A stretch of 40,041 bases of DNA from a virus. The stretch is taken from the IMG/VR virus record IMGVR_UViG_3300027743_000055, positions 1 to 40,041 of that record, one strand, 5' to 3'. Position 1 is the first letter of the stretch. The number at the start of each line of letters is the position of its first letter. The notes under the pieces were generated by a model. The model had not been told where the DNA came from. It ran no database searches and was given only the letters and a program-made list of their open reading frames with translations. Shown here one piece after another: positions 1 to 40,041 of this stretch. The translations under genes and the position numbers were made by a program.

Positions 1-127
1 AAAGATCGGGACTTGAAATTCCGCGCCAATGTAGATATATATATTCTACCTGCGAAACACGGGTTTGTAGCCGTGTGAGCAGCACCAGTTGGCGTGGACA
101 TGCTATGCCTGCTTGTGACAGGTGTAG
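1..127. repeat. Left copy of 127-bp terminal overlap (circular contig closure)
   Basis: Bases 1-127 are identical to 39915-40041. An exact overlap of 127 bases is what a de Bruijn assembler with a largest k of 127 leaves on a circular contig, so this is best read as closure of a circular or circularly permuted genome of 39,914 bp. P22-type headful packaging gives permuted DNA and fits this. A real short terminal repeat of T7 type cannot be excluded from sequence alone. The repeat covers a promoter and the first part of the structured region, so features that cross the junction continue from 40041 into 128. Confidence 0.95.
13..41 (+). promoter_or_regulatory. Sigma70-type promoter for the structured region
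   Basis: A -35 box ttgaaa (13-18) is followed by exactly 17 bases and a -10 box tatata (36-41). Transcription would start near 47-49 and run rightward into the structured region. The copy at 39927-39955 is the same site seen again through the terminal overlap. No rightward protein gene follows for more than 2 kb, which supports a non-coding transcript as its product. Confidence 0.55.
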
Positions 128-324
128 CGCCCTGAAAGAGCGCTAGCTGGGCATGATATGTCGTTATCGGAACCATACCTTGGTTCCCTGCAAGGAACTT
201 AGGCGCTAGGTTTCGATAACGGATACTCAGTGCATTTTGTTGTTGCAGTAAACCATCGAGCAGCGATAGGAATCGTCGTACTGCACGATGCCTATCGCCG
301 CCCAACTTCGGTTCAAGCAACAAC
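46..324 (+). ncRNA. Candidate structured non-coding RNA, about 280 nt
   Basis: Perfect or near-perfect helices are packed end to end. These are 46-52 with 119-127 (two-base bulge), 57-62/71-76, 78-82/110-114, 125-130/140-145, 162-169/214-221 enclosing 169-174/182-187, 239-246/317-324 enclosing 263-270/291-298 with 272-276/285-289, and aac-ttcg-gtt at 304-313. The cUUCGg tetraloop and the promoter at 13-41 favour the + strand. The expected 5' end falls exactly on the first helix. Bases 182-187 can pair with 169-174 or with 194-198, and 125-130 with 140-145 or 203-208, so switching is possible. No reading frame is seen. I do not recognise the family. It could instead be the structured leader of the leftward initiator gene, or part of an origin. 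Confidence 0.45.
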
Positions 325-480
325 CTAAAGATCCTCAACCTCAATCCAGAGAGTTGCCCCCGTAACAGTCGCGGCCAAGCCTGCGTATCTGTGATAGGGA
401 GAGTCGTCACGACGGTTCTTTTCTGTTTGGTACTCGAGAAACTTGAAATACCACTTGAGAGTATATTCTCTGCCCCACAC
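325..480 (-). CDS. Small protein of unknown function, start uncertain
   Basis: A leftward frame stays open from 552 to a TAG at 325. It gives a protein-like sequence ending YHRYAGLAATVTGATLWIE plus VEDL. The only standard start after the upstream stop is GTG at 480 (51 residues). The frame upstream of it encodes a hydrophobic stretch that would be a membrane segment if an ATT near 537 were used. There is no clear ribosome binding site for either start. It lies after the LuxR-type gene and just before the structured region, in the same direction as the early leftward operon. I do not recognise it; coding potential is judged only from its amino-acid composition and aromatic content. Confidence 0.4.
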   Translation of the reverse strand: MWGREYTLKWYFKFLEYQTEKNRRDDSPYHRYAGLAATVTGATLWIEVEDL

Positions 481-574
481 CGTTGCAATCGGATAAATTA
501 CGGGCCACCGGAATAAGCAGGCGAAGGCAACGCGAATAGCAGTGAATTCGTTCTAGGGGTCTTTAAAAGCATGA

Positions 575-606
575 CGGATAGGACAAAGAAAACCCCATCC
601 TATCCG
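575..606 (-). terminator. Inverted repeat, possible terminator of the leftward early operon
   Basis: A perfect 9-bp stem, cggatagga (575-583) and tcctatccg (598-606), with a 14-base loop, lies 70 bases past the stop of the LuxR-type gene. On the - strand it is followed, after about eight bases, by a short tttt run. It could end the operon transcribed from 2241-2270, but the U-tract is weak and displaced. The rest of 481-675 holds no gene I can support. Confidence 0.4.
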
Positions 607-675
607 AATGTGCAACTGTTACTGTCAGACCACATCGAACAGCCTAATCAGCATATCCCAAAATTAAGCGTGGGT

Positions 676-873
676 TTATGCAGCCACTCCTTCCCGTCCT
701 ATTACCCACAACATCACTTCCATCCGGCTTTTGGCTTCGACTTTCTGCATAATTCGCGCCAGGTGATTTTTGACGGTAACGGTGCTGATGCCCAGCTCCG
801 CCGCAATGACCCGATTGCGCAATCCGCAACCGACAAGGCGTGCAACCTCGACTTCCCTAGGGGTGAGCGTCAC
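676..873 (-). CDS. Stand-alone LuxR/GerE-type HTH mini-protein, 65 aa
   Basis: The protein is little more than one LuxR-type DNA-binding domain. It begins with LTPREVEVARLVGCGLRNR, followed by the recognition-helix region IAAELGISTVTVKNHLARIM, and ends with ARSM-type helix residues and a short tail. No receiver or ligand-binding domain is present. The start is GTG in the tetranucleotide GTGA, overlapping the stop of the upstream Gp157-like gene, so the two are translationally coupled. It is the last gene of a four-gene leftward operon. Small free LuxR domains can act as transcription activators or as dominant partners of host LuxR-family regulators; which applies here cannot be told from sequence. 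Confidence 0.8.
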   Translation of the reverse strand: MTLTPREVEVARLVGCGLRNRVIAAELGISTVTVKNHLARIMQKVEAKSRMEVMLWVIGREGVAA

Positions 874-1397
874 TTGCGCACCACCTTGCGATTCGTCACC
901 AGCCGCAACCCCGGAATTGTCTCCCCGGACTTGAGTGCTCGGGCCGCGGCCGTCTTGTCTACCGACTGGTTGACGACGACCCGCATAAACTCCTGCGGGA
1001 CGTCGGACTCGTCCACGATCTCGACCGATGGCGGGCAGGACTTGAGCAGCAGTGTGCTGGTACGGCCCTCGAGCTTCGCCCTCCCGGAGGTTTCGATAAC
1101 GCGCTGGATGTAAACTTCGATCCGCTCCTGCTTGCGCTCGAAAGACCGTTTCCGGTCCTGGAGCCGCTTCACCTCCGCGGAGGCAAATGCCTGCTGCGCT
1201 TCGCAATGCGCCAGATAGCCGGCGACGTTGTCCACCTTGCGAATCTCGGCCTCGAGGTAGCGGGCGATATCGGATTCACACTCTGCCCGGAGAGCCTCGT
1301 CTTCGAGGCCCTCGAGCGATTCAAACAAACAGTCCAGGTGGTCTTGTATAGAAACCAGCGTGCCGTTGATGGGGATGATCTCCGCTAGCGCGGCCAT
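870..1397 (-). CDS. Gp157-like early phage protein, 175 aa
   Basis: This matches the Siphovirus Gp157 family in layout. An acidic helical N-terminus comes first, then a long coiled coil with KVDNVAGYLAHCEAQ and a basic RLQDRKRSFERKQERIE segment (about residues 60-100). The family signature follows: a small beta strand, CPPSVEIVDESDVPQEF, and the lysine/alanine helix DKTAAARALKSGETIPG. Family members are early phage proteins of largely unknown role, sometimes annotated as nuclease inhibitors or recombination accessories. The ATG overlaps the upstream stop (TAATG) and the TGA overlaps the downstream GTG, so it is tightly coupled in the operon. Confidence 0.8.
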   Translation of the reverse strand: MAALAEIIPINGTLVSIQDHLDCLFESLEGLEDEALRAECESDIARYLEAEIRKVDNVAGYLAHCEAQQAFASAEVKRLQDRKRSFERKQERIEVYIQRVIETSGRAKLEGRTSTLLLKSCPPSVEIVDESDVPQEFMRVVVNQSVDKTAAARALKSGETIPGLRLVTNRKVVRK

Positions 1398-1921
1398 TAG
1401 CGCACCCCCATATTTCGAGATGCAGAGATATAGATACAGTGCGCTGATGCCCGTATTTCGCCCATGCTCATCCGGAAAGGTACGCCTTTCGATGTGGCGT
1501 ACTGCTCGGCCAGCATCAAGGCATCGATCGCGGCAATGTAGGAACTCGCCATAACCCGCGAGTAGCTGTTATTCTGTGGCTGCGAGGCCTGGGCCGCACC
1601 GATCGGTTCAGGTATAGCTGTCGCGGTAGGCGGGGGCGTACTTGTCATGGTTCCCCCCGTCTGCTGCCCGTTTACTCTGCTGGCGATTACTTTTCCGTTG
1701 CGCTTCACGATCGTGAACGGCTCGTTGGTATTCAACCCCAAGGCGTGAATCTTCTGCGCGTCTTCCGGCTTCAGAAACAGCACCTGATCAGTCATCGTGG
1801 TGAACATGATGTTGCCGTTGCTGATCTGTTTGCCGGTGGGAAACTTCAGCACCAGCTCATGCTCCACGTTCGGCTCGAGGATCAGCGTGTCGCGACGGAA
1901 TGTTGGCGCTGCGTTAGCCAT
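1397..1921 (-). CDS. Hypothetical early protein, 174 aa
   Basis: I do not recognise a family. The first 90 residues look like a compact mostly-beta domain (strands around LEPNVEHELVLKF, NIMFTTMTDQVLFLKPEDA, PFTIVKRNGKVIA). A low-complexity Gly/Thr/Pro linker (residues about 85-115, TMTSTPPPTATAIPEP) leads to a C-terminal helical region with ALMLAEQYATSKGVPFRMS. The bipartite form resembles a single-stranded-DNA-binding or other nucleic-acid protein, but no diagnostic motif is visible. It is second in the leftward operon and its stop overlaps the next ATG as TAATG. Confidence 0.7.
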   Translation of the reverse strand: MANAAPTFRRDTLILEPNVEHELVLKFPTGKQISNGNIMFTTMTDQVLFLKPEDAQKIHALGLNTNEPFTIVKRNGKVIASRVNGQQTGGTMTSTPPPTATAIPEPIGAAQASQPQNNSYSRVMASSYIAAIDALMLAEQYATSKGVPFRMSMGEIRASAHCIYISASRNMGVR

Positions 1922-2199
1922 TAGGCCACCTCCGAAATCTTGTTGATAATTCCGCGGAACACGGGATGGACGTGAGCGTTACGCTCGGCCGTGACCGGCT
2001 TGCGCTCGTCTATTTCTTCAACGGCTTCCATCATCTGCGCCTCGGTCTGGTCCGTCCACTGCAGGCACGCTTCGCAGTACACGGGGCGTGCCGCGCCGAA
2101 GTGATCGGGGCAGACGCACACGGGCTCTTCCTCTTCTTCACGGGACGGGAACACAAACGAGCCGTAGCGGTCTGCGTCCTGGTGGTTGTACATCGACAT
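1921..2199 (-). CDS. Hypothetical protein with a short Cys/His cluster, 92 aa
   Basis: This is the first gene of the leftward operon. It has a strong Shine-Dalgarno run (aggaagga) just before the ATG and a sigma70 promoter at 2241-2270. It carries CVCPDHF followed 14 residues later by YCEAC, a plausible zinc site, in an acidic context (EEEEE near residue 22). The C-terminal half is helical and charged. No named family is recognised. First position behind an early promoter suggests an early takeover or regulatory role, which is inference only. Confidence 0.7.
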   Translation of the reverse strand: MSMYNHQDADRYGSFVFPSREEEEEPVCVCPDHFGAARPVYCEACLQWTDQTEAQMMEAVEEIDERKPVTAERNAHVHPVFRGIINKISEVA

Positions 2200-2240
2200 T
2201 GCTTATTCCTTCCTGATCGGTTTGTACTGGGTACATAAGA

Positions 2241-2270
2241 ATCATAGCAAGAGACGCTCTCGTTAGTCAA
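2241..2270 (-). promoter_or_regulatory. Sigma70 promoter of the leftward early operon
   Basis: Read leftward, -35 ttgact (2270-2265) and -10 tatgat (2246-2241) are separated by 18 bases. The spacer contains gagacgctctc, a small dyad that could be an operator, and a related caagag/ctcttg pair flanks the region to 2288. The start would lie about 10 bases before 2231, giving a short leader with the aggaagga ribosome site before 2199. Confidence 0.6.
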
Positions 2271-2311
2271 CAACGAAATACGCTCTTGTTATGATGTTCT
2301 ATACTTGAACC

Positions 2312-2503
2312 GTGGCTAAAGACGAACTCACAGACAGGGACCGTCAAGACCTGAAGCGTGTAATGCGCAAGCTCGGATCGAAAGGCGGCAAGGTTGGTGG
2401 TGTCGCCAGATGGGCTGACCTAAGCGACGAAGAGCGCAGTAAGCAGATGAAAGAGATTGCATCACGGCCGCGGCCAGGAGCTAAGAAGGCGAAGAAGAAA
2501 TGA
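2312..2503 (+). CDS. Small basic KGG-motif protein, 63 aa
   Basis: Starts with GTG directly after a tatact -10-like hexamer (2300-2305), so translation may be nearly leaderless; no ribosome site is visible. The sequence has LGSKGGKVGGVARWADLSD, close to the LGxKGGxxRAxxLSxEER pattern of small bacterial KGG-type proteins, and ends in a lysine-rich tail (AKKAKKK). Such proteins are short, basic and probably nucleic-acid binding; a defined function is not known to me. The stop overlaps the next start (ATGA), tying it to the coiled-coil protein downstream. Confidence 0.65.
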   Translation: MAKDELTDRDRQDLKRVMRKLGSKGGKVGGVARWADLSDEERSKQMKEIASRPRPGAKKAKKK

Positions 2504-2718
2504 ACTACGAGTGGGAAATACAAAAACTGGACTTGCAGTTGAAGCACGTCCGCGAAATGCAGGCCATCTATCAAGAGCGTGTCGAAGCTCACGAGCAGGG
2601 TCTGGAATATACAGGGAATCGCCTCGACCGAATTGAAGCGGACCTTGAAAAGCTGACCGCGAATGTGGACAAACTGGTGGTCGCCCTATTGAGCAAGCAT
2701 TCCAACGGAAAACAATGA
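2500..2718 (+). CDS. Small coiled-coil protein, 72 aa
   Basis: Nearly the whole protein is a heptad-type helix: WEIQKLDLQLKHVREMQ, then RVEAHEQGLEY, then LDRIEADLEKLTANVDKL. Starts and stops are coupled by ATGA overlaps to the KGG protein before and the membrane protein after. The pair coiled coil plus small membrane protein recalls lysis or membrane-anchoring cassettes such as XhlA-like or spanin-like pairs, but no lipobox or diagnostic motif is present, so the role stays open. Confidence 0.6.
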   Translation: MNYEWEIQKLDLQLKHVREMQAIYQERVEAHEQGLEYTGNRLDRIEADLEKLTANVDKLVVALLSKHSNGKQ

Positions 2719-2897
2719 CCGACTCACAGATGTGGACAATTATCGGCACGATCGCCGTCATGTTCCTCGGCGCATTCAGCGGCTTCTACGCCCTGCTACG
2801 CTCTGAGATCAGGGTTCTCGAGGTCCAGATGGAATCTGTCAAGAAAGATATCCTGACGGAGATGCGCGTCCATGTGGCAGAGCACCACAAGCCGTAG
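2715..2897 (+). CDS. Small single-pass membrane protein, 60 aa
   Basis: Residues about 7-27 (WTIIGTIAVMFLGAFSGFYAL) form one clear membrane span. A charged helix follows (RSEIRVLEVQMESVKKDI), ending HVAEHHKP. Size and topology (short N-terminal tail, one span, cytoplasmic or periplasmic coiled coil) would suit a holin accessory or inner-membrane spanin, and it is coupled by ATGA to the coiled-coil gene. No lysis enzyme lies beside it, so this assignment is weak. Confidence 0.6.
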   Translation: MTDSQMWTIIGTIAVMFLGAFSGFYALLRSEIRVLEVQMESVKKDILTEMRVHVAEHHKP

Positions 2898-2951
2898 CTC
2901 CTCCCCTATTTGCATTTCCAAGAAACTACAGTAGACTTATAAGAATTAATT

Positions 2952-3425
2952 ATGCGGAAACCGGGCGGGAGCTCGACATCCACCGCGGCTAAGAAGAACC
3001 CACCTCTTAGCGCTCCTCCCCCGGTTTTCCTCCCACCCCCCCGCCCGATCGACAGACCGAAGCTGATAGACGAATTCGGCCAGCTCGCCCAACGCCTGGC
3101 GGAATCCCGGATACTCGAGCAGCGGTACGAACAGTTGAGAAAGCAAATCGTAAGCTGGTACGCTGACTCCAATCCGGACGAAGCCTATTCCGAAGAGGGT
3201 GACCACTACAGCGTGGTGGTGGGACCAAGAGCGGCACAACGCGCAGTAACGGACATGAGAGCGTTGCAAGAGAGAATCGGACCCGAACGGTTCCTGGCGA
3301 TCTGCAGCGTCTCGATGGAGAAGCTGGATCACTTTCTGGCCCAGGCGGACCAGAGAGGTTTAGTCAGCGTTGAAAGGATCGGCCCAAGGACAGTAAAGCC
3401 GATTCAACGATACACCGCGGCCTAG
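2952..3425 (+). CDS. Hypothetical protein with proline-rich N-terminus, 157 aa
   Basis: Residues 1-35 are disordered and proline-rich (PPLSAPPPVFLPPPRP). The remainder is a folded alpha/beta domain with LIDEFGQLAQRLAESRILEQ, then GDHYSVVVGPRAAQRAVTDM, then LDHFLAQADQRGLVSVERIG. I do not know the family. The DHYSVVVGP segment and its size resemble small phage virion or nuclease-resistance accessory proteins, but nothing is diagnostic. It is the last of four rightward early genes. Confidence 0.6.
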   Translation: MRKPGGSSTSTAAKKNPPLSAPPPVFLPPPRPIDRPKLIDEFGQLAQRLAESRILEQRYEQLRKQIVSWYADSNPDEAYSEEGDHYSVVVGPRAAQRAVTDMRALQERIGPERFLAICSVSMEKLDHFLAQADQRGLVSVERIGPRTVKPIQRYTAA

Positions 3426-3542
3426 GCTGCACCAGGCGTTCCGGTATCGCCTCCTCAAAACCGGGTCCCAAGCTCCAATACCCGAAATATGCTCAATATC
3501 CTCGAGCGCAAGCTCTCGCGGAAGACGCCGGTCTTCGATCAT
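3360..3542 (-). CDS. Doubtful small ORF opposite the end of 2952-3425
   Basis: A leftward frame starting at ATG 3542 (60 residues) contains LEDIEHISGIGAWDPVLRRR and ends in the tail of the opposite 157-aa gene. It follows the leftward frame 3552-3827 with a short gap, so the two could form an operon. There is no ribosome binding site and no recognised motif. It is listed because it fills an otherwise gene-free strip. Confidence 0.25.
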   Translation of the reverse strand: MIEDRRLPRELALEDIEHISGIGAWDPVLRRRYRNAWCSLGRGVSLNRLYCPWADPFNAD

Positions 3543-3551
3543 GCTGACCAA

Positions 3552-3827
3552 TTACTCTTTGAAGCAGACCGTGAACGGGCGACTGACCTGATGCTTTGCG
3601 ACCACGTAGATGTAATCGGGACCACAACCCGAATCAAAGCACTGCGATTCCGCGGCCCTGATCCAGCCGGCCAGCTGCTCTCGGGCTCGCACCCGAAACG
3701 GCAACTCGGCCAGGTACATAAGGCCGAAAACTACTTCAATCCAGCCGGCGTCTGGGCTTTCGACAGAATCCCGTCTATCTATAGAGAAGCATTCGTCGGC
3801 GTCCTGACCTCTGTAGCGGTATGACAA
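3552..3827 (-). CDS. Hypothetical protein diverging from the integrase, 91 aa
   Basis: Strip 3426-3820 has open frames on both strands. The leftward one reads more like a protein (GWIEVVFGLMYLAELPFRV, then EQLAGWIRAAESQCFD, then YIYVVAKHQVSRPF) than the rightward one at 3489-3824, which has the composition of an antisense shadow. The start is uncertain: TTG at 3827 is chosen, with TTG 3860 as alternative. The 5' end overlaps the integrase start and the direct repeats at 3821-3864, so divergent control is possible. No family is recognised; an excisionase-like role would suit the position but no HTH is seen. Confidence 0.4.
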   Translation of the reverse strand: MSYRYRGQDADECFSIDRRDSVESPDAGWIEVVFGLMYLAELPFRVRAREQLAGWIRAAESQCFDSGCGPDYIYVVAKHQVSRPFTVCFKE

Positions 3828-3864
3828 ACAAGAATGACAAACAAAACGGCGGAATAACAAACAA
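3821..3864. repeat. Three direct repeats over the integrase start codon
   Basis: The 11-mers atgacaaacaa (3821-3831), atgacaaacaa (3834-3844) and ataacaaacaa (3854-3864) cover the first codons of the integrase gene and encode repeated T-N-K. Spacing is 13 and 20 bases. Such phased repeats at this place are candidates for regulator operators or integrase arm-type sites. A related aaacaaaac occurs in the inverted repeat after the gene (4715-4738). Confidence 0.5.
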
Positions 3865-4708
3865 ACGCGGGCGCTCTCAGTTGTGGGATGCGCTTATAGC
3901 CCAGTGGCTGCATAGCAGGGGCGAGGGTACGAAGGGTACGTACGGCATCACGATGGCCGACTTTCGGGCCTTCATCAAGGACCGCCCGATACAGCGCTGC
4001 GACCTGAAGTTGCTCCAGGATTATGTAGACACCATCAAGAAGATGCCGCGTACGATCGCACGCCAGGTGGCGACGATCCGCTCCGTCTTCAAGTTCGCGG
4101 AGGAGATGGGCCTGATCAAGTACAACCCTGCTCGAGCGCTACGCGCCCCGAAAGTACCGAACCAGTTAGCGGAGAAGATTCTCGAGGCGAAGCAGATTCG
4201 CTCCATGATCAGCAAGGAACCTAATAAGCGGAATCAGGTGCTGTTGAGGGTACTCTATGCGGCCGGGATCAGAGCCTCGGAAGCCGCAGATCTATGCTGG
4301 GGAGCCGTACAGCCTCGGGTAGACAAGGGCGGTCAGATCACGGTGGTCGGGAAGGGCTCGAAGTCGCGGACCATCCTGCTTTCGCTCAAGACCTGGCAGG
4401 CGTTGTTGTCGGTGAAGCCTGCGAAATGCGACCCGAAACTTCCGGTATTTGTGTCTCGCGAGGGGGAAAAGGAACCGCTGCGCCGAACGACAATCAGCAA
4501 TATTGTGAGATTTGCCGCCGAACGGGCCGGAATAGATCGCAAGGTATCGGCTCACTGGATGCGCCACGGCCACGCATCACACGCGCTGGATAATGGCGTC
4601 CCTTTGTCGGTTATTTCCCATACTTTAGGACACTCTAATATCTCGACAACCCACGCATATTTACACGTCAGACCAGACCAAAGCTCTGCCACAAGTCTCG
4701 GTGTATAA
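3821..4708 (+). CDS. int: Tyrosine recombinase (phage integrase), 295 aa
   Basis: The core-binding SAM-like domain covers about residues 20-105 (TMADFRAFIKDRPIQRC, then ARQVATIRSVFKFAEEMG). The catalytic domain shows the full active site: R151 in LYAAGIRASEAADL, K178/K181 in VVGKGSKSRTI, H245 and R248 in SAHWMRHGHASHAL, H271 in LGHSNISTTHAYLH, and Y280 as nucleophile. Length is typical of XerC/D-like and small phage integrases. It would insert the phage into, or excise it from, a host attachment site, or resolve multimers. It reads toward the terminase genes. The ATG overlaps direct repeats that may regulate it. Confidence 0.93.
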   Translation: MTNKNDKQNGGITNKRGRSQLWDALIAQWLHSRGEGTKGTYGITMADFRAFIKDRPIQRCDLKLLQDYVDTIKKMPRTIARQVATIRSVFKFAEEMGLIKYNPARALRAPKVPNQLAEKILEAKQIRSMISKEPNKRNQVLLRVLYAAGIRASEAADLCWGAVQPRVDKGGQITVVGKGSKSRTILLSLKTWQALLSVKPAKCDPKLPVFVSREGEKEPLRRTTISNIVRFAAERAGIDRKVSAHWMRHGHASHALDNGVPLSVISHTLGHSNISTTHAYLHVRPDQSSATSLGV

Positions 4709-4714
4709 CTCCAG

Positions 4715-4738
4715 TAAACAAAACAGATATTTTGTTTA
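4715..4738. promoter_or_regulatory. AT-rich perfect inverted repeat after the integrase, possible attP core or terminator
   Basis: Arms taaacaaaa (4715-4723) and ttttgttta (4730-4738) flank six bases, 7 bp after the integrase stop. Tyrosine-recombinase core sites have just this form: two inverted arms around a 6-8 bp overlap region. A simple rho-independent terminator is also possible, since a hairpin would be followed by AT-rich DNA, but the stem has little GC. Confidence 0.4.
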
Positions 4739-4795
4739 ACGAAATTTTGTCAACTGTATGGCACTTCAGAGGCGAAGTTTACATAATACGGAAAA

Positions 4796-4813
4796 CCGCC
4801 CCCAAGGGGGCGG
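4796..4813. terminator. GC-rich hairpin ahead of terS
   Basis: ccgccccc (4796-4803) and gggggcgg (4806-4813) form a perfect dyad. On the - strand it is followed by tttt, on the + strand by gcctcat, so as a terminator it fits leftward transcripts better. It ends 15 bases before the terS GTG and could also affect terS translation or serve as a pac-proximal structure. Confidence 0.35.
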
Positions 4814-4828
4814 GCCTCATCCACGCAT

Positions 4829-5407
4829 GTGACTGCAACTAAAAAAAGGGAAAACTACCCCGGCAAGCGGGCTAAGACCAGCATTTTCAAGAAGAAGCGG
4901 TTCCTCGAGGAGTTCGCCAAGTGCGCGAATCTCTCGACGGCAGCGAAAATAGCCGGCGTCGATCGCAACATTCACTACAAGTGGCTGGAGGACCCGGAGT
5001 ACGTCGCGGCGTTCGACATAGCCCACAAGGAAGCCTGCGATGCGATCGACCAGGAGATCTACCGGCGAGGCGCGAAGGGGTTCCTCGAGCCGGTCTTCTA
5101 CCAGGGCAAGAAGGTATCTGACGTACGCCGGTATGACTCTACGTTGTTGATTTTCTTCGCCAAAGGGCTGATGCCCGATAAGTACCGCGAGAACTTCAAG
5201 GGCGATATTAACCTGAAGGCCGACGTAACCGCCAACCACAACCTGGACCTAACACGCCTTACAAATGAACAGCTTGAGGCCCTCGACGCCCTCTATACCG
5301 CGGCCGTTGCCGCCGACGGAAGAGCAGCGGAAAGCATTCCTGAACGAACTGTTGAAGGAAAAGCAGAGGAGACAGCGGAACCGGATAGCGGACTACTTCC
5401 AGAGTAG
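4829..5407 (+). CDS. terS: Terminase small subunit, 192 aa
   Basis: The N-terminal HTH has the usual TerS pattern, LSTAAKIAGVDRNIHYKWL. It is followed by the helix DPEYVAAFDIAHKEACDAID, the family feature GFLEPVFYQGKKVSDVRRYD, and LLIFFAKGLMPDKYREN. The C-terminal third is acidic and probably contacts TerL. The subunit forms a ring that recognises the packaging site and hands DNA to the large subunit. The start is GTG at 4829, because the nearby ATG (4827) runs straight into a stop. The gene overlaps terL by about 140 bases in another frame, as is common in this phage group. Confidence 0.85.
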   Translation: MTATKKRENYPGKRAKTSIFKKKRFLEEFAKCANLSTAAKIAGVDRNIHYKWLEDPEYVAAFDIAHKEACDAIDQEIYRRGAKGFLEPVFYQGKKVSDVRRYDSTLLIFFAKGLMPDKYRENFKGDINLKADVTANHNLDLTRLTNEQLEALDALYTAAVAADGRAAESIPERTVEGKAEETAEPDSGLLPE

Positions 5408-6056
5408 CGGTCCATTCCGCAGGGAACTGTATCCAAAGCACTTGCAGTTCTTTGCGGCGGGCGGGCAGCATAAGCCGATGCCCCCGGACTGCCCAGCCGA
5501 CTGCGATGGCTCATCTCACCGTGAACGCTGTTTCATGGCAGCGAACAGAATCGGGAAGACTACAGCGGGCGCGTATGAGATGACGTGCCATCTCACCGGG
5601 AATTATCCTCACTGGTGGGTAGGGAAGCGTTTTGATCGTGCGATCCGGGCGTGGGCTTGTGGTCAGTCGAACAAGACAGTCCGCGAAATCATACAGCGGG
5701 AGTTGCTAGGGCCGGTGAACGCCATGGGTCAGGGTATGATCCCCGGCGACCTGATAACACACCGGACGACAAAGCAGGGCATAGCCGAAGCCACGGATAC
5801 CATCTATGTGAGGCATGCCTCGGGCGGCACATCGTCGGTACAACTCAAGAGCTACGAGGAAGGGCAAGCCAGCTACTTCGGAGCAGCTATCGATCTGGGG
5901 TGGGCGGACGAGGAACCGCCGACCCCTATCTGGACGGAAATGCTCGTTCGTACAATGTCTACTAACGGCCTGTGTTATCTGACCTTTACCCCGCTTCAGG
6001 GTCTGAGTGAAGTGGTGTTGAGTTTCCTCCCGAATGGGATAGTCTCAGGCGGCTAG
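5265..6056 (+). CDS. terL: Terminase large subunit, N-terminal (ATPase) half
   Basis: This is the packaging motor ATPase. The Walker A-like P-loop is MAANRIGKTTAGAYEM (K98), the Walker B region is AIDLGWADEEPP (about 208-219, catalytic Glu), and the coupling motif is YLTFTPLQGLSEVV (238-251). The reading frame then ends after FLPNG plus five foreign residues at TAG 6054-6056, because an antisense HNH gene is inserted. The nuclease domain continues in a separate frame at 7121. All ATPase motifs are intact, so the fragment could fold alone. Whether the two halves assemble into a working motor, or terL is dead in this isolate, cannot be told here. Confidence 0.88.
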   Translation: MNSLRPSTPSIPRPLPPTEEQRKAFLNELLKEKQRRQRNRIADYFQSSGPFRRELYPKHLQFFAAGGQHKPMPPDCPADCDGSSHRERCFMAANRIGKTTAGAYEMTCHLTGNYPHWWVGKRFDRAIRAWACGQSNKTVREIIQRELLGPVNAMGQGMIPGDLITHRTTKQGIAEATDTIYVRHASGGTSSVQLKSYEEGQASYFGAAIDLGWADEEPPTPIWTEMLVRTMSTNGLCYLTFTPLQGLSEVVLSFLPNGIVSGG

Positions 6057-7120
6057 TTTCGCGGCGCGTTTTGCCAGCCATACGAGTAAAGGCATCTTGT
6101 TTTTAGAACTGTTGTTCTCAAGCGATGTAACGCAAAAATTGGCAGATTCGTTTGTGCCTCCTGACGATAAAGGCACGATGTGATCGATTGTGGGCTTCTC
6201 TATCAATTCAGAGGAATAGACGTCCCAGTACATATCCCCTACTCTGTACGATTCGAGGACTTCTTCGATCGATTCGCGGACGTGCTTGAGACGTTTGTCG
6301 CAGCCCATGGAAATCTTCTTGTAGATAGCAGCTATGTAGCGCTTGCGCATGATTTCAGGGTTCGCATCCCGGAAGGCTTTGTTTCGTAAGCGGATCTTGT
6401 CTTTATTCTTTTGATAGTAGGCCGCTCTGTATTCTTTGCTTCGTGGTGTGTACCGACCCTCCTTTTTTAGTTTCTTTGTGTAGGCGCGATTCGCAGCCCG
6501 CGCTTCTTCAGTCGTTCGGGCCTGACTTTGACATTCCTTACAGGGACTAGTTAGGCCCCGACGGCCACTCGCATACGTCACAATGGCGAACTCAGTGGCA
6601 GACTTAAGAGTTTTACATTTACGGCAGGTCTTAGGCCTTTCAAGTCCATGTGGTTCGTGTGGAGTTGGCTGGTAATATTTCTTCTGCCAAGTCCTGTCGC
6701 ACGGTTTGCAGCGGCTGGCTACTTTGCGGCTTTTATTACCCGTTTCGGTCTTATAGTTTCGTACGGAAAACTCAGATATGTCTTTGGTCTGGTTGCAAGA
6801 GATACATAGCTTACTGACCGGGAGGACAGGCACATGAGTGACGCCTCTGGGACCTTTAGGTCTCCCGATCTTCTTTGGCGGTAGTCCAATGCGTCCAAGC
6901 TTGTATTGTTCCCTGTCACACACTATGCATGGCTGTTCCAGTTTCTGGCTGTAATTTCCGCCGCAAGTGGTGTACTTCCGAAGATAGAACGCTGATCTAT
7001 GCTTTACTTCTTTGCAGCGTGAGCACTGCTTCTCAGTTGGAATGTTAGGTACGAGAGTCTTTCCAGGCAATGTGCTTGCAGCGTAACAACATGGCGTTAG
7101 TACGCGGGCTATAGAACTAA
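6041..7120. mobile_element. HNH homing-endonuclease insertion inside terL
   Basis: About 1.08 kb separates the last terL-like codon of the ATPase half (near 6040) from the first of the nuclease half (7121). It is almost filled by one antisense endonuclease gene and is visibly richer in A and T than the terL flanks. Only about 50 bases lie outside that gene on the right and a few on the left. That leaves no room for a group I intron core, and an intein is excluded by orientation. It is best seen as a freestanding homing gene that cut into terL between the ATPase and nuclease domains. Exact borders are uncertain. Confidence 0.7.
6045..7070 (-). CDS. Zinc-finger HNH homing endonuclease, 341 aa
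   Basis: At least six CxxC motifs in tandem make up the first two thirds: CSRCKEVKHRSAFY, CIVCDREQ, CISCNQTKDISEF, CKPCDRTWQKKYY, CRKCKTLKSATEF and CKECQSQ. This is a repeated short finger that probably reads DNA. A basic AAYYQKNKDKIRLRNK-type helix follows. The C-terminal nuclease has the HNH core: IDHIVPLSSGGTNESANF, then LENNSSKNKM. The start is TTG at 7070, as no in-frame ATG lies upstream. Orientation is opposite to terL, base composition is more AT-rich than the phage, and the stop lies within a few bases of the terL break. Together these mark it as recently acquired mobile DNA. Confidence 0.85.
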   Translation of the reverse strand: MPGKTLVPNIPTEKQCSRCKEVKHRSAFYLRKYTTCGGNYSQKLEQPCIVCDREQYKLGRIGLPPKKIGRPKGPRGVTHVPVLPVSKLCISCNQTKDISEFSVRNYKTETGNKSRKVASRCKPCDRTWQKKYYQPTPHEPHGLERPKTCRKCKTLKSATEFAIVTYASGRRGLTSPCKECQSQARTTEEARAANRAYTKKLKKEGRYTPRSKEYRAAYYQKNKDKIRLRNKAFRDANPEIMRKRYIAAIYKKISMGCDKRLKHVRESIEEVLESYRVGDMYWDVYSSELIEKPTIDHIVPLSSGGTNESANFCVTSLENNSSKNKMPLLVWLAKRAAKLAA

Positions 7121-7855
7121 ATGTCCAAATTTATCTGTCAGGCCAGTTGGAACGATTGCGCCCACCTGACTGAAGAAGCCAAGAAGGATCTATACGACTC
7201 GCTACCTCCATACCAGCGTGACGCCAGGTCTAAGGGCATCCCAGTATTAGGGGCTGGAGCCATCTATCCAGTTCCAGAATCGGACGTGGTCGTACCTGAC
7301 ACCGAGATTCCGGACCACTGGCCCCGCTGCTTTGGTTACGATGTCGGCTGGCGCGTAAGTGCAGCCTGCTGGGGGGCGTTGAACCGAGACACCGACACCC
7401 TATATATCTACGCGGAGCACTATCGAGGAGAAGCAGAGCCAGTCGTTCACGCCGAAGCCATCAAGGCGCGAGGCTCGTGGATCAGAGGAGCGATAGATCC
7501 GGCAGCTCGGGGCCGCGGCCAGATCGATGGCAGAAACCTGCTGGATATGTACCGCGACCTGGGTCTAGATTTGGTTCCGGCCCAGAATGCAACAGAGTCG
7601 GGTATCTACGAAATTCTAACGCGGTTGTCCTCCGGCAGACTTAAAATCTTTCGGTCCTGCCAGAACTTCTTGGGTGAGTTTAGACTGTACCGCAGAGATG
7701 AGAAGGGCAAGATTTGTAAGGAAAGGGATCATCTCATGGACGCATGCAGATATATGATCTCTTGCTTGCACGAGATCCTATCCACCAAGCCGGCCCCGAA
7801 GAAGCAGAAGCCGGTAGAAGAAAGGCGATTTGGCGCGACGGGTTGGATGGGATAA
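7121..7855 (+). CDS. terL: Terminase large subunit, C-terminal (nuclease) half
   Basis: This continues the large terminase. SKFICQASWNDCAHLTEEAK and PPYQRDARSKGIPVLGAGAI are the linker features of P22/T7-like TerL proteins. The RNase-H-type nuclease follows: FGYDVGW (D74), GAIDPAARGRGQIDG (D126), and ERDHLMDACRYMI (D203/D207), so all metal-binding acids are present. It begins with its own ATG at 7121, preceded directly by an in-frame TAA and without a good ribosome site. Expression as a separate domain would therefore be weak. Its stop is three bases before the first unit of the 36-bp repeat array, in the same direction. Confidence 0.85.
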   Translation: MSKFICQASWNDCAHLTEEAKKDLYDSLPPYQRDARSKGIPVLGAGAIYPVPESDVVVPDTEIPDHWPRCFGYDVGWRVSAACWGALNRDTDTLYIYAEHYRGEAEPVVHAEAIKARGSWIRGAIDPAARGRGQIDGRNLLDMYRDLGLDLVPAQNATESGIYEILTRLSSGRLKIFRSCQNFLGEFRLYRRDEKGKICKERDHLMDACRYMISCLHEILSTKPAPKKQKPVEERRFGATGWMG

Positions 7856-7858
7856 ACT

Positions 7859-8463
7859 GAGCGAGCCGTGCTTTGGGAGAGAACCGAGAATAACGAGCGA
7901 GCCGCGCCCGACGAGAGTACCGAGGTGGATGAGCGAGCCGCGTGCGCCGAGAGCACCGAAGCAAAAGAGCGAGCCGAATTGCCGGAGAGTACCGATGTTT
8001 TGGAGCGAGCCGTTTCCCCTGAGAGTACCGAAATACGGGAGCGAGCCAGTGCGCCGGAGAGTACCGACATGCCGGAGCGAGCCGTGCAACGAGAGAGCAC
8101 CGGACTAATCGAGCGAGCCGTGACACGAGAGAGTGCCGACATAATGGAGCGAGCCGTATTATCAGAGAGTACCGGATTAGGTGAGCGAGCCATCCAGCGG
8201 GAGAGTACCGTCCTTTGCGGAGCGAGCCGGATTCGCAGAGAGAACCGGAACAACTGAGCGAGCCGCGCTTGTCGAGAGTACCGTGCTGTGGGAGCGAGCC
8301 GCGCCGATGGAGAGTACCGTGAAAGATGAGCGAGCCGCATCCTGTGAGAGTACCGTCGTGAGTGAGCGAGCCGTCATGGTCGAGAGAACCGGAAACACCG
8401 AGCGAGCCGCGTGCGCCGAGAGCACCGAAACAACCGAGCGAGCCGAATTATGAGAGAGTACCG
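7859..8463 (+). repeat. TIGR-like array: 17 units of 36 bp, two alternating repeats with variable octamer spacers
   Basis: Each unit is gagcgagccg - 8 variable bases - gagagtaccg - 8 variable bases. The first decamer is perfect in 15 of 17 copies (two end in a). The second is exact in 10; the others change base 6 or 7. Spacer pairs in order: tgctttgg/agaataac; cgcccgac/aggtggat; cgtgcgcc/aagcaaaa; aattgccg/atgttttg; tttcccct/aaatacgg; gtgcgccg/acatgccg; tgcaacga/gactaatc; tgacacga/acataatg; tattatca/gattaggt; tccagcgg/tcctttgcg; gattcgca/gaacaact; cgcttgtc/tgctgtgg; cgccgatg/tgaaagat; catcctgt/tcgtgagt; tcatggtc/gaaacacc; cgtgcgcc/aaacaacc; aattatga/taaagggt. The period of 36 and two spacers per unit match TIGR arrays, whose 36-nt RNAs guide Tas proteins. 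One spacer has nine bases (8211-8219), which breaks every reading frame. Confidence 0.88.
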
Positions 8464-8483
8464 TAAAGGGTGAGCGTACAAAT

Positions 8484-9287
8484 GTGAGCACAAATATCGA
8501 GGCTGTCCAAAAACTGTCGCGGGACCTTCGCGCCGCCGCCAAGCTGATGGGTGTGCGCGAGGCCCGTTATTTTGTGGATACGTATTACGACTTACAGGAT
8601 TACAGGATCGCAGCCGCCAACCAGCAGCGCAAACTGCTCGAGGGTGAGGAGCCTTCTGAATTCATCACCTGGCTCAACGGGCAGCTGGTGGTGCTCGAGG
8701 GGCAGATCAAAGCCGTGCTCGACAAGTGGAGCGCCGCGCAGCCGATGGGCGAGTGGAGCCGGAATATCGTCGGGATCGGCCCAGTCATCGCATCAGGATT
8801 GATTGCCAACATCGACATTACAAAAGCGCCGACCGTAGGGCATATCTGGCGGTTCGCCGGCCTGGATCCTACCTGTAAATGGGAGAAGGGCCAGAAGCGG
8901 CCCTGGAACGCTTCGCTGAAACGGCTGTGTTGGCTGATGGGCGAGTCGTTCGTCAAGGTGAGCGGCAACCCCAATGACGTGTACGGCAAACTCTACCTGG
9001 AACGAAAGGCTTACGAGCAGAAGCGCAACGATAACGGCGATCTGGCGGCAACCGCGGCCGAAAGGCTGAAGCAGGCGAAGCAGAAGAAATTGGATGCCGG
9101 CCTGATCGAACTGTTCGAATCCGGCCGGTTACCGGCAATGGCGCTGCACGAACGGGCCAAACGGTGGTCAGTGAAAGTATTTCTTTCACACTGGCATGCT
9201 GAAGCATTCAGACAGCACTATGGGACGGAGCCACCTTTCCCCTATCCCATCGCCCATCTCGGCCACGCGCATCTCATCAAACCATAA
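8484..9287 (+). CDS. tas: Tas-like protein: Nop / IS110 C-terminal (Transposase_20-like) domain without nuclease, 267 aa
   Basis: A helical N-terminal half includes a coiled-coil segment (about residues 35-90: QQRKLLEGEEPSEFITWL, then QLVVLEGQIKAVLDKW). The helix-hairpin-helix core is NIVGIGPVIASGLIANID (94-111), then IWRFAGLDPTCKWEKG (121-136), then a basic helix-rich C-terminus (HERAKRWSVKVFLSHWHAEA, 222-241). This is the pattern of the IS110 C-terminal domain and, structurally, of Nop domains of box C/D RNPs. There is no RuvC DEDD or HNH motif. With the array directly upstream it fits a Nop-only Tas that binds array RNAs. GTG 8484 is the chosen start, with aagggtgag from the last repeat as possible ribosome site. 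An orphan IS110-type fragment is the alternative. Confidence 0.82.
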   Translation: MSTNIEAVQKLSRDLRAAAKLMGVREARYFVDTYYDLQDYRIAAANQQRKLLEGEEPSEFITWLNGQLVVLEGQIKAVLDKWSAAQPMGEWSRNIVGIGPVIASGLIANIDITKAPTVGHIWRFAGLDPTCKWEKGQKRPWNASLKRLCWLMGESFVKVSGNPNDVYGKLYLERKAYEQKRNDNGDLAATAAERLKQAKQKKLDAGLIELFESGRLPAMALHERAKRWSVKVFLSHWHAEAFRQHYGTEPPFPYPIAHLGHAHLIKP

Positions 9288-9411
9288 ACGAACGATTGTG
9301 AAACGGCAATCCGGCCCCGAAAGATGCCTTTGTTTGCCACGCCAGAATCAAGGCGTTTAGCCAGACGTTTTTGAAACAGTGTAGTTTCGAGGCAAAAGGA
9401 GTCTAAGGCAC

Positions 9412-9723
9412 ATGGAACAAGCCACCCAATACCCCACAGAGAAGCGTGACCGGGAGTACAAGTCAGTCAGCATCCCGTTCGCAATCTCGGAGATCGACGC
9501 AGACGACGTCTTATTAATAAGGTTAGACCGCAAAGATCCGGCACGCCGCAAGATCATGAAAGCGATCCAAGCGGCGCTCGAAGCGGACCAGCGGACGGAC
9601 GAAGCGACACGGGCGAAAGCGTACGCGCAAGAGAAGCTCCCGGACGACTGGAGACGAAAGATGCCGGCACGCGACCCGAACGATCCGAACGAAACCAGGG
9701 CCTACCGGAAGCCGGTGAGCTAG
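9412..9723 (+). CDS. Hypothetical charged protein, 103 aa
   Basis: Begins at ATG after aggcaaaaggagtctaagg, which supplies a good ribosome site. It has a small domain with YKSVSIPFAISEIDADDVLL, then a long charged helical tail rich in Arg, Asp and Glu (DPARRKIMKAIQAALEAD), ending DPNDPNETRAYRKPVS. No family is recognised. It follows the Tas-like gene after 124 bases, so it could be co-transcribed, but there is no evidence of a shared function. Bases 9288-9411 hold no gene. Confidence 0.6.
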   Translation: MEQATQYPTEKRDREYKSVSIPFAISEIDADDVLLIRLDRKDPARRKIMKAIQAALEADQRTDEATRAKAYAQEKLPDDWRRKMPARDPNDPNETRAYRKPVS

Positions 9724-9953
9724 AGCAACTTCTCCTTAACGCAGTCCAGGCACAGGACACGGTAGCGGAGTTGTGGCTGCGGAACCTCCATAGTGTGAGC
9801 ACACTCGAGGGTGAGGCAGTAGCCGTACCTCTCCCCTACCCACTCGGCTTTCAGCACGCGCCGTTCAGAGCGCCGGATAGAGTTCAGCAGCCGCTCGTTG
9901 GCAATATCAACCAACTTCTCCGTCTCGGATCGAATCGTTTCAATATCCGCCAT
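9720..9953 (-). CDS. Small zinc-ribbon-like protein on the opposite strand, 77 aa
   Basis: A helical N-terminus (IETIRSETEKLVDIANERL) is followed by a probable zinc ribbon: YCLTLECAHTMEVP with Cys and His, then RVLCLDCVKEKLL. Codon choice is typical for this genome. The ATG (9953-9951) lies in a CATG shared with the ATG of the rightward lipoprotein gene, so the two genes start back to back. The tail just touches the end of 9412-9723. The function is unknown. It is one of several leftward mini-genes embedded in the rightward late region. Confidence 0.6.
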   Translation of the reverse strand: MADIETIRSETEKLVDIANERLLNSIRRSERRVLKAEWVGERYGYCLTLECAHTMEVPQPQLRYRVLCLDCVKEKLL

Positions 9954-12900
9954 GTGCTACAGGATACTGCTAGTTCTCACGCTGGCGCTATCCTCCTGCG
10001 TGGTACGGCAGCAGAGCATCACGAATACAGTAGGTCCGTTGGCCCAACGTCCCACAACCTGCGAGCCGGGAAGCCAGTACACGGTACTCGACGCGGTACC
10101 CGGAACCAACCTGCATATCTGTTATGCGCTTAACAAATGGAAGGCAATCGCGTACGTAGCCGGCGACACCGGAGCCTTACGAATTAACTGTGACGCTGAC
10201 CCCTGCACGGCGGATATCGCGCCGAACGTCATCCCCAGCCTGAACAACCAGCCGAACCAGTGGCTCAATGCGAACGACTTCAGCAAGGCCATCCTGACGG
10301 CCCCGGTCAGAGTCGAAGACGAAGACCCAGCCGAATGCAACAGTCAGCTACCGGAGATGTACTTCAACCGAATCGCCAAGCTGATGATGGTGTGTACGGA
10401 GCCGAACAAGTGGACCGTGCTGAACGCGACTCCCGCGGCCCAGGACAAGCCTCCTATTAAGAAGGCCCAGGTCAGTGACGTGGACTACGCCGGCGCACAG
10501 ATCCTGATCCAGACCGAAGGCATTCCGGCAGACGCGAAGCTGGCGGTAGCGTACTCGCCCAACCCAGCCGAACTGGCCGACGGAGCGATCACGGCGCAGA
10601 CGCCGGTACGGGGATCGAACGGCCGCGAAGACTGGTACGACCAGTCGATCAACAACGCGCCGGCCAACTCTAAGGTGTACATCCGCCCGTTTATGAGCGG
10701 TGGAGGAGCAGTTAACAGTTACTGGAAGTGCGCTAACGGAGCCATATCGCAGGGAGAACTGGTGGGGCTGACCTGCGAACCGGGGATAGACTGGCCGTAC
10801 TTCCTGACCACCGCAATTCCCGGCCCCCCAGACACCAGCTACCCGAACGGCACGTACCCAGCGGTAGCCATGGGCGCAACATATATATATCCGTCATTCG
10901 GCACGCTGACCGAAGGCGTGAACCTGTTCACCGTTAGTAAGGACTGCTCCGACGTGAACGAGAAGTTGGCCGCCGCGGCCAAGGCTACACAAGATTTTCA
11001 GGTATTGCTCCCAGTGAATGTTGATTGTCAGTCGATTGAACTCCCCTTGAAGCCTGGAGGCGTGACGGGTGTAATTCGCTCTAGCGCCTCCGATTTATCC
11101 CTGCCGGCTCCTGGCACGCGACCCCAACCGCGGCACCAACCGCACATGGCTCGAGTGGTAGGCAGGTTAACCGCGGTTAACACTCATGGCTGGAGATTCT
11201 TCGGGATAGAGTTCATCACCAGGGAGATCATCCCAACGGGAGACACGCCATCATTCACGATCGTCCGAAGCGAACGAAACTCAGGAAGCGCCAACATCTG
11301 GAGACTGACACTGGACAGGCCGCATGGACTACTAGACTCGGACAAGGTGATGTTGAGCGCAGTCGCCAGGCTCAACAACACCTGCAAGCCGGGGGCGGCC
11401 GCGATCTACACAATCCCGTCACAGACAGTGGTCACAGTGGATTGTGCGGGCGCGGTCGTTCCCAGTACGCCGGATACCTCGAGCGGAAGAGCGATAGCCG
11501 GAAGCATGGTGCAACGGATTCAGAACGCTGTACCAGGCTCGGCCTCCTGCGAGGGAGGCGTACTGATCTCCCTTGCAACCGGGATGGTGAGCGGGTTAGA
11601 TAAGGATACGGTGATCGTCATCAACGGCTCGGAAGGGCTGACGATCAATGGGAATTGGCGCGTGACTCCGGTAACGCCGGGAAGCTTCTGCTTACAGAAC
11701 AGCACGCACATCACCGGACTGTACGTCGCCAACTCGGCATATTATGTGGTTGATACGAATGTACGTACGCTAGTCAGCCTCGAGCAGAACACCAGCGACA
11801 TATGGATAGACAGGTGCATTATTAGAGGGCGCGGCTTCCCAACGCGGGTGTTAACCGGAGTCCTCCTCCTCGGCTCCCAGAGCGGCGTCCTCAACTCCCG
11901 CTTTGAGAACATCGAAGGCTGGCAGTCCGTTGATCCCGTCACGAAGGATAAGAAGATCTACACGACAAGCTATTTTCTTACCACGCCGATTGCAGTGGAC
12001 TTCAGCTACGGCAAGAACCAGACCATCCAGAACAACTCCATAACAGGACACGGCATCCTGCTCTTCGCCCAGCAGGGCGACGGCAAGGCAACGAACCACG
12101 TCGAGAACGTACTGATCCGCGGCAACACTATATATAGTCCGTTCAAATACATGGCCGGCCACAAGGACAATGTACTCGGCCTGTACTACTCGCACCGGCA
12201 CGCACTGGAACTGAAGCGCGGCAAGCAGATCACGATCGAGGACAACCAGTTTACCGGCGGCTGGGCCGACAACCTGACCGCGGGCTGGGCAGCGGTGATG
12301 ACGATCCGCGGAGCGGTGGAGCCGGGGCCGGCGCCGGAAGAGCAGAACACCATCCGGGATATCATCTTCAGGCGCAATTTTATGCGCGACGTCGCAGCCG
12401 GGATCAATATCACTAACTATAATGATGGCGGCCCACTGGCCAACCAGACCAAGCGAATTGCCATCGAGGACAACGTGATCTCGGGTATCGACTGGTTCAG
12501 TTACCGTTCGCAGCCGTCAGCGCAAGCCGGCCCTAATAAGGTGAGCAGCGCGACCGGAGGTGGCGGGATGAGCCTCGGGGTAGGTAACAGCCTGACGGTC
12601 AGGAATAACCTTATCTATTACCCGATCGGTTCCGGCCCCCGCAACCTGCTCGTCTTCCGCGGCTCGCACACGCGCATCCTTAATAATGTAAGCTCCCATA
12701 ACGAGTTCAATGGTGGTGGCATTTACGCCAGCCCTGGAACGGATGGCATCCCCGCGGTCAGTTCAGGCACACTCAATGCGACACGCTGGAACAACCTGAC
12801 ACAAGTCTCTGGAACACCCGATCCCTATAGTGCCTTCAAAGGAAACGTGCTCACACCAGGCACGCAGAATAATTACAATTACAATTCACTCGACCCTACG

Positions 12901-13410
12901 TGCTGGGAATCAACGTCAGGCAACTGCAATGTCACCCAGGCCGAAATGGACAGCAAGTACGGGACAAGCTCGGGTACATTCGAATCGCCGGCCAAGATCG
13001 CAACCTGGAACGGAACTACACCCTCGGCCAGAATCTCGGAAGTTCTGTGGGCCAAACCGGACAGGGGCGACTTTAGAATCCAGCGTGCCGCGGCCATCTC
13101 ACCGATCAGCTCGGCATCGAGAAAAGCCACGGATGGCTACGGAGTGGGGCCACGCGCCAACCTGATCGAGTCCTACAGCCTTAACAGCCGCAACGCACGC
13201 GCCATCGATATTACTCCGAATTCCGCAACTATCGCCTACGAGTCGAGAGGCAAATGCTACCTCGAGTTCGACAACAAGAGATTAGAAGGGCCGTCAGGCT
13301 CCAGCCCAGCACGCAGGATCGACCTTACCGGACTCAACCCGAAGACCACGTACAAGTGGATACTGAGTTGTCCCTCGGAGGAGTTCGAGGGAAGCTTTCA
13401 GACGAATTAG
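9952..13410 (+). CDS. Large secreted lipoprotein with beta-helix and C-terminal beta-sandwich, about 1152 aa
   Basis: ATG 9952 gives a lipoprotein signal, MCYRILLVLTLALSSC, with the acylated Cys at 16, so this start is preferred over TTG 9898. Two short modules with LHICYALNKW and LMMVCTEPNKW lie within about residues 55-165. They are followed by a beta domain (VSDVDYAGAQILIQTEG). From about residue 340 to 970 the sequence shows right-handed beta-helix turns (GVLLLGSQSGVLNSRFENI, IQNNSITGHGILLF, NVLIRGNTIYSPFK, LTVRNNLIYYP). The last 75 residues look like a fibronectin-III-like domain (SATIAYESRGKCYLEF, DLTGLNPKTTYKWIL). It could be a depolymerase-like spike, or a prophage-expressed surface lipoprotein; the signal favours export by the host. 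Confidence 0.75.
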   Translation: MCYRILLVLTLALSSCVVRQQSITNTVGPLAQRPTTCEPGSQYTVLDAVPGTNLHICYALNKWKAIAYVAGDTGALRINCDADPCTADIAPNVIPSLNNQPNQWLNANDFSKAILTAPVRVEDEDPAECNSQLPEMYFNRIAKLMMVCTEPNKWTVLNATPAAQDKPPIKKAQVSDVDYAGAQILIQTEGIPADAKLAVAYSPNPAELADGAITAQTPVRGSNGREDWYDQSINNAPANSKVYIRPFMSGGGAVNSYWKCANGAISQGELVGLTCEPGIDWPYFLTTAIPGPPDTSYPNGTYPAVAMGATYIYPSFGTLTEGVNLFTVSKDCSDVNEKLAAAAKATQDFQVLLPVNVDCQSIELPLKPGGVTGVIRSSASDLSLPAPGTRPQPRHQPHMARVVGRLTAVNTHGWRFFGIEFITREIIPTGDTPSFTIVRSERNSGSANIWRLTLDRPHGLLDSDKVMLSAVARLNNTCKPGAAAIYTIPSQTVVTVDCAGAVVPSTPDTSSGRAIAGSMVQRIQNAVPGSASCEGGVLISLATGMVSGLDKDTVIVINGSEGLTINGNWRVTPVTPGSFCLQNSTHITGLYVANSAYYVVDTNVRTLVSLEQNTSDIWIDRCIIRGRGFPTRVLTGVLLLGSQSGVLNSRFENIEGWQSVDPVTKDKKIYTTSYFLTTPIAVDFSYGKNQTIQNNSITGHGILLFAQQGDGKATNHVENVLIRGNTIYSPFKYMAGHKDNVLGLYYSHRHALELKRGKQITIEDNQFTGGWADNLTAGWAAVMTIRGAVEPGPAPEEQNTIRDIIFRRNFMRDVAAGINITNYNDGGPLANQTKRIAIEDNVISGIDWFSYRSQPSAQAGPNKVSSATGGGGMSLGVGNSLTVRNNLIYYPIGSGPRNLLVFRGSHTRILNNVSSHNEFNGGGIYASPGTDGIPAVSSGTLNATRWNNLTQVSGTPDPYSAFKGNVLTPGTQNNYNYNSLDPTCWESTSGNCNVTQAEMDSKYGTSSGTFESPAKIATWNGTTPSARISEVLWAKPDRGDFRIQRAAAISPISSASRKATDGYGVGPRANLIESYSLNSRNARAIDITPNSATIAYESRGKCYLEFDNKRLEGPSGSSPARRIDLTGLNPKTTYKWILSCPSEEFEGSFQTN

Positions 13411-13574
13411 CGCGTTGCGACAGAGAGATAGCTAGCGCCGAACACGCATTACGATCCGGAGCGCAAGACATAGACGGATGCCTGCTCTGGCTTTATGATT
13501 GGCGATGCGAACGGAAACTGATCGAGATCCAAATGAATTTAGCGGACCATGTGCCCGGTGCGGAGAGCCGCTGA
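13368..13574 (+). CDS. Small helical protein, 68 aa, start uncertain
   Basis: The frame overlapping the end of the lipoprotein gene continues beyond it with KLSDELARCDREIASAEHAL and LLWLYDWRCERKLIEIQMN, a plausible helical hairpin. TTG 13368 is the likely start, with ggag-like bases around 13376. It also overlaps the next small gene (13505-13684) in another frame. No family is recognised. Confidence 0.45.
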   Translation: MSLGGVRGKLSDELARCDREIASAEHALRSGAQDIDGCLLWLYDWRCERKLIEIQMNLADHVPGAESR

Positions 13575-13684
13575 CGGGATGGAAGTACTTGATGAAGTAC
13601 GATCCAGATGAATGGATATGCCATAGATGCTTCTCGATCCAATCCTTACCAGAGTTGAGGTTCCCTAGCGGCCGGCCTAATTAG
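13505..13684 (+). CDS. Small zinc-finger protein, 59 aa
   Basis: Two CxxC pairs, PCARCGEPLTGWKYL and EWICHRCFSIQ, about 30 residues apart, form a likely zinc ribbon of the kind seen in tiny phage accessory proteins. ATG 13505 is chosen; TTG 13499 is possible. The first third overlaps 13368-13574. The stop is followed within a few bases by the aggag ribosome site of the next gene, so these are part of one transcript. Confidence 0.55.
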   Translation: MRTETDRDPNEFSGPCARCGEPLTGWKYLMKYDPDEWICHRCFSIQSLPELRFPSGRPN

Positions 13685-13694
13685 GAGATACAGA

Positions 13695-13895
13695 ATGTCA
13701 AAAGAGATCAAGGTACACGTCGAAGCCGTGAACCCGCAAGCCGATAACTTCGGGGATACGAACATCATCATCCCGGAAGCCGATCCCGATCGTTCGGAGT
13801 TTCTGATGCAATGCCGGAACTTCTTCATAGCCGCAGATAGGCAGGAAGACGCCGACAAGTTCTACCAGGCGGCAAAGCAGACGCCAAGCACATAA
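13695..13895 (+). CDS. Hypothetical small protein, 66 aa
   Basis: A clear ribosome site (aggag, 13684-13688) precedes ATG 13695. The N-terminal part is beta-like (EIKVHVEAVNPQADNFGDTN) and the rest is helical (FFIAADRQEDADKFYQAAKQ). The gene is not recognised. Its stop meets the stop of the leftward mini-gene 13896-14054 tail to tail. Confidence 0.6.
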   Translation: MSKEIKVHVEAVNPQADNFGDTNIIIPEADPDRSEFLMQCRNFFIAADRQEDADKFYQAAKQTPST

Positions 13896-14054
13896 TCAAG
13901 AGCAATGCGTCTCGACCCAGGCAACGACAACTCTGACCTCTTCTTTGAATTCAGCCAGTTCCTTTAGAGTGAAGGAATTGTCAGTCGCAAAGGCGTGACC
14001 CCAGAAGCTGATCTTATCGATCACTTCCTCTTTGGTTAACGTCGCAGTGGACAT
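13896..14054 (-). CDS. Small acidic helical protein, 52 aa
   Basis: The leftward frame starts at ATG 14054 and reads MSTATLTKEEVIDKISFWGH, then FTLKELAEFKEEVRVVVAWV, ending ETHCS. The composition and length are those of a real small protein, and no rightward frame occupies this strip. Its start lies 8 bases from the rightward ATG 14062, so the two diverge from a tiny shared control region. No family is recognised. Confidence 0.5.
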   Translation of the reverse strand: MSTATLTKEEVIDKISFWGHAFATDNSFTLKELAEFKEEVRVVVAWVETHCS

Positions 14055-14061
14055 GACCTAT

Positions 14062-14292
14062 ATGAATACACCATTAACCCGCACCGCAGTCAGCGACAAG
14101 AACCTGAACAGCAAGCCCTGCCATTGCGAAGCGTGCAGCGCACCGAAGTCTACCGCGGCAAAGAAGAAAGTGCAGAAAGTGATGGGCGAGTTCAAAGAGG
14201 GCGACCTGAAGTCCTCGAGCGGAGAAAAAGTCACGCGCCGGCCCCAAGCAGTTGCGATTGCTTTATCGGAAGCGCGGCGAGGGAAGAAGTAA
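14062..14292 (+). CDS. DUF6496-like small basic protein, 76 aa
   Basis: The second half, KVMGEFKEGDLKSSSGEKVT then RPQAVAIALSEARRGKK, is the signature of the DUF6496 family: a Gly/Ser-rich turn, then the Q-A-x-A-I-A-L-S-E-A helix. Family members are small bacterial and phage proteins without known function. The N-terminal part carries CHCEAC, a possible metal site. ATG 14062 is preferred over upstream alternatives. The stop overlaps the next ATG (TAATG). Confidence 0.7.
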   Translation: MNTPLTRTAVSDKNLNSKPCHCEACSAPKSTAAKKKVQKVMGEFKEGDLKSSSGEKVTRRPQAVAIALSEARRGKK

Positions 14293-14390
14293 TGCCTGAT
14301 CTCATAGTGCTACTGCTCATGCTGGCGGTGTACATCGCCTACCTGATATTCGGCGGCTACGTGCATCATCGCCGCAAGACAAAGGGGTAA
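14292..14390 (+). CDS. Tiny single-pass membrane protein, 32 aa
   Basis: MPDLIVLLLMLAVYIAYLIF is almost entirely membrane span and is followed by GGYVHHRRKTKG, a positively charged cytoplasmic tail. Start coupling (TAATG) to the DUF6496-like gene and the next membrane gene 4 bases on support it as real. Pairs of tiny membrane proteins in phages are often holins or superinfection-exclusion factors; nothing here decides between them. Confidence 0.6.
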   Translation: MPDLIVLLLMLAVYIAYLIFGGYVHHRRKTKG

Positions 14391-14393
14391 ACA

Positions 14394-14579
14394 ATGGACC
14401 TGATTCAACTGCTCGTCGTGCTAATCGTAGTTGGCGTCGTACTGTGGCTCTTGAACACTTACGTTCCTATGCAACCGCCGATCAAGACCATCATCAACGT
14501 CGTCGTCGTCTTGGTCTTGTGCTTGTGGCTGTTGCAGGCGTTCGGCATCACCAGTATGCGTGTAGGGCCGCGGCCTTAG
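14394..14579 (+). CDS. Two-span membrane protein of the Thivi_2564-like type, 61 aa
   Basis: Two membrane spans, LIQLLVVLIVVGVVLWLLNT and TIINVVVVLVLCLWLLQAFG, flank the short loop YVPMQPPIK. This is the layout of a small conserved bacterial membrane family named after Thivi_2564, also found in phages. The function is not established. In a phage lacking other clear lysis genes it is the best class-II-holin-shaped candidate, which is inference from topology. Confidence 0.65.
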   Translation: MDLIQLLVVLIVVGVVLWLLNTYVPMQPPIKTIINVVVVLVLCLWLLQAFGITSMRVGPRP

Positions 14580-14770
14580 TCCCTGAATACATCGTCGCCA
14601 AGATCCATAAATGCCTGACGCATCAAATCGCACTGGCCTTCCGTCTCGGTCCTGATTTTAATGGCAACCTTTACAGCTTCGGGAATAGTCGGGTTATCAG
14701 CCCATTCGGTGGACCTGCTCATCCCGTAATACAGTACCGCCATAAGAGCGATCAACTGATCTTCTTTCAT
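14576..14770 (-). CDS. Hypothetical leftward protein, 64 aa
   Basis: The sequence MKEDQLIALMAVLYYGMSRS then AVKVAIKIRTETEGQCDLMR reads as a small helical protein. It lies opposite no other gene and ends tail to tail with the membrane gene 14394-14579. No motif is recognised. Bases 14771-14851 hold no gene. Confidence 0.5.
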   Translation of the reverse strand: MKEDQLIALMAVLYYGMSRSTEWADNPTIPEAVKVAIKIRTETEGQCDLMRQAFMDLGDDVFRD

Positions 14771-14851
14771 CCCTATAGCCTGACATGAGATAGGGCCAAA
14801 GCGACCGCAGAATCATACAAAACACCACCACCGTAGAGACGAACTGAATGA

Positions 14852-15109
14852 ATGGCAACGCTCAGGTTTATCACGCTCGGGCGTCTGAAATCCATGCTGG
14901 CGAAGCAGCAGAAGTCGATGCTCTTCGGGGCCATGCTGGTGGAGTGGCAGTGCGGCAAGTGCAACTGGCTGGAGTTCCTGGACATCGAGAACGGAACCGA
15001 CTACCAGCAGCTCGAAGACGCGATCTGCAACCAGCACAACACCATCAAGCCGCAGTGTCCATTTGAACCCAACCGCATCTGGTTAACCTTCAGACCCGCA
15101 GAAGTATAA
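14852..15109 (+). CDS. Hypothetical protein upstream of the portal, 85 aa
   Basis: It contains LVEWQCGKCNWLEFLDIENG, with a single CxxC, and later ICNQHNTIKPQCPFEPNRIW with two more Cys and a His, so a zinc-binding fold is likely. It starts at ATG 14852 and ends 4 bases before the portal gene. Its position suggests it belongs to the virion operon, but no homologous role is recognised. Confidence 0.6.
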   Translation: MATLRFITLGRLKSMLAKQQKSMLFGAMLVEWQCGKCNWLEFLDIENGTDYQQLEDAICNQHNTIKPQCPFEPNRIWLTFRPAEV

Positions 15110-15113
15110 CTCT

Positions 15114-17219
15114 ATGGCAACTTACGCAAGCGCCACAGCCGACAGCGTAACCAGGAAAGCTGTACCTAAGAAGGACGAAGAAGACTACCTGGCGGAAGCG
15201 AACAGCCGGTTCCAGCTATGCGTGGATTCGGAATCGACAGTGCGCCGTGAGATGTTAAGCGATTTGTCCTTTTACGATGGAGAGCAATGGGAAGCCAATA
15301 TCAAGTCCAGTAGGCAACTTGACCACAGGCCTTGCTTAACGATCAACCGCTTACCGGGACTGGTACATCAGGTAAGCAACACCATCCGCCAGCAGAAGCC
15401 CAGCCCGAAGGTATCGCCGGTCGATGAGACGGGAGATGTTAAGACCGCGGATATCTTCAAGGGACTCATCCGGCATATCGAGAGACAGAGTAAGGCCGAC
15501 ACCGTCCGGAGCTACGCTTCCATCTACGCCATCATTGCCGGCCGCGGCTTCTACCGCATCACCACACGCTACATTGATGACCTGAGTTTCGATCAAGAAA
15601 TCTACATCACCAGGATCAAAAACCCATTCACTGTCTATTTCGATCCTGGCGCCCAAGAACCGGACTACTCGGACGCGCAGTACTGCTTTGTAGTGACAGA
15701 TCTGACGGACGATCAGTTCGAGTCACGCTTCCCCGGCAAGCCTCTCTCGAGCGCTGAGAACTTCCGGTCCAACGGCGACGGACTGCCCATGTGGAGATGG
15801 GAAGGCGGCGTACGAATCGCGGAGTACTTCAGCCGGCATATCGAGGAGAAGACAGTGTGCCTGCTGGAAGACGGCTCGACCATGTACCTCGAGGACGTAC
15901 CCTCGGGGGCGCAGGTGATACGACGGCGTCAGACAGAGAAAGTAGTCGTGAAGTGGTGCATCATCGACGGGGCGCAGATCTTAGAAGAGAAGCCGTGGGC
16001 GGGGAAGTACATCCCGGTTATCCCGGTATTGGGCGAAGAGTACGACATTGACGGCAAGACACAACTTCTGGGGATGGTGCGCAACGCCAAAGACCCGCAG
16101 AGGATGCTCAACTACTGGGAATCCTGCAAGACGGAGACGATCGCGCTGGCGCCACGCGCACCGTACTTAGTAGCCGAAGGACAGACGGAGAATCATGAAG
16201 GCGAATGGGCGCAGGCCAACACCCGGAACTATCCCTACCTCGTCTATAAGCCCAGAGCGGTAGGCCAGGAGCTTGTACCTCCGCCGCATAGGGAAGTGTA
16301 CGAGCCGCCGATCCAGGCGATCAGCCTCGCGCAGGCGCAAGCGGTAGACCACCTGAAAAGCACCACAGGCGTATACGACGCCAGCTTAGGCAACCGATCC
16401 AACGAGACAACCGGCGTAGCGATACAAGCACGGCAGATGCAGGGCGACACCGGCAACTACCATTTCATCGACAACTTGGGAACCTCGATCACACATGAGG
16501 CCAGAATCCTGGTCGATCTAATCCCGAAGATCTACGACAGGCCCGGAAGAGTAGCACGCATCATTGGCGAGGACGGTAGCGAACGGCAGGTCACATTGAA
16601 CCAGGAGTTCGACGACGGTGGACAGGCCGGCATTTACGATCTGAACGCCGGCCGCTACGACGTGGTTGCCGATATCGGGCCCAGCTTTGCGACACGCAAG
16701 GAAGAGAGCGTACAAGGCATGCTCGGCTTCGCGCAGGTTGCGCCCGAATTGGTTCCCAGATACGCAGACCTATTAGTCCAAGGGCAGGACTGGCCGCTTG
16801 CCGATGAGATAGCCGATCGCGTCCGTCCTCCGGACATACCGCCGAAGAACCAGACGCCATTACCGCCGCAAGCGCAGGCCGCTATCAGCCAACTCAATCA
16901 GCAGAACCAGCAATTGCAGCAGGCATTAGCCGAAGCGACGGATATGCTGAAGACCCAGAAGTTGCAGTTGGACGTGCAGGAAAGAATGCAACTGAGAGAC
17001 CTGGAAGCGAAGGCGCAACTGGCTCAGATGAAGATCGAGAGCGACGTGATGCGGGATGCCGGCAAGATACGGTCGGACTTAACGCAAACCGATCAGAAGA
17101 TCGACAGCCAGGAATCGATAGCGCAGTTGAACGCTGAAACGAAGGTAACGACGGAAGAGATGAAGTTGGCGGCTAAGGCGAAGGAACGTCCTCCTCTCGA
17201 CTCATTCTTCGAAGACTAG
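15114..17219 (+). CDS. Portal protein, P22 gp1-like, 701 aa
   Basis: The P22-type portal layout is clear: an N-terminal segment with YLAEANSRFQLCVDSESTVR and DLSFYDGEQW, then the core LTINRLPGLVHQVSNTIRQQ, the crown/wing region, and LLGMVRNAKDPQRMLNYWES. A long Gln-rich coiled-coil C-terminus follows (AISQLNQQNQQLQQALAEAT to the end), equivalent to the barrel helix. Length near 700 matches P22 gp1. It forms the dodecameric ring through which TerL pumps DNA and to which the gp4-like adaptor binds. It directly follows 14852-15109 and abuts 17221-19278. Confidence 0.9.
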   Translation: MATYASATADSVTRKAVPKKDEEDYLAEANSRFQLCVDSESTVRREMLSDLSFYDGEQWEANIKSSRQLDHRPCLTINRLPGLVHQVSNTIRQQKPSPKVSPVDETGDVKTADIFKGLIRHIERQSKADTVRSYASIYAIIAGRGFYRITTRYIDDLSFDQEIYITRIKNPFTVYFDPGAQEPDYSDAQYCFVVTDLTDDQFESRFPGKPLSSAENFRSNGDGLPMWRWEGGVRIAEYFSRHIEEKTVCLLEDGSTMYLEDVPSGAQVIRRRQTEKVVVKWCIIDGAQILEEKPWAGKYIPVIPVLGEEYDIDGKTQLLGMVRNAKDPQRMLNYWESCKTETIALAPRAPYLVAEGQTENHEGEWAQANTRNYPYLVYKPRAVGQELVPPPHREVYEPPIQAISLAQAQAVDHLKSTTGVYDASLGNRSNETTGVAIQARQMQGDTGNYHFIDNLGTSITHEARILVDLIPKIYDRPGRVARIIGEDGSERQVTLNQEFDDGGQAGIYDLNAGRYDVVADIGPSFATRKEESVQGMLGFAQVAPELVPRYADLLVQGQDWPLADEIADRVRPPDIPPKNQTPLPPQAQAAISQLNQQNQQLQQALAEATDMLKTQKLQLDVQERMQLRDLEAKAQLAQMKIESDVMRDAGKIRSDLTQTDQKIDSQESIAQLNAETKVTTEEMKLAAKAKERPPLDSFFED

Positions 17220-17220
17220 A

Positions 17221-19278
17221 ATGCCTTCGTTCAATGTGGGCAAGGCCCTCGGTGCAGGGTACACGCCTGACGAGATTCTCGCCTTCTTGGCGACAATGCC
17301 AGCTCCTACAGGAGGTCTGTCTGACGAAGCGCTGATCGAACGGCAACTCGGCGGGAAGCCGATGCTCCCGGTCGAGTACCTGCCGCAACTCCCTCCTCCT
17401 GCGTTACCGGAGGGATTAAGAAGCACACCACAGACACTCGGTCGTAACCCACGTACAGGGCTACCGATGACTGAGGGATATATCCCTCTTCTCGACGATC
17501 CGATTGAAGGACTGACGCAAACAGCGGGCGGCTGGGATGCGGCCCATCGAGCTGAAACCAGAGGGCAACGCGCAGGCGCATTATCAGAGATGGTTCGCGG
17601 AGGGATGCGAACCTTAACACCGCTTCTACCCGCAGCCTTCCTAAGTGCGCCTATTAACACGCTGGCAGGGCTGGCGATGGGTTCGGTAACCGGGATGGGT
17701 ACGGAAGAGTACCTGAGAAGGCGCGGCGTCGATCCCGGCTATGCGGCGTTAGGTGGGGATGTTGCGGGATTCGCCGCGGGTGGCCTTGCAGCCGAAGCTC
17801 CCTGGCAGACGCTACCGGACTTGATGCGTGCGCCACGCGCTGTCGGGCAACGGGGCGCTATCGAGGTATCGCCCAGTACAGGCTGGACTTCGACACTACG
17901 AGATCTGGTCGAAGCCAAAGCACCGGAACGGATACAGCCGCAGCAGTTGGCAGGGATTGCCGCGCAGGCTTCTCCGGAAGAAGTCCGTTGGACAAATCTT
18001 GGTGAACTGGTGCAGGCGGGCAAGGGGCCAATGCAGAAGGGAGAAGTTCTCAGCAATATAGTTCAGCCTGAGATCCAGGAGGTCTTGCGGACACCACCCG
18101 ATACCAAGTACAGCCAGTGGACTTTGCCGGGAGGCGATGTGGGCTCGCGCGAGTTGCTGTTGACGGTTCCAAATAAACAGAAGCTTCTTCTTGAGCAACA
18201 GCTCAAGGCTGCTCAGTCAGAAATGTGGGAAGCCTCGCACGCATATACGCAACTCAACCGTAAGACCCAAGCACTGCCGATATATGAACGTGCGAAGTTT
18301 CATCCTGAACTAGAACGGTTAGCGGCTGCCGAAGAAGCCGCTCACACAAAACTTAGAACTCTGCGCCATCATCCAACATTTCAAGCAGAGCCCGGATTTC
18401 AAAGTGGCCACTGGGATGAGCCGAATGTGCTAGCGCACACCCGCTTCACCGGACGAGAGACACCGCAAGGCGAATCCGTTCTGTTCCTTGAAGAACTGCA
18501 ATCCGACTGGCATCAGGCAGGGCGGGAGAAGGGCTATCACCGTAAGGTTGATCCGGCACAGATCACCATGAAGCGCATTGGAGATGGCGACAGGGCGTAC
18601 TGGGAGAGCTTCGATGACAAAGGCGACTTGATCACCCGGCATCCAGGCAGAATGACTCAGGAGCAGGCTATGCAGGACGCGCAGATAGCCGCGGATCTTC
18701 CCGGTGGCAAACCACCAGATGCCCCGTTCGCCAAGGACTGGCAAGAGTTGCTCATGAAGCGCATGCTGCGCGAAGCAGTCGATAAGAACTACGACAAACT
18801 GGCGTGGACAACCGGCGAGCAGCAAGCGGCACGGTACAACTTGGCGAAACAGGTTGACAGTATCCGCTATTCCAAAGAAGAGGGACGCCTATGGGCTGAC
18901 AAGGACGGTGACACCGTATTTGACAAGTCTGATGTCAGCCCTGACAAACTAGCGGAATACATTGGAAGAGATAAAGCCAAACAACTGATAGAGCGTCCGA
19001 TAGACCCCCACACATATGATCGGCAAACTCTTGCCGGAGAAGACTTGGCGATGGGTGGCGAAGGCATGAAGGGCTTCTATGACAAGATCCTTCCGGACTT
19101 CGCCCGCAAGTATGGAAAGAAGTTCGGCTCTAAGGTGTCGCAGAGCGAGATTGTGTTACCGGGAGGGCAGGCCGCTACTGTTCACTCGATGGACATAACT
19201 CCGGGTATGCGTACAGCGATCAAGGAGGGGCAACCGATGTTCGGAACCGCAACTCCAGCGCCACGCAAGAAGAAGTAG
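17221..19278 (+). CDS. Large virion or polyvalent-type protein, 685 aa
   Basis: An N-terminal region with proline turns and a glycine/alanine membrane-like helix pair (TPLLPAAFLSAPINTLAGLA, then GGDVAGFAAGGLAAEA) resembles membrane-active ejection proteins. The C-terminal half is the mosaic domain common in phage polyvalent and DNA-injection proteins: VLFLEELQSDWHQAGREKGY, PFAKDWQELLMKRMLREAVD, LAWTTGEQQAARYNLAKQVD, FYDKILPDFARKYGKKFGSK, and a final MDITPGMRTAIKEGQPMFG. It probably travels in the particle and enters the host, but no enzymatic activity can be claimed. It sits between portal and scaffold, an unusual place for a protein of this size. Confidence 0.7.
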   Translation: MPSFNVGKALGAGYTPDEILAFLATMPAPTGGLSDEALIERQLGGKPMLPVEYLPQLPPPALPEGLRSTPQTLGRNPRTGLPMTEGYIPLLDDPIEGLTQTAGGWDAAHRAETRGQRAGALSEMVRGGMRTLTPLLPAAFLSAPINTLAGLAMGSVTGMGTEEYLRRRGVDPGYAALGGDVAGFAAGGLAAEAPWQTLPDLMRAPRAVGQRGAIEVSPSTGWTSTLRDLVEAKAPERIQPQQLAGIAAQASPEEVRWTNLGELVQAGKGPMQKGEVLSNIVQPEIQEVLRTPPDTKYSQWTLPGGDVGSRELLLTVPNKQKLLLEQQLKAAQSEMWEASHAYTQLNRKTQALPIYERAKFHPELERLAAAEEAAHTKLRTLRHHPTFQAEPGFQSGHWDEPNVLAHTRFTGRETPQGESVLFLEELQSDWHQAGREKGYHRKVDPAQITMKRIGDGDRAYWESFDDKGDLITRHPGRMTQEQAMQDAQIAADLPGGKPPDAPFAKDWQELLMKRMLREAVDKNYDKLAWTTGEQQAARYNLAKQVDSIRYSKEEGRLWADKDGDTVFDKSDVSPDKLAEYIGRDKAKQLIERPIDPHTYDRQTLAGEDLAMGGEGMKGFYDKILPDFARKYGKKFGSKVSQSEIVLPGGQAATVHSMDITPGMRTAIKEGQPMFGTATPAPRKKK

Positions 19279-19281
19279 CTT

Positions 19282-19503
19282 TCAACGTTTCACCCAACGC
19301 ATAGAAGGATTCTCCCGCTTAAACAGATCCGTATCCGCAATCCTGCGCACCGCCCGATGGCAGGAGCAGCGAGGACACCGTACAGCCTTCCCGGCCTTAT
19401 TAATCGCGCCCAGCAGCGCAGACGCAGCCAGCTCCTCGGACCAGGCCACGCGACAGCGGCCGCACCAACATTCAGAAATTGAGGTTTGAACCACAGATGG
19501 CAC
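19282..19503 (-). CDS. Small zinc-finger protein on the opposite strand, 73 aa
   Basis: It has ECWCGRCRVAWSEELAA and then AVRCPRCSCHRAVRRIAD, giving a four-cysteine zinc ribbon in a basic protein. It occupies the gap between the 685-aa gene and the scaffold and overlaps the scaffold start by 7 bases. It resembles the other leftward zinc-ribbon mini-gene (9720-9953) in type, not in sequence. It is likely DNA or RNA binding; the role is unknown. Confidence 0.55.
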   Translation of the reverse strand: MPSVVQTSISECWCGRCRVAWSEELAASALLGAINKAGKAVRCPRCSCHRAVRRIADTDLFKRENPSMRWVKR

Positions 19504-20357
19504 TAATAGTTAGTAGCACAACCGATACACAGGAACAGGTCAACGAAGCCGCCGGCGTCGAGACTGTCGAAGTCGAGGAGCAGCCGCAGGAACAAGCCCA
19601 GCGCCCGCCGAAAGTTCCACCCGAACCAGCGGAGCCTGATGAAGACGGCGAAGAGCAACCGGACGATGAGCAACCGCCGGCCCCGAAGAAGACAGGCGGT
19701 TTCCAAAGGAAAATCGAGCGGCTCCAGCAGAAAGTCGCGGAACTCGAGATGGAGCGGCGGTATGCCGCCCTGCACCAACAGGCGCAACAGCCGCAACGGC
19801 CGGCGAACGCCGAACCCAAGCAGGAAGAGTTCGCAGACTACGAGACATACGATAACGCTCGAATCGAATACCGTGTCGCGCAGGCGCTCAATGCTCGCGA
19901 GAAGCAGCTGGAGCAGCAACGCGCACAACAGCGCGAGCAGGAACAAGTTCAAGGCTGGCACCAACGTGTTGGCCAATTCCGTACTGAAGTAGAAGACTTC
20001 GACGACGTTCTCGGGAACGTCGATCACATTGAAATTCCAAAGGCCCTACAGCAGGCGATTATCGAGGACGAACTGGGACCGAAGCTGGCTTACGAGTTGG
20101 CGCGGCAACCAGATCACTTCGAGAAGATCGCCAAACTCAGCCCCCTTGGCGCGATCAAAGCGTTGGGCGAATTCAAGGCGAGTCTAAACGCTCAAAAGGC
20201 CGCTCCTCCGCGGAAGCCCGTATCGCAAGCGCCGGAACCGATAAGGCCAATCGCCAACGGCGCAAACGGTACGGTCCACAAGTCGCTTGACCAACTTCCC
20301 TTAGCGGAATACATCAAGTTCCGGAACAAGCAGGAAGCCGCAAGGAGAAACCAGTAG
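19497..20357 (+). CDS. Capsid scaffolding protein, P22 gp8-like, 286 aa
   Basis: The protein is hydrophilic throughout. An acidic disordered N-terminus (VEVEEQPQEQAQ, EPAEPDEDGEEQPDDEQ) precedes a long coiled coil (RKIERLQQKVAELEMERR), Gln-rich helices (NAREKQLEQQRAQQREQEQ), and a basic C-terminal helix (YIKFRNKQEAARRNQ) like the coat-binding helix-turn-helix of P22 scaffold. Its position between portal and coat is canonical. ATG 19497 is taken as the start instead of 19479, which would add MRFEPQ. It directs procapsid assembly and leaves before or during packaging. Confidence 0.8.
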   Translation: MALIVSSTTDTQEQVNEAAGVETVEVEEQPQEQAQRPPKVPPEPAEPDEDGEEQPDDEQPPAPKKTGGFQRKIERLQQKVAELEMERRYAALHQQAQQPQRPANAEPKQEEFADYETYDNARIEYRVAQALNAREKQLEQQRAQQREQEQVQGWHQRVGQFRTEVEDFDDVLGNVDHIEIPKALQQAIIEDELGPKLAYELARQPDHFEKIAKLSPLGAIKALGEFKASLNAQKAAPPRKPVSQAPEPIRPIANGANGTVHKSLDQLPLAEYIKFRNKQEAARRNQ

Positions 20358-20444
20358 CAGCCGGCTGCGGGAGCGACCGTCGGGAAGACAGGCGCTCTTA
20401 CATAGCCGTAACGACTACCGCCGCGAGGGCGGGAGGAGAACCCC

Positions 20445-21656
20445 TTGGCTAACAATACGCTCTTAACCATTAGTATGATCACCCGCGAAGCTGCGCGCAT
20501 ACTGACCAACAACCTCTGCTTCACCAAGCAGATCACCAGGGAATACCAAGATCAATTTGCCCGCAGTGGCGCAAAGATCGGATCTGTTTTAAACATCAGA
20601 AAACCACCCAAGTACATTGGGCGTACAGGCCGTGTCTGCTCCGTTGAAGACGTCGTTGAGACGTCAGTACCTCTCGCCTTGACGACGCAGTACGGCGTGG
20701 ACCTATCGTTCAGTTCCGCTGAACTCGCGCTGTCCATTGACGACTTCAGCGATCGCATCCTGAAGCCCGCAGTCGCCGTTGTCGCGAATAAGATCGATTA
20801 CGAAATGATGGGCCTGTACACAACCGTGCCGAACGTCGTAGGAACGCCTGGAACCGTGCCCAATGCTCTCCTCACCTATCTCATGGCTGGCGTGGCTTTG
20901 GATGACAATATGGCTCCTCGGGACGATCAACGGAAAGTGGTGGTTAACCCGATCCAGCAGGCCACGATCGTCGACGCGCTGAAGGGCTTGTTCCAAAGCG
21001 CAGACCAGATCGAGCGACAGTATGAAAAGGGCCTCATGGGCATCACCGCAGGATTCAAGTGGTGCATGGACCAAAATGTGAGGACACACACCGCAGGCCC
21101 GTACGGTGGCGCTCCGATCGTTGCCGGCGGCTCGCAAGTCGGCAGCACGCTCAACGTATCGGGATTCACCGCAGCCGCAGCGCTCAGATTACGTAAAGGT
21201 GATCTCTTCACGATCACTGGCGTAAATGCAGTGAACGGCCAGAATAGGCAGAACCTTGGTTACCTGCGTACCTTCACGGTAACTGCGGACGTGAACTCAC
21301 TTGCCGACGGCACCGCGGCAATCCCGATCTATCCGCCTATCACGCCTACTGGCGCAGCGCAGACGGTTACCGCAAGTCCAGCCGGTGGCGCACCGCTGAC
21401 GATGACCTTCACCGCAAATCAGGTCACCAACCAAGCCCTCGCATTCCATCGCGATGCGTTCACCTATGCTACGGCCGACTTACCCCTACCCGATGGCGTG
21501 GACATGGCTTCCCGCGTCAGCGATTCGCAACTGGGAGTCTCGGTACGTATGATTCGCCAATACACGATTTGTGACGACTTGTGGCCCACACGCCTAGACG
21601 TTCTCTGGGGCGGAGCAGCCGTCTACCCAGAGTTGGCCTGTAGGATTATCAGCTAA
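20445..21656 (+). CDS. Major capsid (coat) protein, P22 gp5 family, 403 aa
   Basis: MANNTLLTISMITREAARIL then FTKQITREYQDQFARSGAKI and SVLNIRKPPKYIGRTG is the typical N-arm and spine start of the P22 coat family (HK97 fold). VEDVVETSVPLALTTQYGVD and FSSAELALSIDDFSDRILKP follow. A Thr/Ala-rich insertion at about residues 235-330 matches the place of the P22 I-domain. The end, SDSQLGVSVRMIRQYTICDD, is the conserved P-domain strand. The start is TTG 20445, supported by a strong gggaggag ribosome site ending 6 bases upstream. Bases 20358-20444 hold no gene. Confidence 0.92.
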   Translation: MANNTLLTISMITREAARILTNNLCFTKQITREYQDQFARSGAKIGSVLNIRKPPKYIGRTGRVCSVEDVVETSVPLALTTQYGVDLSFSSAELALSIDDFSDRILKPAVAVVANKIDYEMMGLYTTVPNVVGTPGTVPNALLTYLMAGVALDDNMAPRDDQRKVVVNPIQQATIVDALKGLFQSADQIERQYEKGLMGITAGFKWCMDQNVRTHTAGPYGGAPIVAGGSQVGSTLNVSGFTAAAALRLRKGDLFTITGVNAVNGQNRQNLGYLRTFTVTADVNSLADGTAAIPIYPPITPTGAAQTVTASPAGGAPLTMTFTANQVTNQALAFHRDAFTYATADLPLPDGVDMASRVSDSQLGVSVRMIRQYTICDDLWPTRLDVLWGGAAVYPELACRIIS

Positions 21657-21671
21657 AAGGATCTAACTACC

Positions 21672-22253
21672 ATGCAAGAATTCGACGGAACCTTACAACT
21701 CAATCCGACGGAATTCGCGTACAGCGGATCAGCCGGCCCGTTTCAGCTAAACACTTTCCCACGGTATGCGTTTCACGCTACCGAACCTACCCGTATCGTC
21801 GGCAGCAAGGAAGAATTCCAAGCTCTTGAACCAGAGGGCTGGAGCCTTCAGTACATCCACAAGGACTACCCCAAGATGAAGTTCTCGACCGAAGGCGAGA
21901 CCGTGGTAGTCAACAACCCCGAAGAAGAAGCGGCCCTGGTGGGAACCTGGAACGACACCCCGACAGACCCGGGAGCGCCGATCGACGCAGTTCGCGGAGG
22001 CTCCTTCACGCTCCAGCAGAAGGCGGAAGCGATACGCGACTCGAGGCGTCTCAGCCTCGATTACGTCGCTCTCAACCAGAACCTCGACTGCCACGCGGAC
22101 AACGCCCCCATGCGGGCCATCTCTCCTACTGACGTCCCTCGTCCGCAGATCAAGCCGACAGAGACGGAAGAGCAGAACCGCAAACGGCGCGACGAAGACG
22201 AGGCACGCCGCAAGCGGGAAGCCAAAGACGCCAAGAAGGAAGAGAACCGCTAG
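21672..22253 (+). CDS. Hypothetical virion-operon protein after the coat, 193 aa
   Basis: The first 130 residues look folded (FQLNTFPRYAFHATEPTRIV, LEPEGWSLQYIHKDYPKMKF); the last 50 are a highly charged helix (EEQNRKRRDEDEARRKREAK). Its place between coat and gp4-like adaptor and its acidic/basic tail suggest a head-decoration or head-completion role, but I do not recognise the family. An aaggat-type ribosome site precedes ATG 21672. Confidence 0.65.
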   Translation: MQEFDGTLQLNPTEFAYSGSAGPFQLNTFPRYAFHATEPTRIVGSKEEFQALEPEGWSLQYIHKDYPKMKFSTEGETVVVNNPEEEAALVGTWNDTPTDPGAPIDAVRGGSFTLQQKAEAIRDSRRLSLDYVALNQNLDCHADNAPMRAISPTDVPRPQIKPTETEEQNRKRRDEDEARRKREAKDAKKEENR

Positions 22254-22283
22254 ACCTAACCGATTAGCACGCGAAGGAGGAAC

Positions 22284-22934
22284 ATGGCAACCACACAGGA
22301 TTTAATCAATTCGGCTTTGCGACTCATTCGCGTGCTCGACTCCGGCGAAACGCCAACGGCAACGGAAAGCAACGACGCCCTAACCGCGCTGAACCAGATG
22401 ATCAGCAACTGGTCCGCGGCGGGCGTACCCATCTATCAAGAGAGCAAGGATACGATCACGCTCACGGGCGCGGCGAACTATCCGCTCGTCACCAGACCCA
22501 TCAAGATCACCTCCGCCCAGGTGAGCTTCGCCGGCATCAGCTTCCCGGTGGGCATCGTCACGTCGCAGCAGTGGACCCAGCCGAAGGACCGGACGGCCAC
22601 AAGCAAGTTCGCCAAGGAGTTGTACTGGGACGGCGGCTACCCGAACGGGATGGTCTGGCTCTGGCCGTTAGTCGCGGCGGGCAGTATGCTCGAGGTCTTC
22701 TCGCTCAAACCGCTCGCGCAATTCGCAAGTTTAGGCGACACCATCAACCTGCCGGCGGGCTACGAGCAGGCGCTACGCTTCGGGCTGGCCGGCGTACTCG
22801 CTCCGGAATACGGGACCGCATTACCGCCCGAATACCAGCAAGTCGCAGCCGAAGCCAAGCAGTCTATCGCATCGATGAACGCCTCGGTTATCGGACAAGC
22901 TCCGCCGGCCTCGGCAGTACCGGCGGCTGTCTAG
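22284..22934 (+). CDS. P22 gp4-like head-tail adaptor, copy 1, 216 aa
   Basis: The gp4 pattern is clear: an N-terminal helical bundle TTQDLINSALRLIRVLDSGE, then SNDALTALNQMISNWSAAGV, a strand YPLVTRPIKITSAQVSF, then YPNGMVWLWPLVAAGSMLEV and the C-terminal helix YEQALRFGLAGVLAPEYG. In P22, gp4 binds the portal and starts tail assembly. A good ribosome site (gaaggagga) precedes ATG 22284. A second gp4-like gene lies at 25810-26595, on the other side of the spike gene. Confidence 0.85.
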   Translation: MATTQDLINSALRLIRVLDSGETPTATESNDALTALNQMISNWSAAGVPIYQESKDTITLTGAANYPLVTRPIKITSAQVSFAGISFPVGIVTSQQWTQPKDRTATSKFAKELYWDGGYPNGMVWLWPLVAAGSMLEVFSLKPLAQFASLGDTINLPAGYEQALRFGLAGVLAPEYGTALPPEYQQVAAEAKQSIASMNASVIGQAPPASAVPAAV

Positions 22935-23695
22935 AACGTACAGAGCAGATCGCGCCAGGTGTGGACTTTCAGTTCTCCATCGAGATGATCCCAATCGATG
23001 ACGTCCTGTAATTCACCTCCCGGCCCGATGATGCTGATCTTCGGGTACAGTTTGGTGAGCACGTCATACAACTGACGCCTGGAATTGCCTGCAAACCAGC
23101 CGGCCGGCACGGGATTGTACTCGATCACCAGAATGGGCTTCTGCGATTCCAGGATGCGGCTCGCGCCCTGCAACGCCTTGATCTCGGCTCCCTCAACGTC
23201 CATCTTGATGAAATCGACACGTGAGATTCCGTAATCGTCCAGCGCCAGCGTCCGGACTTCTTCGCGATTCCCCCCGCGGCCCAGATGACTTGAGGTCATA
23301 TGGGTGCAGCCAAGCTCGGCTTCGGTCGAAAACATCTCGACCGTATCGCCGGAATGCTCGGTGATGGCGGCATTGTTTGCGGCCGCATTGACGATCCCGT
23401 TGCTCACAATATTGCGCCTCAGCAACTCATGTGCGGTGGGTGACGCTTCAAAAGCGTAGACCATACCCTTAGTAGCCAATCGCGCCAGCGGTAAGGTAAT
23501 CGCGCCGATATTGGCTCCCACGTCCAGGCATACGAAGTGCGGCTTGACGAACCGTTCGAGCACGGCAATGACGTGCGGCTCCCAGACGCCGGAATCCCGT
23601 ACCGGCTGAAACACCGTGACATCTTCGGCCAAGCCTTCTAACTGAAACGCCGGCTGATTCTTTAAGGGCTTGTAGTTCGCAGTCGCTGTATCCAT
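22931..23695 (-). CDS. FkbM-type SAM-dependent methyltransferase, 254 aa
   Basis: The Rossmann motif FVCLDVGANIGAITLPLARL (about 54-73) binds S-adenosylmethionine. VYAFEASPTAHELLRRNI and VDFIKMDVEGAEIKALQGA are the two further signatures of the FkbM family, and YNPVPAGWFAGNSRRQLYDV lies near the end. FkbM enzymes O-methylate sugars or small molecules, so surface-glycan methylation is a reasonable guess. The gene is antisense in the middle of the virion operon, between an adaptor and the spike, and overlaps the adaptor stop by 4 bases. It is an accessory insertion. Confidence 0.88.
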   Translation of the reverse strand: MDTATANYKPLKNQPAFQLEGLAEDVTVFQPVRDSGVWEPHVIAVLERFVKPHFVCLDVGANIGAITLPLARLATKGMVYAFEASPTAHELLRRNIVSNGIVNAAANNAAITEHSGDTVEMFSTEAELGCTHMTSSHLGRGGNREEVRTLALDDYGISRVDFIKMDVEGAEIKALQGASRILESQKPILVIEYNPVPAGWFAGNSRRQLYDVLTKLYPKISIIGPGGELQDVIDWDHLDGELKVHTWRDLLCTF

Positions 23696-23727
23696 CGAAT
23701 CCCAATATATCCGTAGGAAACGTTCTC

Positions 23728-25806
23728 ATGGCTGATTCTTGCGTTGAATTAATGAAGGGTACGCTCGTGCTGCCCGTTCCGGTCTACCCGTCGAACATCG
23801 TCACCGATGCTTCTTTGAAGGTAGCTGCGAATCAGGTCGCGACGACGCTGACGACGAAGGTCAGCTCGCTCGACACGCTTTTCCGGGTATCGGACACCTC
23901 GCGCCTCGTCGTTGACATGCTGCTCACGATCGACAACGAGATAGTCAGCGTCTCGGCGATCGACCACGCCTCGCATATCGTCACCGTGGTCCGCGGCTTC
24001 GACGGAACCGTCCCTACCTCCCACAACGCAGGCCGGCTCCTGCAAGCCTTCATCGACGCATGGCACCACAACTCCCTCGCCGCGGAAGTCAAAGCCATCG
24101 AAGCGGCGTTAGGCCCGAACTTATCGAACATCACCGGGAGCACGGCCATCGTCTCGCGCAACTATGCGTGGCTGCAATCTCCCGGTGGCAATCTCGTCGT
24201 CGGCAACAACATGATCACGCTGACCCCGGTCCCAAGGGGCGTCAACGGCTCGAACCAGAACCACTACGTCTATGTCTCGGGAGGAACCGGGGCGGCGGAA
24301 GCGTGCCTGATAACCGGCGGCACGGCCGTTTCGGGAGCGGACACGGGAACGCTCATTATCAACTGCGCGAACGCGCATAGCGGCTTCTGGACGGTGGGAA
24401 CAGCGACGGCCGGCATCCAGGAAGCGGTGCATGTATCGGCTGGCTCGGGCATCCCTATCCAAATTCCCGAAGGCAATAACGTCATCAACGCGACGACTAC
24501 TATTCCCTACACCACTGCGCTCCGCGGCTACGGCATGGGCTTGTCGCGCATTATCAGCGGCCCCAGTATGACGACGCAGCACGGGTTCGTGTTTTGGGGA
24601 GCGGGCCTGGTCGAGTACTCCGTGGTCGAAGACCTGATGTTTTTCGGAATCGCCGGTCAGACCCAGGGGTTTGCCATCTTAGTCAATACCCACAATTACT
24701 TCAAAGCGGAGCGGGTCTACATCTACACCTGGCCCAGCGGCGTCTATTTCAACAACGCTCATATCTCCCAGCTCACCGATGTCTATGTGTTCGACCCGGA
24801 GGACGTGACCGGCATAGGCGTCCATATCCAGGGGCTCTCCAGTTATGTCACGCGCCTAGATCGGGTGGTGGTGCAGGGCAACACCTCTCCCGGCGGAACG
24901 TCTCAACCCCTGGCCGGGTTACGCATCCGGCAGGTAGCGGACGTGATTGTGAAGGATTGTCACTTCATGGTCTGCAAGAACGGGATGCTCATCGACCCAT
25001 CCGGCGGGATGGGCGTCTCGAGCGTCAAGTGCGTGGCAACCTACTTCGATAACAGTTGGGGCAATGGCGTGCTGATCCAGCCGGGGGCGGGCTCCGGTGT
25101 TTACCGGACGGAGTTCCTCAGTTGCTGGTTCTCCGACAGCAAGGCTGGATGGGGCTTGCTCCTGACGGACAGCGAAGGCGGGGATATCAACGGGGTGATG
25201 GTGGACGAGTGTCAGTTCTACCGCAACTCTTCTTCGGGAATGCTTGCAGATGGAGGGGGGGCGGGAACGGTGCTCGGCGTCCGCGTCAACGGATCGGTTT
25301 TCTCCGGCAACAGCAACGCCACACCGAATACCGCCAGCGGGGCCGTATTCAACTGTAACGACTGGATGTTTACGAACAACCGCTCAGGACCTGCGGACGG
25401 ATTCGGCAACTCGCAGGCATACGGGCTATTCGTCTTCAGCGCAGCCAACAACAGCTACACCATCACCGGCAACGATCTGTCAGGCAATATGACTGGAGGT
25501 CTGGCGGATAACGGCGAGGGAATGTCAAAGGTAGTCCGCAATAACCGCGGCGTGAGCGACAAGGTGGCGACTATGGCTTCCGCGGCAACGCTCAACCTCG
25601 GAGCCGCCGGCGTCGAAGTGGTGAAGATTACCGGCACAACCGCGATCTCGACCATCACCGGAGGTTGGGAAGGGCGTGAGGTTACTTTGATCTTCACCCA
25701 GGCCGGGCATGGAGGTCTGGTGACCGGCGGCAATATCGGTCGGGCGCAGACGGCAGCGCTGTTTCAAAGCATACGCCTGAATTTTGATTCGGCTTTTTGG
25801 TATTGA
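23728..25806 (+). CDS. Tailspike with right-handed beta-helix, 692 aa
   Basis: The head-binding N-terminus (about 1-130) contains LFRVSDTSRLVVDMLLTIDN and IVTVVRGFDGTVPTSHNAG, a common phage spike/fibre anchoring domain. From about residue 240 the sequence runs in beta-helix coils: GIQEAVHVSAGSGIPIQIPE, the cap TALRGYGMGLSRIISG, then repeated turns (YSVVEDLMFFGIAGQTQGF, LTDVYVFDPEDVTGIGVHIQ, VIVKDCHFMVCKNGMLI). A short beta C-terminus trimerises. It probably binds or cleaves host surface polysaccharide, as P22 gp9 does. Catalytic acids cannot be placed without a structure. Confidence 0.85.
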   Translation: MADSCVELMKGTLVLPVPVYPSNIVTDASLKVAANQVATTLTTKVSSLDTLFRVSDTSRLVVDMLLTIDNEIVSVSAIDHASHIVTVVRGFDGTVPTSHNAGRLLQAFIDAWHHNSLAAEVKAIEAALGPNLSNITGSTAIVSRNYAWLQSPGGNLVVGNNMITLTPVPRGVNGSNQNHYVYVSGGTGAAEACLITGGTAVSGADTGTLIINCANAHSGFWTVGTATAGIQEAVHVSAGSGIPIQIPEGNNVINATTTIPYTTALRGYGMGLSRIISGPSMTTQHGFVFWGAGLVEYSVVEDLMFFGIAGQTQGFAILVNTHNYFKAERVYIYTWPSGVYFNNAHISQLTDVYVFDPEDVTGIGVHIQGLSSYVTRLDRVVVQGNTSPGGTSQPLAGLRIRQVADVIVKDCHFMVCKNGMLIDPSGGMGVSSVKCVATYFDNSWGNGVLIQPGAGSGVYRTEFLSCWFSDSKAGWGLLLTDSEGGDINGVMVDECQFYRNSSSGMLADGGGAGTVLGVRVNGSVFSGNSNATPNTASGAVFNCNDWMFTNNRSGPADGFGNSQAYGLFVFSAANNSYTITGNDLSGNMTGGLADNGEGMSKVVRNNRGVSDKVATMASAATLNLGAAGVEVVKITGTTAISTITGGWEGREVTLIFTQAGHGGLVTGGNIGRAQTAALFQSIRLNFDSAFWY

Positions 25807-25809
25807 GCT

Positions 25810-26595
25810 ATGTCTCTCTGGAACTCGGCTATCTGGAACTCGACGCAGTGGGGCGGAGGCTCGTCCTCTTCCGGAGGAGGCGTGCGCCCCGTCACTGCCG
25901 GCCAACTGATCTACGACGCTTACAGAGCTTTAGGAGTCTTAAGACCAGGCCAGCGCACCAGCCCCGAAGGCCATGATGACGCATTCGGCCTCTTGAATGA
26001 CATGGTGGACAGTTGGAACACCGAATCGCTCATGATCCCGTCGCTGACCCGCAATGTCTATCCCCTGACCGCAGGGGTGGGCTCGTACACGCTGGGACCT
26101 GGAGGGAGTTTGGGTGGAGAACGGCCCCAGCGCGTCGTGAGCGCGGCATTGGTAAGCTGCGATTGCGGATGTGGTTGCTCCGATGGAAACTGTCAAAACT
26201 TGAAGCTGATGACCGGATGGCAGGACTGCTGTTCCGGTTGCGGCATCTACATCGACGGCGCGTACCCTGACGCCAACATCAACATCAATCCCCCACCGGC
26301 AGAGGGCCAGTCGTTAGCTCTTCAGTCCTGGGGTACGCTCTCGGGCTTCGCGGATCTCGATACGCCGTACGGCTTCGCCCCAGGCTATGCATTAGCTCTA
26401 CGTTGGAACCTCGCGGTGCAGCTTGCGCCCTACGCTCTCATCATGATGAAGATCCCGTCGAATCTCTTGCAGCAGATCGAGGCGCAGGCGATCCAGGCGA
26501 AGGCCGCTGTTAAGAGTTTCAACAGCCGCGTGCCAACGATGGACACCGGATTCGGCGGCGGGCAGTACGACATTTGCCAGGACCGGTATATATGA
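25810..26595 (+). CDS. P22 gp4-like adaptor, copy 2, with Cys-rich insertion, 261 aa
   Basis: This has the same fold signature as 22284-22934: [56 protein letters not shown], and the C-terminal helix [20 protein letters not shown]. It differs by an N-terminal Trp/Gly/Ser tail ([16 protein letters not shown]) and by an insertion at residues 117-144 with eight cysteines ([12 protein letters not shown], then CCSGCG). Those could form a metal cluster or disulfides. Two adaptors of one type in one operon suggest successive rings of the tail, or a duplicated and diverged copy. Confidence 0.8.
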
Positions 26596-28172
26596 GCGGC
26601 TGTGTAGCGATCGCGGGCCCTCCCGGACCTCCGGGACCCACAGGGCCTGTTGGACCGCAGGGACCGCTAGGACCGTCCGGCGGCCCCACCGGACCCCAAG
26701 GGCCGCAGGGCGTACAGGGCATTCAGGGGCCGCAGGGAGAGCAGGGAATCCAGGGCGTTCCAGGTCCACAGGGAGTGGAAGGGCCTCCGGGAGTCGGCGT
26801 CAATACCAAGGGAACGGTTCCCTCGTTCGCGAATCTTCCCACAGGGGCGGCTCCGGGAGATGCCTACATCACGGCGGACACCGGCGATCTGTGGGTATGG
26901 AGCCAGATCGGGGAATGGGTGAATGCCGGCCATATCGTCGGCCCGGAAGGTCCCGAAGGCCCGATTGGGCCGCAGGGGCCGCAAGGCGTTCCAGGGCCGC
27001 AAGGGGTTCAGGGCATCCAAGGTCCCGCGGGCGAACCTCCCCCGGTTGTCATCAACGCGCAGACCGGGAACAGCTACACGCTGGTTGCCGCCGACGACAA
27101 GGCGGTCGTCACGTTCAGCAATGGAACGGCGGTCACGCTCACTGTCCCGGCGGGCCTGCCCGTTGGATTCTCCTGCACGATCCTCCAGCTCGGCGCGGGA
27201 CAGGTGACGGTCACCGCATCCGGCACGACGATCGTTCAGCGGCAAGACTTCACCGCAACCGCCGGCCAGTATGCGGTCATATCGCTGCTCTCCTATGCGA
27301 CGAACGTGTACGACTTGAGCGGCGACCTGGGCGCATCAACGGCAATCGGACCGAATACCTACTGGCGGCTGTACATGACGGCAACCTCGACCAACGACGC
27401 CGCGCAGATAGCGGAGTTGGAGATGTACAACGCGAGCGGGACGCTGCTGACCACCGGCGGCACGCCTACAGCGTCGGCCAGCTACAGCGGCAACCCTCCC
27501 ACTCTGGCATTCAACAATAACCAGGCGGATGGGTGGAGTTCCGGTCTGGTAAGCAGCCCGTGGTGGCTGCAATATCAATTCGCGGCTCCTGTGCTCGTCG
27601 CTTCGATACGGATTGTGACGACCGGCACCTATCTCCCGGTAACGTTTAAACTCCAGTACTCGAACAATGGCTCGACCTGGAATGATGCGCTCACTGTGAC
27701 GGGCCTCACATGGACAGGCATCAAGCGATCGGCATCCTTTGCGCTTTCGCCGGCGGCTGGGATGTACTCCGCGTGGCGTGTGAAGTTCAACACCAACGGC
27801 GGCAACACCGCGGCTGGACTGGAGGAGCTGGAGTTCCGGGAGTCGGTCGGAGGCGCGGATATCACTACGACAACCGCGAATTATGCGATCTCCATAGGGG
27901 AATTCGGCGGCACGCCTACCCCGAACGCATTTGACAATACCGCTGCCGCCTGGGCGTACAACGTTGCCGTTCCCGGCGCGTGGATCGGGTACTGCTTCGC
28001 AAGCGCCAAGCAGATCTTGCAGGTATCCATCAAGGCGAGTACCGGCAATGCCGCGCCGGTAGACTTCGACGTTCAGGGAAGCAATGACGGCGGGATGACC
28101 TGGACAACGGTGCGGAACTTCGTAACACCCGCGACGTGGACGAACGGAGAGACGCGGCTGTTCAACATTTAG
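26592..28172 (+). CDS. Collagen-like tail fibre with two discoidin-type domains, 526 aa
   Basis: ATG 26592 overlaps the previous stop (ATGA). Two Gly-X-Y blocks ([19 protein letters not shown] onward, residues about 9-68, and [19 protein letters not shown], about 120-148) flank a short globular linker ([20 protein letters not shown]). A beta domain follows, then a discoidin/F5-8C-like domain ([58 protein letters not shown]). A second, more divergent copy ends the protein ([39 protein letters not shown]). Collagen stalks carry trimeric phage fibres and discoidin-type domains bind sugars, so this is a likely receptor-binding fibre. Confidence 0.82.
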
Positions 28173-28179
28173 GGCTCTT

Positions 28180-29670
28180 ATGCCGATCACACCATTTTCT
28201 TTGTGCGGTCCTACGTTCCAGACCCGTGACGGGCTATGGAATTCCGAACGCTGCACCAATTTCTATCCCAGCGGAGACATGAGCGGACACGCCAAGTCGA
28301 AGATATCGCTCCAGCCGTGTCCCGGCCTGCACAAGTTCTGCGACGTAGTCTCCGCAACCGGAAGCCCTGGAATACGAGGAATGTTTGCCGGGGATAACCG
28401 CTTATTTGTGGACGTGGCGTCACGGTTCATGGAGGTCTTCGAGGACGGCACAACCAAAGAAGCGGCAGGCACTACGGGAGCGGGATACACGCCGGTCCAG
28501 TTCGCAGCCTCGGGACTCTCGGTCATGGTTGCGACAGGCGATTCGATCTGGAGAGTTTCCGGCGCCACGCCGGGAAGCACGGACCTTACAGTCACGAAAA
28601 CCTACGACGGGGCTATCTCGGTCGTCTGGCTGGACGGCTACTACATAATTTTGCTGAAGGACTCGAACACCATCCAACTCAGCGACCTCAACTCGGACGG
28701 GGACCCGGCCTGGCATGCCGGCGACCCCGATTACCCTGGCGGCCCCTGGAACCCGCTCGACCAGCAGACGAAGATGGGTAGTCTCGACCGGCTGGTGCGG
28801 CTCGAGGTGCATGAAGGCAACCTGTGGTTGTTCGGGCGCGAGACGATCGACGTCTGGTACAACAGCGGAGACGCGGACTTTCCCTTCAGACGCATCAGCG
28901 GAGCAATGGTCGATCAAGGCACGTCGGCCCCGTGGTCTGTTGCGCAGATAGACAGAAAACTCTACTGGCTGGGCCGGGACAAGAGAGGAAGAGGACGGGT
29001 CTTCAGGACCGAAGGCTACACGCCAGTCCCGATCAGCAACCCAGCCATCGAATATCTCATCGATTCCTATCTCGACCTCGGGACCGATCACGCGATCACC
29101 GGCTACGGCTACCAGGAGGACGGCCAAACTTTTTATGTGCTCTCCTTCCCCACCTATGCCCAGGCGACACTCGTCTACGATTTAACGACGAACATGTGGC
29201 ATGAGCGAGCCAGGTGGAACGGAACCGCCTGGGAGCAGTGGCGCGGGGCTTCGTTCCATGCGCACGTCTGGGGCAAGCACATTGTTTCCCGGTGGTCACC
29301 GGACGGCCCCTATATCGGCCCCGATCACAGACGCTTGTGGGAAATGAACGTGCAGTTCCCGGACGACGAAGGATTGCCGATCCGGAGGCAGCGCATAGCT
29401 CCGTATGTCCAGGCCGAGCAGCAATTCTTACAGCACCACTACCTGCGGCTGTATACGGACTCGGCGTCGAACGTGAACATGCGCTACCGCAACGACGAAG
29501 GGACCGCCTGGTCAACGCCAAGAGTTGTCGCGCCGTTCAAGCATGAAGTGAAGTACAGAAGATTGGGGCGGGCTCGCGACCGGCTCTACGATATCTGGAT
29601 CGACGACGCGACGAAGCCGCCGATGATTGCCGAAGGCTGGTTGAACCTGTCGCCGTCTCTTGAGAGGTAA
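28180..29670 (+). CDS. Packaged-DNA stabilisation protein, P22 gp10-like, 496 aa
   Basis: The opening segment, CGPTFQTRDGLWNSERCTNF, then KISLQPCPGLHKFCDV, and RGMFAGDNRLFVDVASRFMEV, is typical of the gp10 family, which forms the hexameric tail hub below gp4 and closes the channel after packaging. Later motifs PFRRISGAMVDQGTSAPWSV, WLGRDKRGRGRVFRTEGYTP and YQEDGQTFYVLSFPTYAQAT show a beta-propeller-like repeat pattern. Length is close to the family norm of about 470. It follows the fibre gene by 7 bases. Confidence 0.88.
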   Translation: MPITPFSLCGPTFQTRDGLWNSERCTNFYPSGDMSGHAKSKISLQPCPGLHKFCDVVSATGSPGIRGMFAGDNRLFVDVASRFMEVFEDGTTKEAAGTTGAGYTPVQFAASGLSVMVATGDSIWRVSGATPGSTDLTVTKTYDGAISVVWLDGYYIILLKDSNTIQLSDLNSDGDPAWHAGDPDYPGGPWNPLDQQTKMGSLDRLVRLEVHEGNLWLFGRETIDVWYNSGDADFPFRRISGAMVDQGTSAPWSVAQIDRKLYWLGRDKRGRGRVFRTEGYTPVPISNPAIEYLIDSYLDLGTDHAITGYGYQEDGQTFYVLSFPTYAQATLVYDLTTNMWHERARWNGTAWEQWRGASFHAHVWGKHIVSRWSPDGPYIGPDHRRLWEMNVQFPDDEGLPIRRQRIAPYVQAEQQFLQHHYLRLYTDSASNVNMRYRNDEGTAWSTPRVVAPFKHEVKYRRLGRARDRLYDIWIDDATKPPMIAEGWLNLSPSLER

Positions 29671-29708
29671 GCCGCCTTAACCTAGCGGCATTGCCGGTTA
29701 CCAACCGG
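29671..29708. other. Two adjacent hairpins after the gp10-like gene
   Basis: gccgc (29671-29675) pairs with gcggc (29685-29689). ccggtt (29694-29699) pairs with aaccgg (29703-29708). They start at the stop codon of the gp10-like gene. No T-run follows on the + strand, so they may be RNA-processing or attenuating structures more than a true terminator. The remainder to 29745 holds no gene. Confidence 0.35.
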
Positions 29709-29745
29709 AGGCTACTGCTTGCGCAGAGAGGCGCACGGCAGAGAT

Positions 29746-29955
29746 TTAACGCCTAAGGGGCGATGTACGCTCCTCAAGGCGCGTGATGCGTTCGGCATGA
29801 TCGTCCAATTTGGTTTCGATTCGTCCAAGTCGCGTGATGATATCGGCTAGTTGCGTGTGCAGCGGTTTAGTGACAACGGCATAGATTCCACCAAATAACG
29901 CCGCATAAGCAGCGACAACAGCGGCTATTGCCTGCCATACCTGAGGATCTTTCAA
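29746..29955 (-). CDS. Holin-like small membrane protein with coiled coil, 69 aa
   Basis: One membrane span (VWQAIAAVVAAYAALFGGIY, about 6-25) is followed by KPLHTQLADIITRLGRIETK and an amphipathic charged helix. This is the form of XhlA-like or hemolysin-type holin accessories. The start is TTG 29955 with aggag at the right distance (gcaggagaacctca). The gene is antisense inside the virion operon. It and 14394-14579 are the best lysis candidates, but no endolysin accompanies either. Confidence 0.55.
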   Translation of the reverse strand: MKDPQVWQAIAAVVAAYAALFGGIYAVVTKPLHTQLADIITRLGRIETKLDDHAERITRLEERTSPLRR

Positions 29956-30005
29956 TGAGGTTCTCCTGCTGAATGGTGTTCAGCTACATCTATCGTAACA
30001 AGTAA

Positions 30006-30953
30006 ATGCCACGCCAAGCCCCGTCCGGCGATCAACTGCCATTGCAGCAGGCGGTTGTTGACCAGCGGCGATTGCTCACGGTCCCGTGGGTCGGGTTCCT
30101 GCAACGGCTCTACGATCTCGCAAGCTCGAAGCTGTACGTCGAAGGGACGCACGCGCAGAGGGTCGGCGCCAGCCCTCCCACTCTCGAAAATCCCGGCACG
30201 CCTGCCGGCCAACCGGGAAGCAAGAACGGCCCCGGAACCTTCTTCTACGAGACTGACCGCGGCGTGCTGTACCAGTCGAGATTGGTCATAGATCCGGCCA
30301 CTCCGGACGATCCGCCGGTCCCGGCATGGGTGTATGTCAGCGGCACTATGCGCAATACTCTCGCGAACAAGCCAACGGACCTGGGATGGAAACCAACGAA
30401 CAAGACGGTGGACACCGGCTTCCTCTTCTACGCGACAGACTACGCGCACACCTGGAGATGGACCGGAACCACATGGGAGTTCGCGCCGGGAGACAGGTTC
30501 AGCGGGGAGATCGCGTGGTTCGCGCTTCCCTTGGGAACAGGCTGGGCCTTGTGCGATGGCTCGCCAACCACGATGACCACGCCAACGGCAACCACCGTAG
30601 CCGTCAACACACCGAACTTAATCGGGGCGTATGCCAAAGGCGCGACAGGCTATACGGGAACGGTCATTCCGGCAAGCGGCTCGCTGGCCGGCGGGACGAC
30701 AGACGCGGAATCCGGCCACACCCACGCGATCGACCATGACCATCCGTCATTCCAGTCGAGCGGTAGCGCGGTGGACAGCACGTTTTCCGGCGGGCCATAC
30801 GAGGGCGTGAGCCCCGCGCACAAACACAACATCGACGTACCGGCATACGCCGGAACGTCAGGCGCTGGCTCGGCGCACACGCACACGATCGGGTCTATGC
30901 CGGTGACAGCGGAACCGAAGCACGTCGATCTGATGCCGTACTTGCGGAGATAA
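30006..30953 (+). CDS. Tail fibre / collar-domain protein, 315 aa
   Basis: The N-terminal part (LPLQQAVVDQRRLLTVPWVG, FLQRLYDLASSKLYVEGTHA) recalls fibre attachment segments. The middle has FYETDRGVLYQSRL and TWRWTGTTWEFAPG. The end is a phage tail-collar domain: GEIAWFALPLGTGWALCDGS, then NTPNLIGAYAKGATGYTG, a histidine-rich region (ESGHTHAIDHDHPSF, SPAHKHNIDVPAYA, SAHTHTIGSMP), and KHVDLMPYLRR. His-x-His repeats in such domains often bind iron along trimeric needle fibres. It is likely a distal fibre or needle component. Confidence 0.8.
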   Translation: MPRQAPSGDQLPLQQAVVDQRRLLTVPWVGFLQRLYDLASSKLYVEGTHAQRVGASPPTLENPGTPAGQPGSKNGPGTFFYETDRGVLYQSRLVIDPATPDDPPVPAWVYVSGTMRNTLANKPTDLGWKPTNKTVDTGFLFYATDYAHTWRWTGTTWEFAPGDRFSGEIAWFALPLGTGWALCDGSPTTMTTPTATTVAVNTPNLIGAYAKGATGYTGTVIPASGSLAGGTTDAESGHTHAIDHDHPSFQSSGSAVDSTFSGGPYEGVSPAHKHNIDVPAYAGTSGAGSAHTHTIGSMPVTAEPKHVDLMPYLRR

Positions 30954-30963
30954 GGAGATTCTT

Positions 30964-32001
30964 ATGTGGGGCCAAATCATAGGCGCGGGCGTATCCGCGG
31001 TCGGCAACATCATTGGCGCAGCGCAAGCGAGAGGCGCGATCAAACGCGCCGGGACGCAACTTGTCGAGGCGGGCAATAGGGAAGCCGCGGACGCCCTAGC
31101 CGTTCCCGGACAAATCAATCCGATGATCGGGGGAGCGTATGACGAAGCAGGCAATCTCGTCCGTACGGCTAGCGACCAGGCAGCCGGCGATATCCTCGGC
31201 GCAGGCCAGCAGGCGAACCAATACCTTGACCCCTACAGAACGGCGGGCGGGGAAGCGCTCACAAGTTTAAGCCAGCTCGCGCAAGCCCCACAGGAGCAGT
31301 TCACCGGGACGAATCTCGAGATGGACCCCGGCTATCAGTTTCGTCTCAGCGAAGGAACAAAGGCGCTCGAGCGGGCCGCGGCGGCAAGAGGATCGCTCCA
31401 AGGTGGCGGCACGCTGAAGGCTCTCACGCGCTACTCGCAGGGAGAAGCGTCCCAGGAATACGCGAAGGCGTTCGACCGCTCCTTGCAAGGCTTCAAGGCC
31501 AACCAGGACGCGAGGCAGCAGAAACTCAATACGCTTTCGGGACTCGCCACTCACGGCTACAATGCGGGTGCGGCCAGCGGCCGGAATATCCTCGACGCCA
31601 CCCGTGTCGCAGGAGACTGGCGCAATCGAGCCGCGGAAACGATCGGCGGCTACGGAGTCAACTCGGCAACTGCGCAAGCCGGGAACCTCATGCACTACGG
31701 CGACGTAGCCCGCGGGTTACGGATGGGCGCGGAGCAAGCGCAAGCCAACAGCATTATCGGAGCAGGTCAGGCTACGGCAAACATGTGGAGCGGAGGAGCC
31801 AATGCGTTAGGTGGCGGTATCGCGATGGCCGACTTTATGGGTAGCAGAGGAGCCGCCGCTCCGCAAGCTCCCGCAGTTCCGAATTGGGCATATGGCGTAG
31901 GACAGATGCCGGGACCGCAGCAGGGGTGGGGTGGATTGCCGCAAGCCGTTCAGGACCGTGACTGGTGGGCCGCTAATCCTGCCGGCTACCGACTGGGCTA
32001 G
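30964..32001 (+). CDS. DNA ejection (injection) protein, P22 gp7-like, 345 aa
   Basis: The glycine/alanine-rich hydrophobic start MWGQIIGAGVSAVGNIIGAA is the mark of gp7-type ejection proteins. Helical repeats follow (DILGAGQQANQYLDPYRTAG, LSQLAQAPQEQF), as does the family segment DPGYQFRLSEGTKALERAAA with RGSLQGGGTLKALTRYSQGE. A second glycine-rich stretch, GGANALGGGIAMADFMGSRG, lies near the C-terminus. In P22, gp7, gp20 and gp16 leave the capsid and form the conduit through the envelope; the three are adjacent here as well. Confidence 0.8.
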   Translation: MWGQIIGAGVSAVGNIIGAAQARGAIKRAGTQLVEAGNREAADALAVPGQINPMIGGAYDEAGNLVRTASDQAAGDILGAGQQANQYLDPYRTAGGEALTSLSQLAQAPQEQFTGTNLEMDPGYQFRLSEGTKALERAAAARGSLQGGGTLKALTRYSQGEASQEYAKAFDRSLQGFKANQDARQQKLNTLSGLATHGYNAGAASGRNILDATRVAGDWRNRAAETIGGYGVNSATAQAGNLMHYGDVARGLRMGAEQAQANSIIGAGQATANMWSGGANALGGGIAMADFMGSRGAAAPQAPAVPNWAYGVGQMPGPQQGWGGLPQAVQDRDWWAANPAGYRLG

Positions 32002-32010
32002 GAGAATCCC

Positions 32011-33381
32011 ATGAACCCTAACGTCCTTCTAAACGCCTGGAAGCCGGACTTCCTCGACCCGATGGAGTTGTACTCCAAGGGCATGAATATGCGTGCTCTG
32101 GTGGACGCAAGAAAAGCCCAACAGATACAGAGACAGTTCGCGATCGAGGACCAGGAGCGGAAGAGATCCCTGCTTCAACTCCTGCAATCTAATCCGAACG
32201 CCACAAGGGAAGAGATATTGCAGGTGGACCCGTTCGGAGGCATGGCTCTCATCAAGGAGCAGGACGCGCAGCGAAAAGAACAGCGTCTGGCGCAAGAAGC
32301 GCAGGCGCGAGCGGAGAAAACAGAGCAAGACATTCTCCAAGCCAAACGGGTATGGCAAGGCAAACTGGCCGTTTCCATGCTTGGCGAAAAAGACCCGACG
32401 AAGCAGGAAGAACTTTTCAAGCGATACACGCCGGGAATGGTTGCCGTGGATATGCTGTCTCCCGAAGAAGCCGCGGAGCCATTCAATCCATCGCTATTGT
32501 GGCGAATTGCGGAGCGAGGATTGCCGACAGGAGCGCAAGACCTACGCGACAAGATCGCGAAGGCTCAACGTGAGGAGGAAGAGGAAACCCGCAAGCGTCT
32601 CAAATTCGGTCCGGACTTCGCGAAGAGTAAATTCGACGCAGAGAAAGCGCAGAGAGAGTTGACCGGCCAGGAGCCCACAACTGAGGAAAAGACATTCCGT
32701 AACGTCTTCCTTCCTGGCTATCTCAAGACAAACCGCCTTCCGCCAACGGATGAGAACGTCTACCAGGCATACAGCGAGTTCCAGGAAGCGAAACGTCCGC
32801 GAATCGGTGGCGTTCCTGGTGTGGACGTACCTAAGCCACAGGCAGTGATCGATCAGGACGTTGAGAAGGCTGCACGTATAGCCGCAATAAACGCAGCTAA
32901 CGCTTCACAAAAGCCCGCTACTGAGGGCGAACGTAAAACCCTCGGCTTCTACGAGCGCATGAAGAACGCAGAAGAAAACCTAAGTACGCTCGAGGACACC
33001 CTGTCCAAGTTGGACACCATGGGTCAACTCCGGTTAAAGAATGCGCCGGACTGGGCTCAAAGCAAAGAAGGCCAGCTCTACCACCAGGCGCTACGGCAGT
33101 TCACCGAAGCACGGCTCCGCAAAGAGTCAGGAGCGGTTATCGGCCCTAGTGAGTTCGAATTGTCGGAAAAGACGTTCTTCCGGCAACCCAACGACGACCC
33201 TGAAACGGTCAAGCGCAAGAAGGCAGCACGCGCACAGTTGCTCAATTCCATGCGCCGGGAAGCCGGGAAGGCGTACACGCAAACTTATGGGGAAGGGGAG
33301 CCAACAACTCCCACAACCGCACCTGCGGACGTAGTGCAGTGGGAGCGCGGACCCGATGGCAAGGCGCGAAGGAAACAGTAA
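32011..33381 (+). CDS. DNA ejection protein, P22 gp20-like, 456 aa
   Basis: An almost entirely helical, Gln/Lys/Glu-rich protein, with ALVDARKAQQIQRQFAIEDQ and RKRSLLQLLQSNPNATREEI near the start. A conserved late block includes RKTLGFYERMKNAEENLSTL, then YHQALRQFTEARLRKESGAV, and KTFFRQPNDDPETVKRKKAA, which I associate with phage injection proteins. It is placed second of three ejection genes, and its stop overlaps the next ATG as TAATG. It probably oligomerises in the periplasm during DNA entry. Confidence 0.75.
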   Translation: MNPNVLLNAWKPDFLDPMELYSKGMNMRALVDARKAQQIQRQFAIEDQERKRSLLQLLQSNPNATREEILQVDPFGGMALIKEQDAQRKEQRLAQEAQARAEKTEQDILQAKRVWQGKLAVSMLGEKDPTKQEELFKRYTPGMVAVDMLSPEEAAEPFNPSLLWRIAERGLPTGAQDLRDKIAKAQREEEEETRKRLKFGPDFAKSKFDAEKAQRELTGQEPTTEEKTFRNVFLPGYLKTNRLPPTDENVYQAYSEFQEAKRPRIGGVPGVDVPKPQAVIDQDVEKAARIAAINAANASQKPATEGERKTLGFYERMKNAEENLSTLEDTLSKLDTMGQLRLKNAPDWAQSKEGQLYHQALRQFTEARLRKESGAVIGPSEFELSEKTFFRQPNDDPETVKRKKAARAQLLNSMRREAGKAYTQTYGEGEPTTPTTAPADVVQWERGPDGKARRKQ

Positions 33382-34937
33382 TGCCGAAACGCATTGAATA
33401 CGACGGGAAGATCCACGAGTTTCCGGACGACTTCACCGACGACGAGATTCGTAAGGCACTCGACGCGCAACAACCCACGCAACAATCTACGCAATCAGCC
33501 GCGCAGGAGCCAGAGCCCACCTTCATGGGGGAGATCGGGAAGATCGCGACCCAGACCGGCAAGGACGTGGTTGCCATGAAGGATCTGCTCGCCGGTGTCG
33601 GCGCGGGCGTATTCTCGACGTTGCACGGCACGGGAAAGCTGCTGGGCTACGATTCGCCTTACCTCAAAGAACTAGCCACGCCTCCCGATACAGCGATGGG
33701 CAAGACCGGCAAGTACCTCGAGCAAGGCGCGGAGTATCTCGTGCCGGGAATGGGAGCAGCGAGAGGCGCTGCACTGTTACGGAATGCGCCAAGGGTCGCG
33801 CAGATAGCAGGCCGCGCAGGAATGGAAGCTGTTGGCGCGGGCGCTACGGCTGCGCTGCAATCGGGCGGTGATCCTGAAGCGGTACGGAATGCGGCACTGC
33901 TCGGTGGGGGAGCTTCTGCTGTAGTCGGAGCGGCTCCAATGGTCGCGCCGGCATTGCGAGAGGCCGCCGTGACGCAATACGGACGCTTCCTCAATCCCAC
34001 CAAGGAAAAGTTTAAGAGAACGGCACAGCGGGTCATTCCCGAATTGATTCAGCGCAGAGAGTGGACGATGAGTATGCCACGCCTGCTCAATCGCGCTCAG
34101 GACCGGATGCGGTTTTTTGGCCAGCAGATCGATGACGTATGGCAAGGGATGGAGCAGACGGGAACAACGGCGCAAATCGATCCCATCGTGCAGCGGCTCG
34201 ACGACGTAGCACGCGAGCACTTCTTCACGCGAAACGCGCAAGGCCAGCCCGTGCAGTTACGCGGGTCTGCTGAAGCAGGCTTCCGGGAATTGCAGGGCAT
34301 GGCGCAGACCATGATGGAAGCGTCCCAGTTCAATCCGGCCACCGGGGCTCGCGAAATCCCAATACGAACCTTGCGGGAATTGCGACAGTACTGGGATGAA
34401 GTGGCTGATAAGTCGGGCGCATTTACCAAGCGACCGAATGAACTCGCGGATTGGGCCAGGGGTCGGGCGGCTCGCTATGGAGGGGATGCGGTGCGTGCTG
34501 AACTCGCCCAGGCAACTCCTAATCTGACCGCACTCAATCAGGAATTCTCGTTCTGGCGACGGGTCGGAGACGTGGCAGAGGAAACCGTTGCTAGACGTAC
34601 CGGACAGCAGAAGCCACTCACACGCCAGTTGATGCGGGCCGCGGGAGTCGGCGCGGGAACCGCAGCTGGCTCGGCGGCGGGAGGTGTAGTCGGCGGCGGG
34701 CTCGGTGCCGTACTCGGTGGAGTTGGTATGGAAGCATTGCAGACGATGGTGTCATCGCCTGCGTGGCGCACAATCGCGGCCGTCAACAAAGACCGACTCG
34801 CCAATGCCCTCGCAGCAGCCGACACGGGAGCCGCGCAGTTTTATCTGAATCAGCTTTTACGGCAGGCCGGGATGCCGGCCGTCACTGGCCGCTCTGAATC
34901 CGGTGCCAAAGCCCGCGCACTGCCAGCGGCCCCGTAG
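33381..34937 (+). CDS. DNA ejection protein, P22 gp16-like, 518 aa
   Basis: ATG 33381 (TAATG with the preceding stop) gives the frequent N-terminal motif PKRIEYDGKIHEFPDDFTDD then EIRKALDAQQ. Hydrophobic helices follow (VAMKDLLAGVGAGVFSTLHG, GAGATAALQSG, ALLGGGASAVVGAAPMVAPA). A helical soluble core comes next (RDRMRFFGQQIDDVWQG-like segment, IPIRTLRELRQYWDEVADKS), then a strongly glycine-rich membrane segment (VGAGTAAGSAAGGVVGGGLG). That suits the membrane-spanning gp16-type component. An upstream start at 33339 is rejected because it lies well inside the preceding gene. Confidence 0.75.
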   Translation: MPKRIEYDGKIHEFPDDFTDDEIRKALDAQQPTQQSTQSAAQEPEPTFMGEIGKIATQTGKDVVAMKDLLAGVGAGVFSTLHGTGKLLGYDSPYLKELATPPDTAMGKTGKYLEQGAEYLVPGMGAARGAALLRNAPRVAQIAGRAGMEAVGAGATAALQSGGDPEAVRNAALLGGGASAVVGAAPMVAPALREAAVTQYGRFLNPTKEKFKRTAQRVIPELIQRREWTMSMPRLLNRAQDRMRFFGQQIDDVWQGMEQTGTTAQIDPIVQRLDDVAREHFFTRNAQGQPVQLRGSAEAGFRELQGMAQTMMEASQFNPATGAREIPIRTLRELRQYWDEVADKSGAFTKRPNELADWARGRAARYGGDAVRAELAQATPNLTALNQEFSFWRRVGDVAEETVARRTGQQKPLTRQLMRAAGVGAGTAAGSAAGGVVGGGLGAVLGGVGMEALQTMVSSPAWRTIAAVNKDRLANALAAADTGAAQFYLNQLLRQAGMPAVTGRSESGAKARALPAAP

Positions 34938-35256
34938 CGATCCACAGTACGTGCCTGACTTTCGTATCCAATGCGATCGACTCCTCGGGAGTCTTCGCCC
35001 GCTCGTTGTTGTTCCAGAGATACGCGAACCACACCAGGAACCAGACACCGCAGATCCTGCCCCACATCTTTCGTCTTCGGAAGGTCCGCTCGGCCCATCG
35101 CTTCGCCTTCCAGTCTTTCAGGTCTGGAATATCGGGGTGATAGATCAACTCCCCGTCCGGATCACGTATCTCCCGTAGCGTCAGCAGATGCTGCGGCCGG
35201 GATGCCGGGATTAGTTCCCCGCTGCATTCCCTCTGAATCCGCAGCCTTCTCGGCAT
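34882..35256 (-). CDS. Hypothetical leftward membrane protein, 124 aa
   Basis: A soluble basic N-terminal half (PQHLLTLREIRDPDGELIYH, DWKAKRWAERTFRRRK) is followed by one good membrane span (GRICGVWFLVWFAYLW) and a second weaker hydrophobic helix (VLWIATGPLAVRGLW). It converges on the last ejection gene and overlaps its end by 56 bases. It is directly downstream of, and probably co-transcribed with, the secreted protein 35257-35616. No family is recognised. Confidence 0.55.
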   Translation of the reverse strand: MPRRLRIQRECSGELIPASRPQHLLTLREIRDPDGELIYHPDIPDLKDWKAKRWAERTFRRRKMWGRICGVWFLVWFAYLWNNNERAKTPEESIALDTKVRHVLWIATGPLAVRGLWHRIQSGQ

Positions 35257-35616
35257 TTAGTTCGACCAGTCGATGCAGCAGCCGCCCAGCGTGGGGAGCG
35301 ATGGCAAAGACGGGAGCGACGGAAACGTGGTTCTCGGCGCGATGATGACGGGCGCAGACGTGGTGTACGGATTCGTCGCGCTGTACATCGAATACGGACT
35401 GCCGTACGTGCCGTAGGGGTTGTTGACGGAGTATTGGCTGTACTGGCTGCCGTATTTTCCGTATGGATTCGAGATGGAATCCTGATCGTACGGGTTGGCC
35501 GACAGTTTGCCCAGATAGACGCCTTTACCGTCGTTGGAATAGATACGCGGAGCCGACTGCGCGAACGCGCCCACCGCTGCGGAAATCAAAAGTATTGCGG
35601 AAAAAAGGAGCTTCAT
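35257..35616 (-). CDS. Secreted Tyr/Ser/Asn-rich repeat protein, 119 aa
   Basis: A Sec signal peptide, MKLLFSAILLISAAVGAFAQ, with cleavage after AFA or AQS. The mature part begins PRIYSNDGKGVYLGKLSANP and then repeats a motif of type NPYGxYGSxYSxYS three times (SNPYGKYGSQYSQYS, NNPYGTYGSPYSMYS, TNPYTT), ending in a proline stretch with GGCCIDWSN. Bacteria carry small exported proteins of this NPYG-repeat type with unknown role. It looks like a bacterial-type accessory gene, expressed perhaps from the prophage. Confidence 0.7.
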   Translation of the reverse strand: MKLLFSAILLISAAVGAFAQSAPRIYSNDGKGVYLGKLSANPYDQDSISNPYGKYGSQYSQYSVNNPYGTYGSPYSMYSATNPYTTSAPVIIAPRTTFPSLPSLPSLPTLGGCCIDWSN

Positions 35617-35671
35617 GCTCCAATGCTAGCGACTGCGCTATACGTGTGTCGATGGTCCGAATGGCTCATTT

Positions 35672-35929
35672 TCACCAGAAAATATAGAACCGTATAGGCC
35701 AGTGCGGCCGTTTGAACTTAATCCACTCATTCTCCTGGTCGCCATCGACCAGACGCCTTAAGTTGTCGATGGGCTCGACGGTGATGATGATGTCTCTGTA
35801 ACTTACAGGCTGGTCTTGCAACGACGAGTTGCCTTCGAGCAGTTGCAGGACTTCCGCCTCGACTCCAGTACGCAGAAAGCAGTAGTGGGTCTTAGCCTGG
35901 ATACGGAAACGAAATCTAGGATTGACCAA
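35672..35929 (-). CDS. Hypothetical protein, 85 aa
   Basis: An alpha/beta-looking sequence: RFRFRIQAKTHYCFLRTGVE, then VSYRDIIITVEPIDNLRRLV, ending in a basic aromatic tail (FKRPHWPIRFYIFW). There is no recognised motif. It lies between the secreted protein and the 45-aa gene in the same direction. Bases 35617-35671 and 35930-35987 hold no gene. Confidence 0.5.
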   Translation of the reverse strand: MVNPRFRFRIQAKTHYCFLRTGVEAEVLQLLEGNSSLQDQPVSYRDIIITVEPIDNLRRLVDGDQENEWIKFKRPHWPIRFYIFW

Positions 35930-35987
35930 CCGCTATCTTAGGCAACCGCCGATAGTACCCGTGTTCTAGAACCCCGCTATAGATCCC

Positions 35988-36125
35988 TCACCACGGCACC
36001 CCCGAATCGCACTCCTCCACCGCCCGCAGTTCTTCCAGATCCATAACTAATACCAGGAGAGCCTCGTCATCCATGCAGGACACTGCCTCATGGAGACGTT
36101 GTAACAGTGAATCACGCTCGTTCAT
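35988..36125 (-). CDS. Tiny acidic helical protein, 45 aa
   Basis: The frame MNERDSLLQRLHEAVSCMDD then EALLVLVMDLEELRAVEE, ending CDSGVPW, starts in an ATGA overlap with the stop of the HTH regulator. Tight coupling and clean helical composition support it as a real gene. It could be a partner or antagonist of the regulator, which is inference from position only. Confidence 0.55.
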   Translation of the reverse strand: MNERDSLLQRLHEAVSCMDDEALLVLVMDLEELRAVEECDSGVPW

Positions 36126-36676
36126 CGCCGCATCAACTCCATTTCCCATCGAGTCTCGTCCTCCTCGGGAGGGGGATCGAGGAGTAATCCGGCCAATTTG
36201 GCCACTCTGTCCGAATCGGCCAAATGAGATTTGGGGAACCGCCAGGAGTTGCGTCCGACTAAAAAGCCCAGCCGCGGAGCAATCCTCCTGAGGAAAGCTT
36301 TCGGAAGACCGGAGAATGCCGCGGCTTCCTTCACGGTGAGATACAGCTTGTTATTTGCCACTACGTGAGCTTCCTTTCTGGAGATTAGAAACTCCAGAAG
36401 AAGCTCTCGGGTTACCTCGCGAGGATCGAGTACGGCATCCGCTGTACGCTCGGCGGTGCGGTCCTTGGTAGCCACCACTGAGGCGAGGGTATCGACGTCC
36501 TTCGGGTTATACACTGTCTCGGGTTTCTTCCCTTCCCGTGGCCGGCGTTTGCGCTCGGGCGCGTAAGCGAATTCTTCGTACTTTCCCGCGGCTATGAACC
36601 GCCGAAAGGTGCGTGGCGAGAGGGCCAGTTTCGCCGCAGCTTCGCCTTCAGTGTACCACTCTTCCAGGTCAATCAT
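36122..36676 (-). CDS. Two-domain HTH DNA-binding regulator, 184 aa
   Basis: Two MerR/excisionase-type winged-helix elements are visible: WYTEGEAAAKLALSPRTFRR with FIAAGKYEEFAY (residues 7-40), and LYLTVKEAAAFSGLPKAFLR with APRLGFLVGRNSWRFPKSHL (about 110-150), joined by a charged linker. Such tandem domains bind DNA without cofactors. The promoter region upstream and the 3' part of the gene each hold a copy of a 43-bp GGCCAA/TTGGCC sequence, so it probably binds and regulates itself. It may be the lysogeny or early-late switch; no classic CI/Cro repressor is seen elsewhere. Confidence 0.7.
   Translation of the reverse strand: MIDLEEWYTEGEAAAKLALSPRTFRRFIAAGKYEEFAYAPERKRRPREGKKPETVYNPKDVDTLASVVATKDRTAERTADAVLDPREVTRELLLEFLISRKEAHVVANNKLYLTVKEAAAFSGLPKAFLRRIAPRLGFLVGRNSWRFPKSHLADSDRVAKLAGLLLDPPPEEDETRWEMELMRR
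36186..36228. repeat. Operator-like 43-bp repeat, copy inside the regulator gene
   Basis: aatccggccaatttggcca, 13 less conserved bases, then ggccaaatgag. The core ggccaatttggcc is a perfect 13-bp palindrome, and a third ggccaa half-site follows in the same helical phase as in the other copy (36693-36735). It lies within the regulator coding sequence near its 3' end, where it could serve as an auxiliary operator for DNA looping over about 507 bp. Confidence 0.6.
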
Positions 36677-36692
36677 TGCAGTAGTTTAGCCT

Positions 36693-36735
36693 AATCCGGC
36701 CAATTTGGCCAACTTGGCCCGATTGGCCAAATGAC
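36693..36735. promoter_or_regulatory. Operator-like 43-bp repeat, copy in the regulator promoter
   Basis: This has the same 19-base left part and the same right part (ggccaaatga) as 36186-36228, with an additional ttggcc in the middle. It begins 17 bases upstream of the regulator ATG. A leftward -35-like ttggcc and -10-like taaact pair overlaps it, so a bound protein would block the regulator promoter: typical autoregulation. Confidence 0.6.
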
Positions 36736-36749
36736 TTTGTACGTTCGTA

Positions 36750-36769
36750 AATACTACAATCGTAGTATT
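36750..36769. promoter_or_regulatory. Perfect 20-bp palindrome in the divergent control region
   Basis: aatactac - aatc - gtagtatt, 8-bp arms, lies between the regulator and the rightward gene 36820-36987. It differs in sequence from the GGCCAA operators, so it is probably bound by another protein (phage or host) controlling one or both divergent promoters. Confidence 0.5.
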
Positions 36770-36819
36770 GAGATTAATCTTCTCCGGTAGCGGTCTAGTG
36801 CCCAGGAGGATTCTTGACC

Positions 36820-36987
36820 ATGGCTGTTAAGAAAACCGTAGTTGTCGCCAGACCTTTCAAGGACAAGGATGGCAAAGACCACAAATTAGGGGAACGTCTG
36901 GAAGTCGATGAGGATTATTCGCAGGAGTTGATCCGAAACGGCGACGCGAAAGACGACCCGCAAGCCTCGCAACAACCCGCCCGCTAA
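36820..36987 (+). CDS. Small SH3-like / DUF-type protein, 55 aa
   Basis: ATG 36820 has an excellent ribosome site (aggagga, 9 bases away). The sequence MAVKKTVVVARPFKDKDGKD then HKLGERLEVDEDYSQELIRN is the pattern of very small phage proteins with a strand, a K-D-G-K turn, G-E-x-L-E-V-D and a helix ending in N-G. These are often found beside head genes or as early products. It is transcribed alone, diverging from the HTH regulator, and stops just before a strong terminator. Confidence 0.65.
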   Translation: MAVKKTVVVARPFKDKDGKDHKLGERLEVDEDYSQELIRNGDAKDDPQASQQPAR

Positions 36988-36993
36988 ATAGCA

Positions 36994-37015
36994 AAGGCCC
37001 CATGAACGGGGCCTT
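36994..37015. terminator. Terminator hairpin between converging genes
   Basis: aaggcccc (36994-37001) and ggggcctt (37008-37015) with a six-base loop, 6 bases after the stop of 36820-36987; a tttttt run follows at 37030-37035. The strong symmetric stem can stop the rightward transcript and the leftward methyltransferase block that ends at 37062. Confidence 0.7.
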
Positions 37016-37061
37016 CCAATCTAAAGATTTTTTGCCAAAATAACCTGAGCCCAGAGGACAT

Positions 37062-37694
37062 TCAGGGGCAAGAACAGTGTATCTCACTTTTGTAGACCCG
37101 TGCTATGTGCCGCGCCAGGTCGAACGGTATCTTGGCTATTTGAGCCGATACCTGCTTACGGAGAGGGCTATTGGATGACGTGTTGCGAATCGGGTGGTCA
37201 TCCTTGCCGCCATATTCGCCAAACCAGCCGCCCCGCCGGCCCCGGTTCACCTTTTGCCCGTATCCATCGCGGTATGGCATTATGGCCGGCACGTCGCCCC
37301 ACAAGTAATAGGCCCCGAACTTCCACCTGGCGCATCCCACCCACCGTTCCGCCCCACGCACATTTTCGACCACCAGCGGGATATACCGGCCCGCTGCCTC
37401 GGACGCCTCGCGCTGGATACGGAAGCACGCCTCGAACAGCGTGTTATCCGGCGGAGGTAACGCCTTCGCCCTTTTCCACGGCATGGCGCGGTAGCTGTAC
37501 GCCTGACATGGTGGCGAGGCGACGATCAGCGCGGCGTTGCGGACCTGCGAACCGTGGAGGGTAAGTACGTCCTGCAATACCAGTTGCGCCGGATACGGAC
37601 GTCGCTCGATATCGAACCCGATCACGTCGTACCCCTCGGCAAGCAATCCTTCGGTCCAGCCACCTAAACCGCAGAAAAGGTCAATCGCCAGCAT
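37062..37694 (-). CDS. DNA (cytosine-5) methyltransferase, short form, 210 aa
   Basis: C5-methylase motif I is MLAIDLFCGLGGWTEGLLAE (SAM binding), motif IV is VASPPCQAYSYRA (C63 nucleophile), and motif VI is PLVVENVRGAERW (E110). The later motifs are reduced: the protein ends after ISAQIAKIPFDLARHIA-type helix, and the target-recognition region (about 120-190) is short. Phages use such enzymes to protect their DNA from host restriction. No cognate restriction gene is next to it, so it is an orphan methylase. It is last in the leftward replication block. Confidence 0.88.
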   Translation of the reverse strand: MLAIDLFCGLGGWTEGLLAEGYDVIGFDIERRPYPAQLVLQDVLTLHGSQVRNAALIVASPPCQAYSYRAMPWKRAKALPPPDNTLFEACFRIQREASEAAGRYIPLVVENVRGAERWVGCARWKFGAYYLWGDVPAIMPYRDGYGQKVNRGRRGGWFGEYGGKDDHPIRNTSSNSPLRKQVSAQIAKIPFDLARHIARVYKSEIHCSCP

Positions 37695-37891
37695 TACTTC
37701 CGGCTCACCTGTTGCTGCATCAGGGCCAGCTCTTTTCGCTCGGCCGCATTTAACTGCTTCGTCTCGACGCGACGGATCGTGCAGGGGTAGGTGGAATACA
37801 GCCTGGAGCAGGTGAGGGCCAGTTCAAGGGTCCCGTGGATGTGCCCGCATGTCTCACCGGCGGTATAGACGGTGTACTTAGCTCCCGGCAT
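37694..37891 (-). CDS. Hypothetical small protein, 65 aa
   Basis: AKYTVYTAGETCGHIHGTLE then LALTCSRLYSTYPCTIRRVE suggests a small beta-rich fold with three Cys and two His that may bind zinc; the tail is helical (LNAAERKELALMQQQVSRK). It overlaps 37878-38084 by 14 bases upstream and the methylase by one base downstream, so it is clearly part of the leftward transcript. The function is unknown. Confidence 0.6.
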   Translation of the reverse strand: MPGAKYTVYTAGETCGHIHGTLELALTCSRLYSTYPCTIRRVETKQLNAAERKELALMQQQVSRK

Positions 37892-38084
37892 TTTTCTTCT
37901 TCACGATCACGTTGGCGTCGAACCCGCCCTTGAGCGCTTCGATGAATTCCGCCAGGTCTTCCAGCCTCAGCACCAAATTGCCCATGAACCCTGTATCGCC
38001 GTACTCGAGTTCTAAGCGCATGTAAGCCTCGGCGGGCTCTATGGGTGAGGTGAGGACCTTCAGGAGCTTGGGAGGGCCTAGCAT
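37878..38084 (-). CDS. Hypothetical small protein, 68 aa
   Basis: A mixed beta/alpha sequence (YMRLELEYGDTGFMGNLVLR, DLAEFIEALKGGFDANVIVK) ending in a lysine-rich tail. It is similar in size and style to small phage recombination/replication accessory proteins, but I cannot name a family. It follows the HNH gene by 5 bases and overlaps the next gene. Confidence 0.6.
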   Translation of the reverse strand: MLGPPKLLKVLTSPIEPAEAYMRLELEYGDTGFMGNLVLRLEDLAEFIEALKGGFDANVIVKKKNAGS

Positions 38085-38089
38085 CGCGA

Positions 38090-38689
38090 TTAATCGCCTG
38101 TTTCACCGAAGAGTGAGAGTTGCGCTTCGTCCTCGACAACTTCTTCAGGTTTCTCCGGGTTCTCCAAGTTGCTGCGTCGAGCGCCTTCCTGTTCGTCGAG
38201 CCAATCAGAGAGTGCCTTGGTTCCTTTGGTGTTGTTGCAGGCCCCGCAGCATATACGCAGATTCCGGACATGCAGGCGCGCCCAGTCCTGCCGATCGCGA
38301 GGCGGGAGCAAATGGTCAATTTGGACGTCCCTCTCGTTTAGGAATGCATGGCCGCAACTCCCACAACGGCCCTCGCTGCTCATGGCTACCCGCATATTCG
38401 GGACTAGGGACTGGTAATTCATCTGTATCCAGAAGAATTCCGTTGTTGTCCCAGACCTATGAGCAGCCGCTTGGGCTCGGCCCCGAATGACGGCTAATGG
38501 CCGATCCGCGTTCTTGAGAAGGTTCCGCTCTTTCTGCTGGCAGTCGCGGCAGGTTCGATCAAAGTGGTGCCAAACGGTACCGTTTGGCATTTGTCGCTTG
38601 CGGCTGGCAAATCGGGAGTGGTGCTTCCATAGCCCGCAGCCGATGGGTGGTGAAGCACACTTTCGCTCGCATGGCCGATGGTCATCCAT
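38090..38689 (-). CDS. HNH endonuclease with C-terminal clamp-binding-like motif, 199 aa
   Basis: The N-terminal region has Cys pairs (CERKCASPPIGCGLWKHH, TCRDCQQKERNLLKNA). The nuclease domain shows GRCGSCGHAFLNERDVQID, the HNH core DVQIDHLLPPRDRQDWARLH, and NLRICCGACNNTKGTKALSD, with zinc-binding CxxC pairs around the active site. The last residues, EDEAQLSLFGETGD, contain QLSLF, which matches the consensus for peptides that bind the DNA polymerase sliding clamp. It overlaps the initiator gene by 8 bases. It may be a freestanding homing nuclease or a replication-linked nuclease of the phage. Confidence 0.82.
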   Translation of the reverse strand: MDDHRPCERKCASPPIGCGLWKHHSRFASRKRQMPNGTVWHHFDRTCRDCQQKERNLLKNADRPLAVIRGRAQAAAHRSGTTTEFFWIQMNYQSLVPNMRVAMSSEGRCGSCGHAFLNERDVQIDHLLPPRDRQDWARLHVRNLRICCGACNNTKGTKALSDWLDEQEGARRSNLENPEKPEEVVEDEAQLSLFGETGD

Positions 38690-39899
38690 GGCCTAGTAGT
38701 TCTCTGGCTATTTGCCGTTCATGCTCGGTTGCGTCGGGATCGTTGAGGATCTTATTAGCCTCCTCAAGTGCTTCCAGAGTAGGTCCAGCCCGTGGTACTA
38801 CCAGCGCAGCCGCTGTGGTTTCCCGTCTGAGTTGTTCCTGCCATGTTTCCGCGAATTCGATGGCAACACTCGGGATGCCGCCTACATGTTTCAACCGGGG
38901 AAGTCTTTCGGGAAGGTGTTCATCAAGGAAGATTCGTACAGCGGTGTGCGGGTTCGGAAGGGCTGCGACCAACTCAACCACTCCAGAGAATTGCTTTTTG
39001 GTGAGAGCACCCTTGCCGTAGTGTGCGATCAAGGCGGGGAGTTCTTCTTGGAGGACTGAGGTGGGAGCGTTCGTCGTCGTCGATTGTTCTGTAGCAGGTA
39101 TATCTACGAACGACGACGACGACTTCTGTTCTTCATCTTCGCCGTAAGAATAGTCAAGCTTTTCAGAACTAATGATGCGGTTCTCGGAAATGTACTGTTG
39201 CAGAACATTCCGGTGCTGTTGCATCAACAACTTAAATGCTGTTACAGCATCTTCCTTGATCTTTTCGAGATGTTGTAATGTTGCTGTTACAGCAACATTG
39301 TCGCGGCCCTCAAACAACTCCGCTGGTATCTTAATACCCAGGATCTGAGTCGGAAACGTGTAAGCAACTTCGCTATTGTTACAGCAACTTTCGTCGTCTA
39401 ATGTTGCTGTAACAGCAACATTTTTGGACTCGACAACAGGACACCAGAGTCCATCTCTCTTTTCGAGCCGCTTGTCTTGAACCAGCTTGGAAAATGAGTG
39501 GGAGATGTTCCCGCGATCTGATTCCTTGAGGCTTAGGATCTGGAGCAGATGCTTCTGGCGCAGGGGAACCGGCTGGCCGTTCTCATCAAGTACGAGATAG
39601 CCCGCGTCATCCTTGAGAAAACACGCCTCACGGGTATGCTTTCCGCACCAGCTATACAGGATCAGAGCCCAATAGACACGTTCGGTCAGGCTTTCCGCCG
39701 TCGCAATATTGTTGACAATGCTTTGCCGGGGCACGGTTGCCCAAGCGGCTAGGGCGTGCTTCTTGACGAGGTCGATATTGGTGAAATCTGAGTGGGGAAC
39801 CGTTACGGCTGACGCGGCTCTCGGCATAGTGCCAGGAGCGCTAGATACAGGATCTTTAATGTTTAGGGGTTTACTGTAAGGTCTTTGGGCTGTTGCCAT
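38682..39899 (-). CDS. Lambda O-like replication initiator, 405 aa
   Basis: The N-terminal region, ALILYSWCGKHTREACFLKD to SLKESDRGNISHSFSKLVQD and KRLEKRDGLWCPVV (about 77-155), reads as a winged-helix domain of the O/replication-initiator type. A low-complexity linker follows (residues about 160-275, with NVAVTATL twice and a Ser/Glu stretch). The C-terminal domain has YGKGALTKKQFSGVVELVAA and PSVAIEFAETWQEQLRRETT, the helicase-recruiting end in O-like proteins. The linker DNA contains iterons, exactly as the lambda origin sits inside gene O. No DnaC- or helicase-like gene is present, so host helicase is expected. The family name is inferred from architecture. Confidence 0.68.
   Translation of the reverse strand: MATAQRPYSKPLNIKDPVSSAPGTMPRAASAVTVPHSDFTNIDLVKKHALAAWATVPRQSIVNNIATAESLTERVYWALILYSWCGKHTREACFLKDDAGYLVLDENGQPVPLRQKHLLQILSLKESDRGNISHSFSKLVQDKRLEKRDGLWCPVVESKNVAVTATLDDESCCNNSEVAYTFPTQILGIKIPAELFEGRDNVAVTATLQHLEKIKEDAVTAFKLLMQQHRNVLQQYISENRIISSEKLDYSYGEDEEQKSSSSFVDIPATEQSTTTNAPTSVLQEELPALIAHYGKGALTKKQFSGVVELVAALPNPHTAVRIFLDEHLPERLPRLKHVGGIPSVAIEFAETWQEQLRRETTAAALVVPRAGPTLEALEEANKILNDPDATEHERQIARELLGHG
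39236..39422. other. Iteron cluster / probable replication origin inside the initiator gene
   Basis: Two 23-bp palindromes share the arms aatgttgctg and cagcaacatt around tta (39277-39299) or taa (39400-39422). A shorter copy atgctg-tta-cagcat lies at 39236-39250, and a half-site ttacagcaac at 39380-39389. They code for residues about 160-222 of the initiator, the linker after its DNA-binding domain. Palindromic repeats within an O-like gene are the established form of lambdoid origins. Confidence 0.65.
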
Positions 39900-39914
39900 T
39901 GGGCGGGCATCCTG

Positions 39915-40041
39915 AAAGATCGGGACTTGAAATTCCGCGCCAATGTAGATATATATATTCTACCTGCGAAACACGGGTTTGTAGCCGTGTGAGCAGCACC
40001 AGTTGGCGTGGACATGCTATGCCTGCTTGTGACAGGTGTAG
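39915..40041. repeat. Right copy of the 127-bp terminal overlap
   Basis: Identical to 1-127; it marks circular closure of the assembly. The promoter of the structured region appears again here at 39927-39955. Bases 39900-39914, between the initiator start and the overlap, hold no gene. Confidence 0.95.

What the first reader, a model, noticed from the sequence alone, without database searches (positions are those of the whole stretch)
5265..7855. Large terminase split exactly between ATPase and nuclease domains
All ATPase motifs (K98, DEE, LTFTP) are in 5265-6056 and all nuclease acids (D74, D126, D203) in 7121-7855, with an antisense HNH gene between. Both halves keep intact frames, so a functional two-piece packaging motor is conceivable; otherwise the phage is defective or the insertion is very recent.
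Basis: partly seen in the sequence, partly recalled or inferred. Interest (0 to 1): 0.72.

Follow-up and report, generated by a model that had tools for sequence, protein, structure and literature searches.

The report
Phage DNA-packaging motor encoded in two
The enzyme that pumps DNA into this virus is made from two separate genes instead of one, and close to half of the related viruses sampled are split at exactly the same spot, which suggests the split motor works and offers a natural test of how such motors are held together.

Summary
The split is real: terL-N (5265-6056, +), an antisense HNH gene (6045-7070, -) and terL-C (7121-7855, +), ATPase and nuclease motifs intact. It is neither a recent accident nor peculiar to this phage. 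Of 196 related loci (142 from IMG/VR and GenBank phages, 54 from bacterial genomes), 88 have terL broken in the same short loop. Of these, 37 have no insert, many with ATGA or TAATG stop-start junctions; 51 have 0.1-5.4 kb between the halves, carrying endonucleases but also unrelated genes. The nuclease half has its own start codon, and both halves are under purifying selection. No intron or split intein was found. Most likely this is a two-polypeptide packaging motor, with the HNH gene a later mobile passenger between its cistrons. That matters because cutting T4 gp17 at the hinge abolishes translocation (PMC3012670). Assembly and activity of the halves were not tested.

The parts
4829..5407 (+). 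terS, terminase small subunit
   Evidence: phrog_4044 terminase small subunit, 9.2e-25
5265..6056 (+). terL-N: ATPase core of the large terminase, Walker A K98, Walker B/catalytic D215 E216, motif III T242-P243; ends FLPNGIVSGG at TAG 6054-6056
   Evidence: Terminase_6N 8e-16; conserved residues; tail FLPNGIVSGG*
6045..7070 (-). HNH / endonuclease VII-like gene lying antisense in the gap between the two terL cistrons; its 3' end overlaps the terL-N stop by 12 nt
   Evidence: phrog_1035 2.8e-19 and others, HNH-type residues DHIVPLSSGG...N...NK; lower GC 0.489
6040..7117 (.). inferred extent of the inserted DNA (ends not sharply definable; no flanking direct repeat of 8 nt or more)
   Evidence: comparison with the insert-free relative L035 and with L011/L015; GC
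7121..7855 (+). terL-C: last ATPase-domain strand, lid subdomain, hinge and RNase H-like nuclease domain; own ATG preceded directly by an in-frame TAA
   Evidence: Terminase_6C 1.1e-11; model mean pLDDT 89.9 matches P22 gp2 nuclease Z 25.3, rmsd 2.0, 181 residues; upstream stop
7121..7246 (+). codons 1-42 of terL-C: the part that belongs to the ATPase domain (strand KFICQASW plus lid helices)
   Evidence: solved nuclease domains align only from residue 43-46; equivalent strand 240-245 is formed in the intact model but is coil in the isolated C piece

Best explanation
This is a naturally split large terminase: two cistrons make two polypeptides that assemble without a covalent bond into one packaging motor subunit. 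terL-N is the ATPase core up to just after motif III. terL-C supplies the last ATPase strand, the lid, the hinge and the nuclease. I infer that the N-terminal strand of terL-C (KFICQASW) docks into the ATPase sheet of terL-N and re-forms the domain, so the lid-hinge-nuclease chain that must not be cut in T4 stays in one piece. The split was probably present before the HNH gene arrived; that gene is a mobile endonuclease that settled in the gap between the cistrons, where it does little harm. Shown here: the split, its recurrence at one site, the separate starts, conservation of both halves, and the position of the cut relative to solved structures. Inferred: non-covalent assembly, strand docking, motor activity, and the order of events in this phage.
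For: (1) 60 of 142 non-redundant loci from IMG/VR and GenBank phages, and 28 of 54 from bacterial genomes, are split, always between N-profile positions 217-219 and C-profile positions 1-8; no locus has the N profile split over two frames. (2) 37 splits have no insert; the terL-C start lies exactly -1 nt (ATGA type) from the terL-N stop in 18 and -5 nt in 7; all three relative frames occur. (3) A start codon at the C-domain start in 57/60 split against 24/82 intact loci (ATG only 39/60 against 9/82, p 1e-11). (4) Shine-Dalgarno pairing before terL-C stronger than before internal ATGs (medians -5.2 for no-insert and -4.0 for insert splits, against -2.9; p 5e-5 and 7e-4). (5) Catalytic residues kept in the 60 splits: D215, E216, T242, P243, D74 in 60/60, K98 59/60, D203 58/60; dN well below dS in both halves where dS is not saturated. 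(6) A single terL-C-type match in each of 29 IMG/VR records and in one circular GenBank genome (MW202785.1), where both halves are already annotated 'large terminase protein'. (7) Cultured hosts with junction-overlapped splits include Kushneria aurantia DSM 21353, Vibrio galatheae, Neptunomonas marina and Endozoicomonas arenosclerae. (8) L035, a close relative, has the split with no insert (TAATG). (9) The endonuclease insert in L011/L015 is 85% identical in DNA while their terL is 61-65% identical.
Against: No protein, RNA or packaging data. The window's own terL-C has a weak Shine-Dalgarno-like sequence (-2.6, no better than controls), no sigma-70-like promoter was found in 5900-7300, and an antisense gene lies between the halves, so expression of terL-C here is unproven. 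In T4, gp17 cut at the hinge keeps ATPase and nuclease but loses translocation (PMC3012670), though that cut is at a different place. Strand docking rests on two predicted models, not on a complex. For the window the order 'split first, HNH later' rests on relatives whose tree branching is only partly supported. The bacterial-genome set was collected with terL-C patterns from near relatives of the window, so 52% is not an unbiased frequency.
Confidence: 0.8

Rival explanations
1. The HNH insertion itself broke an intact terL recently, and the phage is defective or on its way out.
For: The insert has lower GC than its flanks; the HNH and terL-N stop overlap; weak Shine-Dalgarno before terL-C.
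Against: terL-C has a proper start directly at the domain start; closest relatives L011, L015 and L035 are all split at the same site and L035 has no insert; both halves keep catalytic residues with mostly third-position changes against L011; portal, coat and head-closure genes look whole.
Confidence: 0.1
2. The two halves are rejoined at RNA or protein level by an intron, a split intein or programmed frameshifting.
For: terL genes in Jug phages are split by group I introns and spliced (PMC12363816); split inteins from TerL proteins (AceL-TerL, GOS-TerL) are known; probable in-frame inteins occur in two relatives.
Against: No Rfam match in the junction even at E 10 nor in 18 relatives at the gathering threshold; 37 splits have nothing to splice; the stop-to-start offsets use all three frames; terL-N has only a 4-20 residue tail in insert-free splits and the window's terL-C starts right after an in-frame stop, so no intein fragment fits; inserts carry unrelated genes in operon-style overlap.
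Confidence: 0.06
3. Only one half is used: for instance a host or second phage terminase packages the DNA, and the other half has a different job.
For: terL-C alone resembles separately folding nuclease domains.
Against: Both halves keep catalytic residues and low dN/dS; one terL-C-type match per genome in 30 records; in intact relatives the same two parts are one protein.
Confidence: 0.04

Closest known systems
Large terminase of P22-like headful phages (gp2; Terminase_6N + Terminase_6C)
   Same: ATPase motifs, nuclease acids and nuclease fold (4dkw Z 25.3); P22-type portal and coat genes in the same window
   Different: two cistrons and two polypeptides instead of one
Genes-in-pieces by homing endonuclease: Aeromonas phage Aeh1 nrdA/mobE, T4 gene 60/mobA, split gene 43 of phages 25 and 44RR (PMC2988022)
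   Same: essential phage gene in two cistrons with a mobile endonuclease between; split nrdA and split polymerase are active; in phage 44RR the gene 43 split has an untranslated spacer instead of the endonuclease
   Different: here a packaging motor, split repeatedly at one loop, with many splits that have no insert at all
Jug phage terL genes broken by group I introns (PMC12363816)
   Same: terL in pieces with endonucleases nearby
   Different: those are spliced back to one protein; no intron found here
Split inteins in TerL (AceL-TerL, GOS-TerL; PMC11766414)
   Same: a TerL made as two polypeptides
   Different: no intein fragments on either half here, so no trans-splicing expected
T4 gp17 cut at the hinge in the laboratory (PMC3012670, PMC9958956)
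   Same: ATPase and nuclease parts on separate chains
   Different: cut at the hinge and inactive in translocation; the natural cut is about 42-55 residues upstream, leaving lid-hinge-nuclease continuous

Membership tests
P22-like large terminase (TerL) | Walker A, Walker B/catalytic Glu and motif III in the N part | tested here: met
   K98, D215, E216, T242, P243 present and conserved
P22-like large terminase (TerL) | RNase H-like nuclease domain with conserved acids in the C part | tested here: met
   D74, D126, D203; model matches 4dkw Z 25.3, rmsd 2.0, 181 residues
P22-like large terminase (TerL) | one continuous polypeptide | tested here: not met
   two ORFs, 13-20 stops per + frame across 6000-7200
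Homing-endonuclease-split functional gene (Aeh1 nrdA type) | endonuclease gene between two conserved halves of an essential gene | tested here: met
   HNH at 6045-7070 (-), both halves conserved
Homing-endonuclease-split functional gene (Aeh1 nrdA type) | the endonuclease caused the split | tested here: inconclusive
   37 relatives are split with no insert, including L035; order of events in the window not proven
Homing-endonuclease-split functional gene (Aeh1 nrdA type) | the two products assemble into an active enzyme | not testable with these tools
   needs protein work
Intron-interrupted terL (group I/II) | intron RNA in the intervening DNA | tested here: not met
   no Rfam match at E 10 in 5900-7250; none at gathering threshold in 18 relatives; an undescribed intron type cannot be excluded for the window itself
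Split-intein TerL (AceL-TerL type) | intein fragment (25-37 aa N, 104 aa or more C) on the halves | tested here: not met
   terL-N tail after FLPNG is 5 residues; in-frame TAA directly before the terL-C ATG

The most novel reading that the evidence does not exclude
In a large, environmentally common group of P22-like phages and prophages the packaging ATPase domain is completed by strand donation from a second polypeptide. Covalent continuity between ATPase core and lid is then not needed for a viral DNA-packaging motor, this has evolved many times at one loop, and it lets ATPase and lid-nuclease modules reassort between phages.
Probability: 0.6. Interest if true: 0.85.

Novelty: new variant of a known kind. 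Interest (0 to 1): 0.76.

Why it matters
TerL is treated as a single-chain motor and as the standard phylogenetic marker of tailed phages. How force passes from ATPase to DNA is disputed: through the lid, or by pulling the nuclease domain via the hinge. Natural two-piece motors, cut between ATPase core and lid but never at the hinge in 88 of 88 cases, are an evolutionary experiment on that question and can be assayed directly. They also explain truncated terminase calls, and warn that incomplete TerLs in metagenomes need not be broken.

Tried and rejected
Intron search at permissive threshold in the junction and at gathering threshold in 18 split relatives: nothing. Promoters and terminators in 5900-7300: none. 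Direct repeats flanking the insert: none of 8 nt or more. DNA similarity of the window's HNH to the inserts of L011/L015: none; relatives in viral contigs: only two weak hits. Split as a metagenome assembly error: rejected because cultured-isolate genomes show it with exact stop-start overlaps. Single origin of the split: not supported; 23-25 changes by parsimony and at least 7-12 forced by well-supported branches on N, C and joint trees, but gain and loss cannot be told apart, and recombination between halves may inflate the joint count. Literature searches for a split or two-gene terminase found intron-split terL in Jug phages but no description of this arrangement.

Full report
Observation. 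The window carries terS (4829-5407), terL-N (5265-6056), an antisense endonuclease gene (6045-7070) and terL-C (7121-7855). The phage is P22-like: P22-type portal at 15114-17219 and P22-type coat at 20445-21656. It is a 40041-base virus record. All three + frames between the halves are full of stops (13, 20 and 15 in 6000-7200).

The split is not peculiar to this phage. Relatives of each half were fetched from viral contigs, GenBank phages and bacterial genomes, then classified by whether N and C profiles fall in one open frame. In 142 loci non-redundant at 95% (the window included), 60 are split. In the 54 classifiable bacterial-genome loci, 28 are split. Every split lies between N-profile positions 217-219 and C-profile positions 1-8, and no locus has the N profile broken over two frames. 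Random breaks or sequencing errors would not concentrate in one short loop.

Two kinds of split. Thirty-seven of 88 have no insert (up to 60 nt between domain ends). Their junctions are textbook cistron junctions: the start lies at -1 from the stop (ATGA type) in 18 and at -5 in 7; L035 and L168 have TAATG and L023 has TAA directly followed by ATG. All three relative frames occur, which speaks against one programmed frameshift. The other 51 have 110-5356 nt between the halves. Some inserts are endonucleases (endonuclease VII or HNH types in L007, L011, L038, L054), others are not: a Dam-type methyltransferase in L060, large non-endonuclease ORFs and small ORFs. In several cases the inserted gene itself starts with ATGA on the terL-N stop. 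Four Halomonadaceae prophages show the series well: Kushneria L220 has the bare ATGA junction, Halomonas L213 and Litchfieldella L221 have one small gene with ATGA at both ends, Chromohalobacter L219 has about 1.1 kb; terL-N tails and terL-C starts are nearly the same in all four.

terL-C is a gene in its own right. A start codon at the C-domain start is present in 57/60 split but 24/82 intact loci (p 1e-16), and the Shine-Dalgarno-like sequence before it is stronger than before internal ATGs. The window's own is weak (-2.6). Catalytic residues are conserved in split members. dN is well below dS where dS can be measured (for example L001/L002 terL-C 0.06/0.51; L005/L006 0.17/0.94 and 0.23/0.98); against L011 the window shows 57% third-position but only 19-23% first/second-position differences in the two halves, with dS saturated. 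Each of 30 records examined, including the circular MW202785.1, has one terL-C-type match.

Where the cut is. AlphaFold models were made for the intact relative L003 (mean pLDDT 91.1) and for the window's terL-C (89.9). In L003 the solved ATPase domains of P74-26 and T4 gp17 align to residues within 12-286 (ends at 279-286) and the P22 nuclease domain to 279-464. The split loop is at ~226-239, between helix 220-225 and strand 240-245. In the window's terL-C, solved nuclease domains align only from residue 43-46 (P22 290, D6E 233, T4 360). The sequence profile agrees: position 226 aligns to D6E residue 193, while the D6E linker is 230-241 and its lid residues Y213, M216 and R224 lie in between. 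So terL-C carries the end of the ATPase domain, including the lid. The strand formed at 240-245 in L003 is coil with low confidence in the isolated terL-C, which suggests that its partner strand lies in terL-N. From this I infer strand docking as the way the halves hold together; no complex was modelled.

Why it is interesting. T4 gp17 cut at the hinge keeps both enzyme activities but loses translocation (PMC3012670), and the hinge is described as essential (PMC9958956). The natural split avoids the hinge in all 88 cases and separates ATPase core from lid instead. If these motors work, covalent core-lid continuity is dispensable, while hinge continuity may not be.

The HNH gene. It has lower GC (0.489) than terL-N (0.577) and terL-C (0.55). 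Its 3' end supplies the terL-N stop codon and last residues. It shows no DNA similarity to the inserts of L011 and L015, which share with each other an endonuclease gene 85% identical over 922 bp although their terL DNA is only 61-65% identical: this is the signature of a mobile gene moving to the same junction. Since the close relative L035 is split with no insert, the simplest history is split first, endonuclease later. This order is likely but not proven for the window.

History of the split. Split and intact states change 23-25 times on N, C and joint trees (at least 10, 7 and 12 forced by well-supported branches), against about 46 in shuffled labels. Repeated fission, re-fusion, or both are therefore needed; direction cannot be told. 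N and C similarities are less correlated in split than in intact loci (Spearman 0.07 against 0.54; 0.26 against 0.59 without the P22-like subclade), a hint that split halves reassort, not corrected for sampling.

Known context. Split essential genes with endonucleases are known in T4-like phages and some are active (PMC2988022). Intron-split terL (PMC12363816), TerL inteins (PMC7156551) and TerL split inteins (PMC11766414) are known; each was considered here and does not fit. No paper describing two-cistron TerL without splicing was found in the open-access library; subscription journals were not searchable.

Noticed in passing
L213:5771-6001, L221:5744-6001, L106:2245-2463, L177:2632-2838, L089:1928-2119: A conserved small protein (64-86 aa, 32-57% identical to L221's copy) sits between the terL halves in five lineages, with no Pfam or PHROG match in the three copies scanned; a candidate third packaging protein.
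   Followed up: partly
window 7877-8463: Imperfect tandem array of 36/72-base units (GAGAGTACCG... / GAGCGAGCCG...) directly after terL-C, with long overlapping ORFs on both strands.
   Followed up: no
window 5265-5407: terS and terL-N ORFs overlap by 143 bases if the ATG at 5265 is the true start; similarity to L011 begins at residue 6, inside the overlap.
   Followed up: no
L006:1506-3233 and L026:1903-4377: In-frame LAGLIDADG homing-endonuclease domains (with Hint matches in L026) inside the ATPase half, i.e. probable inteins; L006 is in addition split at the usual loop.
   Followed up: partly
L055, L141, L005 (terL loci): N and C halves have different nearest relatives (L055 N is 65% identical to L141 but C only 44%, while its C is 66% identical to L005), suggesting exchange of modules at the split.
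   Followed up: partly
window 8484-9287: Transposase-like ORF (phrog_4285, 1.3e-42; Pfam Transposase_20 below cut-off) between terL-C and the tail genes.
   Followed up: no
window 3821-4708: Tyrosine integrase directly before terS, so the phage is probably temperate.
   Followed up: no

What the first reader, a model, noticed from the sequence alone, without database searches (positions are those of the whole stretch)
7859..9287. A TIGR-Tas system in a P22-like phage
Seen: 17 tandem 36-bp units, each with two different conserved decamers and two variable octamers, immediately followed in the same direction by a 267-aa protein with an IS110-C-terminal/Nop-like core. Known: TIGR-Tas systems (Faure and colleagues, 2025) consist of tandem interspaced guide RNA arrays, processed to 36-nt RNAs with two spacers, plus a Nop-domain Tas protein, and occur in phages. 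Inferred: this is such a system, here inside a P22-like late region between terL and surface-protein genes.
Basis: partly seen in the sequence, partly recalled or inferred. Interest (0 to 1): 0.96.

Follow-up and report, generated by a model that had tools for sequence, protein, structure and literature searches.

The report
Phage RNA-guided TIGR-TasA beside packaging gene
A P22-like phage carries a recently discovered RNA-guided DNA-binding system (TIGR with a nuclease-less Tas protein) right after its DNA-packaging gene, and in a related phage pair a different RNA-guided system (VIPR) is swapped into that slot, which suggests both are tools for phages to fight each other.

Summary
Window 7859-8471 holds 17 tandem units (16 of 36 bp, one of 37): edge repeat GAGCGAGCC(G/A), 8-nt spacer A, loop repeat GAGAGNACCG, 8-nt spacer B; 17 matches against 0.22 expected by chance. 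The next gene (8484-9287) is a Tas protein: sequence matches to solved TasR (E 1e-13) and TasH (4e-10), predicted fold Z 15-17 to them and 12 to IS621, no nuclease domain. It is therefore a dual-repeat TIGR-TasA locus in a P22-like phage. Arrays occur in all 17 viral tas relatives of about 69% identity or more and in no held tas-less relative.

New here: the cassette lies in a terL-adjacent slot. Two sibling phages are 91% identical up to the terL stop and 86% beyond the cassette, but one holds TIGR-TasA and the other a VIPR system, a different RNA-guided system reported to repress rival phages. That VIPR's first guide spells the terL motif RLYRRDEKG of related phages, while its own terL is recoded there. 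The slot thus looks like a place for interchangeable inter-phage interference cargo. TIGR spacer targets were searched with mispaired controls: suggestive at best (12 against 5.8, 6 of 300 shuffles), not replicated. RNA processing and targets remain untested.

The parts
7859..8471 (+). TIGR array, 17 units: edge GAGCGAGCC(G/A) + 8-nt spacer A + loop GAGAGNACCG + 8-nt spacer B
   Evidence: 17 pattern hits against 0.22 expected
8472..8480 (+). degenerate terminal edge repeat GAGCGTACA
   Evidence: sequence
8484..9287 (+). tasA: Nop-domain Tas protein, 267 aa, no nuclease domain
   Evidence: phmmer/hmmsearch to 9mty TasR and 21kl TasH; fold Z 16.7 TasH, 15.1 TasR, 12.0 IS621; PF02371 weak
7121..7855 (+). 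terL C-terminal (nuclease) half, directly upstream of the array; left border of the cassette slot
   Evidence: PF17289 E 1e-11; slot border in siblings
5265..6056 (+). terL N-terminal (ATPase) half
   Evidence: PF03237 E 8e-16
9412..9723 (+). small gene downstream of the cassette; in L043/L044, which have neither array nor tas, its homologue directly follows intact terL

Best explanation
The locus is a TIGR-TasA system. The array is transcribed with tasA, probably from the late operon, since it begins 3 nt after the terL stop. The transcript is cut inside the edge repeats into 36-nt tigRNAs, and a TasA dimer holds each one through box D (GA) and box C (CCG) of the edge and loop repeats. Spacer A pairs with one strand and spacer B with the other strand of an adjacent 16-18 bp DNA site. 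TasA has no nuclease domain, so it would bind, bend and block the target rather than cut it. The most likely use is silencing of genes of competing phages or other mobile elements in the same cell. Shown here: array, Tas homology and fold, lack of nuclease domain, linkage of array and tas across relatives, location in a swappable slot beside terL. Known from other TIGR systems (PMC12045711): RNA processing and the two-strand pairing rule. Inferred: late co-transcription, repression without cutting, and rival phages as the targets. The confidence given is for the identification as TIGR-TasA working by guided DNA binding; for rival phages as the targets it is about 0.55.
For: Array plan and significance. 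Tas homology: TasR E 1.3e-13, TasH 3.7e-10, IS621 1.7e-5. Fold: Z 16.7 and 15.1 to TasH and TasR, starting after their nuclease domains. All 17 viral tas relatives of about 69% identity or more (L002-L018) carry an adjacent array, and no held relative without tas carries one. More distant loci (L053-L062, L019) mostly have 36-nt arrays of their own type. The third base of box C changes together in edge and loop: G/G in the window group, A/A in L018, L054, L055 and L058. Slot: L041 and L042 are 91% identical to the last base of terL and alike again after the cassette (86%), but L042 holds TIGR-tas and L041 VIPR (Vipr E 6.9e-8). VIPR represses competing phages (PMC13142463), and L041's first VIPR guide matches terL of relatives.
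Against: No natural target of the window's spacers was found. Related phages show only a weak excess of matches under the documented rule (12 pairs against 5.8, 6 of 300 shuffles), not repeated in a smaller independent set, and an exact search of the viral collection was at chance. No promoter or + strand terminator was predicted around the array. Function by slot rests on one VIPR/TIGR swap. Faure et al. saw no phage protection with TasR in E. coli.
Confidence: 0.93

Rival explanations
1. TIGR-TasA here regulates the phage's own genes or aids its integration or packaging (self-targeting), rather than acting on rivals.
For: It lies in the late region next to terL; Faure et al. raise gene regulation and help to integrases as options (PMC12045711). 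The window also encodes an integrase.
Against: No spacer pair matches the window's own genome better than mispaired controls. Spacers turn over fast between phages with 86-95% identical Tas proteins, unlike a fixed self-regulator.
Confidence: 0.15
2. The ORF is a degenerate IS110-type transposase and the repeats are a passive tandem repeat or part of a repetitive coding sequence.
For: PHROG 4285 is labelled transposase; PF02371 matches weakly; open frames of 129 aa (+) and 203 aa (-) cross the array.
Against: Better matches to Tas than to IS110 by sequence and fold. No N-terminal DEDD domain. The Tas sequence is conserved in many phages together with arrays whose spacers differ. Units of 35 or 37 nt break any reading frame.
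Confidence: 0.03
3. The cassette is mainly a mobile element that uses terL as an insertion niche (with neighbouring HNH genes), and any guide function serves its own homing.
For: It occurs at the terL split point in L004-L011 and after terL in others; HNH genes lie near terL halves.
Against: Spacer pairs do not match terL genes clearly better than mispaired controls; TasA has no nuclease to start homing.
Confidence: 0.1

Closest known systems
TIGR-Tas, TasA type with dual-repeat array (Faure et al. 2025, PMC12045711)
   Same: Alternating edge and loop repeats of about 10 nt, spacers A and B, 36-nt unit, adjacent solo-Nop protein, phage location, box C/D co-variation between edge and loop.
   Different: Box C ends in G in the window group (A in more distant relatives and in published TasR); array is upstream of tas, starts with a full edge 3 nt after terL, and has no predicted terminator; slot shared with VIPR.
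SpTIGR-TasH (Salicola phage CGphi29 locus of Faure et al.; solved TasH structures PDB 21kl, 9vzx, 9w04)
   Same: 8+8-nt spacers in SpTIGR; solved TasH is the best structural match (Z 16.7).
   Different: The window protein lacks the N-terminal HNH domain.
IS110/IS621 bridge-RNA recombinases
   Same: Shared RNA-binding Nop-like domain (Z 12).
   Different: No DEDD domain, and an array instead of a single bridge RNA.
VIPR (2026 preprint, PMC13142463)
   Same: Phage-borne, one small protein plus guide array, binds DNA without a nuclease; occupies the same slot in related phage L041.
   Different: Unrelated RAMP-like protein and a GGY/NN non-contiguous guide code.

Membership tests
TIGR-Tas | Array of two different alternating 8-12-nt repeats with two short spacers per unit | tested here: met
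   17 units, 10-nt repeats, 8-nt spacers
TIGR-Tas | Adjacent protein with the Tas Nop domain | tested here: met
   Sequence to TasR/TasH and fold Z 15-17
TIGR-Tas | Box C/D motifs of edge and loop vary together between loci | tested here: met
   CCG/CCG in the window group, CCA/CCA in L018, L054, L055, L058; L060 is mixed (TCA edge, CCA loop)
TIGR-Tas | Processing into 36-nt tigRNAs bound by Tas | not testable with these tools
   Unit length fits; no RNA data
TIGR-Tas | Spacers A and B pair with opposite strands of adjacent DNA | tested here: inconclusive
   12 pairs against 5.8 expected in related phages, 6 of 300 shuffles; not replicated
TIGR-Tas | Truncated edges at both ends and downstream terminator (typical, not defining) | tested here: inconclusive
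   Degenerate last edge present, first edge full, no terminator predicted on the + strand
TasA subtype of TIGR-Tas | Solo Nop domain without RuvC or HNH | tested here: met
   Only the PF02371 region found above noise; model aligns to TasH/TasR/IS621 only after their nuclease domains
IS110 transposase | N-terminal DEDD (RuvC-like) domain | tested here: not met
   The 267-aa protein corresponds to IS621 residues 125 onward; too short to hold the domain
CRISPR-Cas | Single repeat of 25-36 nt and cas genes | tested here: not met
   Two alternating 10-nt repeats, and no Cas match in the array-tas cassette

The most novel reading that the evidence does not exclude
A terL-adjacent slot in P22-like phages carries interchangeable nuclease-less RNA-guided systems (TIGR-TasA or VIPR) that silence packaging or other late genes of close rival phages, the carrier being protected by recoding of the targeted site. 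This would give TIGR-TasA a natural role and a target class.
Probability: 0.4. Interest if true: 0.85.

Novelty: new member of a known kind. Interest (0 to 1): 0.62.

Why it matters
The function and natural targets of TIGR systems, above all of the common nuclease-less TasA, are an open question (PMC12045711). Here the system sits in a defined slot, in a family of sister phages with fast-changing spacers, and is swapped cleanly for VIPR, whose role against rival phages is experimentally supported. That makes the inter-phage role directly testable and gives a set of about 200 spacer pairs and related phage genomes to test it on.

Tried and rejected
Target searches: 185-205 spacer pairs against 0.5-0.7 Mb of related phages, under four pairing orders and gaps from -2 to 3, with mispaired controls. 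Only the published order with gaps 0-2 shows a nominal excess, and it did not replicate. Window pairs against their own genome, and all pairs against terL genes: at or near chance. One pair of the Halomonas locus against 90 genomes of that genus: none. Intron RNAs in terL: no Rfam match. A single-sequence model of the Vipr-like protein was too poor to use, so it was identified by profile search instead. A passive-repeat or coding reading of the array was rejected on frame-breaking units and conservation with tas.

Full report
Observation. The array is real and as described. Seventeen tandem units run from 7859 to 8471 on the + strand; sixteen are 36 bp and one (at 8183) is 37 bp. Each has an edge repeat GAGCGAGCC followed by G (15) or A (2), an 8-nt spacer, a loop repeat GAGAG[T/A/C][A/G]CC followed by G (17), and a second 8-nt spacer. 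The edge-N9-loop pattern with up to three mismatches occurs 17 times in the window, all in the array, against 0.22 in shuffles. A degenerate edge ends the array at 8480 and the 267-aa ORF starts at 8484. The array begins 3 nt after the stop codon of the C-terminal half of terL (sequence).

The protein. Against solved structures by sequence, the single protein finds TasR (9mty, E 7e-12) and TasH (21kl, E 3e-8); the profile of 16 relatives finds TasR 1.3e-13, TasH 3.7e-10, IS621 1.7e-5 and ISCro4 1.5e-3. The predicted structure (mean pLDDT 78.7) matches TasH (Z 16.7, 225 residues), TasR (Z 15.1, 185 residues) and IS621 (Z 12.0) (Foldseek ranks 1-9 are all TasH or TasR). The best unrelated rows are at Z 7. 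The aligned part of each known protein begins after its nuclease domain, so the window protein is of the solo-Nop TasA type. Pfam sees only a weak IS110 C-terminal match and PHROGs call the family 'transposase'.

Relatives. Eighteen viral loci encode relatives of 47-95% identity. All 17 of about 69% identity or more carry the same kind of array beside tas, upstream except in L018, where a 50-unit array lies downstream. A scan of both strands of 50 sequences found such arrays only in tas-bearing loci. Bacterial genome loci with tas of 39-57% identity, from Acidobacteriota, Halomonas, Propionivibrio and others, have 36-nt arrays of related type where the array could be parsed. The third base of box C differs between lineages but mostly agrees between edge and loop: G and G in the window group, A and A in L018, L054, L055 and L058, with L060 mixed. 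This fits binding by a symmetric dimer, as Faure et al. argue (PMC12045711).

How the arrays change. Exact spacer units are shared between arrays of different phages far above chance (13 identical spacers A and 15 identical spacers B across arrays, against 0 and 0.7 in column shuffles), while most units differ although Tas is 86-95% identical in the closest group. Some units share one half only: window units at 7931 and 8400 share spacer A exactly and differ at 3 of 8 positions in spacer B; spacer B GATTAGGT occurs in the window, L003 and L011 with different spacers A. Turnover thus works at unit and half-unit level. No adaptation gene was noticed beside the array.

Genome setting. The phage is P22-like (portal E 1e-174, coat E 2e-40). 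TerL is split into two ORFs in the window and most relatives, intact in L043, L044 and L050. In L043 and L044, which have no TIGR cassette there, intact terL is directly followed by a homologue of window ORF 9412-9723 (40% over 85 aa), so the cassette is optional.

A swap with VIPR. Related phages L041 and L042 are 91% identical over 674 nt up to the end of terL and alike again (86% over 92 nt) from L041:12384 and L042:12278. Between these borders L042 holds TIGR array plus tas, whereas L041 holds GGY/NN pentamer arrays, a 188-aa protein and a 173-aa protein. The tandem score of the GGY array is 15 against at most 5 in shuffles. The 188-aa family matches the SUSP1 Vipr protein (36pp, E 6.9e-8), and 36 of 80 viral relatives have strong GGY arrays nearby against 0 of 80 shuffled controls. 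L041 is therefore most likely a VIPR locus (PMC13142463): a phage system that binds DNA under a one-base-skip code, represses transcription and is aimed mostly at competing elements.

What that VIPR aims at. Read with the one-base-skip rule, the first L041 guide is TAx CGx CTx TAx CGx CGx GAx GAx AAx GGx. It fits the terL codons for (H/F)RLYRRDEKG in related phages with the skipped base at the wobble position: 1 mismatch of 20 in L045, L046 and L049, 2 in L002, L043 and L044, 3 in the window, but 6 in its own terL. None of 300 dinucleotide-order shuffles did as well in 0.98 Mb of related phage DNA. In its own terL the three arginine codons that line up with CGx are AGA/AGG and the leucine codon is TTG; where the protein is unchanged, only such first-position synonymous changes can escape this code. 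Outside the site AGR makes up 5 of 16 arginine codons and TTR 0 of 19 leucine codons. This is a single guide, so it is strong but not conclusive.

Targets of the TIGR spacers. Under the published rule (spacer A followed by the reverse complement of spacer B, gap 0-2; this order is my reading of the 8-nt 3' overhangs reported in PMC12045711), 12 of 205 pairs hit related phage DNA with at most one mismatch, against 5.8 in mispaired controls (6 of 300 shuffles reach 12). Other pairing orders show no clear excess. An independent, smaller set gave 3 against 2.2, and unrelated phages and VIPR phages showed none. I treat this as a lead only. The window's own genome is not targeted above chance.

Verdict. 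Membership in TIGR-Tas (TasA, dual-repeat) is firmly supported by array and protein, with RNA processing and DNA binding untested. The mechanism is inferred from solved relatives. The biological role, interference with competing phages, is the most likely but rests on the slot shared with VIPR and on weak target statistics. Novelty of the locus itself: a new member of a known kind; whether this contig is among the loci listed by Faure et al. could not be checked. The swap of TIGR for VIPR is not mentioned in the held VIPR text; I did not search the TIGR paper for it.

Noticed in passing
L041:10741-12383: A VIPR locus (GGY/NN arrays, Vipr homologue 10864-11430, likely accessory protein 11862-12383) sits in exactly the slot where related phage L042 has TIGR-TasA.
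   Followed up: yes
L041:10770-10844 and L041:10556: The first VIPR guide matches the terL motif RLYRRDEKG of related phages in codon register (1 mismatch of 20 in L045/L046/L049), while the carrier's own terL has 6 mismatches there through AGA/AGG/TTG codons and one Lys-to-Arg change.
   Followed up: partly
window 5265-7855: TerL is encoded as separate ATPase and nuclease ORFs. The window has an endonuclease VII/HNH-like gene on the minus strand between them; L041 has an HTH-like gene there, L003/L042 only a frame change, L004-L011 the TIGR cassette and further genes; L043/L044/L050 have intact terL. No intron family matches in the window.
   Followed up: partly
L018:881-2701: A TIGR array of about 50 units downstream of tas with CCA box C, containing exact unit duplicates and units sharing only one spacer.
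   Followed up: partly
L058:9160-9600: By eye, a ParB-like gene follows tas in a Bryobacterales genome, like the TasA-ParB operons mentioned by Faure et al. (no family search run).
   Followed up: no
L232:1093-1271: Pseudomonas phage LESphi2 has GGY/NN arrays upstream of a distant homologue of the L041 Vipr protein, annotated as hypothetical.
   Followed up: no
L055:10001-10795: The tas reading in Acidobacteriaceae bacterium KBS 96 contains one TAG stop in the matched frame, so it may be a pseudogene; its array is downstream.
   Followed up: no
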